Positions 1 through 64,000 of a stretch of DNA of 64,000 nt are shown one piece after another. The translations under genes were made by a program, and so were the position numbers. The first letter of the stretch is position 1; each line of letters starts with the position of its first letter. The stretch is from positions 182,501-246,500 of the forward strand of contig JAEMWC010000763.1 of NCBI GenBank assembly GCA_016490735.1. Direction: 5' to 3'. The DNA is from Pachyseris speciosa. Taxonomy: Eukaryota > Cnidaria > Anthozoa > Scleractinia > Pachyseridae. A model generated the notes under the pieces. That model worked only from the letters and a program-made list of their open reading frames with translations, was not told the DNA's origin and searched no databases.

Positions 1-2
1 AC

Positions 3-170
3 TTTTATCCTCATTCTTGTAATCACTGCAAAGAAAGAAAAGACGGGTGGTGCCCAATTCTTGCTAATTTTGATGATGCAAACTGTGAATCTGTTTTTGA
101 GTGCCCGCACAATAGAAAATTTATGAAACCTGTAGAGCGGCTGGGTGGAATATTTTTTAATGATTTTTAA
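3..170 (+). CDS. C-terminal end of a Cys/His-rich protein (partial)
   Basis: An open frame enters from the left edge and stops at TAA. The 55 visible residues carry paired cysteines and histidines (HSCNHC near the start, then WCPI, NCESVFECPH), which could be the end of a zinc-binding fold. It is the first plus-strand gene of block A and converges on the minus-strand membrane-protein gene that follows. The family is not recognised. Because the start lies outside the window, function cannot be judged. Confidence 0.45.
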   Translation, partial: FYPHSCNHCKERKDGWCPILANFDDANCESVFECPHNRKFMKPVERLGGIFFNDF

Positions 171-212
171 ACCAGCTGCGCTGGGGCTCTTTTATTTTTA
201 CCCAAACGGAGG

Positions 213-638
213 TTAAAGAAAACGAAAAGCAGCATAGCCCAAAGCGAGGGACCCGGCGCCCAAAAAAACCAACTCGCCCTTTTTTTGCTGCTCGCTCGGC
301 TGGTAGAAATCTGAGAACTTGGGTTCTTTCATCGGAGCCATAAGCCTGTTGGGGTGCGCTTGGTTGTAAAGTTTGAAAGCGTAGTCAGTGTTGGTGAAGT
401 TCTGTTTGGCCTGCGCTTTGATTTGCTCGTTGGTCTGGATCCAGTCAAGGAGCTGGGTGCGCTGGCGGTTGTATTTTGCGTAAGCCGCCTGGTAATCCTC
501 AAGAGCCTTGTCGTGTCGCTTTTTTTCATCGAGCACGGCGTTGTCGCTGCCGCCAAGCGCCTTCGCAAGATAATTGCCTCCAATAAAGGTTTCCGCATTG
601 AGAATCGCGCCGCCAACAACAATTGCGACGGTTGCCAT
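213..638 (-). CDS. small two-helix membrane protein, block A
   Basis: A 141-residue protein with a hydrophobic N-terminal stretch (about residues 3-25, rich in V, A, G), a charged helical middle with many K, E, Q and Y residues, and a hydrophobic C-terminal segment (about 120-138, GAGSLALGYAAF). This hairpin-like membrane topology is common among minor virion or membrane proteins of large DNA viruses and Polinton-like elements, but I cannot name the family. A TATA-like motif (GGTATAAGAG) ends right at the ATG, as for other block A genes. It is the most downstream complete gene of the minus-strand run. Confidence 0.55.
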   Translation of the reverse strand: MATVAIVVGGAILNAETFIGGNYLAKALGGSDNAVLDEKKRHDKALEDYQAAYAKYNRQRTQLLDWIQTNEQIKAQAKQNFTNTDYAFKLYNQAHPNRLMAPMKEPKFSDFYQPSEQQKKGELVFLGAGSLALGYAAFRFL

Positions 639-702
639 CTCTTATACCAAGAGCCTATTTTTTAAATCACCCTCCGGGTGTGGGGAAGATAAAGTAGCTG
701 GT

Positions 703-933
703 TCAAACGTTGTCGGGAAGGATTATTTGGTCCTCAAGATATTGTTTGGCTGCGATAGCGCCCGCCACGACTGCAGTAAATTTTGCGTAGTTCATCGCAC
801 TGCTACTGGGGTCATTTGTGAAATCTTCTTTCAAAACCTTTTTTGCGGCCCAACCAATGCCAGCAACTATGCCGGTAAGAACCGCCACATCCATGACCGT
901 TTTGACAAGTTTGTTCTCTGTCTTGGCTGCCAT
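703..933 (-). CDS. small two-helix membrane protein, block A
   Basis: A protein of about 76 residues from the chosen ATG. An in-frame ATG seven codons upstream (at 954) is possible, but the downstream one is preceded by TTATATTGGC, matching the TATATT-before-ATG pattern of block A. Two hydrophobic stretches (TVMDVAVLTGIVAGIGW and YAKFTAVVAGAIAA) are separated by a short polar loop. It sits 64 bases upstream of the 141-residue membrane protein on the same strand. No family recognised; a small virion membrane protein is a guess from context. Confidence 0.5.
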   Translation of the reverse strand: MAAKTENKLVKTVMDVAVLTGIVAGIGWAAKKVLKEDFTNDPSSSAMNYAKFTAVVAGAIAAKQYLEDQIILPDNV

Positions 934-958
934 GCCAATATAACTTTGCGACAAAACT

Positions 959-1242
959 TCAAATAAAATAATTTGGTGGTTGAGGTTTCAACTTTTTATC
1001 AGACTCCCTCTTTTTTGCCGATTTTTCATGTTTGCTTTTGCATTCATCATCTTCATTAATTAACAAATCGTCGGGAGCGTCATTTTCATCTTCTACGTCC
1101 TCCTCCTCCTCTACAAATACAAGCTTGGAGGGGCGGTAATTTTGAAAAACCTCTTTCGCAAAATTGTATATTTCTAACCCATAAATGCCCCTGTCACCAA
1201 AAGAAAAAACGTTTGATGGTTCTCAATGCATTTGAAACACAT
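959..1242 (-). pseudogene. small acidic protein, frameshifted
   Basis: An ATG preceded by TGTATAGTA opens a short frame (MCFKCIENHQ) that is lost near 1212 at a run of T (plus strand: A). The next frame then stays open to TGA at 959 and codes for GDRGIYGLEIYNFAKEVF, an acidic run with EEEED and DENDAPDD, and a basic tail. A one-base shift in the homopolymer explains the break. The two halves together would be about 93 residues. No family recognised. Its stop lies just upstream of the 83-codon membrane gene. The frameshift may be real or a sequencing error. Confidence 0.4.
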
Positions 1243-1279
1243 TACTATACAATTGCTGCAAATATTCAATGGAAATTAA

Positions 1280-1735
1280 TCAATCCATGTTCCTGACCCT
1301 CCCATGCCTTCGCGGAACAGGAGCCGGTTTGCTTGGAACAGGGGGGCTAGGGGTGCTTTTGTTGGCCAATTCTTGCTCCTCTTTCCGCTGATAATAAAGC
1401 GAGGCTGCCCCAATAATAAGACCACCCACAGCCAGAACGGTACTGAAAGAAAATGAATTATCACTCGAAGCTTTCTGTACTTATTTGGGGGGAGTAGCAG
1501 CCGCAGCTTCCTTTTCTTTATATTTTGCAAGTTCGGCCCTGGTATCTTCCAATTCTTTTTTTTGTGCTTCTCGCGCCTGCCGCGTTTTTTCAGCCGCGAC
1601 CTTGCCCGCAGCCTGTCGCGCGGGGTCTTTTTTGCGTTCTGTGGTTGGGACAGTTGAAGTAAGTTGTCCATTCGATGGGGGTAGTTTAGGTGCCGGTGTT
1701 TCGGCAGTCCGCACTTCAGGTTGCGCTTCCGCCAT
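1280..1735 (-). pseudogene. Ala/Lys/Glu coiled-coil protein with C-terminal anchor, one in-frame stop
   Basis: From the ATG at 1735 the frame encodes a proline-rich head, then a charged helix (RQAAGKVAAEKTRQAREA, KKELEDTRAELAKYKEKE) and stops at TAA (1481-1483). The same frame continues with a serine-rich linker, a clear membrane segment (STVLAVGGLIIGAASLYY) and a basic proline-rich tail to TGA at 1280. Codons on both sides of the TAA are coherent, so this is one 152-codon gene interrupted by a single stop, with either a premature stop or readthrough. It could be a membrane-anchored minor virion protein. No named family. Confidence 0.45.
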
Positions 1736-1763
1736 TACAAAGATGTTTAAACAGAACAAAAGT

Positions 1764-2366
1764 TTAATTGTCAGCAGTTGCTGTGTATTTCTCAGCATTT
1801 GGTGAGTAATTGTCAGCAGTTGCTGAGGATTGCTCAGGAATTTCAACAATACTCACTGGCTCAAGCTTCTCATTTTTTTCGCTTGTAAAATCAATGTGTT
1901 TTGCAGTAATCAGCGCAGCATTGGCAAGAGCAAGATACTTTCCGAAATGTAAAGAAAGGCTGCCGGCCAATTGGGAGAGCTCTTTGTTGATTATGTAGTC
2001 CTCTCTGAGTTCTTTTTGATAAGCTTTGATGTCATTAATGTCTACAAATGATCCGACCGCTTTGGTCCCAGCAACAACCAAGCTGTCAATCAAGCTATCG
2101 GTTGTCTTAGAGCCAACGTAAGCTTCATACCTTTTGGCATACTTCTCAACCTCTTTGTCGCTCAGTCGCTTAACCTGCTTATGCGACAGCTCCTTACCAA
2201 TTGCCTCCTTGGACTTAACTGTCGACACCAAAATGGCCAGCTGTTCTCGGAGAGTGGGAATGTCAGGTCCCTTGGTCAAAGCCTTAACACCCCCTTCCGC
2301 GCCGACCGCTGGTTCTGATTCTAGCTCGTTAAAAACTTCATCAGCAAACTGGTCCAGTTCAGCCAT
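1764..2366 (-). CDS. 200-residue helical protein of block A
   Basis: An intact frame whose product is acidic at the N-terminus, then mostly helical with lysine and glutamate (HKQVKRLSDKEVEKYAKRYE), followed by a hydrophobic helical patch (GKYLALANAALITAKH) and a short C-terminal imperfect repeat (SATADNYS / TATADN). The start follows TTTAATATATCA, in line with the block A start motif. It lies between the broken packaging ATPase and the coiled-coil membrane protein on the same strand, so it is probably part of the late or morphogenesis set. I recall related unnamed proteins in cnidarian genomes but cannot assign a function. Confidence 0.55.
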   Translation of the reverse strand: MAELDQFADEVFNELESEPAVGAEGGVKALTKGPDIPTLREQLAILVSTVKSKEAIGKELSHKQVKRLSDKEVEKYAKRYEAYVGSKTTDSLIDSLVVAGTKAVGSFVDINDIKAYQKELREDYIINKELSQLAGSLSLHFGKYLALANAALITAKHIDFTSEKNEKLEPVSIVEIPEQSSATADNYSPNAEKYTATADN

Positions 2367-2391
2367 TGATATATTAAACTTTTTTTTTAAT

Positions 2392-2995
2392 TCACCCTAC
2401 GTGCAACCGGACACCGAAAGGGTACCGCAGTGAAAAAACAACGAAAGAAAATTTCCGCTCTTTAAGTTTTGAAATCATTTTTTTGTATTCTTCTGGGGAC
2501 AGATCCCCAGCGTAGTCCTCAAATATTGTTTTCATTGTCTTTGCTGAGGGGTTGTAAAAAAGAACAACCGCCACAATGTTTTCCCGGAAAGATGCGGTAA
2601 TGCTGGTGTACTTTTGTGTTATAACCCAAACGCTGATGCCGATGTGCCTTGCAGAAAAGGCGAGATGCACCAGCTGGCCTGTGTGTTTTTTTTTACCTCT
2701 TTTGAGGCGGCACAGTCGTCAAGAATGATGAGGGTGTTGGTTCCACCAAAAACAAAAGTCACGACCTTCAACCAATATTCCACCTCGTGCTGCTCGCAAA
2801 TTATCACATAAACCCGAGGGTCTTTATCCCAAATCGAGAAAGGGTTTTGTTGAAAGCAAACGTCGGGCAAATAAGAACAATGTAGTCGAACTTTTTCCGG
2901 GAAGGGCCCCTGAGCTGGTCAACCACAAACTTTGTTTTGCCACAGTTTGTCGGCCCCACTATGAGTGCGTAGAATGGAATGTTATTCGGGTTCAT
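2392..2995 (-). pseudogene. A32/FtsK-HerA-type packaging ATPase, broken in two places
   Basis: Three overlapping frames carry consecutive parts of a viral genome-packaging ATPase: the Walker A region (VGPTNCGKTKFV) right after the start, the Walker B region (NTLIILDDCAAS), and the C-terminal part with SARHIGISVWVITQ and FRENIVAVVLFYNPSAK. The order and spacing fit a DNA-packaging ATPase of Polinton-like and adintovirus-like elements. The breaks fall near 2840 and at an A9 run near 2685. The start ATG is embedded in GGTATATG. It lies next to the capsid gene, the usual neighbour. Family assignment is strong; whether the breaks are real is open. Confidence 0.75.
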
Positions 2996-3068
2996 ATACC
3001 TTGCGGGTTAAAAATCCAAAAGCCCCAGCACCCTCCAGGCGGGGGAAAGAGCTTCCAGTGCAGCTGAT

Positions 3069-4316
3069 TTAGTATTGCACAGATTCCAACTGCCGCCCAA
3101 TTACGTTGAACTGCGAGTCGCTGATTGTGAAAATATGGCAGTTGACGTTTCCAGAGCCGCTTGCGGCCCGCTCGATCTCAATTAGTACCCCGTCTTTTGT
3201 GTTGACAAGTCTAACCCCGCTTCCGTGCATTTCATTGTCTGCCATTGACCTCAAGTCAACCAGAAGCCCGAAACGGTTGCCCGTGTAAAACTTTTTTAAA
3301 TTCATGTGTTGCGGTTTTTTTTTCATGAAAAATTGGCTGACTTCCTCCCAAATGTCTTTATTATCGAGGCCGTTGTTGTATAGCTTGTTGGGCGCGCCAT
3401 TAACCGTGACGCTTACTTTTTTAATGTCGGGGTTGAAAAACTTTTCCACATCCCTGGCGCCTGCTGTGTAAGGTTCGATGAAAAGCACAAGAATTCCTTT
3501 CAAAGACCTTCTTTGTGGGTTAGCGCGGAGGTTTAAACATGTTGTGGTTCCTTTTGCAAATGAAACAATCTCTTCCCTGTGCACAAAGTCATACATGAAC
3601 TCTTTTCCGGAGTTATAAAGTTTTTCCGCCTCTTTGGCCAAATCTTCACTTCGAATCATTTCATACTCAATCTGGATATTTGTCAGTTTGTATTTCAGTT
3701 TTGTGGTGTCTGAGCCTTTTACTACATTATCAGCACTTGCCAGGGTAAGTTCAAACAAAAGGTTGTTGTAAAGAGCTTGAGGGTAAAAGATTCCGTGATC
3801 AGTTAGGATTTGATGGTCAAGCCGGATGCGGTACTTGTTTTTGTAAAAGGTTTCCAGCTTGGTTTCAGCGGCGACACCTGAGGTGGGCTTGTCGCCAGCA
3901 TCTGAGCGAATCTTGTTATGATTGTCGCTCTGGATTCCCTCAAGCACCATGTTGTCCCGCTCCTCTTGGGAAAGAAAAAGGTCCTCCCAAATTTTGAAAA
4001 TATCGTAGCTGGTCGTGTCCTGCAGAATGGTGCTCCCGTATTTTACTAGCAGCTTGTCAACCAGCGTCCTTGTGACGTTTTGCATGAGAAAGTTGTTGGC
4101 GTGGCCGCCGGTTAAATCAATGTTGAACAACAGGGAAAGAGAGCCTGGGACGAGAACCTCGTTTTCATTGAGTTTGGGGACAGAAACATAAAGAGTCTCT
4201 CCGGGGTTGGCTTCACTTTTGTTAAATGTTATTCGGTTAATTTTGCACTCAGCTTTCATTGCGCTGAGCATTTTTTCTTTGTGTGAAGGCAGAAGTTTTT
4301 CATCCACCGCGGCCAT
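3069..4316 (-). CDS. candidate major capsid protein (double jelly-roll type), block A
   Basis: A 415-residue protein from the ATG at 4316, which follows GAGTATATT; an in-frame TTG 11 codons upstream is less likely. It has a beta-rich composition with alternating hydrophobic residues, e.g. VPGSLSLLFNIDLTGG, GILVLFIEPYTAGARDVEKF, KVSVTVNGAPNKLYNNG and NVNCHIFTISDSQFNVIGRQ. It lacks membrane segments and ends cleanly. I recall close unnamed relatives repeated through coral and anemone genomes. Next to a packaging ATPase the best reading is a capsid protein with jelly-roll folds, although it is shorter than typical Polinton capsid proteins (about 600). The 561-residue neighbour is the competing candidate. 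Confidence 0.5.
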   Translation of the reverse strand: MAAVDEKLLPSHKEKMLSAMKAECKINRITFNKSEANPGETLYVSVPKLNENEVLVPGSLSLLFNIDLTGGHANNFLMQNVTRTLVDKLLVKYGSTILQDTTSYDIFKIWEDLFLSQEERDNMVLEGIQSDNHNKIRSDAGDKPTSGVAAETKLETFYKNKYRIRLDHQILTDHGIFYPQALYNNLLFELTLASADNVVKGSDTTKLKYKLTNIQIEYEMIRSEDLAKEAEKLYNSGKEFMYDFVHREEIVSFAKGTTTCLNLRANPQRRSLKGILVLFIEPYTAGARDVEKFFNPDIKKVSVTVNGAPNKLYNNGLDNKDIWEEVSQFFMKKKPQHMNLKKFYTGNRFGLLVDLRSMADNEMHGSGVRLVNTKDGVLIEIERAASGSGNVNCHIFTISDSQFNVIGRQLESVQY

Positions 4317-4374
4317 AATATACTCTGGTGGTAAAAATTCAACTGGCAAATTAAAAAAATAAATATATTAAGCA
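4317..4374. promoter_or_regulatory. divergent AT-rich start region between capsid gene and coiled-coil gene
   Basis: Only 58 bases separate the start codons of two divergent genes. Read on the minus strand, GAGTATATT ends at the capsid ATG. Read on the plus strand, AATAAATATATTAAGCA ends at the ATG at 4375. Both carry the TATATT core shared by most block A starts, so this is probably a compact bidirectional promoter. The distances leave almost no 5' untranslated region if the motif works as a TATA box. Confidence 0.45.
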
Positions 4375-5778
4375 ATGGCAGAAGGAGGTGTACCCAACGA
4401 GAGTTATCTCAATCCTTTATTGGATCTGAAAGATGATGATGATGATAATGAGGTTGACACGACTAGGCCTTTTTACCAGCCAGGTTACACATCAACACCG
4501 TATCATGGGGGTGAAGAAATTGGGATGAGGACTCATTTGCATGAAACAAGTGGGCTGCCGGAAACTTCCTATGATGAGACCTCTTTTGGCGGCGACGGCA
4601 TTCCTTTACTCGAGGGTTTTACTCATAAAGATGATAAACCTGCTATGATTGAAAGAGCAAAGGATTTCATAAAAAAGAAGTTCCCCCGGGTGGATTTTAG
4701 TAAAATAGACCCTATTAGTTTAAGCAAAAAAACCGGGAATGAGACAACAATTGTATCCCTTGGTTTGAAAGGCGGTGAAACCGAAATTTTTAAAAAGGAT
4801 GGCAGCGGTCTTCTTAAAATATTTGCAGACAAGTTCAAAAAAAGCCTTGGTCCCGAAGCTGAATCTCTTATTGCTGACGAGAATGAAGAAGTAAGACAAA
4901 CCCGGCAGAGCCTTAGAGAAGCAGAAAAACAACTTAAAGAAGCTGAGCGGCTGGATGCACAAAAAGAAAAACGGGTACAAGAAGAAAAAGATCTACGAAT
5001 AAGATTAGAACAAACTCAAGCAAAGATTGATCAATTTGGTGGTTCAAACGTTGAAAACGAATCGGAATTGCGCGAGCTACAACAACGAGCCAGAAACTAT
5101 CGTGAAGATTTTGAAAACGCAAAAAAAGAGGTGGCTGCTTTGGAAAAACAGAAAAAAACAGCAGGAAAAGCAAATAGCGCAAGAAAAGGCAAATATTGGC
5201 CGAATTCGGGCAGGCCTTGAAGATAAAGAAAGTAAAAGAGACGCCCTCGAGCGGGGACTCAACGACACAAAAACACTTGATGACCTGAAAGAACAAGAAG
5301 CTGAGATTAAACGCCAAAATGAACAGGACCAGGAAATAATTGACGATCCAGGCGCCTCCCCTCTGACAAACAGGCTGCAGAAGACAGGTTGGCCAAAAGA
5401 ACAGAGGAACTGGTGCGCTTGCAAACACAAATTGCAGAAAGAGAAGAGGCGCTTCCGCTTCTTGAGAGGGTCAAGGAGATTTTCAAAAAATACGGCGTTA
5501 CCATCACAGCTATTGTTCTCGCGGCCGGTGTCACGATTGGTGCTGTGGTTGGCGCCATCACCAACTCTTTGAAAGCCTTAGGGAAAGGGCTGGGAAATGG
5601 TCTGAAAGCGATCGGCCAAAAAACGGCTTTGCTTTTGCCCGGCCTGATCGGCTCGATTGTTTCTTTCCTTTTCAAAACAGCTGGCGAGGCGATCGGTTTT
5701 TTGGCCGAGCACACCTGGCTGATTATTCTGGCTGTGATTGCTTTTCTTGTGGAGGGCTATATTAAGAAGAAATGCTAG
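4375..5778 (+). pseudogene. long coiled-coil protein with C-terminal membrane bundle, two frameshifts
   Basis: The first frame (to 5220) has an acidic head (DLKDDDDDNEVD) and then a long coiled coil (REAEKQLKEAERLDAQKEKR). The coil continues in a second frame (about 5160-5350) and a third (about 5390-5778), which ends in a strongly hydrophobic bundle (ITAIVLAAGVTIGAVVGAI, LLPGLIGSIVSFLFKTAG, WLIILAVIAFLVEGYIKK). Heptad character crosses both junctions, so this is one gene of about 465 codons. The shifts are near the A-rich stretch at 5150-5165 and near 5350. It resembles unnamed cnidarian proteins I have seen with the same tail. It may be a scaffold or virion-membrane protein. It overlaps the convergent neighbour by 17 bases. 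Confidence 0.55.
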
Positions 5779-7447
5779 TTTTATCTATCTCCATTGAATA
5801 TAACACAATTCCGGCAATTATGGCGCCAATAACGACAACTGATTTGTTAATGCTATGTGCATCATTTTTAGCTGGCTGTGTTGGTTTTGTCAAATTTAAG
5901 CTTGGTGGCGGCGATGTTTTTGGGGAGTTATTGGCTTTTATTGCTGATTTGTGGATTGGATTTGACGGATGGCTATTTGGTGGGTTTACCTTTGATGGCC
6001 CGCCCGCCATCAGGTGAAGGGCCGCTTTTTTTGTGCCCTGATTAACGTCATTGTTTACCCCAAGTTTCATCCCCGGCGTCGCCTGCTTGAGCTTGTTGTT
6101 GTAACCAACCACGCTTCCTGAGTTCAGAACCATATTAGACGGCATCAGCCAGCAGCCCGGAGCCACTGCCAAATTCAAGCGCACCTTTGCTTCGTCCACA
6201 GCTAGCTGGTAGCGCTGAACGCTCTTAGAAATGTCTGGTGTGTGGATAGTGTCCTCCATGAGAATAAGAAATTCTCTTTGTGCCTCCTTCGCTCTGCCGC
6301 CATTTCCAAGAATGCTGCTTCTTACATTGACCTGAGATCCAAGAATGCAGTAAACAAACGCTTCTATTGACTGGTTCAGGCGGGCCATGCCAGCCTGTGT
6401 GAGTCCGTGCGCTGTATCCGGAACAAAGTACTCAAATTGTTTGTCTGCGCCCTGGTCGTTTCTAATGAAATGAAGAACGTTGCCACCGTCTTCACTCAAG
6501 TCAGCTCCACTTTCATCTGAAAACCTTTGATTCGATGGGTTTGACAGATCTGTGGGATACTGCCAAAGTTTTTGTGCAAAGTCGCCGTCATCATACTGTA
6601 TGAATACGTATCCGAGGCCATGGTTTTGGCCACGTGTAAAACGAAAGTCTGAGCTTGGATTGACACCGAATTCTGCGCAAATCCTTCTGAAAGAAGCCTT
6701 ATTGTATTTGTTATTTTTTTGGTCAAAATTGGGGCCGTCAGGCAGAGAGCTTGTGCTTTGAATTTCGCCCATCTCGAAAAGAATTCGCCTTGTTGTGAAA
6801 TAAATGTGAAAGAGGTAAAAGGAGCGGAGCTGCTCTGCTCCTGGGGCATTCCCCAAAACGTCACCCGTCAAAATCTCTCTTGAAACACCACAGCCCGTTG
6901 TTGCACACCAAAACGCAAAGTTCAGTTGTTGAGGCCAAAACCCCATGTGTGGTCCGCCAAGCCATTTCCTGGCAACTTTGCCTGTGTTGAATGTTATCTT
7001 TGTGTCTTTAAAAATGTTTCTGTACTGTGTTGTGAAAAAGTCTGTGGGTGTTACATAAATTTTTTGCAAGCCGTTCAGCTTTTTGCCGATCTGTGATTGA
7101 ATTTTTTCTGTGAAATCAACCGCTGGGATTGTCTGTGGGGGACTCCCCGAAACGGTGGAAAGCTGTAATGGGAAACCCCCACTTGGTTGCATACCCAGTG
7201 CCTTTTTCATTGCCTGAGGCCAATACTTGCTGTCTGAACCAAAAACACTTTTCAGATAGTCGGCCCCTGCTTTGTACATAATTTCTGTTGTTGCCTTGTG
7301 GTCTTCGGTAAAGTGGGCTTCCGCTGTAAATTTGCTCTTGTCAGCGTTGGGGAATATAGACAAAAACTCTACCCAAGCCTTGTCTTTTGCATTTTTTGAA
7401 ATTTGGCGGGCCTCCGTTGTTTGCACCCACTGAAAGAAATTTGTCAT
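5762..7447 (-). CDS. 561-residue structural-type protein with C-terminal membrane anchor
   Basis: An intact minus-strand frame. It has a helical N-terminus, a conserved-looking centre (GGPHMGFWPQQLNFAFWCAT, TGCGVSREILTGD), an aromatic- and Gly-rich beta-type middle, and a low-complexity Pro/Ser/Lys linker (about 495-535). One membrane segment (VVVIGAIIAGIVLYSM, about 541-556) ends just before the C-terminus. Related unnamed proteins occur in many cnidarian genomes, from memory. Membrane anchoring suggests a minor virion or attachment protein rather than the capsid lattice, but a capsid role cannot be excluded. Its start lacks a close TATATT; AAAATATC lies about 20 bases upstream. Confidence 0.55.
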   Translation of the reverse strand: MTNFFQWVQTTEARQISKNAKDKAWVEFLSIFPNADKSKFTAEAHFTEDHKATTEIMYKAGADYLKSVFGSDSKYWPQAMKKALGMQPSGGFPLQLSTVSGSPPQTIPAVDFTEKIQSQIGKKLNGLQKIYVTPTDFFTTQYRNIFKDTKITFNTGKVARKWLGGPHMGFWPQQLNFAFWCATTGCGVSREILTGDVLGNAPGAEQLRSFYLFHIYFTTRRILFEMGEIQSTSSLPDGPNFDQKNNKYNKASFRRICAEFGVNPSSDFRFTRGQNHGLGYVFIQYDDGDFAQKLWQYPTDLSNPSNQRFSDESGADLSEDGGNVLHFIRNDQGADKQFEYFVPDTAHGLTQAGMARLNQSIEAFVYCILGSQVNVRSSILGNGGRAKEAQREFLILMEDTIHTPDISKSVQRYQLAVDEAKVRLNLAVAPGCWLMPSNMVLNSGSVVGYNNKLKQATPGMKLGVNNDVNQGTKKAALHLMAGGPSKVNPPNSHPSNPIHKSAIKANNSPKTSPPPSLNLTKPTQPAKNDAHSINKSVVVIGAIIAGIVLYSMEIDKTSISS

Positions 7448-7500
7448 CTTATGAAAGGGGTGATATTTTCAATTGCAAGTTTATCTTTCCTTGAAATATA

Positions 7501-8163
7501 ATGGTTGTGATCACCATTTCCACAACTGACAATCCCTGCGCCGTCTATTTTGACGAGCGGGTTCCAAAAGCCGATTATGTGCGGCTTGTTTCTTGCACGC
7601 TTTGCAATTCATGGCACAATTTAAAACAAAACGGAAAAATTACATTTATTGGTAATCGTAGTGAAAGAAAAAAAACAATAATAGAGGGGCATTATACGCT
7701 TGAAGGAATGGCAAAAGAAATTAAAGGTGCTTTCAAACAATACTCAGAACCATTAAGTACCGAAATAAATTCGCCCGTTGGGGCAATGGTTATTTATAAT
7801 GAAAACAACAGAAATATAGAACTTGATGAAAACCTTGCCGAGTTTCTTGGTATAGACAAAAAATGGATGTTTATTACATTTGTCAAACAGCTAAAAACAC
7901 CAACTAGTTATTTTGTTCATTGTGATTTGGTTGACACAAATAGAAATTTGTTGAATGGTAAAAAATCAAACCTTCTTGCGCAAGTTGGAATAAAAGGAAA
8001 AGCTTTCGAATATACCAACTATCAAACAGATGAGGTGACATGTCTTAGAGCCGCTTCAACTAGTGAACATGTGAATAGTGTGACGCTTTCGGTCAAAGAT
8101 GAAAATGGAGAACTGTTTAATTTTCAAGGACAAAAGCTTTACTTTGAGTTGATGTTAGTTTAA
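7501..8163 (+). CDS. penton-like minor capsid candidate, block A
   Basis: A 220-residue, beta-rich protein without membrane segments. It shows TIIEGHYTLEGMAKEIKGAF, then NIELDENLAEFLGIDKK, then YFVHCDLVDTNRNLLNGKKS, and a C-terminal VNSVTLSVKDENGELFNFQG. The pattern of a beta hairpin followed by LAxxLGI is also present in the last protein of block B (TLNASLARSLGLINKDKE), supporting a shared structural role. The start follows CTTGAAATATA. It is divergent from the 561-residue gene with 53 bases between starts. Size and fold character suit a single jelly-roll penton-like protein; that is an inference. Confidence 0.5.
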   Translation: MVVITISTTDNPCAVYFDERVPKADYVRLVSCTLCNSWHNLKQNGKITFIGNRSERKKTIIEGHYTLEGMAKEIKGAFKQYSEPLSTEINSPVGAMVIYNENNRNIELDENLAEFLGIDKKWMFITFVKQLKTPTSYFVHCDLVDTNRNLLNGKKSNLLAQVGIKGKAFEYTNYQTDEVTCLRAASTSEHVNSVTLSVKDENGELFNFQGQKLYFELMLV

Positions 8164-8207
8164 AAAAACATTTTGACAATATATACACCATACCAAATGA
8201 GGATGTG

Positions 8208-8853
8208 ATGCCGTTTTCTCCTGAGGCATCTGCTCCACCCGAAAGTATTGCAGAACAGCAGTATACGCCACTTTATCCCAGTCTTCCCAATGCTGAAACT
8301 TTCAGGCTGACTGAGCTCAGCAAAATTGAAAAACAGATTTCTGATGAGGCGGAGCACTACAGAGTTGTGCTAAAAAAAATACAAAAAGGCTCAAAAGGCA
8401 TGCAGTTATGCTGTTGCCGGTCTTGGAGTCGCAACGACGGCTCTGTCTTCAGGAGCTGTCGCCTCTGCACTGACTGGCGTTGGAATTGTGGTCAGCGTTC
8501 CTCTCAGTGTTGTGGGGGGTGTTTGCGGTGCGGTTTCCACCGTTTTGACCGGGTTCAACAAAAAGCTTGAGCAAAAAATTAACAAACACAACAGATTGAG
8601 TGCTCTTGCTGCAACAAAACATGACACAATAAATGCTTTTGTTTCCAAAGCACTCGATGATAATCGAGTCACAGACTTGGAATTCAGACACGCAACTCGT
8701 GAAATGAAAAGCTATAGACAAATGAAGGCGAATTTGCGTGCAAGCTTTACAGAAAAACAGCCAGCCCCCGCGCCTCCAGACCTTAAAAAAATAAGAGAAG
8801 AGGTTCGCGAAGAATTCAGAAAAAAGCTGGCAGAGAGCGCAGCTTTGAACTAA
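8208..8853 (+). pseudogene. membrane-associated helical protein, one frameshift
   Basis: The first frame runs from an ATG at 8208: SPEASAPPESIAEQQY, then a helix EKQISDEAEHYRVVLKK. At an A8 run near 8375 the coherent reading moves to a second frame. That frame encodes a Gly/Ala/Val hydrophobic bundle (GAVASALTGVGIVVSVPL, VVGGVCGAVSTVLTG), a basic helix, and a long charged tail (KKIREEVREEFRKKLAES) ending at 8853. One indel in the homopolymer restores a single protein of about 215 residues. I recall an unnamed family with this exact layout in cnidarians. Role unknown; the glycine-rich hydrophobic core suggests membrane insertion. Confidence 0.5.
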
Positions 8854-8914
8854 ATTTTGAGAGGAAAAAAGTGAAATTTTATCTAAGTTTTGCTTCTGGT
8901 GGAAGGTGATTTAA

Positions 8915-8940
8915 AGAATAAAAAATATATATAAGGCACA
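8915..8940 (+). promoter_or_regulatory. AT-rich start motif before the 62-codon frame
   Basis: AATAAAAAATATATATAAGG ends nine bases before an ATG at 8941. It is the longest TATATA tract in block A and fits the spacing of the TATATT motif seen before other genes of the block. Confidence 0.4.
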
Positions 8941-9129
8941 ATGATAGCCTTGGCACAAGGTATTTTGTATGTTGTCTCGAACATTTTTACGCCTGGTTGG
9001 CAAAAACAGGTAAGACAAATTATATTTGAATTTGTCAAAGCAATGAAAGAATCAGAAGCTGTATCTCAACAGCGCTTCAAAAATTCTTCTTCATACGTTT
9101 CGGGATCAAACCAAGGCGGTTCAATATAG
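8941..9129 (+). CDS. small hydrophobic-start protein, weak
   Basis: A 62-residue frame beginning with a hydrophobic segment (IALAQGILYVVSNIF), then a charged helix and a Ser/Gly tail. Its end overlaps the 3' end of the convergent acidic gene by 64 bases. Support is the start motif immediately upstream and the membrane-like N-terminus, which fits other small block A proteins. Length alone would not justify it. Confidence 0.3.
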   Translation: MIALAQGILYVVSNIFTPGWQKQVRQIIFEFVKAMKESEAVSQQRFKNSSSYVSGSNQGGSI

Positions 9130-9665
9130 TGTTTTTTGTCCCCTTGTTTGGGGCATAAATCACAAAGACCATTGTAAGCGCAAGGTGTGTACTTTGAATA
9201 CACTAATCTTGTAATTCGGTTTTTTCTGTCACACACTGGTGCATTAGAGATAACATTATTAACCTCATCCCAACCCATTTCTTCCCATTCTTCTATTTTT
9301 TTTTTAATTACATTTTTCAAGATTTTTTCACTAAGCAAGTGGTTGTTTGCTATCTTTGGCGGAAGTATAAAATCATCATCAGCGGCAGAACAGAACTCTT
9401 TTGGAAGAAAACAACATTCGCACATATTGTTTATATATTCCAATTCTTCCAGCTCCTTTTCTTCCCTCTTTTTTTGCTCTTCTTCTGTTTCAAAATCATC
9501 ATCGTCTTCCCAGTAGTTATTTTCATTATAAAACTCCATATATTCATTATATTCAGCTAAAGAGGAAAAATTCATTTCTTTAAAATCATTTTCATTGTAA
9601 CTAACAGGAGTTGAAGAAAATAAATCATCAAATAAAGTAATTTTTGACTCTTTATTGCAAGCCAT
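9066..9665 (-). CDS. acidic cysteine-containing protein, block A
   Basis: A 199-residue protein with a very acidic centre (NYWEDDDDFETEEEQKKREE), then cysteine clusters (NNMCECCFLPKEFC and PCAYNGLCDLCPK) that could bind zinc. The composition suggests a regulatory or nucleic-acid-associated early protein rather than a virion part, but no family is recognised. The ATG at 9665 has no TATATT motif. One is found about 110-120 bases upstream, just before another ATG at 9774 in a different frame, so the true N-terminus may start there with a frameshift between. Confidence 0.45.
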   Translation of the reverse strand: MACNKESKITLFDDLFSSTPVSYNENDFKEMNFSSLAEYNEYMEFYNENNYWEDDDDFETEEEQKKREEKELEELEYINNMCECCFLPKEFCSAADDDFILPPKIANNHLLSEKILKNVIKKKIEEWEEMGWDEVNNVISNAPVCDRKNRITRLVYSKYTPCAYNGLCDLCPKQGDKKHYIEPPWFDPETYEEEFLKRC

Positions 9666-9795
9666 AGCTTGAGCGGGTGCCCCGGGGTTTCCCCCGCCTC
9701 GCGGTTTACCCCCGCAGCCTCGTCATATCCGTAAAACTCGGCAAGTATGTCATCACTGAATAGTTGTGCCGCCATCTTGGCGTATATAATGGGTG
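9666..9795 (-). promoter_or_regulatory. TATA-bearing 5' region of the acidic gene, with alternative start frame
   Basis: On the minus strand, CCCATTATATACGCCAAG precedes an ATG at 9774. That frame reads MAAQLFSDDILAEFYGYDEA and then crosses the start of the acidic gene in a different frame. Either the TATATA drives the acidic gene with a leader of about 100 bases, or the 9774 frame is its true N-terminus and one indel has separated them. The spacing matches the start motif of other block A genes. Confidence 0.4.
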
Positions 9796-9885
9796 CACTT
9801 TTCTTCAATAGGCGAGACGAAGTAGCACACATTTCACAGCTTTGGCAGCAAAACAGGTTCAAACCTGTTAAACCGGTTTTGCTGT

Positions 9886-10032
9886 ACACACACATGTTAA
9901 ATGGTGGTTCTGGCAGCAGTAAACACAAAAAATACATATCAAACAAAGCCGAGGAGCAAGCGATGAGGCTTTGTTTGATATGTATTTTTTGTGTGCAACT
10001 GTGCCAGAACCACCATTTAACATTGTGTGTGT
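9886..10032. repeat. 147-base imperfect palindrome at the right edge of block A
   Basis: Arms of about 65 bases run inward from ACACACACATGTTAAATGG and from AACATTGTGTGTGTT and meet at a 16-base loop around GAGGAGCAAGCG. The inner 25 bases of each arm, including AAAAAATACATATC, pair almost perfectly. A smaller perfect palindrome, AACAGGTTCAAACCTGTT, lies just to the left (9852-9869). The position, where the viral-like genes end, makes a terminal or replication hairpin of the block A element possible. An unrelated foldback element is the alternative. Confidence 0.6.
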
Positions 10033-10264
10033 TTAAAATAGCTTCAAGCATAGAAACGTCAGTTTGAAAGCCCTTTATGATACAAAACAAGATAACCTAA
10101 CTAACAATTTAAGGTTGATTTGTATATTAACCAAAAAAGAAACAGTATCATAAAGGATAGGTTACCCATAGGGACTCGAGGATTGGCTATTCCTCTCAGT
10201 ACTTGATGTCACCTACAAATAGAACACACATTTTGTAAATAGCACACAAAAAAGGCAACTGCGT

Positions 10265-12890
10265 TTATAGCGGAGCACCATTGGTAAGAAAATACAGTAC
10301 CGCTCTAAACTATCGCCCCATTAGCACGCGGTAAAACCTCGTCTTTGCCGATGTTGCTTGCTGCAAATCCACCGCGGAATCACCGAAACCGCGGCAATAC
10401 CAAAAGCAACTGAAAGCCGCAGTGAATTTGCTGCGGTAATGCCTCAGTAAAAGACAATAGTAACTAATTACTATTGTGAATGTATTGTAAAAATTTTGTC
10501 TCACATTTTCTCCCCAAGGATTCAGCGAACAAAACAGTATGAAAAAAAAATACACTAGAAGCTTTTACTTTGTGGAAAGCTGAACGACATAAGTCATTTC
10601 ATGTAAATCTGAAAGTGTCTCATTTAAAAAATAAAACATCTCTTAGTCTAATTTTCAAAGTTTCTCGTAGTAACAGAAGTTCTCGTCTTAACATCTTTCC
10701 AGCTTTCGCTGCTTAATGTTCAACACGATAAGCTTCTTCCTCAAAGATATATCGGCATGATAAAAAAGCAATTGGTACAGCTGTAGATCATTTTTAATGG
10801 AGAGGAAACTGCATTCTTCCATGATCAAGTGATGATTTGAAAACTTGCTTCGTTAGTTTGTTTTTACAACACAATCGCTACTACAACTACATTTGATTAC
10901 TGAGTGCGAAGTTTTCGGCAAAGTAACAACAATCGGTGTTTTATCTGACGAGAATAGCATTTCCTTGTGTGTGAGAAAGTTCCAGACAGCTGTTGTTCGA
11001 ATCCTTATGTGCCCGAAGCCTTTTTGTGGTTGCTGTGTTAAAGGTTTTGCTTTCATTCTCTAACCTTAACGTTTTGACTCATCTGGATGCTTAGGTAACA
11101 AATTATTGTGGTGCGAGGGATTCCTTTCGATGAACTGTTTTACACCACGAGAAGTACGATAATCATCTCCCGTGAAATACGCCTCCGACGATTTTCAAAG
11201 TCAAAAGATTTTGGATCTTTGACAGCCTCCAAAAAATATAGCTCATTTATTTCGTCTTTGTTCTGAGCTGCTACACATCGAGCAAAATATTAAATTTCGA
11301 ATAGCAAAATGCGCTCATTTAAGATTAAAGATTAAAGCTAGCCAGGGAGATGACGCAGTATTCGACAATTGCAACAGGTTCTCAATCAAGTTTCCACTTT
11401 TGAAGCTGTTCATTACTTAGCATTAACAAAAGTTATAAAGCGTCAGCAAAAGTTATAAACTTGTTTTAGATTTTTTCATTTGTTGATCGAAAAATAAGAC
11501 CAAAAGCGTGTAAATATTTTACTCATGTTTGATGCCGCCGAATCGTCAAAATCAAATCCGTCTGTAATGAACCAAAGTATAAGACTTAAGCTTAAATGAA
11601 AACGTTTTTCCGCACAAGTTTATTACTGTTTTAAAATATTCTGTTCCCAAACACACAAATGTTTCGCTTGTCCTTCCTTTCCTTAGCTAAACTACGTAAG
11701 TGTTTGTCCAAGTGCCCACTTTGAATTTCTTCAAATTATAACGAAATATGACCCGTGTAAGATTTTCGACACCTCACTGTGAAAGTTTGCTCTTCGTCGC
11801 TATGAAAAGACTGTAGAACAAAGCATACAATAACCTATTCAGTTCTGCCGCGTCCTGTTCATTACCAAGAGTCTACCGCGGCATAAGTCAACCGCAAAAA
11901 AACCGAGGCAAAACCGAGATTTTTGAATTGGTTAGACGAGGTTTTGCCTAGGTGAAACCGAAGCACGGTGTTTTTACTAAAGTGGATACATATTTTCAAG
12001 AACCTCTACAATACATGTGAATTAAATAAATTGAAGCTTAACATTTGGTTTAATTGTTGCTACTTTTGTTTAGGAATGAAACTTGTATTTTTCTTCTGAC
12101 TGGACATAAATAACCATCATCTTTACTCATTTTGGATGCAAAGAAGTAGTTGAATTGTTTGTTTGTTTGTTTTGTTGTTTTGCTTGCAAGCAAACAAGTG
12201 TTTTTACTCTACTTTGCTGACTGTTTTTCGATGTCTGTGCCTCAACAGTGTTAAGAAACGTTTGCCCTTATCTTTTTAACACGTAATCGCATTGAGTCCT
12301 TGTAAAAAAGAATTGAAGCCCAGGCTAAACGATCAAACACTTTCATTCAACATCGTGTTTGTCAAACATAGCATAAGGTGGCTGAACACACAGTCAAACA
12401 ATGGTTCACCAAACACCAGACAGAGTGAGTCCACAGAACAATTTTTTGCATATTATCGCTGAAATTTCGACGTTGTTTTGTTCATTTGGTTGCTTTTTAC
12501 CCGCTGTGCACAGTTTGTTGGTTGGGGTGGCTAAATGATCAAACATTAGTTCATAACACGAAATGTTGAATGAAAATGTTTGATCTCTTCAAATACCTAA
12601 AGCCATTTAAATACAATGTTGAGAGATGTGGCTAAATGGTCAAACATGCTTGTCCAACACAATGTTGGATTAAAATGTTTGATCATTTTTTGATTGTTTA
12701 AATTTGTTTTTGAACAAACATACGTGTTGTGTACTGTTTCTTGCAATGTTTTGAGGTTTTGAACCATGGTCAATTCCTGTTGACTGCTCTAAACATAAAA
12801 TATCAGCACAAGGAAAGCCATGCAAAGTTGTTAAATACCAGTACAAAAAAAATTATAATAGTGGAGCTCCGCTTTTAGGCTTGGCTAAAT
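10265..12890. mobile_element. interspersed repeat, copy 1 (non-coding)
   Basis: Left edge ATAGCGGAGCACCATT and right edge GGAGCTCCGCTTTTAGGCTT recur at other sites (32.1, 34.5 and 36.2 kb). The stretch around 12,000-12,330 is clearly homologous to 33,040-33,360, with the same order of landmarks (AAGCTTAACATTTGGTTTAA, then a TTTG-rich run, then CTTATC and CACGTAATCGCA). No protein-coding frame of interest is visible. It looks like two copies of a non-autonomous element of about 2.5 kb. The exact ends and target duplication are not resolved. Confidence 0.5.
12320..12690. repeat. array of degenerate palindromes around GATCAAACATT
   Basis: Three or more units each pair a forward GGCTAAAYGATCAAACA with a downstream inverse AATGTTTGATC, with an ACAATGTTG-like centre. 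They look like repeated copies of one small hairpin. No gene content. Confidence 0.4.
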
Positions 12891-13021
12891 CTATATATTA
12901 GTTAATTAATAATATTTTTCTTGCTGGAAGATTAAACTACAGCACATGTACTAAGACTAAGCTTTAGTTAGTAATTACAAAGAGTGAGATAAAGCAACTT
13001 ACTGTAGAAGATGAGTAAGAG

Positions 13022-13266
13022 CTGTAACCAAAAGTAAAAATGCATGATTTAGTTAGATTATCCCCAAAATAATATATTTACAGTGCTTTTTTGTTTTGGT
13101 TTTCAGCCTCATGAAAAACCAAATTTTACAAGTTTCACACAGACAACTGTAACCAAAAGTAAAAACACATAATTTAGTTAGATTATCCCCAAAACAATAT
13201 ATTTTTACTTTTTTTTTGGTTTTCAGCCTCATGAAAAACCAAATTCTACAAGTTTCACACAGACAC
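13022..13266. repeat. two-copy tandem repeat of about 122 bases
   Basis: The unit runs from CTGTAACCAAAAGTAAAAA through TTAGATTATCCCCAAAA to CAAGTTTCACACAGACA and is present twice in direct orientation with few differences. A second, shorter duplication (ACAGATACAATGGGGCAAGC) follows near 13,463-13,515. Confidence 0.7.
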
Positions 13267-13269
13267 TCC

Positions 13270-14480
13270 CTTCACACTACTGCAAAAATATGAAATATAA
13301 AAAATGACAAGTTGACAAGCACCTTGCATGGGACCTAGGAGTCCCGTTTGTGCCTACCCCTACTTGGTAGTTCTGTACCCAGTAAAGCTATAGTAAATCA
13401 ACAGTTCCTTACAATTTAGAAAGCAACCAATTCCAAAAGAAGTGTTCTGTCAGTATACAACAGATACAATGGGGCAAGCAAATGAAAAAACAGATACAAT
13501 GGGACAAGCAAATGAAAATACACAGTACCTTTGCCTTACTTGGCGTGGCCAAGAGCCATCCTGATTCTTTTGCTCTATGACAAGAACCTTAGGAAAACAG
13601 CCACAACAACAAAATTAAAAAGCGGATCTCTCATGAATCATTTAATAATTAATACATACACAACACACAGATATTCACTTGCTGCTGGTCAAAGCTATGG
13701 TAGATTTTTATCTTTCACCAGTGAATTAAGAAATGAGCACAGATGTTACTTACCAGGCTCACAATTTGGACAACCCTACCTAAAGGTCTCTATTTTGGGG
13801 GTAACAATCAGCATACATACTTTAAGTACTACAGCATGTATGTATGTGTGTACGTACGTACATACATACTTCTTGATTATTACACCCATTTTGAAATCAC
13901 TAGTGATCCTAGCAATCTGATTGGCTCTCAACAGTGCAATTTATTCACAAATCACTCTATTTTTTGGTTATAAAATCACATCATTTTTAGAAAAACAGGT
14001 TTCCTAAAGTGGGCAAATATTGCTGTTGGCAATAAAACTGTGTGATTTCAAAATGGGTGGAATAAAGTGGTAATTGAACTTTGCGTCATGCAATTTTGGT
14101 CTGAAATCATACTTGTGATTCCAAATTGAACTCGTGCTGCATGCTTGTTTGATTTTGAAATCATGTGTATGATTTCAGATCTAATATATACATGCAAACA
14201 TTCTGCAATCTGATTGGTTAAGAGCTTGTACATTTATCCCAAATGTAGTGCAGAAACATGATATTGAGTGCAGAAAGTTGAAAATTCTCAATTCTTGAAA
14301 ATTTAGAAGATCAAGTCTCGAGTCAAGCTTCGAGGCTTTCGAGGCAAGTCTTTCGAGTTTCGAGTTGAGCAGCTAATGAACTTGTCGCTTGACTGATCTC
14401 ACAAGAAATAAATTGGAAAAAAGGACCACACTTGAAAGCGTTGTACATACCATTCATTGAAATTTCAAGCAAGATTTCGT
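13270..14480. other. non-coding stretch with a TGTA/TACG simple repeat
   Basis: No coherent protein or exon is seen. A palindromic simple repeat (TGTATGTGTGTACGTACGTA) lies at about 13,838-13,868, and AATCTGATTGG motifs are scattered through the region. Confidence 0.4.
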
Positions 14481-14489
14481 ATCGCACGG

Positions 14490-14830
14490 AGTGAAATTTC
14501 GTAGATGTGGTGGCAAAAATTTGCCAACTCTTTCTAAATTTCAAAGAAGCAGTGTTATATTTGTTGAAATTTCGAAAGAACAGATTTTTGAAACAGCAAA
14601 TTTTAGCCGAATTTTCAGTATGGAGAAAAGAATAGCAGCAAAGTCTATTATGTGTTTTAGCACGCAACAACAAGGGTGAAATTTCGGCATCACGGCAAAC
14701 ATAAAAATTTAATAGTGATATCTCCGAATCTTCAAGGCGCACAGAGACAAATACAACAGCAAAATACCCTTTCTTCAAGGCTGAAATTCTATATAAAACT
14801 TTTTATGATGCACCATCTAAGAAGAGTTAC
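14490..14830. repeat. diverged satellite unit (family of 27.9-28.7 kb)
   Basis: It contains the landmarks of the 190-base satellite: GATATCTCCGAATCTTCAAGG, TTCTTCAAGGCTGAAATTC, and an end at AAGAGTTA. The unit is cut at its right end by a TA-flanked inverted-repeat element. Confidence 0.6.
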
Positions 14831-15502
14831 AGTCAAGTCAGGTCAAGCGTACCCCCCTAGAGTACATTAATGAGTTGATTATTTGAACATTGAACCCGTT
14901 AGTTGTTTTGAATAATGCAATCATTTTTTAAATATTGCAATCAAACTTCAATTGCTGATTGGATTCTGTCCGTAGATGTACTTCAAAAACGCGTTCGACC
15001 AACGAGACTTTAATTCTGTAATCTCTTTTAATAGAGCACACCTTTTTAGCCCTTTAAAATCCAACAATATTGTTCTTTCCGAGGAATCCTAAAAATAATA
15101 AATTTGTACGGAGCAAAATTAAACACAGCTAATAGCGTACAACGTTGTAAACAGCCAAAAATATTGACGAGAAAACTTGCCAGAACTTCGCCTGACATCC
15201 TTTTATCACGAATAAGACTTCTACAAGCTCTATGGGATGTAGAAAGCAAAAAAACTGCTCGATAATAACATTTACAATACCGTTTTTCACCTATTACTTA
15301 CACTCACCGTTGGAAGCCATGTTGGATGCTTCGATTTCCCATATAAGGAGCAGCTTTTGTTCGCTTAGTCCAATCAGCAATCGACGTTTGATTCGAATAT
15401 TTAAAGAATGATTGCATTATTCGAAACGGCTAACGGGTTCAATGTTCAAATAATCAACTCATTAATGTAATCTAGGGGGGTACGCTTGACCTGACTTGAC
15501 TG
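14830..15502. mobile_element. TA-flanked Tc1/mariner-type MITE
   Basis: The ends are perfect inverted copies of CAGTCAAGTCAGGTCAAGCG, and the inverted arms extend at least 100 bases (AATGAGTTGATTATTTGAAC on one side, its reverse on the other). The element is flanked by TA on both sides, within a satellite unit that reads through if the element is removed. CAGT termini and a TA target duplication are typical of Tc1/mariner non-autonomous elements. No transposase inside. Confidence 0.75.
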
Positions 15503-15935
15503 TAATTCTTTGCAGGTAAAGTCTTACCGGTAATTGTGTTGTTATTATTAGTATGCACCAGAGAGCGTAGATTTTTGGCGTCACAGCAAACATAAATTAG
15601 TGATATCTCCAGTTCATCAAGGCGTATAGAGATGATTGAAATGGCAAAAAACTCTTTCTTCAAGGCTGAAATTCGATATAAAATGTTTTTGATGTGCCAT
15701 CTAAAAAAGAGTTATTTCTTAGCAAGTAAAGTCTTAATTGTGTTGTTATTTTTAGTATACACCAGTGAGCATAGATTTTCGGTGTCACGGTAGACATAAA
15801 ATGATGATATCTCCAGTTCTACAAGGCGTAGACGGGGACGATTGAAATGGCAAAATACGCAAGGCTGAAATCTGATATAAAACTGTTTATGATGCACTGT
15901 CTAAAAAAAGAGTTATTTCTTTGCAATTGCGGATC
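15503..15935. repeat. two further satellite units
   Basis: Two direct units with AAAGTCTTA, GATATCTCCAGTTC and AAGGCTGAAATTCGATA landmarks, each ending in AAAAGAGTTATTTCTT. The units belong to the same family as those at 27.9-28.7 kb. Confidence 0.65.
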
Positions 15936-16890
15936 TAGCCTGCGTAGCAAGTGTTCCCGTTTGAACGAAGTTTTCTGCATTCTGGCCGCTTGAAAATTGG
16001 GACGAGAGCAAAAAATGGAGGACGCCCCAATTTTCGCACAGCCAGAATGTACCTAAAATCAGTTCGAAAGGAAAATCTGTTTGGACAGGATGCTTACTAC
16101 ACAGGCTATTGCGGATCTGGTCAGTAAAACATTACACATGGTTGCCATGTCATGTCTACGAATTGAGTCGATGCCTGATGTCTCAAGAGAATTGAAATGT
16201 TTGCAAAAAACGTTCCAAATACAACATCACAGTGCTCTTCTAAAATTTGAATAACTATGTACAAAATTTCACGTTGCTGCTCAAAATTTCGATGAAATTC
16301 CGTTCCTTTCATAGGTACAGTAAGTTTAAAAGGACAATGCAGCTTTGAATCAGTCAGATTCGATAACAAAACATGCAGTTCTTTCCTACTCTATTTCAGT
16401 CTTGTTCACAGTATTTTGAAAATGAATTAGCCAGTATGCATACAGTGTATGTAAACAGAACATCCAGTATACTTGCAAACACCAAACAAACTGAGATCTA
16501 AGGTTATGTCGTTTCATGCACACTATAAACATTCAATGTTATAAAGTGATCGCACTGGGGGTTGAGATGAGAAGTATACTTCATGTTTGCATGCGAACAG
16601 CTATTGTTGTTTCTTCAAGAGATAAATCATTTCCTCGAACTTCTTCGAGTTTGCATAATTATTTGTTTTTTAATTCTCAATGCTCGATCCTCGATTCTCA
16701 CGCTCAAAACTCAAACATCTCAACAGTCAAGACATGCGAATCAAGTTTCAAGGATCGAGGTAAGACTGTCAACTTACTTTTGAGCAGTACTGTATATGCT
16801 TTTATATTCGTGTGTCTTCTGAAGTGCTGTAACGTTTTGCATGTTTAGTTGTCTAGATGTAGATTTACTTTCTTTTTTTCAATAGGTAGT
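15936..16890. other. no gene seen
   Basis: No coherent coding or repeat structure beyond short matches is visible. One CT-rich stretch at 16,680-16,760 repeats CTCRATTCTCA-like words. Confidence 0.3.
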
Positions 16891-16895
16891 TTGAA

Positions 16896-19490
16896 ATGGC
16901 TGGTGAAATATTTATATTATATATGTCTAAGACAACCATTTCCTCCTTAAACGTCACAGGTTTGGGTAACGTTGATAAACAGAGAGAGTTCTTTAGTTGG
17001 CTTAAAGAGAAAAAATTTCAATTTACAGGAGGCTCACTGTACCAACCTCTCTACAGCTATTTTCTACAGCTATTTTCAATGGTGTGGTAAGCAATAAAGG
17101 AGGTGTCACTTTTCTTTTCAATAACAGCTTCCCTTTTAAAATCTCCAAACAATTTTGCAATAACGAAGGAAGGTGTATAATTATTGATTTGGAAGTGGGC
17201 GAGTTGACCCTGACAATTTGTAACATCTACACTCCAAATAAAGATGATCCAGCTTTTTGTGAAGCGGTTTTTCAGGAAATGTTGTCCTTCTGATGCAAGG
17301 AAATAATTGTTGGCAGTGATTTTAACCTTGTTATGGATATAGTAAAAAAGGAGGAGAACCCTAAGGAAAAGAGATATACTTGGAGACAAAACAAGCTCGA
17401 AGTACATTTGCTATCTAGACTTCTTCCTAGTTAGTGTACAGTAAGTATCACTGAAAGAATTTCTAAGGTTGACATCCTTTCAAGCTATAAAAGTGACCAA
17501 TCTATGTGTACAATTGACTTAAATTGCCACTCAAATGCTGAAGGACCTGGTTTTTGGAAACTCAACTGTGCGCATTTGAGTGAAATTGAGTATAATTATT
17601 AATTCCACCAAAGAGATGATTACTCAAACTGTTAAGCAGTATAAAAATGATAAAGAAGTGGACAAAGTATTACTATGGGAAATGATCAGACTTGAAATTA
17701 GAAACACTGTGATAAATAAAAGGAAAGAGACAAGAAAAAAAGAAGACGAAATAGCCATTTTGGAAAGGCAATTAGAAAAAGAACTAGACCTAAACAGATC
17801 TACTCTTCAAGAGCAATTAGCGCTTAAGAAAAGGGAATTGGAAAGTACTATAGAATATAAAACAAAGGGTGCCATAATAAGATCTAAAGCCAGATGGTAC
17901 CATGCAGGTGAAAAGAATACCAAATACTTTTTAAATTTAGAAAACAGGCATTGTAAAAAGAAAACAATAATGCGGATTAAGGGAAAGAATGGTATAGATT
18001 TAACTAAGGATTCAGATATTTTGAAAGAATGCAATTCCTTCTTCAGTTCTCTGTACTCCTCGAATAATACTACAGCAGCATCAGAGGAATTAAGGAACCC
18101 TTTCTTCGGTCAGGATCTCCCTCAACTTGAGGATGACGTTTCACAAAAAAATGTGAAGGTCTTCTGACTAAGAAGGAATTTTTAGAAGCGGTGAAAAAAA
18201 AAAGTGGAATCAAACAAATCTCCTGGGATGGATGGCCTTCCTGTTGAATTTTATAAGGTTTTCTGGCATGACAATAATTATTCTTCGTATCTTATCAGCT
18301 CTTTGAATAGATGCTATCAAAAATGCACGTTAAGCATAACGCAAAGAAGGGGTATGATTTCTTTGATTCCTAAGAAGGACAAAGCACTGGATGAATTAAA
18401 AAATTGGAGACCACTTTATTAAAACTGCGATTATAAAATAGCAACAAAGGCAATTGCTTCCAGACTGAAGTCGGAGTTACCAGCTCTAATAAAAAAAAAC
18501 ATACTTTTTGAAAGGTCGCTCTATTACAGAAAATATTTGCCCAATCAACAACCTTATTTCCTACACTGAGTTAAAAAATCTTCCTGGAATGCTTCTTTTC
18601 ATTGATTTTGAGAAAGCCTTTGATACCATAGACTGGTCTTTTGTTCAACAAATGTTATTGTGCTTCGGTTTTGGACCATCCTTCATTAACTGGGTTAATA
18701 CCTTCTACTGTGAGATCCAGAGCTGTGTCATGAATAATGGCTGGTCAAGCTTCTTCTTTGAATTGGGTAGAGGTGTTAGGCAAGGTTGCCCACTTTCACT
18801 GTATTTATTTATTTATCCTTTGTGCAGAATGTCTTGCTGCTGCTGTTCGCAAAAACACTGGTATTAACCCATTGGCAAAATAATGACCTTTTTTTAATTC
18901 CTTTGGGACAATAAGGGAGACAAAATCAAATGCAGCGAAATGATTGCAGATTATCAAGATGGAGGACTGAAGATGTTAGACATTTTTGAGTTTAATAAGG
19001 CCCTAAAAATTACTTGGATACGTAAATACATTTCTGAGGATTGTAATTCTTAATGGAAATGTTTCTTTGACTTCCATTTGTCCAAAGTTGGAGGAAAACA
19101 TCTTTTTCATGTAATTTAGCACAAAAGGATGCTAAAAAATTAGCCATAACATTGCGGGAACTTATAGAGCTTTGGACCAACTTAAATTACAGAGACTCTT
19201 TTGTTTCTCAAGCAGAATTTTGCACCGAACCTATTTGGAACACATTTGAACTACATCTTTTTACAAGAATTGGATTGATTCAGGGGTGTGGAAAGTTCAA
19301 GATCTTTTGACAACCGACTCACGTTTTTTGACTTATAGTGGCTTCAAAACCAATTTTGTCTTCAAATTTGTTTTCTTGAATATCATGGGGTGTCCTTGGC
19401 TATAAAATCCACCTTTAAAACAATAAAACTGATGATGCCAAATAATAAAAAACTCGAAAAAATTAAGAAAAAGGTTTATCTCTACTAACA
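16896..19490 (+). pseudogene. Tx1/L1-like LINE remnant (endonuclease and reverse transcriptase pieces)
   Basis: Broken frames in order show an endonuclease start (TTISSLNVTGLGNVDKQREF), a part with IYTPNKDD, a basic linker (17,580-18,167), and reverse transcriptase blocks: NKSPGMDGLPVEFYKVFW, IPKKDKALDELKNWRPL, LFIDFEKAFDTIDWSFV and GVRQGCPLS. After a deletion that removes the catalytic YxDD region, the C-terminal part resumes (DYQDGGLKMLDIFEFNKALK). Stops and shifts are frequent. Motif wording fits the Tx1/L1 group. It is a dead copy. Confidence 0.75.
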
Positions 19491-19599
19491 AACCAAGTCA
19501 GCTAGCTTACAAGGTCCTTATCAATAAGAAGCATACTATCCCTGTTAAAACGTCAAGAGAAATGATTAGAGACTGCGAACTTAGCTCGTTGAACTTCGA

Positions 19600-20765
19600 C
19601 CAGCATAATTAAGCGCAGCACGTGCGAGGCTTCCGAACTACTCTTCGGCAAATCTTTTTTCCACGGACAAACTCTACTGCATTAAAATCTGCACAAGTTT
19701 ACCAAGATATGGCCAGGAAAATGTGTTCCAGTCTTTCGAAGTAGAATATATACAATTGAGGGCCGCCATGTCGAATAAACAAAACATTTCACACACAACT
19801 ACTCAAACTTCTGCGTCTTCACCGTTGCCAGAATGAACTTAAGATTTCTACAGTACCGCTCAAAAGTAAGTTACCAGTCGCATCGCGTTTCCTGCGCTAC
19901 GCGATTTGCGTCGCACGCTACGCAATTCGCGTCGCGCGAGAGTCACTAAAGCGGAAATTTTTGGCATAAATTTGGGGTGATTTTGCAACGTGACGTCAAT
20001 GAAATTCGCGTAACACTTTCCAAATGCAGCTATTGTTCTGTCGAATTTGAGTCGTTCATACGTGTAGTTCACTTCTGTGCAAATAAATATAGCATCATTG
20101 AGGTCATTACAAATCGAAAACTTGTAAACAAACCGACGAATGGTCAATTGCGAATGATAAGCATAATTCGTTACTCCCGCTAGCGCTGAATTTAGTTGAA
20201 TTTTTATCGGTTCTGTCGTCGATACGTTTAAATGGTCGTGTTTTCTAAATTTGTTGAGGACATAACCAAGAGCTAGTTCGGCAAAAGCAAATGACTAATG
20301 ACCGGCCGGGTTACTGCATATGCATTTTGCTTTCGGATCGCAAATTTGCATAAAACCGCAAAACTACTGTCTGTGTAATTTGAAACCATCCTCTCAATAT
20401 GACCGAAAAATTCATGAGAAGCCAAGGAATAGAACCCGAAACAGAACGGAGTTTATTTTATTTCCTTCTTTGTGCCCGAAAAATTTTATCATGTAGAAAT
20501 CTGAAGTTCATTCTGCCAACGGTGAAGACGCATGTTTGGGTAGTTGTATGTGAAATGTTTTGTTTATTCGACACGCCGGCGCTCAATCGTATATTTTCTA
20601 CTTCGAAAGACCGGAAGACATTTTCCTGGCCATATCTTTGTAAACTTGTGCAGATTTTAATCCAGTAGAGTTTGTCCGTGGAAAAAAAACATTGCCGAAG
20701 AGTTAAGTAGTTCGGAAGCCTCGCACGTGCTCCGCTTAATTACGCCGGTCTTCTTATCTACGGCT
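19600..20765. repeat. outer inverted repeat enclosing a CAGTACC element end
   Basis: The left arm (about 19,600-19,850) and right arm (about 20,490-20,765) are inverted copies: CACGTGCGAGGCTTCCGAAC on the left pairs with the same text reversed on the right, as do the stretches around CGTCTTCACCGTTG and TATGGCCAGGAAAATG. Between them lies the CAGTACCGC-headed sequence. Part of the arm text (TAATCCAGTAGAGTTTGTCC) recurs in front of the satellite near 27.7 kb. Confidence 0.6.
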
Positions 20766-21529
20766 CGATCTGTTTTTTAATTTGCCGCTTGAAACTCCGT
20801 GCCAACTCGCCAACATTTTCAATTTCTTTTAATGGCTAGTTGTCAAGAATCAGATGAATAGAAAACTAACAAAAAGTATCAAGCATCAGTCATGGCTCAT
20901 GGACGAGCCGAAAAATTGGCGGTTTGATGTGCAGTGTAGGAAGAAGCTCGTGTCCAATGAAGCGAATTGAATGCGGCGCGACGACGGTAGAATTCCTCGG
21001 AATGTCTCCACTTCAAAAGACTGAAAAGCATGTTCATGTACATCATATTGTGTATGTAGGTTCTTTTAAAGTTATTAATATGTCGACCTCAGTCTATCAA
21101 AGTTTCGAGGAGAAAACAGTTTGACACGGAATTTGGAAGCAAAGCACACGCTGCTCTTCTCCGGCGATGATTGACCGATTACGCATATTCATTTCTTCTT
21201 AGCAGGCTTTTGCGAACACTGCAAATTGACTATTGAAATCGACTACTGTTGCTTTACAATGGGCATATTAAATGGTGAGAGAGCTTTAAGTCAATATACT
21301 TACAGTTTCCAGGACATGAATGATAAGCATATTTCGTTACTCCCACTAGCGCTGAATTTAGTTGAATTTTTATCGGTTCTGTTGTTGATACATTTAAATG
21401 GTCGTGTTTTCTAAATTTGTGTAGGACATAATCAAGAAATTTATGAGAAGCCATGGAATGGAACTGAACCTGAAACAGAACGGAGTTTATTTTATTTCCT
21501 TCTTTGTGCACGAAAAATTGTATCATGTA

Positions 21530-21660
21530 CAGTACCGCCCAAAAGTAAGTTACCACCCTCGCGCGCGACGCGAATCACGTCGCGCGCTACGCGATTCGCG
21601 TAGCGCGCGACGTGATTCGCGTCGCGCGCGAGGGTGGTAACTTACTTTTGGGCGGTACTG
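21530..21660. repeat. 131-base CpG-rich palindrome with CAGTACCGCCC ends
   Basis: It begins CAGTACCGCCCAAAAGTAAG and ends with the exact reverse, flanked by TA on both sides. The centre consists of GCGCGCGACGCGAATCACG-type words. Pairing continues outside it to about 21,440 and 21,750. It may be two element ends joined head to head. Confidence 0.75.
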
Positions 21661-22020
21661 TACATGATACAATTTTTCGTGCACAAAGAAGGAAATAAAA
21701 TAAACTCCGTTCTGTTTCAAGTTCAGTTCCATTCCATGGCTTCTCATAAATTTTTCGGTCGTGTTGAGTGGAAGGTTTCAAATTACACAGCCAGCAGTTT
21801 TTGTGGTTTTATGCAAATTTGCAACCCAAAAGCAAAATGCATAATTATGCAGTAACCCAGCCGGTCATTAGCCATTTGCTTGTGCCGAACTAGCTCTTGA
21901 TTATGTCCTACACGAATTTAGAAAACACGACCATTTAAATGTATCAACAACAGAACCGATAAAAATTCAACTAAATTCAGCGCTAGTGGGAGTAACGAAA
22001 TATGCTTATCATTCGCAATT

Positions 22021-22233
22021 GAAGGGCTGAGGGCATAAACTGCCTATGTAGAGTTTTAGGTGGTTTTTTTGCATACATTATTTCTCAAAAACGAAAAAGA
22101 AATCGGTGAAAAAAAATACGGGACAATGTTTTTTAATCAAAATGCAGTTCACGTGCAAAAATTTGGACAAATCCAAGCGAAATAAAAAAACGGCCGAAAA
22201 TTCCACATAGGCAGTTTACGCCCCCAGCCATTC
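22021..22233. mobile_element. 213-base MITE inserted in the right arm
   Basis: The ends are GAAGGGCTGAGGGCATAAAC and the reverse of GAATGGCTGGGGGCGTAAAC, with AATTG on both sides. The mirror arm of the host element (near 20,150) lacks this piece and shows an uninterrupted CAATTG, which makes the insertion clear. A relative sits at 29,125-29,339. Confidence 0.7.
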
Positions 22234-22618
22234 AATTGATCATTCATTGGTTTGTTTACAAATTTTCGATTTGTAATGAACTCAGGGATGCTATATTTAT
22301 TTGCATAGAAGTGAACTACACGTACATGTATGAATGACTCAAATTCAGCAGAACAATAGCTGCATTTGGAAAGTGTTAAGTGAATTTAATTGATGTCACG
22401 TTGCAAAGTCATCCGAAATTTATGCCCAAAATTTCCGCTTTAGCAACTCTTGCGCGACGGACTACGCAATTTGCGTAGCGTGCGACTCAAATCGCGTAGC
22501 GCAGGAAACGCGATGTGACTGGTAACTTGGGGAAACATTAGGACTCTTGGGAAAACAAAACTAACTGTTTACCTCCGGACCATACATTAAGTGTATATAT
22601 TGTTTCATCTTTATTCAC

Positions 22619-22764
22619 CTGTCCTTGATAGAGACCAGCATTCTGCACAGTGTGTTCCATGTTAGTAAGAAGTTCACATGAATTACTCATAAATTTGTTC
22701 CACACTCTTGTTTCAGTGTCCTCTGGAATATTGAAAACTTTTTTCATTTCTGACATAACATGAC
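22619..22764 (-). CDS. USP15-like: exon of a USP4/11/15-type deubiquitinase (DUSP/UBL region)
   Basis: The exon encodes GHVMSEMKKVFNIPEDTETR, then WNKFMSNSCELLTNMEHTVQ and NAGLYQGQ, matching the ubiquitin-like part that follows the DUSP domain in vertebrate USP4/15. The acceptor (CATTTAG) and donor (GGACAG/GTGAAT) are clear. It starts in phase 1, joining cleanly to the exon at 23,911-24,165, and ends in phase 0. The catalytic domain (Cys and His boxes) should follow to the left, but no such exon is visible between here and 10 kb. Confidence 0.85.
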
Positions 22765-22830
22765 CTAAATGGTATATCCAAAGAAACACAACAATTAGAA
22801 ACCACCATCTAACTGTTCATTCCATTGTAT

Positions 22831-22936
22831 TAAAAAGTGCACCTAACCCCAAAATACTTTTTCTCTAAAATAAATCTTTGCACCTGTTTGAAATGCATTG
22901 TGCCTTTTTGCAACTTTTTAACCAAATCTTAACAGA
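22831..22936. repeat. fragment of the TTAA-ended MITE family
   Basis: TTAAAAAGTGCACCTAACCC followed by CAAAATACTTTTT and an inverted version of the family's other end. It is a short, deleted relative of the element at 24,200-24,641, in the intron between two USP exons. Confidence 0.5.
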
Positions 22937-23910
22937 TATATAATGATATGATAATTAACCTTTATTTACCGTCGGAAGAGAAGAATACACTTCTCTCCTA
23001 GACGTGTGTCTTCAGCTTTATTCCATGTTCCCTTTGAGGTATAATTTTCCAAAGATGATGCAAAGACCCAACAAGTATTGACAAAACCATAATTGTATCA
23101 AGAATACTTGCGCATCCAATTGATCCACAGCATTCATTTTCGCAGTTTGCCACGTGTTGCAAAACAACATGATAAAGCTTCATATCAATAAATTTTATCT
23201 CTCATGTAGACGTTAGTTTTTGGACTTCATTTTACCATTTTGTTTAACCCGCTGGATTCCCTTTGAAGAAAACATTTTTGCTTCTTAAGTTTTAACTACT
23301 TGTAAGTCACTGTGTTGCTGCCTTGACGCCTGGCTAAATAACTTAAGGACTCAATGTCAGCTACTTTCCAAGTTAGACTATTCGAAAGGCTACCAATGGG
23401 ATAACTAAGCCGAACATAACTACAATTATTAATCATACTATGCACACCGTCTCAAAAGTTTGAGATGAGCAGATATCAAAGAGTCGACCATAATTTAGCT
23501 TAAATCCTGAAACCTCGTGTCTTGGTGTCAGTCAGATCAACTCTGTTTTCAACATTTTGCTGTGACCGAGGTCGGCAACTTACAATTATTGACTGTGTTT
23601 GTCTGTCAGATGCGATTAATAATCGCATGTTCTAAGATTATCAACCAAAGAATCTTCCAAACACGAATAATAATTGTGAATTTTACAATTATTAACGGTA
23701 AAGTACATGACTATTAATCGCAGAACACGTACTTCACGATTAATAGTCGTAAAGTATCGCCAAACCAGATTAATAACCATAAAAAGCGTATGTTTAGGTT
23801 AATAACTGTGTACATGTAATTTTCTCTCCAGAATTAAAAAAACACTCCAGAATTAGATAGACCCTGTTAATAATAATTATATCCAAGCACCCTTCTGGAA
23901 TATAACTCAC

Positions 23911-24165
23911 CAACAGTGTCCCCTTTACTGAACTGCCTTGTGATGAAGGTTTGAGGATCCGAATGTTGTGAAAGTTTGAACTCTGTCAGGTATACCTCAA
24001 CCTTAAAGCTTTTTACGTACATGCCATGTTCTACGACTTTCCTTTGTAAAGTCTGTTGATCTGATATCACACCATACCATGATACAAGCTTGAGCCATCC
24101 TTCTTCAGGCAGCAGGTTGTAATCAAGTTCATCTATCAGGTGTTCTTTTAGAGTACATCCATCAC
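23911..24165 (-). CDS. USP15-like: exon of a USP4/11/15-type deubiquitinase (DUSP end)
   Basis: The 255-base exon codes for DGCTLKEHLIDELDYNLLPE, then EGWLKLVSWYGVISDQ, RKVVEHGMYVKSFKVEVYLTEF and TFITRQFSKGDTV. This is the end of the DUSP domain and the linker found in USP4/15. Its acceptor (TTTCATTCAG) and donor (CTGTTG/GTGAGT) are good, and it begins and ends in phase 1, consistent with both neighbours. The reading frame is intact, so the host gene was probably functional at least in this part. Confidence 0.9.
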
Positions 24166-24199
24166 CTGAATGAAAGTAATTAATATTCAGAACTTAAGA

Positions 24200-24641
24200 T
24201 TAAAGTGCACCTAGCCCCAAAATATTTTTTCCGCTAATATAAAACTGTTCACCTTTTCCAAAAACATGTAGCCTTTATTTCCAGTTTTGGACATTTTTAT
24301 AAGCTTCAAAACTTACAATAATCTAAGCATCGTCTGTTTCACGATCGAGTCAGAAGGGTCATGGGTCTATTCCTGGTTTGACGTCACAAACGGCTTTGCA
24401 TGCATGTTTACAAAGACTTGCCGCGATGCAAATCAGTTTGTGACGTCAAACTGGGAATAGACCCATGCCCCTTCTGACTCGGTCGTGAAACAGATGATGG
24501 TTAGAATTAGAATCTTTTACAGCCTATAAAAAGTTAAGATTTGGATTAAAAAACGGCACAATGCATAAGGCACAATGCATTTCGAACAGGTGCAAAGATT
24601 TATTTTAGCGAAAAAATATTTTGGGGTTAGGTGCACTTTAA
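24200..24641. mobile_element. TTAA-ended MITE in a USP intron
   Basis: The ends are inverted TTAAAGTGCACCTAGCCCCA and its near reverse. The centre contains a second strong inverted repeat (AGAAGGGTCATGGGTCTATT against AATAGACCCATGCCCCTTCT, each with TTTGACGTCA). A target-like TTAA is found at both ends, as in piggyBac- or Kolobok-type non-autonomous elements. Confidence 0.65.
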
Positions 24642-24713
24642 TGAAAACACCATATCAGTTTGTATAAAACAGAGATAAATTTTCATGTTTACAGCACAAA
24701 AACAATACTAGAC

Positions 24714-24780
24714 TGCTTGTTACTAGTCCCTTTCTTTCAATGTAATAATTACATTGAAAGAAAGGGACTAGTAACAAGCA
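24714..24780. repeat. perfect 67-base palindrome
   Basis: Two 33-base arms around a single A: TGCTTGTTACTAGTCCCTTT, CTTTCAATGTAAT, then the exact reverse. There are no mismatches. It lies in an intron of the USP-like gene. It may be a recent small foldback element or an inverted-duplication artefact. Confidence 0.8.
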
Positions 24781-25416
24781 CACCAGCCATCAAAAGTATG
24801 GCAAGACTGGAAAAAGGAGAAGAAAAAAACATAGAATAGACTGGGGGCTCCAGGTTTCCACTTTTTCATGCACACTCTTGACTACAGGTCTAGACTAGTC
24901 TAGAGGTGCACAGTTACAAACTCTGTTGACAAAAATCATTATAAAAGAAAGATGTGATTTATTCAGCCCTGTCACATGCAAACTCAAAAACAGAATTCCA
25001 AGTTCTCCCAACAGGGGTCAAACCTTTGACCTTCTGATTTCTATGTATTTCAGATCAGCTCTACCACTGAACTACAGGAGAGATGTGGGAGCTTAGGTCA
25101 TTAAGATAGGTTCATGTCACAAACATCCTGCAAACTGTTAAGATCAGAACATTTGTCGATATGTGGAATAACTGTGAAGAGAGTGAGGAAGTAAGTTTAT
25201 ACCATGGTAAAAGAATGAAAGATGTAATTTATTCAGCCAGTCAAACACAAACTCAAGCTCCCACAAGTCTCCTGTATTTGAGTTGCTTTTTGCCTGAAAT
25301 GGTTCATTTAATTATTAATTGCTGTGGCATTTCTCTGGTCTTGTTCTTTGAACTCAACTTAATTTCTGCTCAAGTACAATTAATACTAAACTACAGTGTA
25401 TATATACATATTATAC

Positions 25417-25544
25417 CTGCAAAAAGACTTGAATTATCTATAGGGCCAGGATTGTTTAACTGATCTCCAGCTCCAAACTGATCCCATGTATCATATCCAA
25501 CAAACTTCTTCCACTGTTTAAACCAATGACAGTCAACAAGATAC
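25417..25544 (-). CDS. USP15-like: exon of a USP4/11/15-type deubiquitinase (DUSP core)
   Basis: The exon codes for YLVDCHWFKQWKKFVGYDTW, then DQFGAGDQLNNPGPIDNSSL, the core of the DUSP domain. It starts in phase 2, completing a TGG codon begun in the first exon, and ends in phase 1, completing a GGT codon with the next. Donor CTTTTTGCAG/GTATAA and acceptor TATTTGAAG are present. Introns on both sides are filled with repeats. Confidence 0.9.
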
Positions 25545-25549
25545 CTTCA

Positions 25550-26470
25550 AATAAGAAAAAACTTTCAACCTTCATTCTTAATGCTTGCTGTAGCAAATGA
25601 ATTTAAAAGATTCTCACAGAGGAATGACAGGGAATAGATGTGGCATCAAACAAACATATGGCCCCTTTATATGATTTGCTTCCTAAACCTCAGTATCTAC
25701 AGTGTATATCATGACGCTGTTGTTATTAGTCACCTTTATGTTTAATGGGGTTAAATGCAATTTAACCTAGTTAACGTCTAGGAGCAAGTCGTTGCTCAGT
25801 TTATTGGCATGGCGTTTGCGTTTGCTGTTAGCCTTTCTGGCTTTTGTCTGATGTCTTCAGGCAGTCCAGTGGTCAGCGGGGTCCTGTTTATTTTAATGCG
25901 TGCACCTTTTCCATGCGCTGGTAGTTTTTAGTTGCTCTGCGTACGGGGCGTTACAGCTCGTGTGTTTTCGAGTATTTCCCCTCCCTTCCCTCCCTTTAGT
26001 TTGCTTCTTCTTCTTCTTCTTACTCTTATTCTTATTATTTATTTATTTACTTGTTTTTTCTTCCACTGAACTCCTAGTTCAGTGTGACGGGTGCTTGGTT
26101 TGGGGGCCTGGTGTGGCGGGCGGGGCTCGTGGCTGGGTTGCGGGTACGGCAGGCTTATGGGGTGTTCTACCGACCTGGGTTTGGGTCGGCGGTACCAGCC
26201 CCTAGGCCCCTGAGCACCCAACCACCAGTTGCGACGCAGACGTTAACTAGCATTTCAATACAAACACAGCCATAGAATCCACATTAATGTCATACATTAT
26301 TATAGGAAAATAAAACTTCATGAATTGCATATTTGTAAAATTTGAGTTAATTTTAGTCCCATGAATTTTTGAAAGCTTTAATTTCCATGTCCTTAGTTAA
26401 CTAGTGCGTAAATTTCTGCTACTTAATTTCCACATTTATTTTTACCTCAAAATCTCGGCACACTCCACAC
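25550..26470. other. intronic/repeat sequence with a GC-rich G-run segment
   Basis: No exon recognised. A TTCTTCTTC run (about 26,005-26,030) precedes an unusually GC-rich stretch (26,085-26,225: GGGGGCCTGGTGTGGCGGGC). This could be the 5' part of the Penelope element that follows. No frame there is coherent. Confidence 0.3.
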
Positions 26471-26810
26471 GGCTTGTCAATCCAGTAAAACAAGACGGAG
26501 TAGTCTACAAGATTCCCTGCGAATGTGGTAAGGTTTATATTGGAGAAACGAGACGATCTATGCATTAACAGATTAAGGAACACAATAGAAACATATGGCT
26601 TGCTCGAACCCAATCCTCCGCCGTTTCAAAACGTAGCAACACGACCAGACATTATCCGCTCTGGGATGAAGTTAAATTTATTGACCAAGAGACACATCGG
26701 TACACCCGTAGGGTTAAAGAGGCTATTCACATAAGACGTCACCTTAACAACATCAACAGGGACAGTGGAATTGAAATTCCTGAAGCGTGGATGCCCACAA
26801 TCAAAGAACA
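26471..26810 (+). pseudogene. Penelope-like element, GIY-YIG endonuclease fragment
   Basis: One frame codes for VVYKIPCECGKVYIGETRRS, then after a TAA (near 26,566) continues with IKEHNRNIW, a WDEVKFIDQ stretch, RRVKEAIHIRRHLNNINRDS and GIEIPEAWMPTI. The YKIPCECGKVYIGET signature, with its cysteines, is the GIY-YIG endonuclease end of Penelope-like retroelements. The reverse transcriptase part is missing and the frame has an internal stop. This is a truncated dead copy lying antisense in the first USP intron. Confidence 0.8.
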
Positions 26811-27479
26811 CAACAGCCAAACAGTGCCAAAGCAGACCACTGAGGGAACAATTTCTAGTCTGAACAACAAGGATCGAAATCCTCCAATCAACAACAGCCT
26901 AAGCGAGGATCGAAATGCAACAATCACAGCCAGTCGACACCATCGCCTGATGAAGACCAGCAGTATAGCGGTCAAAACATCATGATCCACATCTTTGTGA
27001 CTCAATTGTGAGACAAAAGATTAACTCAGCTACATGTATCACTCCATACATTCTTGACAACTAGGAAACAATAGCTTTTTTTTTCATGCACTAAAAAAAG
27101 CAATATTTTTTTTCATGGTGGAGAACTGCCAGTATAATTGACACTGTAAAGAATGCTCTAAGTGGTCAGATTTCTTTTGGTCAACCCCTACAGTACATTT
27201 AGGAACAATTCCATGAACATTGTTTGCATTGTGGATTTTTACTCAGGCAAATATACCGAGTTATAAAAATTTAATGTGTTAGATTTCAGTCTTTTTTTTT
27301 TCCTTGCAGCAAAATGCACAATACAATTAGGTGGCGGTGTTTTGATTGGGCAATGCACAACAGAAGGCACATGACAGTGTTTTGATTGGCCAATGCACAA
27401 TAGAAGGCATGTGGTGGTGTTTCATCATAGTCCAAACTGCAAAGTAGCTACGTGACTCATAAATCTCTTTCTGTTCAGC

Positions 27480-27880
27480 CTTTGTGGTGTACTGTCTTGC
27501 TTGGATTACTGAGAATGTTGCGATATCTTTGTAAAGTTGTGAAGACTTAAATCCCTTAGAGCTTGTCCGTGTGAAAAGGTTTGCCGCATTTAAGACAAGG
27601 TTGGAAGCCTTGCACATGCTGTGAGTATCGACTCTAATTAGAACGTTGTGACAGTTCTCTATTTAGAAAATCACAAAGTTGTTTTGATGTAATTTGATCC
27701 AGATGATATGACAACTCGATCGCTATTGTGAAGACTTTAATCCAGTAGAGTTTGTCCGCAGGAAAAGGCTTGCTGAATTTAAGACAAGGTTGGAAGCCTT
27801 GCACGTGCTGCGAGTATCGACTTGAATTAGAACATTGTGACAGTTCTATATTTAGAAAACCGCAAAGTTGTTTCTTTGCA
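27480..27880. repeat. two copies of a TTTGTCCG-type repeat leading into the satellite
   Basis: GAAGACTTTAATCCAGTAGA and AAGACAAGGTTGGAAGCCTT occur twice about 195 bases apart. They match the outer arm of the inverted repeat near 20.65 kb, so this is the same composite element family. Confidence 0.5.
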
Positions 27881-28740
27881 AGCAAAGTCTACTGTCATAA
27901 AATTCACAAAGTCTACGGTGTTGTTATTTTTAGCTAGCACCAGCGAGCGTGAATTTTCGTCGTCGCGGCAAACATAAATAGCGATATCTCCCCTTCTGCA
28001 AGGCGTAAAGAGATGATTAAAATGGCAAAATACTCTTTCTTCAAGGCTGAAATTCGATATAAAGCTTTTTATGATACGCCATTTAAAAAGAGTAATTTCT
28101 TTACAAGCAAAGTTCTACTGTGTTATTTTTAGTTCGCACCAGATTTTCGGCATCGCGGCACACATAAATAGTGATATCTCCGCTTCTACAAGGCGAACAG
28201 AGACGATTAAAACAGCAAAATACGCTTTCTTCAAGGCTGAAATTCGATATAAAGCTTTTTATGATACGCGGTTTAGAAAGAGTAATTTCTTTGTAAGCAA
28301 AGTCTACTGTGTTGTTATTTTTAGCTCACACCAGATTTTCGGCATCGCAGCAATAACATAAAGTAGTGATATCTCCACTTCTACAAGGCATACAGAGATG
28401 ATTAAAATGGCAAAATACTCTTTCTTCAAGGCTGAAATTCAATATAAAGCTGTTTATGATGCACCGTTTCAAAAGAGTAATTCCTTTGCAAGCAAAGTCT
28501 ACTGTGATGTTACTTTTAGCTCGCCACCAGCGAGCGAGAATTTTCGATGTCACAGCAAACATAAAATAGTAATATGTACGGTGCTACAAGGCGCACAGAG
28601 ATGATTAAAACGGCAAAATACTCTTTCTTCAAGGCCGACATTCGACATAAAGCTGTTTATGATGCACCGTTTAAAAAGAGTGATTTCTTTTATATAACTC
28701 GCACTAGCGAGCGTGAATTTTCGGCATCACGGCAAACATA
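27880..28740. repeat. tandem satellite, about 195-base unit, five copies
   Basis: Direct units share AGCAAAGTCTACTGTGTTG, then TTTTCGGCATCGCGGCAAAC, GATATCTCC, AAATGGCAAAATACTCTTTC and TTCAAGGCTGAAATTCGATA. Each unit can code for a similar peptide (KMAKYSFFKAEIRYKAFYD), but frames are not kept across units, so a coding role is unlikely. Single or paired units at 14.5 and 15.5 kb show the family is dispersed. Confidence 0.75.
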
Positions 28741-28924
28741 TCTCTGGTTCAGAAGAACTTAATTCGAATTTGGACCGACCCAAATTAAAAAATTAACACC
28801 TGTTCCTGGAATTTGCCGTTCCACAGATATTCCAAATATAGTTCGGGAAGCTACAAAGTTAATTGGAACGCCAGTGATCTGACAACTTGTGGAAGTTTTT
28901 GTAACATGATGTGCTTTGTTGCGA

Positions 28925-29100
28925 TGTTTAGAACACGAAGTCACAGGTTCAAACCCCATTGAAGTCCTGAATTTTTTTCAGGCTTCTTTTCGTAACTTCA
29001 TAAATTGCTTTCACAACTGTGAGGATCATTCTTCATTTGATTTCATTTCCGCAGTTCACATATGATTTATTTCATATACATCATTCACACTCTTCTCTTT
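28925..29100 (+). mobile_element. tRNA-derived SINE, 5'-truncated copy
   Basis: It retains the B box (GGTTCAAACCCC), the joining stem GAAGTCCTG and the body AATTTTTTTCAGGCTTCTTTT through TTCCGCAGTTCACATATGAT. The A box is lost. It is the same family as the copy at 29,356-29,515. Confidence 0.65.
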
Positions 29101-29124
29101 CACAGGAACAAAGGAACCCACAAT

Positions 29125-29339
29125 TTGAAGGGCTGACAGCATAACCGACCCAAATGACTTTTAGGGCTTTTTTCTCTTTTTGGTCCAAATCAGCTGAATG
29201 TTTGCATGTGGCCTTTGATTCAATAGAACAAAATTGCCCCATAATTTTTTTTGACCATTTTCCACTCTTTTTCAAGAAAAAGCATATACAAAAAAGGCCC
29301 TAAAAGTCATTTGGGTTGGTTATGCTCTCAGCCCTTCAA
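29125..29339. mobile_element. 215-base MITE between two SINEs
   Basis: The ends are TTGAAGGGCTGACAGCATAA and its reverse, with inverted arms of about 43 bases (GACTTTTAGGGC paired with GCCCTAAAAGTC). Related to the MITE at 22,021-22,233. Confidence 0.7.
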
Positions 29340-29355
29340 CCGACCTGCTCCCAAT

Positions 29356-29515
29356 GTCAGGGGCTTCATAGCTCAGTTGGTTAGAGCATCGCACAAGTAT
29401 AGCAAGGTCACAGGTTCAAACCCTGTTGAAGTCCTGAATTTTTTTTCAGGCTTCTTTTCACAATTATTGCATAAATTGTATTCACAACTGCTAGGATCAT
29501 TCTTCATTTGATTCC
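29356..29515 (+). mobile_element. tRNA-Thr-like SINE
   Basis: The head has an A box (TAGCTCAGTTGG) and a B box (GGTTCAAACCC). Seven bases GGGCTTC pair with GAAGTCC as an acceptor stem. The presumed anticodon loop CAAGTAT would read AGT (threonine). A non-tRNA body follows (AATTTTTTTTCAGGCTTCTT). I recall this family as abundant in coral genomes. It is best read as a SINE, not a functional tRNA gene. Confidence 0.75.
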
Positions 29516-29699
29516 AATCATTCTGCTATAAAGGCATACCATAACAACATTCCAGTCATGTACAATCATGGTCATATATAGAAATGTTGAGGTTACAGGA
29601 CTCATTTTTTCAAATCCTTTTACCTCATTTAGTATTTTTAATTCCCTTGGGGTTACATAACCACAAACATGCAACATGCTTATCAAGAAGTCTCTGCCT

Positions 29700-31600
29700 A
29701 TGTGTAGGGTCCCACTAATGTATATTGACCATAGGTTGTCCCAAGAGTACAGTTAGTGTTATTTCAGATTTGAAGTCAGTGAAGACGCCTTGTTGTTGTA
29801 GGCAGTGGTGAGGAGGTTCCAATGCTCTGACAAGATGTGAGGAAGGTAGAGTCTATGTAGGGAAAAGTAAGATTGATGCAGGAAAGAAACAAGGAGCATG
29901 CCAGGGATATTTGACTCACCCATACTACAAACACAACCACCAGGCTTTTAGCCAGAAATTGAAAACTGGGTATCCAGCAGGCATGTTTTCCCATAAAATT
30001 ATGAGAGATAAAGTGACTTTTCCTTGAATTTCTTCTAAAAGTGGGCATCCACAGGACGCCTGGACACCCTTCTGGCTAAAACCTTGACAACCACTAACCA
30101 CTTTAGAATAAACTTTTCCCTGAAGTTATTTTTAGGTTAAAAGTGCAAAATTATTTGCATACTGTATATGAATGTGATATCCACATTTCCCATGTAATAG
30201 TCCGATATGTAAAACAACAACTGTTGAAATACCTTTTATCACAATACCTTTTGTAGGCATTTACAAGACTCCACATAAGCAAAATAAAGAAGGAGATGAA
30301 TTACAAGTGATTTTTATGTTACAATTTGCTTCCACGATAAACTGTGTCTATGGATCAAACCAAAGTCAACCGGTAATAACTTAACCCTGCCAATTTGTTA
30401 TAGCAACAATTTTTTGGGTTGTTTACAACCCTGAAAACAGATGGACTGGTTGTCATGCTAATTCCCCTGTCTTACGTGAATTCTTAGTGATTTTTCCAAA
30501 GTCTTGGGATTCTCCTAATTATATCAGTTTTCAAAAACCAACCATTTACACTGTAATGGCTTACACTGTAGGATCTTACTCTGTGTTGAATGTTATATAA
30601 TGTATCATTTGAATGTCATTAAAATTAATTATTGATTTCAAAAATGTGTGCTTCAAATGAAGATTGCAACCTCAATCCAGTAGCCAGCTAAATTTTTAAA
30701 GTCATGTTACAAGTCTTAGGTTATGTTACAAAAAAAAACAGTATTAAAGTCCAGAGTACCAAAGACCAACCCATATGCTGCTGTCCATCAGGAAACTGTA
30801 GGTCTTTTCTACAATAACCCAATGCAGCGGTGTTGTGCCCAGGGAATGACACATAGGGATCAACAAAAATCTGATAGGCAAAATTTACGGCTTAAATTAC
30901 TAAAAAACTGCTTCAGTGAATTGTGTCAACAGAATGCTTTTCTCGTCTTTTACTCTGACAACAGAATTTCACTTTCAGGCATCAAAAATTGAGAGGTGAA
31001 TGTCCAAGGTAAAAGTGGAGAAAACAAGGTTTTTTGCCCTAAACTGATCTGCAACTGTTGAGCATGTACTGATTGGAAGTAAAGCAATACATATTCACAC
31101 ATGTAGTTCACCTCCGAATAATGAGTGGATATCATTCAAGATCAAAGCAGTGCTAACTGTCTTACAGTATTTCCTGCCAATTCTCCTTCAGAATTTCATT
31201 ATTTTGAAATACATGTACTGCCAATTGAATGGCCTTCAGTAATCACCATTATAATTTACTTCTATTTTCTTTTGAATGGATAACTGAGTCATGTACACAT
31301 ATTGGTACTTCGTCCATACAGACACCAGAGAATGATGAAAGCTAGTGATTCCCCGCAGATTAAGCTAAAGCCTAAAGCTTTAGCTTATGTGATAACGTGT
31401 GTTCATGTCTGTAGAAACAGATAAATCGGTTGAAATAAAATAATAAGCATAGAAAGGCTCATATGCAAAAGGTTAACCAAAGATATAAAAATGGTTTATC
31501 TAAACCAGGTCATATTCAGGGAAACGTCCACTTCCGTTTCCATACGAACTGCACTTGACAAGACATCCTGAACGAGTACAAAACCAAACCATTATCAAAG
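29700..31600. other. first intron of the USP-like gene, no gene seen
   Basis: AT-rich sequence without coherent exons, RNA genes or strong repeats. A few short open frames lack any family signature. Confidence 0.3.
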
Positions 31601-31619
31601 CTTACTATATGAAACTTAC

Positions 31620-31750
31620 CAGCTGTCACCTTTACGTAACACGTTCTTCATGTATTCTATTATTTCTTGTTTTTGTCTTTGAAGATTGGCCGGTGAATGC
31701 TCGATTGAAGCACTTTGCTCATCACTTTCATTTGCACCGGCGCCGGCCAT
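31620..31750 (-). CDS. USP15-like: first coding exon of a USP4/11/15-type deubiquitinase
   Basis: Starting at ATG (after CAATCCAAA), it codes for MAGAGANESDEQSASIEHSP, then a helix QRQKQEIIEYMKNVLRK, and ends with GDSW, of which the W is completed by the next exon. Vertebrate USP15 also begins with a short acidic head followed by LLKTSLRKGDTW before YLVD. The donor is CAGCTG/GTAAGT. It starts 131 bases of coding sequence in phase 0 and ends in phase 2. The CpG-bearing sequence just upstream may hold the promoter. Confidence 0.85.
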
Positions 31751-31907
31751 TTTGGATTGCAAAGGCATTCTGAGTTGCGGATTACATCACGCGCGCAAGC
31801 GCGTATGATTCTCGTCCCCAGACATTCTCGTCCCTCGAGTCTTCGCTCCGTACTGCGCAGGCTTGACGAGACGAGGAAATTGGCCATGTTCACGCCATGT
31901 CTTCAAC

Positions 31908-31960
31908 ACAATCTCGTTCCCAGAGCCCAAAAGACACGTGGGCTCTGGGAACGAGATTGT
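31908..31960. repeat. hairpin near the USP-like 5' end
   Basis: ACAATCTCGTTCCCAGAGCC and its exact reverse, 21 bases each, around an 11-base loop. I recall this hairpin as a widespread coral repeat. It lies about 160 bases upstream of the USP start codon. Confidence 0.65.
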
Positions 31961-32095
31961 TCGAGCGACGATTCGAGGGCATTTTAATTCGTTCATTTGA
32001 TCGTCGCGCCATGCGGGAGCGATTCTAGAACAATTTGCAAAGCAACTGAACATCGCCAGTTGCATTGTCTTCGTCTGATTTCATCAGTTTGTTTA

Positions 32096-32145
32096 ATAGC
32101 GGAGCTCCGACGGCCCGAAGGGCCGTCAAGCGGAGCACCATACCT

Positions 32146-32177
<32 letters not shown>

Positions 32178-32213
32178 AAAATGGCTAGCGGTATTGCTCG
32201 TGGGCCCGTACGC

Positions 32214-32271
<58 letters not shown>

Positions 32272-32275
32272 AGTC

Positions 32276-32306
<31 letters not shown>

Positions 32307-34560
32307 CATAATAATCCAACATGGCGGCCATACTCCACCTGGCCCAGCTGACCAGCTACTTTACAGCGTACATCTTTGATACTGGACATCCATCTTATAG
32401 CCAATTGACACCTGTCAAAACAAGGTATCCGCTGACCAGTGTAACGTGACCATATCGCGGGCTCAAGTTAAGACCTCATCGAGGTCAGCTGTTTTTTTGA
32501 AGTTGACCGCTGACCAGGTACTTGCTTTCGATTGGATCGCAGGCTCAAGCCAAGTGTGGGACACCCAAACCAAATCGAGGCCGTTAAAATTTTTCGCGCG
32601 CTTTCTGCGGCTAGTAATTTCACATTCAGTTGGTTTCTTTATTTTGAGCAAAACAACTTCATCTTCTTCGATCGAAGTTTGTCTTTCGCGTAAAAAGCAT
32701 AAAGATCAAGAACTTGTCAAAAGATACTCCGGAAGGTGAATTTTCAAGTGATGAAAGGAAGGACGGAAGATTTTTCTCAGGAAAAGCTTCAAAGATTGTG
32801 CGGTTGAAAACAGTATAAGACTTAATTCAACGCTTCAAGGGCTTTCACTTCACCGCGGCATCTTGCATCTCACCAAGAAAAGTCACTTAACAGTTCACCG
32901 GTATTAATGGGAGGAATGAGCAGCTCAAACTCTGTGGAAGAAGCTCTTTCTTTGGACAAACCGTTTGCTATTTTTGCGGATGCTTGTTTTTACTTTACTG
33001 AAGCTTACGCATTTTCAAGTGGTAGAAACCTCTACAACACAGGACATTGAGGTAAATTAAATAAATAGAAGCTTAACATTTGGTTTAATCGTTGTTACTT
33101 TTGTTCAGGAATGAAACTTGTATTTTTCTCTCGAATGGATATAAATAACAATCATCTGTACTCGTTTTGGACGCGAAGAAGTAATTGAATTGTTTGTTTG
33201 TTTTGTTACGTTGTTTTCTTTGCAAGCGAACGAGTGTTTTTACTCGGCTTGGCTGACTGTTTTTCGACCTTGGTTCCTCACAGTAGCGTTAAGAAACTTT
33301 TGCCCTTATCTTATCAACACGTAATCGCAATGAGTCCTCGTAAAATTAAGCATTAAAGGGGAGACTCGAGCTCGAGTAAAAATAAAAAATCCGATCAAAT
33401 GCATGTGGATGTGCACTTCTCAAAATCTGACATTAAGTTGTCAAAATGCTGCCAAAACAGTCAAAACCCAGCGCGCTTCACTTCGTCAAGTCTTTAAGAG
33501 ATCTTCGTCGAAAGCAGCCTATAAACAACAATTAAGTTTCGCCGTTTTTAAACATGTCGTTTGTTTGAACCGGTAAGAATCAGCGTTTGGATGTTAAAAA
33601 CAGCGAAATGGGTTGACTGGCTGGCTGGTTTTGATAAATTTTTAAGTGGACGGGTCTGCGAGAGAAATGCTCGTTTGGTTTGGCAAGCGCTTTCTTCGTT
33701 ATCTGGATGATGTTTTACCACTGAGAATCATTAATTGAAGAAGGTTCTTCGGAAGACATGGGAAGTAACAGTAAAACCATCAAAGCACTTAAGTGTTTTG
33801 TGTAAGCCAAGGAAAGATTTTGTGGTAAATGACTCTATTATTCAGCTCTGTCGCATTCCGAGTGATTGCTGTCTCAGTGATTCCTGTTGACCGCTCTAAA
33901 CGATCAGGTACAGACCTCTTTTTTGTCTTTTCTACGGACATTTATGTCAAATCTGCTAAGGAAATTTTCCAGCTTAGTACAAGATAGTTTTGTTACCTGT
34001 CCAATTTCTGCACCTTCTCCAAGAATCTTCGAAGAAATATTATTCATATTGTGCTTTGTTTCCTTGTAATAAGTCTTATGTTTGTTGTTATATTGTTTCT
34101 GAACCGCGGTCAATTCCTGTTGACTGCTGTAAACGAAGAGTTTGTACCCTTTATTTTTTTTTTCTAGGGGCATTTATGTCAAAATAAATACCGATTTTCC
34201 TAGCTTTATCATTACAAGCTATTTTAATTACTAGCTAGTCTTGTTTAATTTCTCCACCTTCTCCTTCGAGCAAACACTCGCCGGCATCGTACTTTGTTCG
34301 CTTGCAGTGTTTTTGTTTTGTTTTGTTTTGTTTTTGATCCGCTTTGAATCCCTTTACGCTTTCATCTCAAAGTAGTTAGACTCAAGAATGTCCGTCTTTT
34401 TTTTTTCTTTTTTGCAAACGTTTACTATCGAAAACTCTTCGTTTTCCCTGCTGCTGCTCAATTGTTTTGGACACAAATTAAACTGGCCCAAATAAACTCT
34501 TGCGAAGTTGCTCGGTGAGAGTGTGCAGCTCCGATTCTAGGCTTGGCATGGCTAAATATA
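32096..34560. mobile_element. interspersed repeat, copy 2 (non-coding)
   Basis: It begins ATAGCGGAGCTCCGACGGCC, with a small perfect hairpin (GACGGCCC-GAA-GGGCCGTC), and ends near GCAGCTCCGATTCTAGGCTT. The part at 33,040-33,360 is homologous to copy 1. A CGA microsatellite (32,211-32,271) lies near its left end, and GTTGACYGCTCTAAAC occurs near 33,885 and 34,130 as it does in copy 1 near 12,780. No transposase seen. Confidence 0.5.
32211..32271. repeat. CGA/ACG microsatellite
   Basis: About twenty uninterrupted ACG units. Any arginine-rich reading frame across it is a by-product of the repeat. Confidence 0.9.
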
Positions 34561-34959
34561 TATATGGCCTTCAGCTTTTCTTTTTTTAATCGCTACATAA
34601 CAGACTGGAATGGTGTTCCATCGAACATCATGCATACACCTTCTTTAAGCAGTTTTAAGTCCTATCTATTACATTATTAGTGTCAATTTTAAATCAAATG
34701 TAGCTTGTGAGTGACAAGTATGTAATTTAATTAGGTTTGCTTTGGATTACTTCATGATTTTTAGTCTCAATCTCAAATCAGGGGTGACTTGTAAGCGAGA
34801 TAAGTATTTGATTTAATTTGATTAGGTTAGCTTTGGGCCACGTTTAAATTTCACCTCTTAGTTTTTAGAATATGTGTAATATTAGATAATATTCTTTGTA
34901 TGGGAATTTAGTTTCTCCCAATTATTCTCCAGTCATGCACTTTTTTGTTTTGTATCAAC

Positions 34960-35187
34960 TTAGTTGTGTTCACATGACAAAGTATTATTAAACTTAAAAC
35001 TTAAAATTAAACTTAAAGTAAGCTCTTTCTCATCAATGTACACATCCTTTGGACTTCCTCCTCCTGCATACAGTCTTTCAATTAATTTTATTAGTAGCTG
35101 GTCACACCAATCTTGTGGGATGTTTGGATGACATTTGGCATTAATGTTTAATGGAATCTGATGTTTGATGAAGTATGTTAAGATCAA
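34960..35187 (-). other. possible exon, uncertain
   Basis: The frame includes NINAKCHPNIPQDWCDQLLI, then ERLYAGGGSPKDVYIDEKEL, which reads like real protein and lies on the same strand, downstream of the DUF3987-like exons. Splice signals are not convincing and the family is not recognised. It could be a further exon of that gene or a chance frame. Confidence 0.3.
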
Positions 35188-35189
35188 GT

Positions 35190-36200
35190 TAAGATGGCTA
35201 ATGGATTTCCAGTACTTTTGCTTTGATGAATCACCTTGATAGTGGTATCAACCAAATGCTCACTATATTATTATCAAGTTGTTTGGTCTTGCACTTAACT
35301 GGCCAGAAGAGTAGCTGGATTTCTTTTTGAAAACACTGTAGGTGCATTGAGTGATGAGCTTAATGTTAGCAAGCAGTTTTTTTTTGTGATAGTAAGGTCA
35401 AGAAGTAATTGATCAAAATAAATATCTTGGTCTTAATTCATGGCATCTAAATATTTTTATTGATTTCCATGTATCTTTCTTTCATAATTTTTGTGAGGCA
35501 TACATATATCCAGAGGATACACAATTTCCGATTTCTGACTGTCTCATGGGAGGCTGTGGATAATTGAAATTGCATTCATTATGAAGTGATGATCTGAATC
35601 ACTATATATCTGATGTGATACTGATTTCAAGGAGCAATCACCAGGCTTCTCCACCAATTTCTAGTGGCTCTAAACCATACCTAAGTAGCTAAGTATGTAA
35701 CTAAGTTGCCTACAGTTGAACGGGGAAACAGACCTGTCCTTAGGTATTGCTCTAAGATGTTAAGAAATGTTTTGTTTTAAAAGTTTATAGATAAAAACTA
35801 GCTTTGCAGGTTCTTTTTTACACAAGGTATTAAAGATTATTTTAAAAAAAACCTACCTCAATATTTTTATTTTGCTTTTTTAACATCTCCAAACTCAGTT
35901 TGGAAAGGAATTTTTATTACCTTACTCAATAGAACGCTTGTTTTTAGGAGGGGTGGGGGTCCAAATTCGTAAAAGGGGATTCATATCTGCTAGCAGTTCT
36001 GGACTAGGGGGTCCAAATCTGATCCACAAGCAGATCTGGACTGGAGGGTGCAAATCCACGTGGGGTCCAAATCCACTGTGCCACTGGCTCAGATCACCTT
36101 TCCATACTATTTTCTACAGCATTGGGTCTGTAGCTTGAGTGAGGTCAGATGGGTGATATGACAAGCAGACTATATGTAAATGCCAGTAGAAAAAGAATGC
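35190..36200. other. no gene seen
   Basis: AT-rich sequence without coherent coding content. A short imperfect repeat of GGGGGTCCAAAT / GGGTCCAAATCC words lies at 35,945-36,080. Confidence 0.3.
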
Positions 36201-36204
36201 TTTT

Positions 36205-36240
36205 GGAGCTCCGCTTTTAGGCTTGGCTAAATATATATAT
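36205..36240. mobile_element. third copy of the GGAGCTCCG element end
   Basis: TGGAGCTCCGCTTTTAGGCT followed by TGGCTAAATATATATATT, matching the right ends at 12.86 and 34.53 kb. It abuts the truncated DUF3987-like exon, so the element probably cut this gene. Confidence 0.5.
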
Positions 36241-36394
36241 TATATCGAAAACTTCGGGGAGAGGATAATACCTTTTTTTTGCGTCGATAGCAACTTCACC
36301 AAACCCGAAGACGTGGTTTTGGAAATTATCGATGCGGTGTAATCTAGTACTTCGAGATGGTCTTGAGACGCATGCTGGATTGCCGATGATTTGC
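36241..36394 (-). pseudogene. second exon of DUF3987-like ATPase gene, truncated
   Basis: After the acceptor TTTTCCACAG the exon begins GCAAATCATCG, completing GTGKS of the P-loop across the intron. It continues with AIQHASQDHLEVLDYTAS and TSSGLVKLLSTQ. Near an A8 run the frame slips: the later part (PLPEVFDI) fits DUF3987-type proteins in another frame. The exon then runs into a repeat end. Truncation plus a frameshift suggests a dead gene or an assembly error in the homopolymer. Confidence 0.55.
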
Positions 36395-36520
36395 CTGTGG
36401 AAAAATATGAGGAAGACCATTACTTATTATAGACTAAAATTTAACCCGCTTCGCATGTAACAGTTACGACTGAAAGTCCACAAGCGGTAAAGTATAATTG
36501 TTCGCATTAATTAAACCTAC

Positions 36521-36809
36521 CTGTTCCAGGATATCCCACAAATATGGTAAAGATGTTTAGGGGCTGATCGTGTGTTAAGGCCTGCACTCGTGCGTGGTTA
36601 CAGGCCAGAAGATACGCGGTTGTGGTGAGAAGCGAGGGGACGAAGTATCCTTCGCAACTTCCAACAGACACGGCTTTGTTTTTGATGAACTCGTAGACTT
36701 CAGGTTTAGGAAATAATTTTCGGTATGAAAATTGTACTTCATTTAAACGCTTCTGGAGATTCACCCAGGTTTGTTCGTGTTGCTTGTTGAGTTTTGACAA
36801 GGCGTACAT
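36521..36809 (-). CDS. first exon of a DUF3987-like P-loop protein
   Basis: From an ATG preceded by CTTTTATAAACGG (TATA-like, about 30 bases up), it codes for LPKPE-like text (KLFPKPEVYEFIKNKAV), GYFVPSLLTTTAYLLACNHA and NIFTIFVGYPGTG. The donor GGAACAG/GTAGGT splits the Walker A motif, which the next exon completes. This arrangement resembles DUF3987 (primase/helicase-associated ATPase) proteins that are numerous in corals, from memory. It is likely of mobile or viral origin but carries an intron. Confidence 0.6.
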
Positions 36810-37156
36810 TCTGACTTTGCTCTTGATGTCCGTTTATAAAAGATTGCAGTGAAAACATCAGGGACTGTCAAGGGAAGGCCAGGATGATTCTTTTGGGGAC
36901 GTCGGTATGCGAAATCTTGACCAATGGGAACTCACGCGCTTAATTCAAAGTTTTATTTGTATTGTTTATTATTCATTAACTCTGAAATGGAAAGTTGGTG
37001 TGAAATCAGTCTATTGGAAATCAGGATGTGTGAAAATTTGTTAGAGGTGAGAAGATAAAACTACACAATAGGCGGGAAGAATTAGTGTAATTGAAAATCG
37101 GTAGATAGAGTTGAGGCATCCCCACTGAATTTACTCTTGTAATCCTAAGAGCGAGC

Positions 37157-38194
37157 ATGTGTGATAAAGGAATTCAAGTTGCTGTAGGTCTTAAAAGACC
37201 ACGGTTAAGTAGTCAGGCAACACAAACTCCCTCAACTGAAACAAAAGAAAGTGGGACTCAATGTGGATATGGACGAGGCAGTTATGGGCGCAAGAAGGAC
37301 AGCAGTCAGTGGACATATGATGATTTAATACATCTAATGGCCGACAAAGAAGTTCTAATTGATTGGCTGATGGCGGAAGGCTTGATGGGAAAGTCACAAC
37401 TGTGTCCTCACTGCAACAAAGAAATGAAACTAGTGACATGCAACGACCGATCAGATGGCTTGAAATGGGAGTGCAGAATACAGGCAAGCGGTAAACGACA
37501 CAGGACGGAGACATCAATAAGAAGGGGAAGCTGGTTTGCGCAGAGCAACATGACTTTGGAGGAAATACTCAAGTTCACGTATTGGTGGTGTCAAGATCTT
37601 GACCAGAGTCAGATAACGCGTGAACTACGACTAGCGCGTGGTACAGGCGTAGACTGGGACAGCTTTTGTCGAGAAGTTTGTGAAATAACAATGTTCGATA
37701 GCAGTCAAAAATTAGGCGGGGAAGGAAAGATTGTCCAAATTGATGAAAGCAAATTTGGAAAGCGAAAATATCATCGAGGCCATCACGTCGAAGGACAATG
37801 GGTATTTGGTGGAATCGAGCAGGAGAGTAGAAAATGTTTTATGGTGGCAGTGGACAAAAGAGACGAAGTAACTTTGTTGCCGCTGATTGAAAGGTGGATT
37901 GAACCAGGAACAGTCATAATATCCGACTGCTGGAAAGCGTACTGTAATCTTGAGAACCATGGCTATAAACACAGAACAGTGAACCACTCGAAAGAATTTG
38001 TGAACGAACAAGGAGACAGTACGAATAAAATTGAAGGTCACTGGAGACAAGCAAAGGTGAAACTACCACCATTCGGTGTGAGAAAGCATCAGTTCTCCTC
38101 TTACTTAGCTGAGTTCATGTGGAGATATAAGCACAGGGAAGACGATTTATTTGAAATCTTCTTAAGAGATGTGAAAAAATTGTATAGTGTGTAA
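37157..38194 (+). CDS. Merlin/IS1016-type DDE transposase (ISXO2-like), intact
   Basis: A 345-residue intact protein. It has a Ser/Thr-rich head, a zinc ribbon (CPHCNKEM near 83, CNDR and WECR after it) and then the DDE domain: D196 in VQIDESKFGKRKYHRG, followed by HHVEGQWVFGGIE, D257 in IISDCWKAYCN and E293 in TNKIEGHWRQAK. The second D to E spacing of 36 and the WVFGGIE motif are typical of the IS1595/IS1016 superfamily, whose eukaryotic branch is Merlin. It ends with a basic helix. No frame break is seen, unlike most elements here. Terminal repeats were not identified. Confidence 0.8.
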   Translation: MCDKGIQVAVGLKRPRLSSQATQTPSTETKESGTQCGYGRGSYGRKKDSSQWTYDDLIHLMADKEVLIDWLMAEGLMGKSQLCPHCNKEMKLVTCNDRSDGLKWECRIQASGKRHRTETSIRRGSWFAQSNMTLEEILKFTYWWCQDLDQSQITRELRLARGTGVDWDSFCREVCEITMFDSSQKLGGEGKIVQIDESKFGKRKYHRGHHVEGQWVFGGIEQESRKCFMVAVDKRDEVTLLPLIERWIEPGTVIISDCWKAYCNLENHGYKHRTVNHSKEFVNEQGDSTNKIEGHWRQAKVKLPPFGVRKHQFSSYLAEFMWRYKHREDDLFEIFLRDVKKLYSV

Positions 38195-38199
38195 TTTAG

Positions 38200-39700
38200 G
38201 TTAGGTTAGTTCCTTTTCTCAGTTGTGATTTTGGAACAGATTTGTAGTTATTGGTAATGGCGATACGATGCGCGGTGCGTAGTGGTTACGCGGTACACAA
38301 CTTAACTTTCAGTTTATTTAAGCAATAGACCACACGTTTCTATGGTTTATAGGCTGATAAACCACATGGGATGTTGTAAGAACACGGAGGCACATTTATG
38401 AAAGATGCATGCAAGTTACTTCTGGTTTTCAATAAAATTTAAAGAGATTATTGTAAAAACGTGTTGAAAGCTTTATTCAAATGTGACGAGTGTGGGAGTA
38501 GCACTATGAAATGACTGCGGGACTGCGGGACTGCGGGAGCGCGGGAGCGCGGGAGTAACTCTTTAACAGTCCGGTGAAAACCGTATGCAAATAAGATGAC
38601 TGCGGGAGCAGGTTTTTACGTTCTAGATTTTAGTGGCGGGGTATTCTAGAATCTAGCCTTGAAGGAGCGAAATCAAGGAAATATCTTTCCCGAACATCTG
38701 GGATGTTGTTATGAGGTGGTTACTCAAAGTAAACCCCAGGGAAATCCATGTATTTGGCTGAGGTGTGGGGCGCTTCGACAGCTATCTAGGATAACATTTC
38801 CACGGTAAGTACAGCATCAAAGCTTGTTTTATTTAAAATGCGGTCTTTATATTGAATGGTAACTTCAATGGACAATACTTTCTTTAAATATTATTTCTTG
38901 ACATGCCCGCTCAACAAAATTTTTGACCCCCACATTACAAAAACGCTCTGAAAACTTAACTTGAAATGATTCCATTTGGCCGATTGTAAACCATACGAAT
39001 GTGTTCGTTGCGGTCAATCTGTTAATGAAAGGTTCCCAAGATTGCTGGTCATTGCTAAAATATTTACTTTAATGCCTTATGTTAATACTCTTAACTGGGA
39101 AATGCCCTGATAGTTTCCCCTGTAATGGAATTTTACATTTACTTGTAACTGTTCTAAGAACGTACTGGAAAATTTTCACACTCATGAACCAAGGAGAGGA
39201 GTTTAAATGAGTGCTGGCATTCAGCAAACGCAACAGAAGCACCAGAATTCCCATGTAAATGACTGCCCAAAAGGGAAATACCACTTGAAGTAGAAATGAA
39301 CACAACAGTGTTGCTGCCTAAAATAAATAATGTGTTGTTTGTATGTTTGTTGCCATTGGAATCTTTGTTGGCTTGTACATTAAAGATGTACACAAACATT
39401 CATAACCCAAATAGAGCCCTAGTCTTCTATATATGTTAAAAACGCCTTTTTGCTGCTTATTTTATGGGGAACTTAATTTTGAAGGGGCTTATTGTTGGAC
39501 GTACCATAATATTTGCATTTCAAAATGGGTTGTGCAGAGCTTCAACAATTTACAGTTAACAGCAGTGCATCTGAAAATGGGATTAAGGTCATGGAATTCT
39601 AATATGTCCTGAATTGGATGCATGCAATTGAATTGGTTATGTTTTTAAATGCAGAATATCAACAGTTAAAAATTTAAAACATGTTTTTCTTTTTAGGGTT
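38200..39700. other. no gene seen; short GC-rich minisatellite
   Basis: Six GACTGCGGG/GAGCGCGGG units at about 38,511-38,556 form a 9-base minisatellite. The rest is non-coding as far as I can see. Confidence 0.4.
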
Positions 39701-39705
39701 GTTAC

Positions 39706-39915
39706 CTGGTATGATTTGCCACAGTTCTGTGAAATGCTGTGGAACAGATCAAGTAAAACCTCTCCTCTTTGTCCGGCAATCAGCCACAAGTTTGGCTTAC
39801 TTTGGCCATGGCAGTAGAGTGGGACAAACGACTCAATAAAGTTGCTGTGAAATCCTGCTGATGCAATTGATTTGGCTGTCTCTTCAACCTCCTGGGCCAT
39901 TTCAAACTTTCTGGT
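39706..39915 (-). CDS. possible host exon
   Basis: The frame codes for MAQEVEETAKSIASAGFHSN, then FIESFVPLYCHGQSKPNLWL and IAGQRGEVLLDLFHSISQNC. A donor (TACCAG/GTAACA) closes it, and a weak acceptor (ACACCAG) precedes the ATG. It reads like real protein on the same strand as the DUF3987-like exons, but no family is recognised and the link to that gene is a guess. Confidence 0.4.
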
Positions 39916-39919
39916 GTTC

Positions 39920-42900
39920 TATTGTAACACAGAATGCCACACTTCCACTTTTTTCTCAGTAATCACCTTCAGGAGACTGGTCTTTTTGGACCAATATTGT
40001 GGAAGGTGATTGCTCTGGTACACACAGTTGCTTAGGAAGAACAATGTTTATTTATCATAATGGCATCTTCTCCAGCATAGTTATAAAAATAATCACCATT
40101 TCAGCCATTACTTTCTCGTAGAGTTGCATGTCCCCAGTTCTAAAAATGTTGTACTGGTAAAACACCGGCGGGGAAAAAGAACAACAAAAAAAGAAAAACA
40201 CCAGGGGGGATAACTTGTTCAAGGAGGTGCACAGTATAGTAACAAATTCATGTTCAGACTTTACACATAGCAAACTTAGAGATGATCTGAGAGGTTTGGG
40301 CTTTGTTGCTAAAATTCCATATAAGACACTTGAATATAGTTTCTCAAAAAAAAAAACTTTAAGTGGTAAACAACATCTTCGTTTGCATTTGGGCACACAT
40401 GAAATGGCCCTTGTTCTGGTTTAATACTGATACTTGAATTCCAGCCATTTGCTATTAACTTTTGAGGATAGTACCATCCAGGCCAGTCTACAGGTAGTGG
40501 CAGAATGAAGATCTTGGTGTATTCTTGTAGTTGTAGATATTTGTTGAGTATGGTACATGTTCTAAGACTGTTTTATAGTTGTCCATGCTTTTCAAATCTT
40601 GTTCAAATTAATCAATCAACAGAGATGTCTCTAATGTCATAATGTGTTCTGATGATTGATCTGAAAAGCAAATAAAATAGGTATGTGTAAATCTACAGCT
40701 GTAAGAAAGAGATACAGAATAGCACCAGGGCTATGCTCTAAGAATCTTACAGGGATCCCTCAAAAGGCTCCCACTCCTGAACTCTGAGTTTTTCTTGTTG
40801 CCTGAAGACCAAAGCTAGTAACCTGTGGCACCCAAGAGCTGTGAGAGCACAGCTCTGCACACTACAAAAACACCGGGAGAAAAACACAGTCAACTGCCTC
40901 TTTAAATATGTCATTAGTAAAAGAGAGGAGTCTGTCTAAATCTCATTCCACTCTGTGATTTTGTTGTTGTTTTCTGGCTGACTGGTTTGTAATGTTTTAT
41001 TTTGATGTAAGCTGTGAGTTTTAATCTTTTCATAATTTTTGACAATTGCCACCATCTGAACAGAGATGTGCACTGAAAATGTATTGAATTTATTCTGATA
41101 ATGGGTTACTGTTAAAAAGTATGACACATTTAGATCAACCTTAGTTCCCGTAGTGCTGCCTGTAGTCTTCCTGGGTCAATATTTTCCACGTACAATGTAT
41201 GGTGGTGATTGGTCCAGAAACTGGTTTTGCATGTGTGCTAAGAAGGTGGTCATTGCATCTTTAATTGAGGTGATATTGATGCCACCAAGGCAGATTTGTT
41301 CTTGGCCATCTTTATTCAGAGATACTCATCTGTAAAGTGACTATGAGAATAAGAGTGCAGAAGGTACTTCCCTGATTGTGTGGTGTATGTCTACTAAGCA
41401 GGTGCACATGTGGACAACAATTTACAGATCAAAATTATCTCAAACTAGTTGGATTTGTGTTTTATACTCGTAAAACTGAAACAGGAAACTACAAATCAAA
41501 ATAATTTGAAATCAATTTGACCTGAAATTCATTTTAAATTTCAACACACGTCATTTAGGCATATGCAACAGAAGTCAGTAGTGTTAAACTTGCATTCATC
41601 TCTGGGCAAAACAAAATATGTTATTTTGTATGTCCTTAGGGTGTATGAGGTGCTGGTTAATCACTCCTGTGGTGATATATACACCAGTAAAGTGTCAGTG
41701 AAATGTGGTGTATGTTTATACCCGGTGTAGTGAATCATTGTGAAATGTCAGCAGACTGACCTCATTTGCTCTCTGCAGATGTTGAGATACATGTTCTTTA
41801 TGTCCTTTACTTAAGTTTCCTTTTAACTGCTGTACTGTCCAGGATGTTGTGCTGAAACCTAGAACCTGGCCAGTGGATACACCCTGCCGGGACATGCCAC
41901 AGTTGGCTGCAAACAAGCCACTTTCCTTTTGTAGTAAAGATGTCTTTTGAGACCTGCTATGGAAATCACACGTTTGTTTGCAGTGTTACTGCAATTACCA
42001 ACAGTGTGTAAATTCTGAAAAAAAGTCTTAATAATTTCCAAATTTTTAAATTAAATATGTATGCAATGATGTGAAGTAGAGAGACCACTTTCTGATCTTG
42101 AAGCTCCTTTCTTTGATAAGTTACTTCCAGCAATACAATTGAGCAATTTCTGGAAAAGCCCGGAACTATATTTTTTGGTGGACATTTTCATCTGGGATGT
42201 ATAATTTCTGCTATGGAGTTGTTTAAGTTTATACAGGGCAATTTGAAAAGATTTCACTTGTTTGTTGACTGTTGATTCTAGAAAAAAAAACGGTATTTAT
42301 TAAATATGAGAGAAGAAAAGGAAAAGTAGATGAGATGCAATAACCTTGCATGTCTGTTAACTGTTCTTTCATCTCGGTCAGGCTAGATTAAAGGTGATTG
42401 CTTTTTTCTGCCTCTTGTCTGTACAGCTCGTTCACATCGACCTCCATTTCGTTCTGGTGGGTCTTCCTTTCATCATTTTTTTTGTATACAAAATAACAGA
42501 AAAGAATGCTATTACAACGTACGGTCACTGAAAGAATAACAACATGATAGGATTAACGCTTACCTTCTTGCATTTTCTTCTGTGCATGGTAGAATTGTTT
42601 ACAACTTCATTCAAATAATAGATTCGTTTACACGCGTGACACCACTTGCTGCCTGGTCGACAGTTGTGCTTTCTCTCCCCATAATTATCCAATACAGCAT
42701 AAAGTCGAACTGGAATGACTGGAAGTTTTTTGTGTGCATGTCAAGCAGAAGCGACGAACAGTGATTGTCCTGTCCCTCGATCGATCGTCGATGCCTCACG
42801 CACGTTTGAGTTTCTGCTGGCATGTTTGCTGCTCTAGCCAATCTGGTGGTAAGGGGCATATTTCGCCAAAGCAGACTTTTTGAGCATTTCTTGATTTCCC

Positions 42901-44450
42901 AGAAAACCACAATTTCCATAAACCGACGAGAAATGTCCGAGAAAAAAGCCAACACAACACTGTAAGGATGTAAGCATTTTGTCGCAACTTTCGAAACAAG
43001 TCCGAGCGGGGACCCTTTTCCAGGAGAAAACAATTTTTACATAATTCCTACAGCATCCTTATTTTTACATAATCCCTACACCCTCTAAATTTTCCTAATC
43101 AAAGCTACTGAAACATAACAAACAAGGGCCAAAATTTGCTGTTCAACAGTCACCTCTGATATCAAGGCTTTTATTCTCAAATTAAAACTACTCAAACATC
43201 GCCATTTTTTGACGTCTGTTTGGCTTTGATTTCAATTTTCTTCAATTTACTTCGGTAAAATTTTCTGATACGCTCAAACCGGGTAGAGTCTGGCAAGAAG
43301 AAACTTTTAAAATCGAAAAAAGTAGGGGTTGTCAAGGTAGTTTTTTCGTTTTTAGCATTTTTGTGTTTTTTGGCTGAGCGAAAACCTTGTCTTACAAATT
43401 TTTCTGATAAATTGAAAGCAAGGAAAGCTAATAAGGAATAACTTCTCTGCCAAATCTTAAGGAATTTCACCGAAGGAAATTCGAGAAATATGATAAGGAT
43501 TTTTCTATTTTTTCACCTCAAAGGCAATTACGTCATCAGAATAGGAACTCGCCAAGATCGCTATGTGGGCATGCGCGAATTTTCGAACCACGCGGTTTTG
43601 TCGATGAGCGACTCGACAATGGCGGTCTCATCAAAATACACACAAGACCTTTCCGTCCAAATCGTTTTCTTTACGTTTTCTTTTAAATGGTTTCTCTGTT
43701 CTACTTCTGGGCTGTAATTTGAGCTATATTGTTGACTTGTTCGCTGCTTTGCATGAGCTTGCGTCAGCTAGCGCGCGCACATTACTAAAGCTCGCATCAA
43801 CGGTGCGCGCGCTCTTAAAACCCTATGGAGACACCTTGAATGGCGCATCCTTACTGCGCATAATTTATGACGTCATTTAGCGCGCGCACGAGCGCGCGCA
43901 TTAGAAACACGGCATATTTGCCTTGACATTGACTGTTTGTCAGCCGAAATTTTCCTTTGCGGTCGTGTTGCAAAGAAACGAGCACGGTGACCCCCATTTT
44001 TTATTTCATAATTCCAATGAGAACAGTATCCTCAATAACTGAGAAAAAGATTAGCAGAAATCTATGGCTACTTTTTTGGCAAATGAAATAAATTCTACAG
44101 AGGGAAACATAACGGGCCCAACAGTGCATGTCTAAATTATGTTTCCTTTAAAGGATAAAAAATGCAGGGTATTTGAAGACATTTTTTCTGGGACATAGGT
44201 GAATAAACAATCAAAGAAAGTCAAACTCTGTGTGATATAACACGTTGCATTGAAAAATAATCGAGCTTATTTGTTGCGCACGGAGATTACCAAAAGTCAC
44301 CTAAATAACCGTATTTGTCAGCATTGTGGCGTCAAAACAAGCACGGTGACCCACTCTTTTTATTACGTTTTTAATATCTCCTTGTCCTGTAACAACAGCA
44401 TACTAAGTTTCATCGGAAATCTATGGCGGTTTCCTTTACTAGGGAATCAC
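39920..44450. other. no gene identified
   Basis: Several frames of 60-140 codons occur, but none shows a family signature or matched splice sites. GC-rich GCGCGC words cluster at 43,770-43,905. A few could be short exons of unknown genes. Confidence 0.3.
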
Positions 44451-44451
44451 C

Positions 44452-44780
44452 TTAAGCCGCGGCTACACGAGCGATTTTTCACTCGCGCCGGTGATGTGAT
44501 TTTTTCAATTTTGTCGCGTCACCAGCGCGCGATGAAAATCGCAAGTGTAGCCACCCTTGAACTGGCAACGCAACAGATAAAAAGTCGCAAGAAAAAAATC
44601 GCAGAAATTGAATGAGTTTAACTTTTCGCGATTCTTTTTCTGCGATTTTTTGAGCTGTCGCATCACCTGTGCGAGGGTGGCTACACGGGTGATTTTCATC
44701 GCGCGCCGGCGACGCGACAATTTTACAAAAAATCGCATCACCATCGCAAGCAAAAAATCGCTCGTGTAGCCGAGGCTTAA
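44452..44780. mobile_element. TTAA-flanked MITE (piggyBac-type ends)
   Basis: It begins TTAAGCCGCGGCTACACGAG and ends with the near reverse (GTGTAGCCGAGGCTTAA). Inner words GATTTTTTGC and TCGCGTCACC also pair. TTAA at both ends fits a piggyBac-like target duplication. It carries no coding sequence. Confidence 0.7.
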
Positions 44781-45069
44781 TAGCGTCCCACGCAGTCGTT
44801 TTTAGGGGACTCGTATTTCACCTCCTCCCCACTAACGCCTGCTTACCCGAAGCCAACATTCCTTTCCCGCCGCTTAGCCAATCACATTTTACCTACCAAT
44901 CTTCGATTTCCTCGCCGCTTGTCATGTTGTAGCTGTTGTGTCACTTCTCGTGAATTTGATGAAGGGCCAAGTCAGTTATTTAAGAAGTATTGGCGTATCT
45001 TCTGGTTAGTCTGAGTGATTTGGAGGAAGGAAACTTTGCCATCGGTAGACCATAACGCGCAGTTGATCG

Positions 45070-45169
45070 AGCGAGGGCGAGGGAGGAGGGATGGCGCAGT
45101 GGTGAGAGCACTCGCCTTCCACCAATGTGGCCCGGGTTCGATTCCCGGATTCGACGTCATATGTGGGTT

Positions 45170-45213
<44 letters not shown>

Positions 45214-45356
45214 CGGGTTCTCCGGTTTCCCCTCTCCACAAAAACCAATATTTCCAAATTCCAATTCATCTACACATATATATACACATGGAAAATGCGC
45301 TATATAAGTTCTAAATTATTACTATAACTATTGTTATTATTATTATTACAATACAA
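45070..45356 (+). mobile_element. tRNA-derived SINE (second family)
   Basis: The A box TGGCGCAGTGGTGAG and B box GGTTCGATTCC are correctly spaced. The tRNA-like head is followed by GTCATATGTGGGTTGAGTTT, a TCTCCGGGTTCTCCGG stretch and an ATT-rich tail. I recall this family as very common in scleractinian genomes. It lies directly at the 3' end of the LINE below and may have used its reverse transcriptase group. Confidence 0.8.
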
Positions 45357-45359
45357 TAC

Positions 45360-48300
45360 AATACAAATTTATTGTCAACTCCCCATGGGGGCTTTTCAGA
45401 GGCAAGTATTAATAGTACAGGTAATCAAAAAAAAAAGTATCACAAATTGATTATCAATTAACTATTAAGAAACATATAAATTTATGGCATTAACAACTAT
45501 TTACATATAAATTTATGACATTAAAAATTGATTTAAAAGGAAGGCTTTCATTTTACGTTTAAAAATGATAAGAGTTCGCTTAATTTAAAGTGGGGTTTTA
45601 ACGCATTCCACAATGTTACAGTTCTGTAATAAAAAGATCTCTGTCCCGACTTGGTTTTAAAAAGCGGTATATTAAGCTGGGAAGATGATCTGGTCGTCCG
45701 ACCACTGATATTCCCTCTAGAGATAAAATTTGAAATAAGGTAGTTTGGTACCTGACCTGTCATAGATTTAAAGGCCAAGATGGCGTCTCTTAGATACAGG
45801 TGGGACTTAACTGGTATCCATCTCAGGTCTTTCAGGGCTGGAGATACGTGATCAAACTTCCTTGTCCCAGAAACTATGCGAGCAGCGAAATTCTGTACTC
45901 CTTGTAGTTTGCGTATATTACTGGCAGAAGTATTCGACCAGACGGACGAGCAGTAATATAACTTACTAAACACGAGAGAATTAATTATTGTAACAAGTAT
46001 GTCTTTTCTAGATATATGTTTAACTCGGCTAATTTGCCCTAGGGCAGACATACAAGATGATGCTGTTTTAATTATGTGGTCGTTGAATGAGAGTTTACTA
46101 TCAAACACAACACCCAGGTCCTTAACAGAGTCAACGGGTAAAAGATCTTTACCCAAGAGGGTAAGGCGAAAATCCTGAAGTTTCGATATCATTTGCCGAC
46201 TTCCATATACAATCAGTTTAGTCTTGTCCGGGTTCAGGCGTAGCCTATTATTAAAACACCAATTACGTAGTTTAATAAGATCATCGTTCATCGCGGCCAT
46301 AGTCGGTTTACAGTCCTGCACTTGGAATGACATAAGCAATTTAGTGTCATCAACGTAGCAGTCCGTAGAACAGTGTTATGGGATTGATGGCAAGTCATTG
46401 GTGTAAGCCGTGAAGAGCAAAGGACCGAGGATACTTCCTTGGGGAACACCGTACCTCATTAGCAGGGGTTCAGAAAGAGCAGTATTCATACGCACAGCTT
46501 GGTACCTGTTTGACAAGTAGCTCTTGAACCACAGGATGGCAGAGGGTGACAAGCCAATATCTTGTAATTTTTTAAGCAGAATATCGTGGTTGACACTGTC
46601 GAATGCCTTGCTCATATCAAGGAGAACTACAGCTGATGTTTTCTTTTGGTCAATTGCGGTGAGAATGCGATCAGAAGTGTGGATCAGTGAAGTCTCGGTG
46701 GAATGCCACTTTTTATTACCACTTTGATGGGCGGAGAGACGATCGTTCTCTACCAAGTAGGGCATAAGTTGATTTAAAGCGATACGCTCACATAGTTTTG
46801 AAAGAACAGGTAATAGAGATATAGGGCGGTAGTTATTTGGCTTTTCGTGATCGCCTTCTTTCAACACGGGGATCACTTCAGCTGTTTTCCACTCAATTGG
46901 AAAGGTATTACTTGCGAGGGACTGGTTAATTATGGACGTCACGGACGGCAAAATGGCAGGAAGGCTATGCTTGATCATTCGAATGCTAATTTTGTCAATC
47001 CCCGGGGCTTTGTCACTTGGCATTAATGTAATTACCTTTTGGACTTCGTCACAATTGACGGGTCTAAATGAAAATTGTTGTGAAGGGAGGTAGCACCTTG
47101 GCACAAAAGATGATTGTGTGAGGTCGTAGCTGCATTCATTTGCCAACGAGTAAATTTTTTCAACTGTGTTTTGACCGATAGAGTTAAAGAATTCATTAAA
47201 CTCTTTGGCCACTGCGTCATCGCTGTCGCTAAAAAACGTTTTCTTCACTGATTTTCTGGGGATACACGATCGTATCGTTTTCCAGACGCACCTTGGATTA
47301 TTGGGATTGCTTCTAATCTGATTTTCAACATGTTCCCGTTCAGCTAATCTTAATTCGCGCTTAACTTCCCGCTTAAAATTCTTGTAGGCAGCCCAGTCCA
47401 GGGGATCGTTAGACTTCCTTGCGATCTTTCTCCAGTAATCTTTAGTTCTAATTAAGGAGCGGATCTCATCGGTGACGCATGGGTTTGGTCGGCTTCGCAA
47501 TTTAATTTTTTTAATAGGTGCATGGTCGTCTAGGATTGGGTTGAACAATAGGTTGAAAGCGTTTAGTTTATCATCTACGTCCTCAAAACAATCGGTAACT
47601 GACCATGGAACGCAGTTCAAATCAACCAGAAAGGATTCAGGGACGAAGTCTTTATAACTTCTAGTAGTTACATAAACCGGCTTGGAACGCTTTTTCTTTA
47701 ACCCCAGCGAAATGAAGACCAGATCGTGATCGCTAAATGGAGCAGGTACAACCTTTGCTTCTCTTATGAGACTTGTGTTTGACGCGAGGATAATGTCGAT
47801 TAAAGTCTCTGATGTCTGTGTTATCCTTGTAGGCTGTTTAATTACTTGGGTCAGATTGAAAATTGAACAAAAATTCATGACCGCCAGAGATCCATGATCT
47901 TGAGGGTTTAGCAAGTTACAATTTAGGTCTCCTAGGACGTAGACATCGTGGTTTAGCGATAATGCCGAGATAAGAGCATCGCTGAACTCAGCGTCAAAAC
48001 AATTTAAATCAGAGTTAGGCGGTCTATATACTGTGCAAATAACAATCGACTTGCAGCGACCAACCTGTACTTGAAGCCACAGCTGGTGAAAGCCCGCGGA
48101 TGAAATGAAAGACAAGTCCTATAAATGTTTAGTCTTATAAGATTCTCGAACATATGCACAAACGCCACCGCCAGTCTTTTCATGACGATCGAGGCGATAT
48201 ACATCGTAGCCTGGAATTTCTACCTCCAAATCTGTAATAGAGTTGTCCAACCAGGTTTCAGAAACGGTGAAGATGTCAAAATCATTTTCTGCCAGAGGGT

Positions 48301-48760
48301 TTTTAGTTAAGATGTAATGATCTCTATTTTTTATAGAGCGAGCATTCAGGTGTGCGATCTTTATATCACTCTGTGGCTTCCCAGCGCTGTTTCCATTGAC
48401 TGGCATTCCACGATTTACTTCTATATCACCAGCAAGAAGGATGAGGTTGAAAGCAAAGGAGGCGGTAGAATTTGAATAATACCGAACTCTGCTCTTGGAA
48501 AACCGTCGGTAGCGACGACTAGTTGGCTTCTTCAGTTTCATTTGAAGCGGGCTCAAGATGGTGGTCAGGCCAGGCTCGAATCGCAATAACTGTGGTGCTA
48601 CGTAGAAGGTCGTGGAAAGGAAATTCGGCTCAAACTGAATATCATCTCCATAGTTAAAGTTATTAAGTCGATCTCTAACCGCTCCAGTGTAGAAAGAGCT
48701 TTCCAGGATAAGAAATAAAACCGAAATGGACGGAGCAAGACAAAATGGGGCCGCCATGTT
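45360..48760 (-). pseudogene. CR1-like LINE with APE endonuclease and reverse transcriptase, two in-frame stops
   Basis: One frame spans the element on the minus strand. It has a hydrophobic head, a 2A-like motif (LLAGDIEVNRGMP), endonuclease blocks (IKIAHLNARSIKNRDHY, FDIFTVSETWLDNS, GGGVCAYVRES), RT blocks (NYRPISLLPVLSKLCER, VVLLDMSKAFDSVNHDIL, YGVPQGSILGPLLF) and the catalytic YVDD, then a tail ending in FLNVK. It is interrupted by TAG at 48,119-48,121 and TAA at 46,376-46,378, the latter just before YVDD. The 3' end has a short ATACA tandem tail. The structure is otherwise nearly complete, so the copy is fairly young. Confidence 0.85.
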
Positions 48761-48808
48761 GCGAAGTTCACTATGTTATCTGGCCTTTACATGACTGTGA
48801 CCTGTTTC

Positions 48809-48810
<2 letters not shown>

Positions 48811-48847
<37 letters not shown>
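48811..48847. repeat. TTA microsatellite
   Basis: Twelve TTA units, just upstream of the LINE 5' end. Confidence 0.9.
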
Positions 48848-48849
48848 GA

Positions 48850-49450
48850 AAGAACATCTCAAAAATGGTCACCAAACAAACTTTGACGCTGTTCAGTTTA
48901 ATTGGAGCTGAAAAAAATGCCTTTGAAAATTGTGAAAATTAGAGACTTTGTATGGTTTGGAGGGACACACTTCCGAAATAGAGACATTTGTATGGGTTTT
49001 TTAAGTTTTAAATGCATGTTATCTGGCGGCTTTTCAACCAAACATACTCAAACTTGCTGAGACTGCTTATTTTGTGATACCCTTTCATGTGAGAATCGGT
49101 TTAGTTCAATTTCATTGATTTTCAATGAAGTTTGGATTCGTTCCCAGGCCCTTACTCGTTTAGAACATGGCCCATTCGAAAAATTGTTAACATCGACCTA
49201 CGGGAGGTGACGTCTTCGGCTGAGTTTCCGAAGTAGCCAAGATCCGATGTTGGAATATACCGGAAATTCACTTCTTTCGCGTAATGGCGGATGATATCGC
49301 TGAAATATTAAGACTTCGCTTCTGGTCAGGTCTGTTCATTGCACGTCATTGAATACATGCTGTTTTCTTGTCTCACCTTTTCATCTTTTGAATCTTTCAA
49401 TTCTGCGTTTGACATTTGGAAACGTGGTCGAGATCTAAGCGCGATGAATT
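48850..49450. other. no gene seen
   Basis: Non-coding sequence between the full LINE and the LINE fragment; no coherent structure noted. Confidence 0.3.
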
Positions 49451-49930
49451 TCTAATACATACATACTTTATTGGCTCGTCCCCACGGGGCTTTTCAGAGT
49501 CAATTTTACATTACAAAATTAAAAAACTAAGTACATGACAACGATAAAAGAAGACAATAAAATCAAATAAAGCAGTCATTAAGAAGCTGTTGCCTGAGTA
49601 AGCGCTTGAACTCCGTCACGGATGGGCTAAGTTTGAGCGCAGGCCGCAACTCATTCCACAAAGAGGTTGCTCTATATTGAAAGGTCCTTTGGCCGCTAGC
49701 AGTGCGGAAGAGTAGTATGTTCAAGAGTTGAGCGTTTCTGGTACTCCTTGTCGAGACGGTGGATCTACTGACAAGCTTAGATGTCAAATACTCCGGAGTA
49801 CATTTCGTCATGCACTTAAAAACCAGAACAGCAAAACGAAAATAAAGTTGTTCCCTGATTGGTAGCCAGCGCAGGTCAGAGGAGTTATGTGATCGAATTT
49901 TTAGCGCCGCTCAAAATGAGTAGTGGTATA
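49450..49930 (-). pseudogene. 3' fragment of a related CR1-like LINE
   Basis: The frame NILLFRTASGQRTFQYRATS followed by LWNELRPALKLSPSV corresponds to the C-terminal end of the preceding LINE (FKTKSGQRSFYYRTVTLWNAL), and the 3' tail TTGGCTCGTCCCCACGGGGC matches its 3' region (CTCCCCATGGGGGC). An ATAC tandem ends it. It is a typical 5'-truncated insertion. Confidence 0.75.
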
Positions 49931-50134
49931 TAGGTATATGTGCTCTAAAATTATTCATGAGGTAGTTAATTTATTCATGTTACCATGGTGTTGCTATGGG
50001 GATGATGATGTCACTGGCGCCAGGGGTGGGTGTGGTGTCTGGGTCAAAGGTGCTCACCGCACCATTGTTCTTCGAGGGCGGAAGTAAATAGGACGCTCAT
50101 TAGTATGCACAACACGTGGTCGGGACAATAGAGG

Positions 50135-50444
50135 TTGAGGAGTGGTGTCAAAGTGATTTGCAACCTTTGCAACCATTGTTTTTTTAATCCAATCACAAGA
50201 GGACTTCATATCTATATAGACTACCTTTTCACAACGTCTAAATTTCGATGTTTTATTAAAAGTTCATGCTTCAGTAAACAATTACATTATAGTGTAGTTC
50301 TATTGTTAATAGAGACCGTGATTATGATCAACGTGGTGAACATGTTGAATCATTAACACGACCTATATCACCAATAGCTAGTTTGAATCATTAATAAATA
50401 GATATGAGTAATAGTTAATGTTCTGATTTGTTGGAATGAATATA
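50135..50444. other. left margin of block B, no gene
   Basis: AT-rich sequence with the composition of block B. The element's terminal repeat, if present, should lie near here, but without the right end no inverted partner can be checked. Confidence 0.3.
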
Positions 50445-50498
50445 TGATCGATTTAGTCGACCTCTGGTATAAAAGCAGAGTGTCGACTAAATCGATCA
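50445..50498. promoter_or_regulatory. hairpin with a TATA box in its loop
   Basis: TGATCGATTTAGTCGAC and its exact reverse (17 bases each) enclose CTCTG-GTATAAAAG-CAGAG, which pairs again for five bases. The loop is a canonical TATAAAAG on the plus strand. The structure sits at the left margin of block B, before the first gene. It could be an operator-flanked promoter, a replication element or a transcript hairpin. Confidence 0.6.
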
Positions 50499-50627
50499 AT
50501 ATTTAATATCCTTCGACATCTGACTCTGTTTTTAACATTATCACTAGTTTTATATCTGATCACATTGAATATACATAAATATTCTGGTTTTGTTACTATG
50601 AAGTGTTTGCTAGGTGTTTAGTTCAGT

Positions 50628-51155
50628 TTATACAGTTTTTATGAGTTCGTATATAGCAACAGCTTTTTGAACTTCCATACAAGTGTGGATTGGATCACTT
50701 TTAGCTAGTTCTCCTGCTTGCTTTACAGCTTCTTCTTTGTCATTTTCCCAGTTGTCATGCATGATAAGAAACACTGTGAAGAAGAAGTGGTCCATCGAAG
50801 ACAGAGGGCAGCCGTAGAATAGAGAACAAATGGTTTGTTTTAAGAATTCAGGATCGGTTAGCCATTGTTGACCAGGTTTGGGTTGTGATAGCCTTTTGTG
50901 GTAGATGGTGTGTGCTTGTGGACCCGGTGCTGGAAAGATGATTTTGAAGAACACAGCTTCAAAGAAGTTGTTTGAACAAAACTGCTCTATGCGAGGCTGT
51001 AGTTGTTGGTATATGGCTGTCATGGCTTCTTGGTAGTTTAACGGCAAGTCGTCATTAGGAATCTTCTTTAGTATGTAGGTGTATAGTACTGCATCAGAAT
51101 CTAGCGCGAATTCACTTGCGACGTGAGCTCGATTGTAGTATCTTTCAGGAGCCAT
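50628..51155 (-). CDS. 175-residue orphan protein, leftmost gene of block B
   Basis: An intact frame from ATG (GGAGCCATGG context on the opposite strand). Visible pieces are SEFALDSDAVLYTYILKKIP, a mid-section with NNFFEAVFFKIIFPAPGP and a helical C-terminus. It is mainly helical, with hydrophobic FFFTVFLIM, but has no clear membrane segment. It is divergent from the paralog trio, with 150 bases between starts. Base composition is less AT-rich than its neighbours, which may point to a separate origin. No family recognised. Confidence 0.5.
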   Translation of the reverse strand: MAPERYYNRAHVASEFALDSDAVLYTYILKKIPNDDLPLNYQEAMTAIYQQLQPRIEQFCSNNFFEAVFFKIIFPAPGPQAHTIYHKRLSQPKPGQQWLTDPEFLKQTICSLFYGCPLSSMDHFFFTVFLIMHDNWENDKEEAVKQAGELAKSDPIHTCMEVQKAVAIYELIKTV

Positions 51156-51244
51156 GGTAAGTGTTGATTAGCGCGGGAAAGAGTGTTGTGATGTGGATTA
51201 CGCGGACTTTTAATATGTATGTTAATATAGCTGTGAAGTAGTAG

Positions 51245-51276
51245 CCAATGAAAATGGGTGTATTGATAGGTATAAA
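51245..51276 (+). promoter_or_regulatory. CCAAT and TATA promoter of the block B early-type genes
   Basis: GCCAATGAAA at 51,244-51,253 and GGTATAAATTT with TATAAA at 51,271-51,276 are spaced like a standard RNA polymerase II promoter. The first ATG lies 30 bases after the TATA box, so the leader would be only a few bases. Confidence 0.55.
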
Positions 51277-51305
51277 TTTGTTTGTCTAATGGGTGTTGTT
51301 TGAAG

Positions 51306-51806
51306 ATGGGTGATTTGGGTGTAGAGAAGGATTTGGTAGATCTTGCGTTTTGGTGTAATAAGAGTGGTGAAAATTGTAGTTTTTGTGCAGATATGGTTGA
51401 TGTTTTGTATAAAGTGGCGTTGGAAGATAGTTTTGATGTGTTTGTTCAAAGATCTGTACAGGGTCGATGTAAGAAAGATGGTGAAGTTATCCATTATATA
51501 AGATGTCATTATTTTGACAATCTTCGACATCTTGCGGAGTTGGTTTTTGCGTTGAATGAGAATAGAATAACAGAACATGTTTTTAAATTGGAAGATGAGG
51601 CTTTAATTAATGTTCTTCGAACTTTTTGTGGTAGTGAAAGGGGTGATGCTAATTTGGCTGTTGCAAGGTGGTGGATTGAATATTTGCGAGATTTAAGGAG
51701 TGGTGTAGGTTTGTCTGATGGTGATTCAGGTGTTTCTTTACTTGGAAGAATGAAAGAAAAGTATAAGGTTGATGTTGAACGTTTGAAGGGTATTCTTAAT
51801 GATTAA
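51306..51806 (+). CDS. block B paralog 1 (ARxWI family)
   Basis: A 166-residue helical protein. After an early Cys-rich stretch (CNKSGENCSFCADMVDVLYK) it has FDVFVQRSV, a RHLAELVFALNENRI segment, and the family signature LAVARWWIEYLRDLRSG near residue 125, then MKEKYKVDVERLKGI at the end. The same order of segments is found in the next two genes. The first ATG after the TATA box is used as start; an in-frame upstream extension is less likely. Function unknown; position suggests an early regulatory or host-interaction role. Confidence 0.6.
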   Translation: MGDLGVEKDLVDLAFWCNKSGENCSFCADMVDVLYKVALEDSFDVFVQRSVQGRCKKDGEVIHYIRCHYFDNLRHLAELVFALNENRITEHVFKLEDEALINVLRTFCGSERGDANLAVARWWIEYLRDLRSGVGLSDGDSGVSLLGRMKEKYKVDVERLKGILND

Positions 51807-51960
51807 GAGGTGAGTATTTTGTAATGTGGTATTAATTTGTGGATATTAAATGTGGAGATTGTGTTATCTATTTGGATTTGGTGTATACTTTGAGTTTATC
51901 TTCAGGTATTACATCAAATCTGTTGTAGATGGCATGAGTTGAATATTTTGTATTTATTAA

Positions 51961-52035
51961 GTGATTAAATGTGTGATATAGTACAGTTTTCTTGAAACTC
52001 AGGTTTATATTTGAATTTCAGGTAAACTGTGCTAT
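51961..52035. other. inverted repeat between paralogs 1 and 2
   Basis: TGATATAGTACAGTTTT pairs with AAACTGTGCTATATTATATC (13 bases without gaps, one G-T pair) across a loop of about 33 bases that itself contains two related words (TTGAAACTCAGG, TTGAATTTCAGG). It could be a regulatory hairpin or part of an intron, as the loop also ends in TTTCAGGTAAAC. Confidence 0.4.
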
Positions 52036-52074
52036 ATTATATCATTATAAAGCTGTTTTATTGTATATTATATG

Positions 52075-52135
52075 AAGTGGCTTCTTAGATGACTAATATA
52101 TTTAGTATGTTAGTCTTCTAAGGAGTCATTTTATG
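52075..52135 (+). ncRNA. pre-miRNA-like hairpin candidate
   Basis: GTGGCTTCTTAGATGACTAA pairs with TTAGTCTTCTAAGGAGTCAT over 20 bases with one T-T mismatch and three G-T pairs, around a 13-base loop. The stem length and loop suit a small precursor hairpin. It lies in the leader of the second paralog. A DNA regulatory role is equally possible. Confidence 0.35.
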
Positions 52136-52181
52136 TGATGTCTTGGTTGAAGACAGATTGAGTTGCTGTGTGGTTTGTGTC

Positions 52182-52565
52182 ATGCCGTCTAATTGCTCGT
52201 ATGGGGAGTTATATAAGCAACTTTTGGAAGATGTTTTTGACGACTATATTAGTGTACATAAAGAATCGTTGGTTGGTAGGGTTGTTGAATTTTTGAGGAA
52301 GAAATATGTGCCTAATAATTTGGAAAAGTTGAGTTATGTAGTGTGTGAATATAATGAAAGGTGGCTTTTGGAATTATTAGATTCCTTTGATGATAAAGTT
52401 GTTGATAAATTTCCAAAAGGATATCTTTATACCTATGAAGGAGTGTTTAGCGTCCATTATGCTAGAAGGTGGATTATTAATGTGAGTGGTTTTATGCATG
52501 GTTCAAAATGTTTACCTAAGGGGTTTCATTTGTCAGATGTTGATGAGTTGCGAAGTATATTGTGA
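52182..52565 (+). CDS. block B paralog 2 (ARxWI family)
   Basis: A 127-residue protein, shorter than its neighbours. It begins MPSNCSYGELYKQLLEDVFD and has DDYISVHKESLVGRVVEFLR, then a WLLELLDSF segment and the signature HYARRWIINVSGFMHG, ending soon after. Relative to paralogs 1 and 3 the C-terminal tail is shortened. Low but ordered similarity indicates duplication and divergence. Function unknown. Confidence 0.6.
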   Translation: MPSNCSYGELYKQLLEDVFDDYISVHKESLVGRVVEFLRKKYVPNNLEKLSYVVCEYNERWLLELLDSFDDKVVDKFPKGYLYTYEGVFSVHYARRWIINVSGFMHGSKCLPKGFHLSDVDELRSIL

Positions 52566-52589
52566 TTGTGATGTTGGTTGTGTTTTAAG

Positions 52590-53090
52590 ATGGCTTGTGG
52601 TTTTGCAGTTGAAGAAGGGTTTGAAGTTTATTTAACAGCTCTTAAAAAGGAATTTAAGATGTTTGTGGATGGAGGAAATCGTAAAGTAGAAAGGTTTATA
52701 ATTAATGAATTGCTTGTTCGTTACGTGGATAGTGGTAATCTAATTGAGTTAGCTGAGTTGTTGTTTGCCATGGAAGATGATGAAGTGTTTCAACTTGTAA
52801 TACAGATTAAAAATGCTGTATTTGACTATTTTGAGCGTTCTGCCTTTGAATTGGGTGAAAAGATTCCTTCAGAAATATTAATGGCTAGAAGGTGGATTTT
52901 TAAGTTGTATAGCATGAGGTATCATGACTTTGGTTCGGAGGACGATGGGTGTGATGACGCTGATTATAGCGACACAAATATTTGTTATTTACAAGAGAAG
53001 TATGCATCTGTCATAAAGCTATTGTGTGCTGGTAGGAAGAAGATTGAAGAAGAAGGTAGAGAGGACGTTTATTTTTCAGGTTGGATGTAG
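52590..53090 (+). CDS. block B paralog 3 (ARxWI family)
   Basis: A 166-residue protein, the same length as paralog 1. Segments are GFEVYLTALKKEFKMFVDGG, NLIELAELLFAMEDDEVFQL (close to paralog 1 RHLAELVFALNEN), then EILMARRWIFKLYSMRYHD. An acidic insertion (EDDGCDDADYSD) follows, and CYLQEKYASVIKLL parallels the MKEKYKVDVERLK end of paralog 1. The gene starts 25 bases after paralog 2 and stops two bases before the next ATG. Function unknown. Confidence 0.6.
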   Translation: MACGFAVEEGFEVYLTALKKEFKMFVDGGNRKVERFIINELLVRYVDSGNLIELAELLFAMEDDEVFQLVIQIKNAVFDYFERSAFELGEKIPSEILMARRWIFKLYSMRYHDFGSEDDGCDDADYSDTNICYLQEKYASVIKLLCAGRKKIEEEGREDVYFSGWM

Positions 53091-53091
53091 T

Positions 53092-53310
53092 ATGGCTGAG
53101 GGTCATTGTGAAGTAAAGGAGTGTTTGGTTTGTAAGGAGGTATGTTTTGAGAAGTTAAATTGGCGTGAGGTGTTTAAGGATTTGGTTTCTGTTGAAAGAT
53201 TTGAGCGTTTAACGTTAGATGATCGAGATGTTGTTTTTCATTTAAAGTACTTAATATATCACAATTCATTTGAAAAAAATGTGAACGTTATGTTCATGAT
53301 TATATTATGA
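53092..53310 (+). CDS. small cysteine-rich protein with LxCxE motif
   Basis: A 72-residue protein beginning MAEGHCEVKECLVCKEVCFE. Residues 12-16 are L-V-C-K-E, an exact LxCxE, the motif used by DNA-tumour-virus oncoproteins to bind the retinoblastoma pocket, and acidic residues lie nearby. Two further cysteines around it could bind metal. Similar small LxCxE proteins have been described in adintoviruses, so an Rb-directed early protein is a reasonable hypothesis. A five-residue motif can also occur by chance. A possible acceptor (TATTTTTCAG) lies 13 bases before the ATG. Confidence 0.5.
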   Translation: MAEGHCEVKECLVCKEVCFEKLNWREVFKDLVSVERFERLTLDDRDVVFHLKYLIYHNSFEKNVNVMFMIIL

Positions 53311-53435
53311 AGATATTAAAGTTTAAGTGTAATGATAGACTTGTTAAAAGTATTTTATTTAGGAGGTTTAAATTATTAATTTGATTATAGGATGTTGACG
53401 GCGAAGTCGGCGTCATTGAAGATGCTTTAGACTGG

Positions 53436-54032
53436 ATGGCGTTACCACGTGGTAGATTGAGTGATTCTAGATGGAAAGAGGCTAAAGAGTCTTATGAGAA
53501 GTTGAAAACATGCACGATATATAGTTTGTTTTCTGAAGATTTGTTTGATTATTTAAGTTGTAGGAAGAAATGTACTGTTTTGTGGGATTATGCAGCAAAG
53601 GAAACACATTATTCAGAAGAAAATTTGCGCGAGTGGAATAAATTAAGCACATTAAATAGTGCGTTGCGTGGATATGATCTGGATTTAAGGCTGTTCAAGA
53701 TTCCAAAAGAGTTAAGCGAGGCTGTTTGGAATGAAATTTATCAGTTTCAAGACGAGCGTAAGAAGTCTTGGTGGAGGAGGGAGTTGAAATCTTGGCTTGA
53801 AGCTGCTAAACAATTAACTAACAACAAACATCCAGATTGTTTTATTGTAATAGCTTTTGTTTTGATTATTTTACATAACACTTTTCATTGGGATTTGTGG
53901 TGTGATGATGAGATACATTCATGTAGTTGTTCTGTGAGTCCTGGTTGGGTTGGTTTTAAAGATCCGAAGGAATTTACTTTAGAGGATTTTTTTATTCACA
54001 GGAAGTGTTTTTCAACAGCTATAGGTAAATGA
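53436..54032 (+). CDS. 198-residue orphan protein, block B
   Basis: An intact protein, helical and rich in W, K and E (RKKSWWRRELKSWLEAAK), with a hydrophobic helix CFIVIAFVLIILHNTFHWDL in the last third and a cysteine pair CSCSV. A possible acceptor (TTGATTATAG) lies about 40 bases upstream. Its TGA overlaps the ATG of the next gene by four bases, which implies co-expression. No family recognised; the hydrophobic helix could be a membrane segment or the core of a helical bundle. Confidence 0.5.
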   Translation: MALPRGRLSDSRWKEAKESYEKLKTCTIYSLFSEDLFDYLSCRKKCTVLWDYAAKETHYSEENLREWNKLSTLNSALRGYDLDLRLFKIPKELSEAVWNEIYQFQDERKKSWWRRELKSWLEAAKQLTNNKHPDCFIVIAFVLIILHNTFHWDLWCDDEIHSCSCSVSPGWVGFKDPKEFTLEDFFIHRKCFSTAIGK

Positions 54033-54340
54033 AGGTGTATAGAACTAAATTCGATGACAGTTTGTATTTTAATTTACTTCATTTTAATGCTGAGTTATTT
54101 GAAATCGATTTAATTTTAGAAGGTTGGTTAAAGGCTACTGTAATGAGTGTAGAAGAGTTCAAGTATTACTCAAAAGTGATTAAGTTGTTTAAACAACGTG
54201 ATTTTTGGAACTTCCGTTATTTATTGGAAGATCACGATTTTGCTTTGAAGAAGGAATGTGCATGCGTTTTAAGTCAACATAAAGGCGGTTTCGTTTATAA
54301 GTGTTTGCAGTTTAGCGATGTGATGAATGGTGCAATTTGA
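54029..54340 (+). CDS. 103-residue orphan protein, block B
   Basis: An intact frame joined to the preceding gene by an ATGA overlap and to the next by a 14-base overlap. Mainly helical (SVEEFKYYSKVIKLFKQRDF) with a short cysteine stretch (KKECACVLSQ). No signal or membrane segment. Not recognised. Confidence 0.45.
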   Translation: MKVYRTKFDDSLYFNLLHFNAELFEIDLILEGWLKATVMSVEEFKYYSKVIKLFKQRDFWNFRYLLEDHDFALKKECACVLSQHKGGFVYKCLQFSDVMNGAI

Positions 54341-54776
54341 AATGGAGTTGGAATATTATGATCCTTTGGAGTTCGTTCCTTGTGATGATGGTGATGATTC
54401 AAGCAGTGATAACAGCCCATGTTGGAAAAGAAGACGAATTGAAGTTGGAAGGGAGCAAGATGAGGTGGAAGAAGAGTATATGGATGAAGATAATGGATGG
54501 ATGGAAGGCTATTACAAAGATCCAGACATTGTTCCTCAATTTGTGTCTTTATATGAACAGTATACGGGAGAGTTTGGTCGTAATATGTATAATGGGGCTA
54601 ATGGACTGCTATTTAAACGCATTTTTGATTTTAGTAAAAGAAATAAAAATGTTTGTTATGTAGAAGTGAAAATTTCAAACATTGAGTATGATGCTTCTAA
54701 ATGTTGGCATGATTTTTTAGATGATTATCGTTTAGTTAAATTCATGTATTTTTTCATTTCAAAGAATGGTTTCTGA
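54327..54776 (+). CDS. acidic protein with nuclear-localisation-like KRRR
   Basis: A 149-residue protein. An alternative ATG (54,342) lies right after the previous stop. The N-terminus is acidic and serine-rich (VPCDDGDDSSSDNSPCWKRR), followed by a KRRRIE cluster that could be a nuclear signal, then another acidic run (EVEEEYMDED). The second half is ordinary globular sequence. The layout, with acidic activation-like and basic stretches, resembles viral transcription regulators in general terms only. It overlaps the next gene by 11 bases. Confidence 0.5.
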   Translation: MVQFEMELEYYDPLEFVPCDDGDDSSSDNSPCWKRRRIEVGREQDEVEEEYMDEDNGWMEGYYKDPDIVPQFVSLYEQYTGEFGRNMYNGANGLLFKRIFDFSKRNKNVCYVEVKISNIEYDASKCWHDFLDDYRLVKFMYFFISKNGF

Positions 54777-55173
54777 TTTTAATACAGTATTTAAAGGTAG
54801 TTTTGGACTGCTTTTTTCACGTCGTAGAATTGTTAAGGAGTTTAGTGATGCTAATGACTGTGGTGGATATTGGTGTTTTAGCACTCAATTTAAGAATGAT
54901 TTTGAGTTAGAATTGAATAGTGATTTTGTAAATCATAAAGTTGATGACAACTACAGTGATAGGTTTCATCATATTCAACTTTTAGATACAACAATATATG
55001 GTTTGTATGGTTGTAAAATAAGACGAATGATTTCATTTTCAGAAGCATGCCCTCTTTGGGAATATTATTTAGGGTCGCCACTTGTCACTACAGAAAGTAG
55101 ATATCCGTCAATCTGTGGAGAATATGTGACAGCTTTTAATAATAACAATAAAACAATAGGTTTTAGTATGTAA
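54766..55173 (+). CDS. 135-residue orphan protein, block B
   Basis: An intact frame beginning inside the end of the previous gene. It has FGLLFSRRRIVKEFSD near its start, which faintly echoes NGLLFKRIFDFSK in the second half of the previous protein, then a beta-type middle and an asparagine-rich end (AFNNNNKTIG). It may be a diverged half-duplicate of its neighbour. Not recognised. Confidence 0.4.
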   Translation: MVSDFNTVFKGSFGLLFSRRRIVKEFSDANDCGGYWCFSTQFKNDFELELNSDFVNHKVDDNYSDRFHHIQLLDTTIYGLYGCKIRRMISFSEACPLWEYYLGSPLVTTESRYPSICGEYVTAFNNNNKTIGFSM

Positions 55174-55266
55174 ACAGATGGTTGATTAAGTTTTTACAAT
55201 GTAAACTGCGGTGATTAATTTTAGTATGTGTACAGATTGAATTATATTAAACAGTTGGTGAAAATC

Positions 55267-55716
55267 ATGGCTGTGTTTCATCGTTTTACTTACCCTTGTG
55301 ATCAAGATATTAAGCGTTCGTTTTTGGTACGAACTATCACTGTAAGGATGGAAAACGAGGAAAGAAATTGGGTGATGAGGCAGTTGTGTTTTCTTGATAA
55401 GGAATTTAATGGAATTAATGAGCTTCAATGGTGCATTGAAGATGTGCGTAGAGTGTATGCTGGCAATTGTAATTGGGATAAAGTGTTTTTTGGACATAAG
55501 GAATTGGAGAAGTATAACATAAAGAAACTAAGTGATTATCTTAGTTCTTGTAGATTGGATGATTTTAGATCAATATGTGTTGCTAATGTTATGTATGATG
55601 ATGAAGATTTGAGTTGTGTTATCAAACGCAAAGAATATTTTCTTCCTTATTTTGATTTGGAAGTCGATATTATTAACGGAGATGTCAATCAAGTGTCTAA
55701 AGTTGATTGGGAATAA
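55267..55716 (+). CDS. 149-residue orphan protein, block B
   Basis: From ATG (AATCATGGCTG) it codes for AVFHRFTYPCDQDIKRSFLV, a central LQWCIEDVRRVYAGNCNWD and an acidic end. A GTG 13 codons upstream is also open but less likely. No membrane segment or motif is recognised. Composition and orientation match its neighbours. Confidence 0.5.
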   Translation: MAVFHRFTYPCDQDIKRSFLVRTITVRMENEERNWVMRQLCFLDKEFNGINELQWCIEDVRRVYAGNCNWDKVFFGHKELEKYNIKKLSDYLSSCRLDDFRSICVANVMYDDEDLSCVIKRKEYFLPYFDLEVDIINGDVNQVSKVDWE

Positions 55717-55764
55717 GCGCGGGAAAAAAATGTATATTAAGGTGTGTTTGACGCTGTCCGTTGC

Positions 55765-56178
55765 ATGGAATATCAAGTTTGGCTTGATGATGATGAAGGA
55801 AGTGATTTTGAAGATTTATACTTTGATGTCGATGACGATGGTCAAAGTGGTAGAGATGGTGTCAATGATGATATACTTTCATTGGATTCTGCTAGTAGCT
55901 CCCATGATGGTTTGGGAGCTAGGGCTGATTGTCATATTTATGACTCTACTGAACGAGAAATACAAGCGGATGGCTTATCGTTTTGTTCGAGCTCACCAGA
56001 GGGCAGTATTGACTTTGATGAAGAAATTTCACAACATCAAGGAACTGTACTGAGTTTAGAGTCTGGAGATTCAAGTATTGGAGTATTAAGTGCTGACTCA
56101 AATGAGAACTTTATTTTCGTCAAAGAGGCGGTGGTGATGAGAGAAACATTACAGATACGCCTAGAGGAAGAGGTTTGA
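55765..56178 (+). CDS. acidic Ser/Asp-rich protein before the polymerase
   Basis: A 137-residue, very acidic protein (WLDDDEGSDFEDLYFDVDDD, then serine-rich LSLDSASSSHDG and GSIDFDEEIS). It ends in a charged helix at the point where the polymerase frame becomes open in another phase, so it may be an independent acidic protein or the upstream part of the polymerase separated by a shift. Low complexity; function unknown. Confidence 0.45.
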   Translation: MEYQVWLDDDEGSDFEDLYFDVDDDGQSGRDGVNDDILSLDSASSSHDGLGARADCHIYDSTEREIQADGLSFCSSSPEGSIDFDEEISQHQGTVLSLESGDSSIGVLSADSNENFIFVKEAVVMRETLQIRLEEEV

Positions 56179-59172
56179 ATGAGTTGTTAAATGCAAGTGG
56201 GTTTTTTAGAGTCACTCAACATCATCTTGATTATAATGAACGATTTAGATTGCAAGCGCACCAGTATAGCGTAAGTTTAGTAAGTGAAGTTGTAAATCAG
56301 TTGAATTTTGTAGATGTATTGCATGCATTTTCTGAATTAATAAGTGCTCTTGTAGATGATATTCAAGAAGATTTTAATCCTCATGATTTTGTACAATTAG
56401 AATTTATGTCAAATGAGTTAGTGGAAAGTATATCTATACCATTTGTACGTGTGGATCATTTAAATAGTGATAGAGTATTCGCACATGTTGAAAAGGTTTT
56501 AAATTCAAATGCCAGTGTTGACATAAGGCGTAATGTTACAATCACCGTGACGCGTTGTATAAGTCCAACGGGTGGTGGTGTGGCTGGAGGTTGGCAGAAG
56601 GAACAAAAAAGGAGAAGACTTGTTTTTTCTAATACAGTTGATGGGTTTTTTTGCATGTAAGAAAAGTATAATAAGTGTTTATAATATGTTTTATCCGTTA
56701 TGTGGCATTGTTGCATTGTATTTAGCTTATATGTATAATTTAAAAGGTGCTAAATGCGTTCATAATTTACAGCGTTATAGAACCTCTTTGTTAAAGAAAA
56801 TTAGACCTTTTTTGTATAAAGCAGGTTTTGGTTTAGGAAATGAGTTAAGCGTGTTAGACTTGAAACACATTCATAAGGTGAATCCTGAGTTTAATGAGTA
56901 TCATTTAATTATTTATGAAAAAAAAATGGTGATTTAACTCAAGTAGTTTGCACACCATATAAAGATAAGAGTCTTAATTTAGTTTTAGAGAATAATCATT
57001 ATGGTGTGATTACACGGATTCCTACTTTTTTATGTAAGACGAATTTTTGTAGAAAGTGTAATAAGGCTTGCGGTATTGAACACATGTGTGGTCAAATAAG
57101 ATGCAGTCATTGTAAACGATTTTGTGACAGATCAAGTCGAAAATGTGTCACTTCTTGTGTACTATGTAAACGCACGTTTTATTCACGTGATTGTTATGAG
57201 CGTCATTTGAAATACTTCAAAGGTGACACATTGTCAACATGTCAACGTTGGCACGCTTGTGGAGAATGTAAATTAGATGTGCGCACTATTAACGGACAGG
57301 ATTATAGCACGGATGGCTATACACACGTTTGTTATAAATCTAGATGTAGTTTATGTCGTTGTTTAGTTAATTTAACTAATCGCGTTTGTTATATGAAACC
57401 TGCTACACTTTCAGCTGTTTCTAGAAAACGGAGAGATAATAGAATCGGTTCTTTTTTGTTTTTTGATATAGAAGCTTCTGTAGATGAATATGGTAAACAG
57501 ACGCCAAATTATATTGTTTGTCAATGGGGTGATGGTAGTGAAGAGGTATTTTCTGGAGAAAATTGCAGAGATGAGTTTTGTCGCTTTATTTTTAGAGAAG
57601 CAATATGTAGTTTAAAATGTATTTATCTTATAGCACACAATCTTGGGGGGTATGATGTAAATTTTATTTTTCAGTACGTTGCTACTCATGTTCAAAAGAA
57701 GCCAGAAGATATTATTTTGAGAAATGGTCGATTAATTTCCTATTCTTTTGTTTCAGGTAAATTAAAGTTGAGGGATTCTTTACTTTATTTTCAATGTGGA
57801 TTATCTAAACTTCCTGATTTGTTTGGATTGGATGTTAAAGACAAAGGTTATTTCCCTCATAAGTTTAACACAGCTGACAATTGGGATTATGTTGGACCTA
57901 TACCAAGTCGGGAGTATTATTCACCTGAATTACATTTTAGTGAGTGTGAGGTCAAGTTATTTGATGAGTGGTATGAGGAAATGAGTGCTAAATCTGACAG
58001 TGGTGAGTTTGTTTTTTGTCTGCAAGATGAATTGTATTCATATTGTTCAAACGATGTGACTATTCGTCGTGAAGCGTGTTTGAAGTTGTGCGAGTTGTTT
58101 ATGGATAATTGTGATGTCCATCCTTTTGCAGAAGCTTGTACTTTACCATCAACATGCAATCTTGCTTTTCGACGAAAATTTTTGAAAGACAATGTGATTG
58201 GTCTTGTTCCGCCTTTAGGCTATGTTCGGAATGATATTGAAAGCGCTCGAGCGTATCAATATTTAAAATATTTAGATCACAGTCGTTTTAATGGTCAACT
58301 TGAACATGCTGGCAAAAATGGTTTATTGTGTTGGATAAAGATTCGATTGCAAAAAATTCTGCTAAGAAGCAATTTGGAAAGAATGGTGTAAATAATGTGT
58401 GGGGTTTTCTTGGCAAGAATACTTTTGGTGTGTCTGTTCATTTCATTTCAGAAGGAAAAGAACTCCTTGAATTATTGGATGATAGTACACAAGATTGCAC
58501 TCTTTATCATTTAAATAGTGAGTGTTTGCTCGTTCAAAGTAAAACAAAATGCAATACATTCAGGTACAAGGTGACAAAAAAACATCTATTGTTTTGGCTG
58601 CTTCTGTGACAGCTCAAAGCCGTGTGCATTTGGCTAAATCTTTACTCAACATTGGAGAAAATGTTCTTTATTTTGACACTGATAGCATTATATACAAGCA
58701 CGTGATTACTAACCCAATTATTACTCTTGGAACATTTTTAGGAGATTGGGAAGATGAAATGAAAGGAGACAAAGAGGGATATGTGATTAAGACTTTTGTA
58801 TCAGGTGGACCTAAAAATTATGCATTCAAAGCTGTTCACCCTTCTAAACCACCAATTTATGTTGTTAAAGTTCGTGGTTTCACATTAAATTGGAAGGCTT
58901 CTTTAAAATTAGATTTTTCAGTGATGTGTTCGATTATTCATTCTACATTGAAAGCGTATCAAGAAAATAATTGTTGCTGGCCTTTACCTGAAAAAGATCA
59001 GAAAAAAATTGCTATTCCGCAATTCATGATTAAAAAGGACCGAAAGTTTAATTTAGAGGCTAAAGTGTGTTCTAAATTCTATTGTGTTGTTCCTTTTTGT
59101 AAACGCAGACCTGTCAGAAGGTGTTTTGTCAATTCAAGCAGGATTACGTCACTACCTTTTGGGTTTGTATAA
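56106..59172 (+). pseudogene. PolB: protein-primed family B DNA polymerase (Polinton/adintovirus type), broken
   Basis: Pieces in order are an N-terminal region (RGGGDERNITDTPRGRG, then SISIPFVRVDHLNSDRVFAH), a cysteine-rich zinc region (CRKCNKACGIEHMCGQIRC), and the exonuclease motifs FLFFDIEAS, YLIAHNLGGYDVNFIF and YSYCSNDVTIRREA. The C-terminal palm follows with the catalytic VLYFDTDSIIYKH, GPKNYAFK and the end TSLPFGF. Shifts occur at T7 near 56,650, A9 near 56,928, near 58,330 and near 58,570. Between about 58,270 and 58,400 the fingers/palm part with motif A is missing, so this copy is inactive even if the shifts are errors. It identifies block B as a self-replicating type of element. 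Confidence 0.85.
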
Positions 59173-59224
59173 TTATTTGTTTGGGGGTGTGCTATAAGAT
59201 ATATTCATTTCACTACATGCGATC

Positions 59225-59455
59225 ATGGCTTGCTTTGAAGGTATACTGATGTTTTCTCGTGGAATTTTCTCCAGAAAAAACGAAAATAGATACGTTTTAG
59301 AAATGGTTGGTAAAGATGGGTCTTATGTAAAAAAAGAACATTGTAAAGTAGAAGCTGATGACCCGGATGGTATTAAAGCTAATTCAAAAGTGAGATGCGT
59401 CATTGTTTGTTGTCATTCAGAAGCGACCAATGAAGAGTATCGTCGTGGTAAGTGA
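59225..59455 (+). CDS. 76-residue protein, also a possible leader exon
   Basis: From ATG it codes for FEGILMFSRGIFSRKNENRY, then KEHCKVEADDPDGIKANSKV and ends EEYRRGK. Short beta strands with basic residues suggest a small nucleic-acid-binding fold, but no family is recognised. A consensus donor (CGTCGTG/GTAAGT, exon end 59,447) lies three codons before the stop and leaves phase 1, so spliced forms could replace the last residues with any of the downstream tails. It begins 52 bases after the polymerase end. Confidence 0.5.
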   Translation: MACFEGILMFSRGIFSRKNENRYVLEMVGKDGSYVKKEHCKVEADDPDGIKANSKVRCVIVCCHSEATNEEYRRGK

Positions 59456-59475
59456 GTTTGAGATATAGTTAAAGG

Positions 59476-59503
59476 ATGGCTGGAGGAATCACAGTTTCAC
59501 GAA
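59476..59503 (+). other. mini leader exon coding MAGGITVSR
   Basis: ATGGCTGGAGGAATCACAGT continues to TTCACGAA and then a perfect donor, GTAAGT. The exon is 28 bases: nine codons plus one base, phase 1. The peptide MAGGITVSR would be the shared N-terminus of the downstream tails. Its first four residues, followed by I, fit the (M/I/L)xGG-x cleavage pattern of adenovirus-type proteases. The pattern is short, so this is suggestive only. Confidence 0.5.
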
Positions 59504-59544
59504 GTAAGTATTTTTTCTTCTTTTAGGGTGTGAAGAAGTGAAAA

Positions 59545-59823
59545 ATGAGCGTTGCAAAGAAGATACAGTATTTTGAAGATGGTGGGAAAAATAACATGGA
59601 AGATAGCAGTGATGAAGAGTGTGAAAATAATGAAGATTTTTGTGTAAATTGTAGGCTATTAGAAAAACAAATTATTAATTGGCGACGAAAGTATGGTGAG
59701 GTGTTACATACTTTAGGCGAAACAGTTGCTGCAGCTGAAAAATATCAAGCACTTTTTAATACATTGAGTAGTAATATATCTAGTACTGTCGCTTATATTG
59801 GGAAAATCAATACTGTTCCTTAG
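59545..59823 (+). CDS. 92-residue acidic/coiled-coil protein, block B
   Basis: Its own ATG at 59,545 lies 18 bases after a strong acceptor (TTCTTCTTTTAG). The product has an acidic cysteine-containing head (SSDEECENNEDFCVNCRLLE) and a helical part (AAAEKYQALFNTLSSNISS). Its stop TAG overlaps the acceptor AG of the next tail exon. Unlike the others, this frame is not in phase with the leader exons, so it may be translated from its own start. Not recognised. Confidence 0.5.
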   Translation: MSVAKKIQYFEDGGKNNMEDSSDEECENNEDFCVNCRLLEKQIINWRRKYGEVLHTLGETVAAAEKYQALFNTLSSNISSTVAYIGKINTVP

Positions 59824-60008
59824 GAGTATCAAGAAAAGGTCAACCTTATATTGTGAAAAGTTGTAGTCATTGCCATCAACGCACATCAAGATTTGTTTCG
59901 AAAAACGGTTCAAGAGGTGTTAGAAAAAGGGGTAGAAGACAGAAAGGAGGTAAGCTAACAGACGGGATTTTCATCAAATATCGTACTGATGGAACACCTT
60001 ATTTTTGA
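59824..60008 (+). CDS. tail exon 1: basic zinc/arginine-rich peptide without ATG
   Basis: After the acceptor CTGTTCCTTAG the frame opens in the phase required by both leader donors and has no internal ATG. It codes for VSRKGQPYIVKSCSHCHQRT, then SRFVSKNGSRGVRKRGRRQK and a short end to TGA (61 codons). The strong basic charge and CSHC pair suit a DNA-condensing core protein or a nucleic-acid binder. Without splicing it could not start, which is the main argument for the splice model. Confidence 0.5.
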
Positions 60009-60033
60009 TAGAACACTTCTGCTTACATTGCAG

Positions 60034-60197
60034 GTTTTGTTAATTTTAAAGATATTGGAAAGAGCATTGTGAAGGATTTAGCTATTGATGCTGCTAGAGA
60101 TCAATTAAATAAATTTCAATCTGGAAGTGGATGGAAGTTGAAAGATCCAAATAAAAAAATTCCTAGTGTAGGAAGTGTTTTACCTTGGCTTAAATAA
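60034..60197 (+). CDS. tail exon 2: amphipathic peptide without ATG
   Basis: The acceptor GCTTACATTGCAG is close to consensus. The following frame, in leader phase, codes for FVNFKDIGKSIVKDLAIDAA, then RDQLNKFQSGSGWKLKDPNK and ends LPWLK. No ATG is present. The amphipathic helix with a glycine/tryptophan end is reminiscent of small virion peptides that act on membranes, an inference from composition. Confidence 0.5.
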
Positions 60198-60214
60198 AAT
60201 ATCTTTATCTATAG

Positions 60215-60387
60215 GAACGACATATAAACCATTGGAAACGACTATGTTTGGAAACAGTTATTATGATCCAGCTTCTCACTACATACCACAAAAGGGTGGT
60301 TTATATCTTCCTAAAAATATTCAAGAAGGAGATGGTCTAGGAGATATACCCATAATTGGACCTATTCTATCTATTTTTGGATTATAA
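60215..60387 (+). CDS. tail exon 3: TTYKPLETT peptide
   Basis: After the acceptor TATCTATAG the frame in leader phase codes for TTYKPLETTMFGNSYYDPAS, then a GGLYLPKNIQEGDGLGDIPI stretch and ends ILSIFGL. The only ATG lies ten codons in. The LGDIPIIG and GGLYLP parts may be processing or assembly motifs, but nothing is recognised. Confidence 0.45.
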
Positions 60388-60439
60388 GTTACACTGATTA
60401 ATTGAAAGTCGAGTAATATAGTTATTCATTTAATCATAG

Positions 60440-60573
60440 GTTATAGAGGTTTACATCCTGGTTATAAAGTAGCAGATAACTTGAAGAATTCATCTTGGTA
60501 TAAGCGTGAGATGGCTAAAAAAGAAAGAGGAGAAAAAACTATAGTGGAAAAGCTTTTTGGAGGGTGGAAATAG
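60440..60573 (+). CDS. tail exon 4: basic YRGLHPGYK peptide
   Basis: After the acceptor TTTAATCATAG the frame in leader phase codes for YRGLHPGYKVADNLKNSSWY and KREMAKKERGEKTIVEKLFG, ending GWK. Basic and helical, 44 codons. An internal ATG exists but would remove the first half. Confidence 0.45.
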
Positions 60574-60608
60574 TTTCAAAGATGTGTTATTTTATGTTTT
60601 ATGTTAAG

Positions 60609-60647
60609 GTGCAAGATGGGATCACTGGTGGACTTGGGGACAGTAAT
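60609..60647 (+). CDS. tail exon 5: 11-codon tryptophan-rich peptide
   Basis: Following TTATGTTAAG, a weak acceptor, the leader-phase frame reads ARWDHWWTWGQ and stops. Four tryptophans in eleven residues. The acceptor lacks a long pyrimidine tract, so support rests on phase and on similarity to the next tails. Confidence 0.3.
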
Positions 60648-60674
60648 TGAAGATATTTTTTATCACCTTTGTAG

Positions 60675-60709
60675 GTAAAACCGTTCGATGGTGGTGGGAG
60701 CAGATTTGA
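60675..60709 (+). CDS. tail exon 6: 10-codon tryptophan-rich peptide
   Basis: After the acceptor CACCTTTGTAG the leader-phase frame reads KTVRWWWEQI and stops at TGA. Three adjacent tryptophans follow a basic residue, as in tails 5 and 7-9. Confidence 0.35.
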
Positions 60710-60730
60710 GATGCGTTTAATTTTTTTTAG

Positions 60731-60804
60731 GTAGCTGGGAACGATTTAAAAAAGCATGGAATAGTGCTCGAGAAACAACTGCAGATGCAATGTACCCTTA
60801 TTAA
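60731..60804 (+). CDS. tail exon 7: SWERFKKAW peptide
   Basis: After a strong acceptor (TTTTTTTTTAG) the leader-phase frame codes for SWERFKKAWNSARETTADAM, then YPY and stop. The aromatic/basic WERFKKAW pattern parallels FWGKRWKEAK in tails 8 and 9, indicating repeated duplication of a short exon. Confidence 0.45.
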
Positions 60805-60984
60805 TTCAATAAATAATTTAAAAGAAAATCTGTTTCGTATTTATTTAATTTTAGGATGAATGTTGCGTTGTATTATTATTATTCTTATTATTGTTGTTTC
60901 AACGATAATAAGGTTAATAATGACACAAAACAATGTCATTGATGTGGTAAATGGAATTCTTAAGAGGTGTTTTATTTTATTTAG

Positions 60985-61082
60985 GATTTTGGGGTAAACG
61001 TTGGAAAGAAGCAAAAAAGAACACAAAAAATTACTTGAAAGAAATCTTTAGAGTTCCTGGATATGGTCAATGGAAGCCTTAA
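60985..61082 (+). CDS. tail exon 8: FWGKRWKEAKKNTK peptide
   Basis: After the acceptor TTTATTTTATTTAG the leader-phase frame codes for FWGKRWKEAKKNTKNYLKEI, then FRVPGYGQWKP and stop. No ATG. The first 20 bases of the exon and the acceptor tract are nearly identical to tail 9, showing a recent local duplication. Confidence 0.5.
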
Positions 61083-61101
61083 GAGATGCTTGTTTTTTTA
61101 G

Positions 61102-61142
61102 GATTTTGGGGTAAACGCTGGGAAGAGCAAAAAGACAAGTAA
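61102..61142 (+). CDS. tail exon 9: FWGKRWEEQKDK peptide
   Basis: After the acceptor GTTTTTTTAG the exon repeats the first bases of tail 8 (GATTTTGGGGTAAACG) and then codes FWGKRWEEQKDK and stop. A duplicate of tail 8 with a different, shortened end. Confidence 0.5.
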
Positions 61143-61176
61143 AGAAAGACAATCCTAATCACCCCTTTTTTCTCAG

Positions 61177-62267
61177 AGGATATGGATAAAGGCAAGAAGT
61201 TACAACGGAAAAATGAATTAATATTAAAAGTATTTACGGATATAAATTCGCCTGTATCATTCCAGTCTCCAAAAAAAATTTACAAATATTTAAAACAAAA
61301 TGGTTTTCAAATCACATTACAGGACATTAAAAATGTATTAAAAGCTAATCGCGCTTACAACTTAATTAGACAGAAACCAAAACAATTTTTACGTCAAAGA
61401 ATAATATCGGATGGATATGATCAATACTGGCAAGCTGATTTGTTGGAGATGCCTAAGGATAAAAAATCTCTACAACAAAATAAAGGAACGCGTTTTACAT
61501 TGAATTTAATTGATGTATTGAGCCGTTACGCTTGGTCTATTCCTTTAAAAAGTAAACAAGGAGTAGAAGTAGCTCAAGCATTGCAAAAATTATTTGATGA
61601 GATAAAAAGACGCCCTGACAAAGGAGGTGAATTTTATAATAGCCACTGTCAAAAAGTGTATAAACATAATAAGATAAGGTATTATAGCACAAAGTCTGGC
61701 GTAAAAGGCGCACATATTGAAAGATTTCAGCGCAGTTTGCAGCAATATATTTATAGATATATGAAGCATTACAATACTAAAAAATATTTAGATGCAATTA
61801 AAATGTATCTCAAGCACTACAACAACACAATTCATGGCGGAAGTGGTCTCGTGCCTAGTAGTATTACACCTTTTAATGCTTTTAAAGCTGCTCAATTGTT
61901 GTATCCTGTCAATCATTTTAGAGTTAAACAATACAGATTTAGTGTTGGAGAATATGTGCGTATGTCAACGGCAGCAAAGGTGTTTGATAAAGGATATAAC
62001 ACACAATTTACAGAAGAAGTGTTTAAAATAACGAAACGTTATAGAGATCCTTTTAGTTCAGATGTAAATGTTTATTATTTGGAAGATTTATCAGGAGAAG
62101 CCATAGAAGGTAAAGTGTATGAACAAGAATTAATAGCAGCTGAAAAACCAAATAAGAAAATAGAAAAGAAAATTAAAACGTCCAAAGGTAAAACAGTTAA
62201 ATTTTTAGATTTTCCAGAATCGTTGAATGAGTGGTTGAGTAAAAAAGAACTAAAACAATATGAATAG
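61177..62267 (+). CDS. INT: retrovirus-like integrase (Polinton/adintovirus type)
   Basis: A 361-residue protein from ATG 61,182. It has a helical, basic N-terminal domain, then the catalytic core with D86 (YWQADLLEM), D146 (RRPDKGGEFYN) and E180 (GAHIERFQRSLQ). The usual LNLIDVLSRYAWSIPLKSK lies between, and a C-terminal region (FSVGEYVRMSTAAKVFDKGY, EEVFKITKRYRD) follows. The D146-E180 spacing is close to DD35E. The stretch before PDKGGEF looks a few residues shorter than usual. A strong acceptor (TTTTTTCTCAG) lies five bases before the ATG and opens this same frame in leader phase. It overlaps the next gene by eight bases. Confidence 0.85.
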
Positions 62268-63546
62268 ATTAGATTATAATGACGGCGATTTTAATTTAAT
62301 ATTACTATCTCATGATAAATTTTCAAGAGCTAGTAAAGATGGTGTTACAAGAAGAGCTTGTTTTACTCAAAGTTTTTTACATCCTTTAAAAATAGATGAT
62401 GATAAATGGGAAGTGTCTTTATTACAAGCATTTTTACCTCCTAAATCAAATACGAAACCGAAAATAACATTAGAAAAAAGCGATAAAACAGTTACAGAAA
62501 TTTCCATACCTGATAATAATTATCAACAATACTGGGAAATATTCTATGAAATTGGTTACATACTTACAAATTCAAATTCAAATTCAAATTCAAATTCAGG
62601 AGAGGGTTTTCAATTAATGAGTTATACATGGAGACAACTGGATACATATAGCAATATTGTGCGCATAAATTCTTTAAAATTTAAATTAAATGGTGCTTTG
62701 CGTACATATTCAGATGTTTTTGAGGCCCTAAAAAAAGTGCATAATCAGACCAAATCGTCTTCTTATCAAAGGGTTTTTTCTCAATCTAATTATCCTTTAC
62801 TACACAGTAACAATATTAATTTAAATAATTTAAATAATTATGGTGATGCGTTTTTATATTCTGGAAACAACTTCAAATTTGGCCTGTTAAATATTACTAG
62901 TGATTCTATAATCTTGAGGCATTCTTTACAAAGTAGGTTTTACTTGCTAGTATTGAACAATAATCTAGCATTAGCGTTAGATTTAGACAGTAAAATAAGT
63001 TTTGATAAACATTGGAGGAAAATAAGCAGTGCAACTATCGAATTTTTTACATTTAAAAATTTAGTGTTATTATATTCCGTAGGCAATATTCAAATACAAC
63101 GAGTTACACAATATCGAAGTCCATCATTTGTATATAAGCAAAGTGATAAGTGGTTATGCAACATTCCTTCTACAGGACGATTAAAATTTTTTGATCTAGA
63201 AATAGATAATTCGACGGATATAACGCCTTTTTTAAGTAAAATAATTAATGAACCTGATGGAGAATTTATAATTAATATAAATTTAATAGCTTCAGGGGAC
63301 TGTATGCATAATAAACAATTAATACCCTTTTTAGAAGTAGTTTACACAGATGGTGTCATTAATTATCATGAAAACAGTAGATATAAATTCAAGCGCGTAC
63401 AAAAAGGTTTGTATAGCGGCGTTGATGTTGAAATAAGAGAAATAAGTAGAAATAGTTCAACTGTAGTATATCCTAAGTGGTGGACAGGACAAACAATTCT
63501 TGTATTACTTTTTAAGAAAACTTATAACCAAAGTATTTGGAAATGA
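62260..63546 (+). CDS. 428-residue structural-type protein, block B
   Basis: It starts inside the integrase stop (ATGAATAG) and ends in an ATGA overlap with the next gene. It is beta-rich with many Asn, Ser and Tyr: NLILLSHDKFSRASKDGV, WEVSLLQAFLPPK, then an asparagine/serine repeat NSNSNSNSNS coded by a six-base microsatellite. Later come RINSLKFKLNGALRTYSDVF and WLCNIPSTGRLKFFDLEIDN. No membrane segments. The gene order after integrase, and the fold character, suggest a minor capsid or penton/fibre-type protein of Polintons. I cannot name the exact family. Confidence 0.5.
   Translation: MNRLDYNDGDFNLILLSHDKFSRASKDGVTRRACFTQSFLHPLKIDDDKWEVSLLQAFLPPKSNTKPKITLEKSDKTVTEISIPDNNYQQYWEIFYEIGYILTNSNSNSNSNSGEGFQLMSYTWRQLDTYSNIVRINSLKFKLNGALRTYSDVFEALKKVHNQTKSSSYQRVFSQSNYPLLHSNNINLNNLNNYGDAFLYSGNNFKFGLLNITSDSIILRHSLQSRFYLLVLNNNLALALDLDSKISFDKHWRKISSATIEFFTFKNLVLLYSVGNIQIQRVTQYRSPSFVYKQSDKWLCNIPSTGRLKFFDLEIDNSTDITPFLSKIINEPDGEFIININLIASGDCMHNKQLIPFLEVVYTDGVINYHENSRYKFKRVQKGLYSGVDVEIREISRNSSTVVYPKWWTGQTILVLLFKKTYNQSIWK
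62566..62598. repeat. ATTCAA microsatellite within a coding region
   Basis: Five to six in-frame TCAAAT/AATTCA units coding alternating Asn and Ser. Hexamer length keeps the frame. Confidence 0.75.
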
Positions 63547-64000
63547 ATCCTGATACATTAATAATCACTGGTACAACAGATGGCGATGGTAATTACGTTG
63601 AGAATTTTAATAGATTAATGAATTATACTTATGATCATGAAATTTGCGTAGATAAATTAATCTTATATAAAGCAGATTTACGAAATATTGATGAAAAAGA
63701 TGATGCTTTTAAATTAAAAACAACAACAGCAACTGGAAAATTACCTTCATCGTTAGTAGAAACTGTTGATGATTTAGTAGATATTTTTAATAAGGCGCTA
63801 CCAGATGGTTCATTTTCACTTAAAAAAGAGAGTGATAATACATTAACTATTGTATTTAAAAACAATGGTGAAGTAACATTAAATGCTAGTCTGGCTAGAA
63901 GTCTTGGACTTATAAATAAAGATAAAGAAAAAAATATATTTCTTTCGGATATTACTATAACAGCTACGGGAGATGATAATGTTAAGTTATCATTAAATAA
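63543..64000 (+). CDS. penton-like protein, block B (partial, runs off the edge)
   Basis: It begins within the previous stop (ATGA). The visible 152 residues are NPDTLIITGTTDGDGNYVEN, then LVETVDDLVDIFNKALPDGS and VTLNASLARSLGLINKDKE. The beta strand followed by LARSLGLI parallels NIELDENLAEFLGIDKK in the 220-residue block A protein, so both may share a fold. Still open at the last base. Confidence 0.5.
   Translation, partial: MNPDTLIITGTTDGDGNYVENFNRLMNYTYDHEICVDKLILYKADLRNIDEKDDAFKLKTTTATGKLPSSLVETVDDLVDIFNKALPDGSFSLKKESDNTLTIVFKNNGEVTLNASLARSLGLINKDKEKNIFLSDITITATGDDNVKLSLN

What the first reader, a model, noticed from the sequence alone, without database searches (positions are those of the whole stretch)
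59225..61184. Splice-fed array: two phase-1 leader donors and about nine phase-matched acceptors, most tails without ATG
Seen directly: donors at 59,447 (CGTCGTG/GTAAGT) and 59,503 (CACGAA/GTAAGT) both end one base into a codon. Acceptors with mostly good pyrimidine tracts lie before 59,824, 60,034, 60,215, 60,440, 60,675, 60,731, 60,985, 61,102 and 61,177 (a weak one before 60,609), and after each the open frame is the phase-1 frame. Most tails have no ATG, so they could not be made without splicing. The integrase itself is in phase with its acceptor. This looks like one leader joined alternatively to many C-terminal modules, comparable in logic to adenovirus late leaders but with the leader contributing coding sequence. 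I know of no such array described in Polintons.
Basis: partly seen in the sequence, partly recalled or inferred. Interest (0 to 1): 0.85.

Follow-up and report, generated by a model that had tools for sequence, protein, structure and literature searches.

The report
Polinton micro-exon array sharing spliced leader
A virus-like transposon carries a row of nine tiny protein-coding pieces, most with no start signal of their own, each behind a splice-like site in the same register, so they are probably read by splicing a common start piece onto one of them at a time.

Summary
The array is real and more than chance. It lies between the polymerase and integrase genes of a Polinton/Maverick-type element; the same genome holds four other copies of this family, 82-92% identical in integrase. 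Nine short tails each follow an AG and read in the same phase although they lie in all three genomic frames. Against two diverged copies, substitutions fall mainly on third codon positions of that frame: 26 of 41 and 56 of 103. Tails T1-T5 (T4b included) have no in-frame ATG upstream in any copy tested. A 9-codon leader M(A/V)GG(I/V)TVSR with its donor is kept in four of five copies; it was not found in the disrupted fifth.

Best reading: leader 2 is spliced to a basic exon ending RRQKG|G and then to one of several tails; the junction may recreate a QKGG site for the element's adenovirus-type protease. No RNA evidence was available: splicing is inferred; route and protease role are hypotheses.

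The parts
59225..59447 (+). leader 1: ORF MACFEG...EYRRG, ends one base into a codon; unspliced it stops just after the donor
   Evidence: pN/pS 0.25 (L032), 0.49 (L033)
59448..59453 (+). donor 1 GTAAGT; GTAAGT in L035, GTCAGT in L032, GTGAGG in L033 (weakly conserved)
59476..59503 (+). leader 2: nine codons from ATG plus 1 base, MAGGITVSR (L035 same; MVGGITVSR L032; MVGGVTVSR L033; not found in L034)
59504..59509 (+). donor 2 GTAAGT (GTGAGT in L035 and L032, GTAAGT in L033)
59548..59823 (+). ORF MSVAKK... (91 codons, own ATG) inside the intron between donor 2 and T1; weak constraint (pN/pS 0.51 to L032, 0.62 to L033)
59824..59949 (+). E1: possible 126-nt exon, phase 1 at both ends, basic (13 K/R, 0 D/E in 41 complete codons), ends RRQKG|G
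59950..59955 (+). donor 3 GTAAGC, best-scoring donor of the region; same in L035 and L032, GTCAGC in L033
59950..60008 (+). T1 remainder: default C-terminus KLTDGIFIKYRTDGTPYF if donor 3 is not used; constrained
   Evidence: differences by codon position 1,1,5 to L032 and 3,1,7 to L033
60034..60197 (+). tail T2, no ATG; present in window, L035, L033; deleted in L032
60215..60387 (+). tail T3, contains IPQKGG (IPQEGG in L033); window, L035, L032, L033
60440..60573 (+). tail T4, ends KLFGGWK; window, L035, L032; acceptor region and end altered in L033; fragment in L034
60609..60646 (+). tail T4b, G(A/G)RWDHWWTWGQ behind a weak AAG acceptor; window, L033, L034 (stop inside in L032; partly deleted in L035)
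60675..60709 (+). tail T5, GKTVRWWWEQI, identical in window, L035, L032, L033; the 4 differences to L033 are all synonymous
60731..60804 (+). tail T6, GSWERFKKAWNSARETTADAMYPY; AG present in 5 copies, stop inside in L032
60985..61082 (+). tail T7; in the window its head resembles T8 and its end resembles the T7 of L035 and L033 (module exchange)
61102..61142 (+). tail T8; frame broken early in the window copy, longer (29-32 codons) in L035, L032, L033, L034
61182..62267 (+). integrase (rve) with its own ATG; acceptor at 61,177 not conserved, so not counted as part of the array
57006..59172 (+). type-B DNA polymerase gene, defective in the window copy (about 0.95 kb internal deletion and frame breaks)

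Best explanation
This is a cassette for making a family of small, probably virion-associated proteins in a Polinton/Maverick-type element by alternative splicing. A short start exon, leader 2 (MxGGxTVSR plus one base), is spliced to the basic exon E1, and from E1's donor at 59,949, or directly, to one of eight terminal exons (T2, T3, T4, T4b, T5-T8), all in phase 1. If donor 3 is not used, E1 runs on into its own default tail. Shown by comparison: the tails as a set are coding, in one common phase behind conserved AGs, mostly without ATG; leader 2 with its donor is conserved in four of five copies. Inferred: that the spliceosome joins them. Inferred more weakly: that E1 to tail is the main route (about 0.5), and that the junction, QKG|G plus tail, recreates a cleavage site for the element's adenain-type protease so that E1 acts as a removable tag (about 0.3).
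For: Substitutions counted by distance from each AG peak at third codon positions of phase 1: L032 [5,26,10], p 8e-5; L033 [18,56,29], p 9e-6 (8 tails, T7 left out). Pooled pN/pS of tails 0.17 (L032) and 0.24 (L033) (T4b and T7 left out). Tails lie in genomic frames 0,0,1,1,2,2,1,0,0, yet the coding frame always starts two bases after the AG. AG before the homologous tail in 36 of 45 tail-by-copy cells, and the first exon base is G in 36 of 36. The second base changes between A and T in T3 and T5 (and in T7, whose head was exchanged): silent (Gly) only after a donor ending in G (donor 1 or 3), Ser/Arg after donor 2; T1's GA/GG gives Arg both ways after donor 2. T1-T5 with T4b have no upstream in-frame M wherever tested. 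Leader 2 and donor 2 in 4 of 5 copies. QxGG: 8 in nine small proteins of the element against 0.36 by shuffling, 0 of 5000; the element encodes a Peptidase_C5-like protease; adenovirus protease cuts (M/I/L)XGG and also sites with Gln at P4 (PMC4246237, passages). L034's T8 exon itself encodes GQKGG before the same helix, the sequence that an E1-T8 junction would give.
Against: No RNA data at all. L035 alone (10 of 23 differences at third positions) and L034 alone (24 of 61) show no significant excess. Phase 1 is the commonest longest frame behind acceptor-like sites elsewhere too. Leader 2 was not found in L034. Donor 3 is GTCAGC in L033 and may simply be coding sequence of T1, whose continuation is itself constrained. 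Donor 1 is not well kept. T4b's acceptor is AAG. T2 differences to L033 do not favour third positions (6 of 16). T6 is truncated in L032, T8 in the window, T4 altered in L033, so copies are decaying. Only five copies, in one genome, could be compared; T1 and T3 have no relative among 5.8 billion predicted proteins at that tool's sensitivity. Amphipathicity of the tails is at best suggestive.
Confidence: 0.7

Rival explanations
1. Leader 1, not leader 2, is the coding start exon for most tails; the MxGG peptide is incidental. (Overlaps with the best explanation: both leaders could be used.)
For: Donor 1 ends in G and would give Gly at each tail junction; GTAAGT in window and L035.
Against: Donor 1 is GTCAGT in L032; leader 1 has its own stop just after the donor; the MxGG leader and donor 2 are kept in 4 of 5 copies.
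Confidence: 0.15
2. Tails are translated without splicing, by internal or non-AUG initiation, reinitiation or readthrough on a polycistronic RNA.
For: Downstream genes overlap by a few bases with their own ATGs; T6, T7 and T8 have upstream in-frame ATGs in some copies; other Polinton families here may use -1 frameshifting to reach ATG-less ORFs.
Against: Nine tails in three genomic frames separated by stops and non-coding gaps; an AG with a pyrimidine-rich tract before most of them in several copies; constant offset of two bases from AG to coding frame.
Confidence: 0.1
3. Host spliced-leader trans-splicing: the acceptors accept an SL exon that brings its own AUG, and the nearby cis donors are not used.
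For: Rows of acceptors without matching donors are typical of trans-spliced polycistronic genes (recalled); the host is not identified.
Against: Every tail needs one extra base before its first two, so an SL would have to end one base into a codon after an AUG; a cis leader with ATG, matching phase and conserved donor lies just upstream.
Confidence: 0.07
4. Chance: acceptor-like sites are common in AT-rich DNA and the tails are random open frames.
For: Acceptor density is similar on the minus strand at two of three cut-offs; phase 1 is not the longest frame behind four acceptors in the window.
Against: Third-position substitution excess and conserved tails in other copies; shuffles do not reach the open-frame count at the 5.5 cut-off.
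Confidence: 0.02

Closest known systems
Polinton/Maverick elements (adintovirus-like: PolB, integrase, adenain-type protease, packaging ATPase)
   Same: Type-B polymerase, rve integrase, Peptidase_C5-like protease and A32-like ATPase on one strand
   Different: No introns were observed in intact vertebrate Mavericks (PMC8097293, passages); here a multi-acceptor coding array is inferred
Adenovirus leader splicing (major late unit, E4)
   Same: One common 5' leader joined to many alternative 3' splice sites (PMC7851563, passages)
   Different: The tripartite leader lacks AUGs (same passages); here the leader would supply the start codon and the N-terminus
Papillomavirus E1^E4
   Same: A gene without start codon gets it from the region for the first five residues of E1 by splicing (PMC5335905, passages)
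   Different: One tail, not about nine; no internal basic exon
Avian retrovirus env and polyomavirus T antigens (recalled, no call)
   Same: Shared N-terminal coding exon joined to alternative acceptors
   Different: Few products; no array of micro-exons

Membership tests
Polinton/Maverick | Type-B DNA polymerase (DNA_pol_B_2 type) | tested here: met
   PF03175, E 1.1e-16; defective in this copy
Polinton/Maverick | Retroviral-type (rve) integrase | tested here: met
   PF00665 E 1e-5, below the curated cut-off (26.1 of 32.6 bits); 27-37% identity to 19 relatives, all annotated PF00665
Polinton/Maverick | Adenovirus-type cysteine protease and packaging ATPase | tested here: met
   PF00770 E 3.2e-4 but 20.9 bits, just under the cut-off of 21.3; Pox_A32 E 2.6e-7, over its cut-off
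Polinton/Maverick | Double jelly-roll major capsid protein | tested here: inconclusive
   an ORF at the expected place in L059 with no Pfam hit; fold not predicted
Polinton/Maverick | Terminal inverted repeats and target-site duplication | not tested
   the ends of the element were not located
Adenovirus-type late leader | One leader joined to many acceptors in cDNA | not testable with these tools
   no transcript data
Adenovirus-type late leader | Leader non-coding | tested here: not met
   leader 2 carries a conserved ATG and 9 codons ending at the donor

The most novel reading that the evidence does not exclude
A virus-like element uses alternative splicing to put one removable tag on many small cargo peptides: a start exon with an MxGG site, a basic DNA-binding-like exon, and a junction that rebuilds QKGG so that the element's own protease frees each tail (Trp-rich and helical peptides among them) in the particle. 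Tail exons with their acceptors are a shuffling pool that copies lose, alter and recombine.
Probability: 0.3. Interest if true: 0.9.

Novelty: new variant of a known kind. Interest (0 to 1): 0.75.

Why it matters
Intact vertebrate Mavericks are described as intronless. A conserved array of about nine mostly ATG-less micro-exons would show that one lineage took up host splicing to multiply its minor proteins, would explain why such genes escape ORF-based annotation, and would give a natural case of exon shuffling of 10-60 residue modules in a virus-like element.

Tried and rejected
Integrase as a member of the array: rejected, acceptor not conserved. Leader 1 as main leader: kept at low confidence. 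Pfam for T1-T4, T6, T7: no meaningful hit (T4b, T5 and T8 not scanned). Protein database for T3 and T1: nothing. IMG/VR scans with integrase and ATPase: no relative. Phage collection with integrase: none. Searching the own genome with T2, T3, T4 and T8 gave no copy outside this family (3, 4, 6 and 5 matches). Divergent Polinton families of the same genome (10 loci, L036-L045): only ORFs of 60 codons or more were listed, so an array of shorter exons there is not excluded; L036 is masked upstream. Helical moment of tails: only suggestive. Searches in print for splicing in Polintons, Mavericks, adintoviruses or adomaviruses: no listing described such an array; the adintovirus paper that I looked up by a recalled DOI was not held.

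Full report
Setting. The window is a stretch (C763:182,501-246,500) of a 984-Mb assembly. From about 50 kb the base skew changes and a one-strand gene set begins: small ORFs, a type-B DNA polymerase (PF03175, E 1.1e-16), the array in question, an rve integrase, and beyond the window basic core-like ORFs, an ORF in the place of the capsid gene without Pfam hit, a Peptidase_C5-like protease (E 3.2e-4, just under the curated cut-off) and an A32-like ATPase (E 2.6e-7). This is a Polinton/Maverick-type element; its ends were not located. The copy in the window is defective: the polymerase lacks about 0.95 kb that two other copies keep.

Observation. Acceptor-like sites are denser than in shuffles of the stretch itself (14 against 6.3; 1 of 500 shuffles reach it) but not denser than on the minus strand at two of three cut-offs, so density alone proves little. 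Long phase-1 frames behind acceptors are far from chance: 5 against 0.18, 0 of 500 (2 against 0.07, 4 of 500, at the stricter cut-off). Phase 1 is, however, the commonest longest frame behind acceptor-like sites elsewhere in the window too, and for four short tails it is not the longest frame in the window, so the window alone cannot settle them.

Comparison between copies. The genome search returned 113 integrase matches; the window and four other loci (82-92% identity) form one family, and all other rows are at 39% or less. I compared the array in all four: L035 (C703), L032 and L034 (both C284), L033 (C130). L034 is mostly disrupted upstream; it keeps T4b, T6, T8 and part of T4, and leader 2 was not found in it. 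Of 45 tail-by-copy cells, 36 hold the tail behind an AG (window 9, L033 9, L035 8, L032 7, L034 3). Counting differences to the window by distance from the AG (8 tails, T7 left out; 4 of 32 tail-copy pairs did not align), the class that is the third codon position in phase 1 holds 26 of 41 in L032 (p 8e-5), 56 of 103 in L033 (p 9e-6), 10 of 23 in L035 and 24 of 61 in L034 (both not significant). Pooled pN/pS is 0.17 (L032), 0.24 (L033), 0.36 (L035) and 0.55 (L034), T4b and T7 left out; an integrase piece (98-143 aligned bases) gave 0.05-0.13. T5, only 11 residues, is identical in four copies although L033 differs at four bases, all synonymous. The T7 of L035 and L033 resemble each other, and the window's T7 has a T8-like head on a T7-like end. 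So the tails are genuine coding pieces that turn over as modules.

Need for a leader. T1-T5, T4b included, have no in-frame ATG between the preceding stop and the tail in the copies tested; T6 has none in the window and L034 but one in L035, L033 and L032; T7 has one in the window but none in L035 and L033; T8 has one in the window, L035 and L032 but none in L033 and L034. Tails use all three genomic frames, yet the coding frame always begins two bases after the AG. A common phase-1 leader explains this; independent initiation does not.

Which leader. Leader 2 starts with ATG (A at -3 and G at +4, a favourable context by recalled rule) and ends at a GT(A/G)AGT donor in the window, L035, L032 and L033, as MAGGITVSR or a conservative variant. 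Leader 1 is a constrained small ORF whose donor is GTCAGT in L032 and GTGAGG in L033; a 79-nt intron from donor 1 to the acceptor before 59,527 is also possible, but the continuation of the frame is not conserved. Inside T1 a third donor, GAG|GTAAGC after 59,949, makes 59,824-59,949 a 126-nt exon of phase 1 at both ends. Two details favour the order leader 2, E1, tail. First, the tail exon starts with G in 36 of 36 cells, and the next base switches between A and T in T3 and T5 (T7 too, but there the head was exchanged); this is silent only after a donor ending in G (1 or 3), whereas after donor 2 it would swap Ser and Arg. Second, E1 ends RRQKG|G, and L034's T8 exon carries GQKGG in one piece before the same helix. 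Against it: donor 3 is GTCAGC in L033, and the T1 remainder is itself constrained, so GTAAGC could be only coding sequence.

Possible function. QxGG occurs 8 times in nine small proteins of the element that I picked, against 0.36 by shuffling, and also in core-like ORFs of other families here (L040, L041, L042). Adenovirus protease cuts after (M/I/L)XGG and has been seen to cut sites with Gln at P4 (PMC4246237, passages); leader 2 (MxGG) and E1 (QKGG) both fit. E1 is basic (13 K/R, no D/E in 41 residues). I therefore propose, with about 0.3 probability, a removable tag joined by splicing to many cargo tails. The tails resemble membrane-active minor proteins only loosely, and no homologue of T1 or T3 was found.

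Known relatives. The logic resembles adenovirus leaders, but the tripartite leader lacks AUGs (PMC7851563, passages), and papillomavirus E1^E4, where splicing supplies the start codon for one tail (PMC5335905, passages). For intact vertebrate Mavericks absence of introns is stated (PMC8097293, passages). My text searches listed no paper describing such an array, within an open-access library that did not hold the adintovirus paper I looked up.

Noticed in passing
L040 (C2010), L041 (C1232), L042 = L024 (C14), L028 (C520): other Polinton families, same genome: Possible programmed -1 frameshift sites: AAAAAAC between a pX-like ORF and the protease (L040, L041) and between a PLA2-like ORF and an ATG-less integrase (C14, C520); GGGAAACTGATTGG at the start of the PLA2-like ORF in these four places, not listed by the filter and absent from L023, L025, L027, L029. 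Minus-strand loci were read in the wrong orientation, so misses there mean nothing.
   Followed up: partly
window 57006-59172; L073, L074: The window's polymerase gene lacks about 0.95 kb that C703 and C130 keep; all three show frame breaks.
   Followed up: partly
P0018, P0019: Two integrase relatives have an extra N-terminal part in the same ORF; in P0018 it is annotated PF08398 (parvovirus coat N-terminal).
   Followed up: no
window 59448-59526: A possible 79-nt intron from donor 1 to a strong acceptor before 59,527; an acceptor-like site is present there in the window, L035, L032 and L033, but the continuation of the frame is not conserved.
   Followed up: partly
L034 (C284:262200-267300): Integrase 82% to the window but the polymerase match just upstream only 46%, with a degraded array: a mosaic or a nested insertion.
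   Followed up: no
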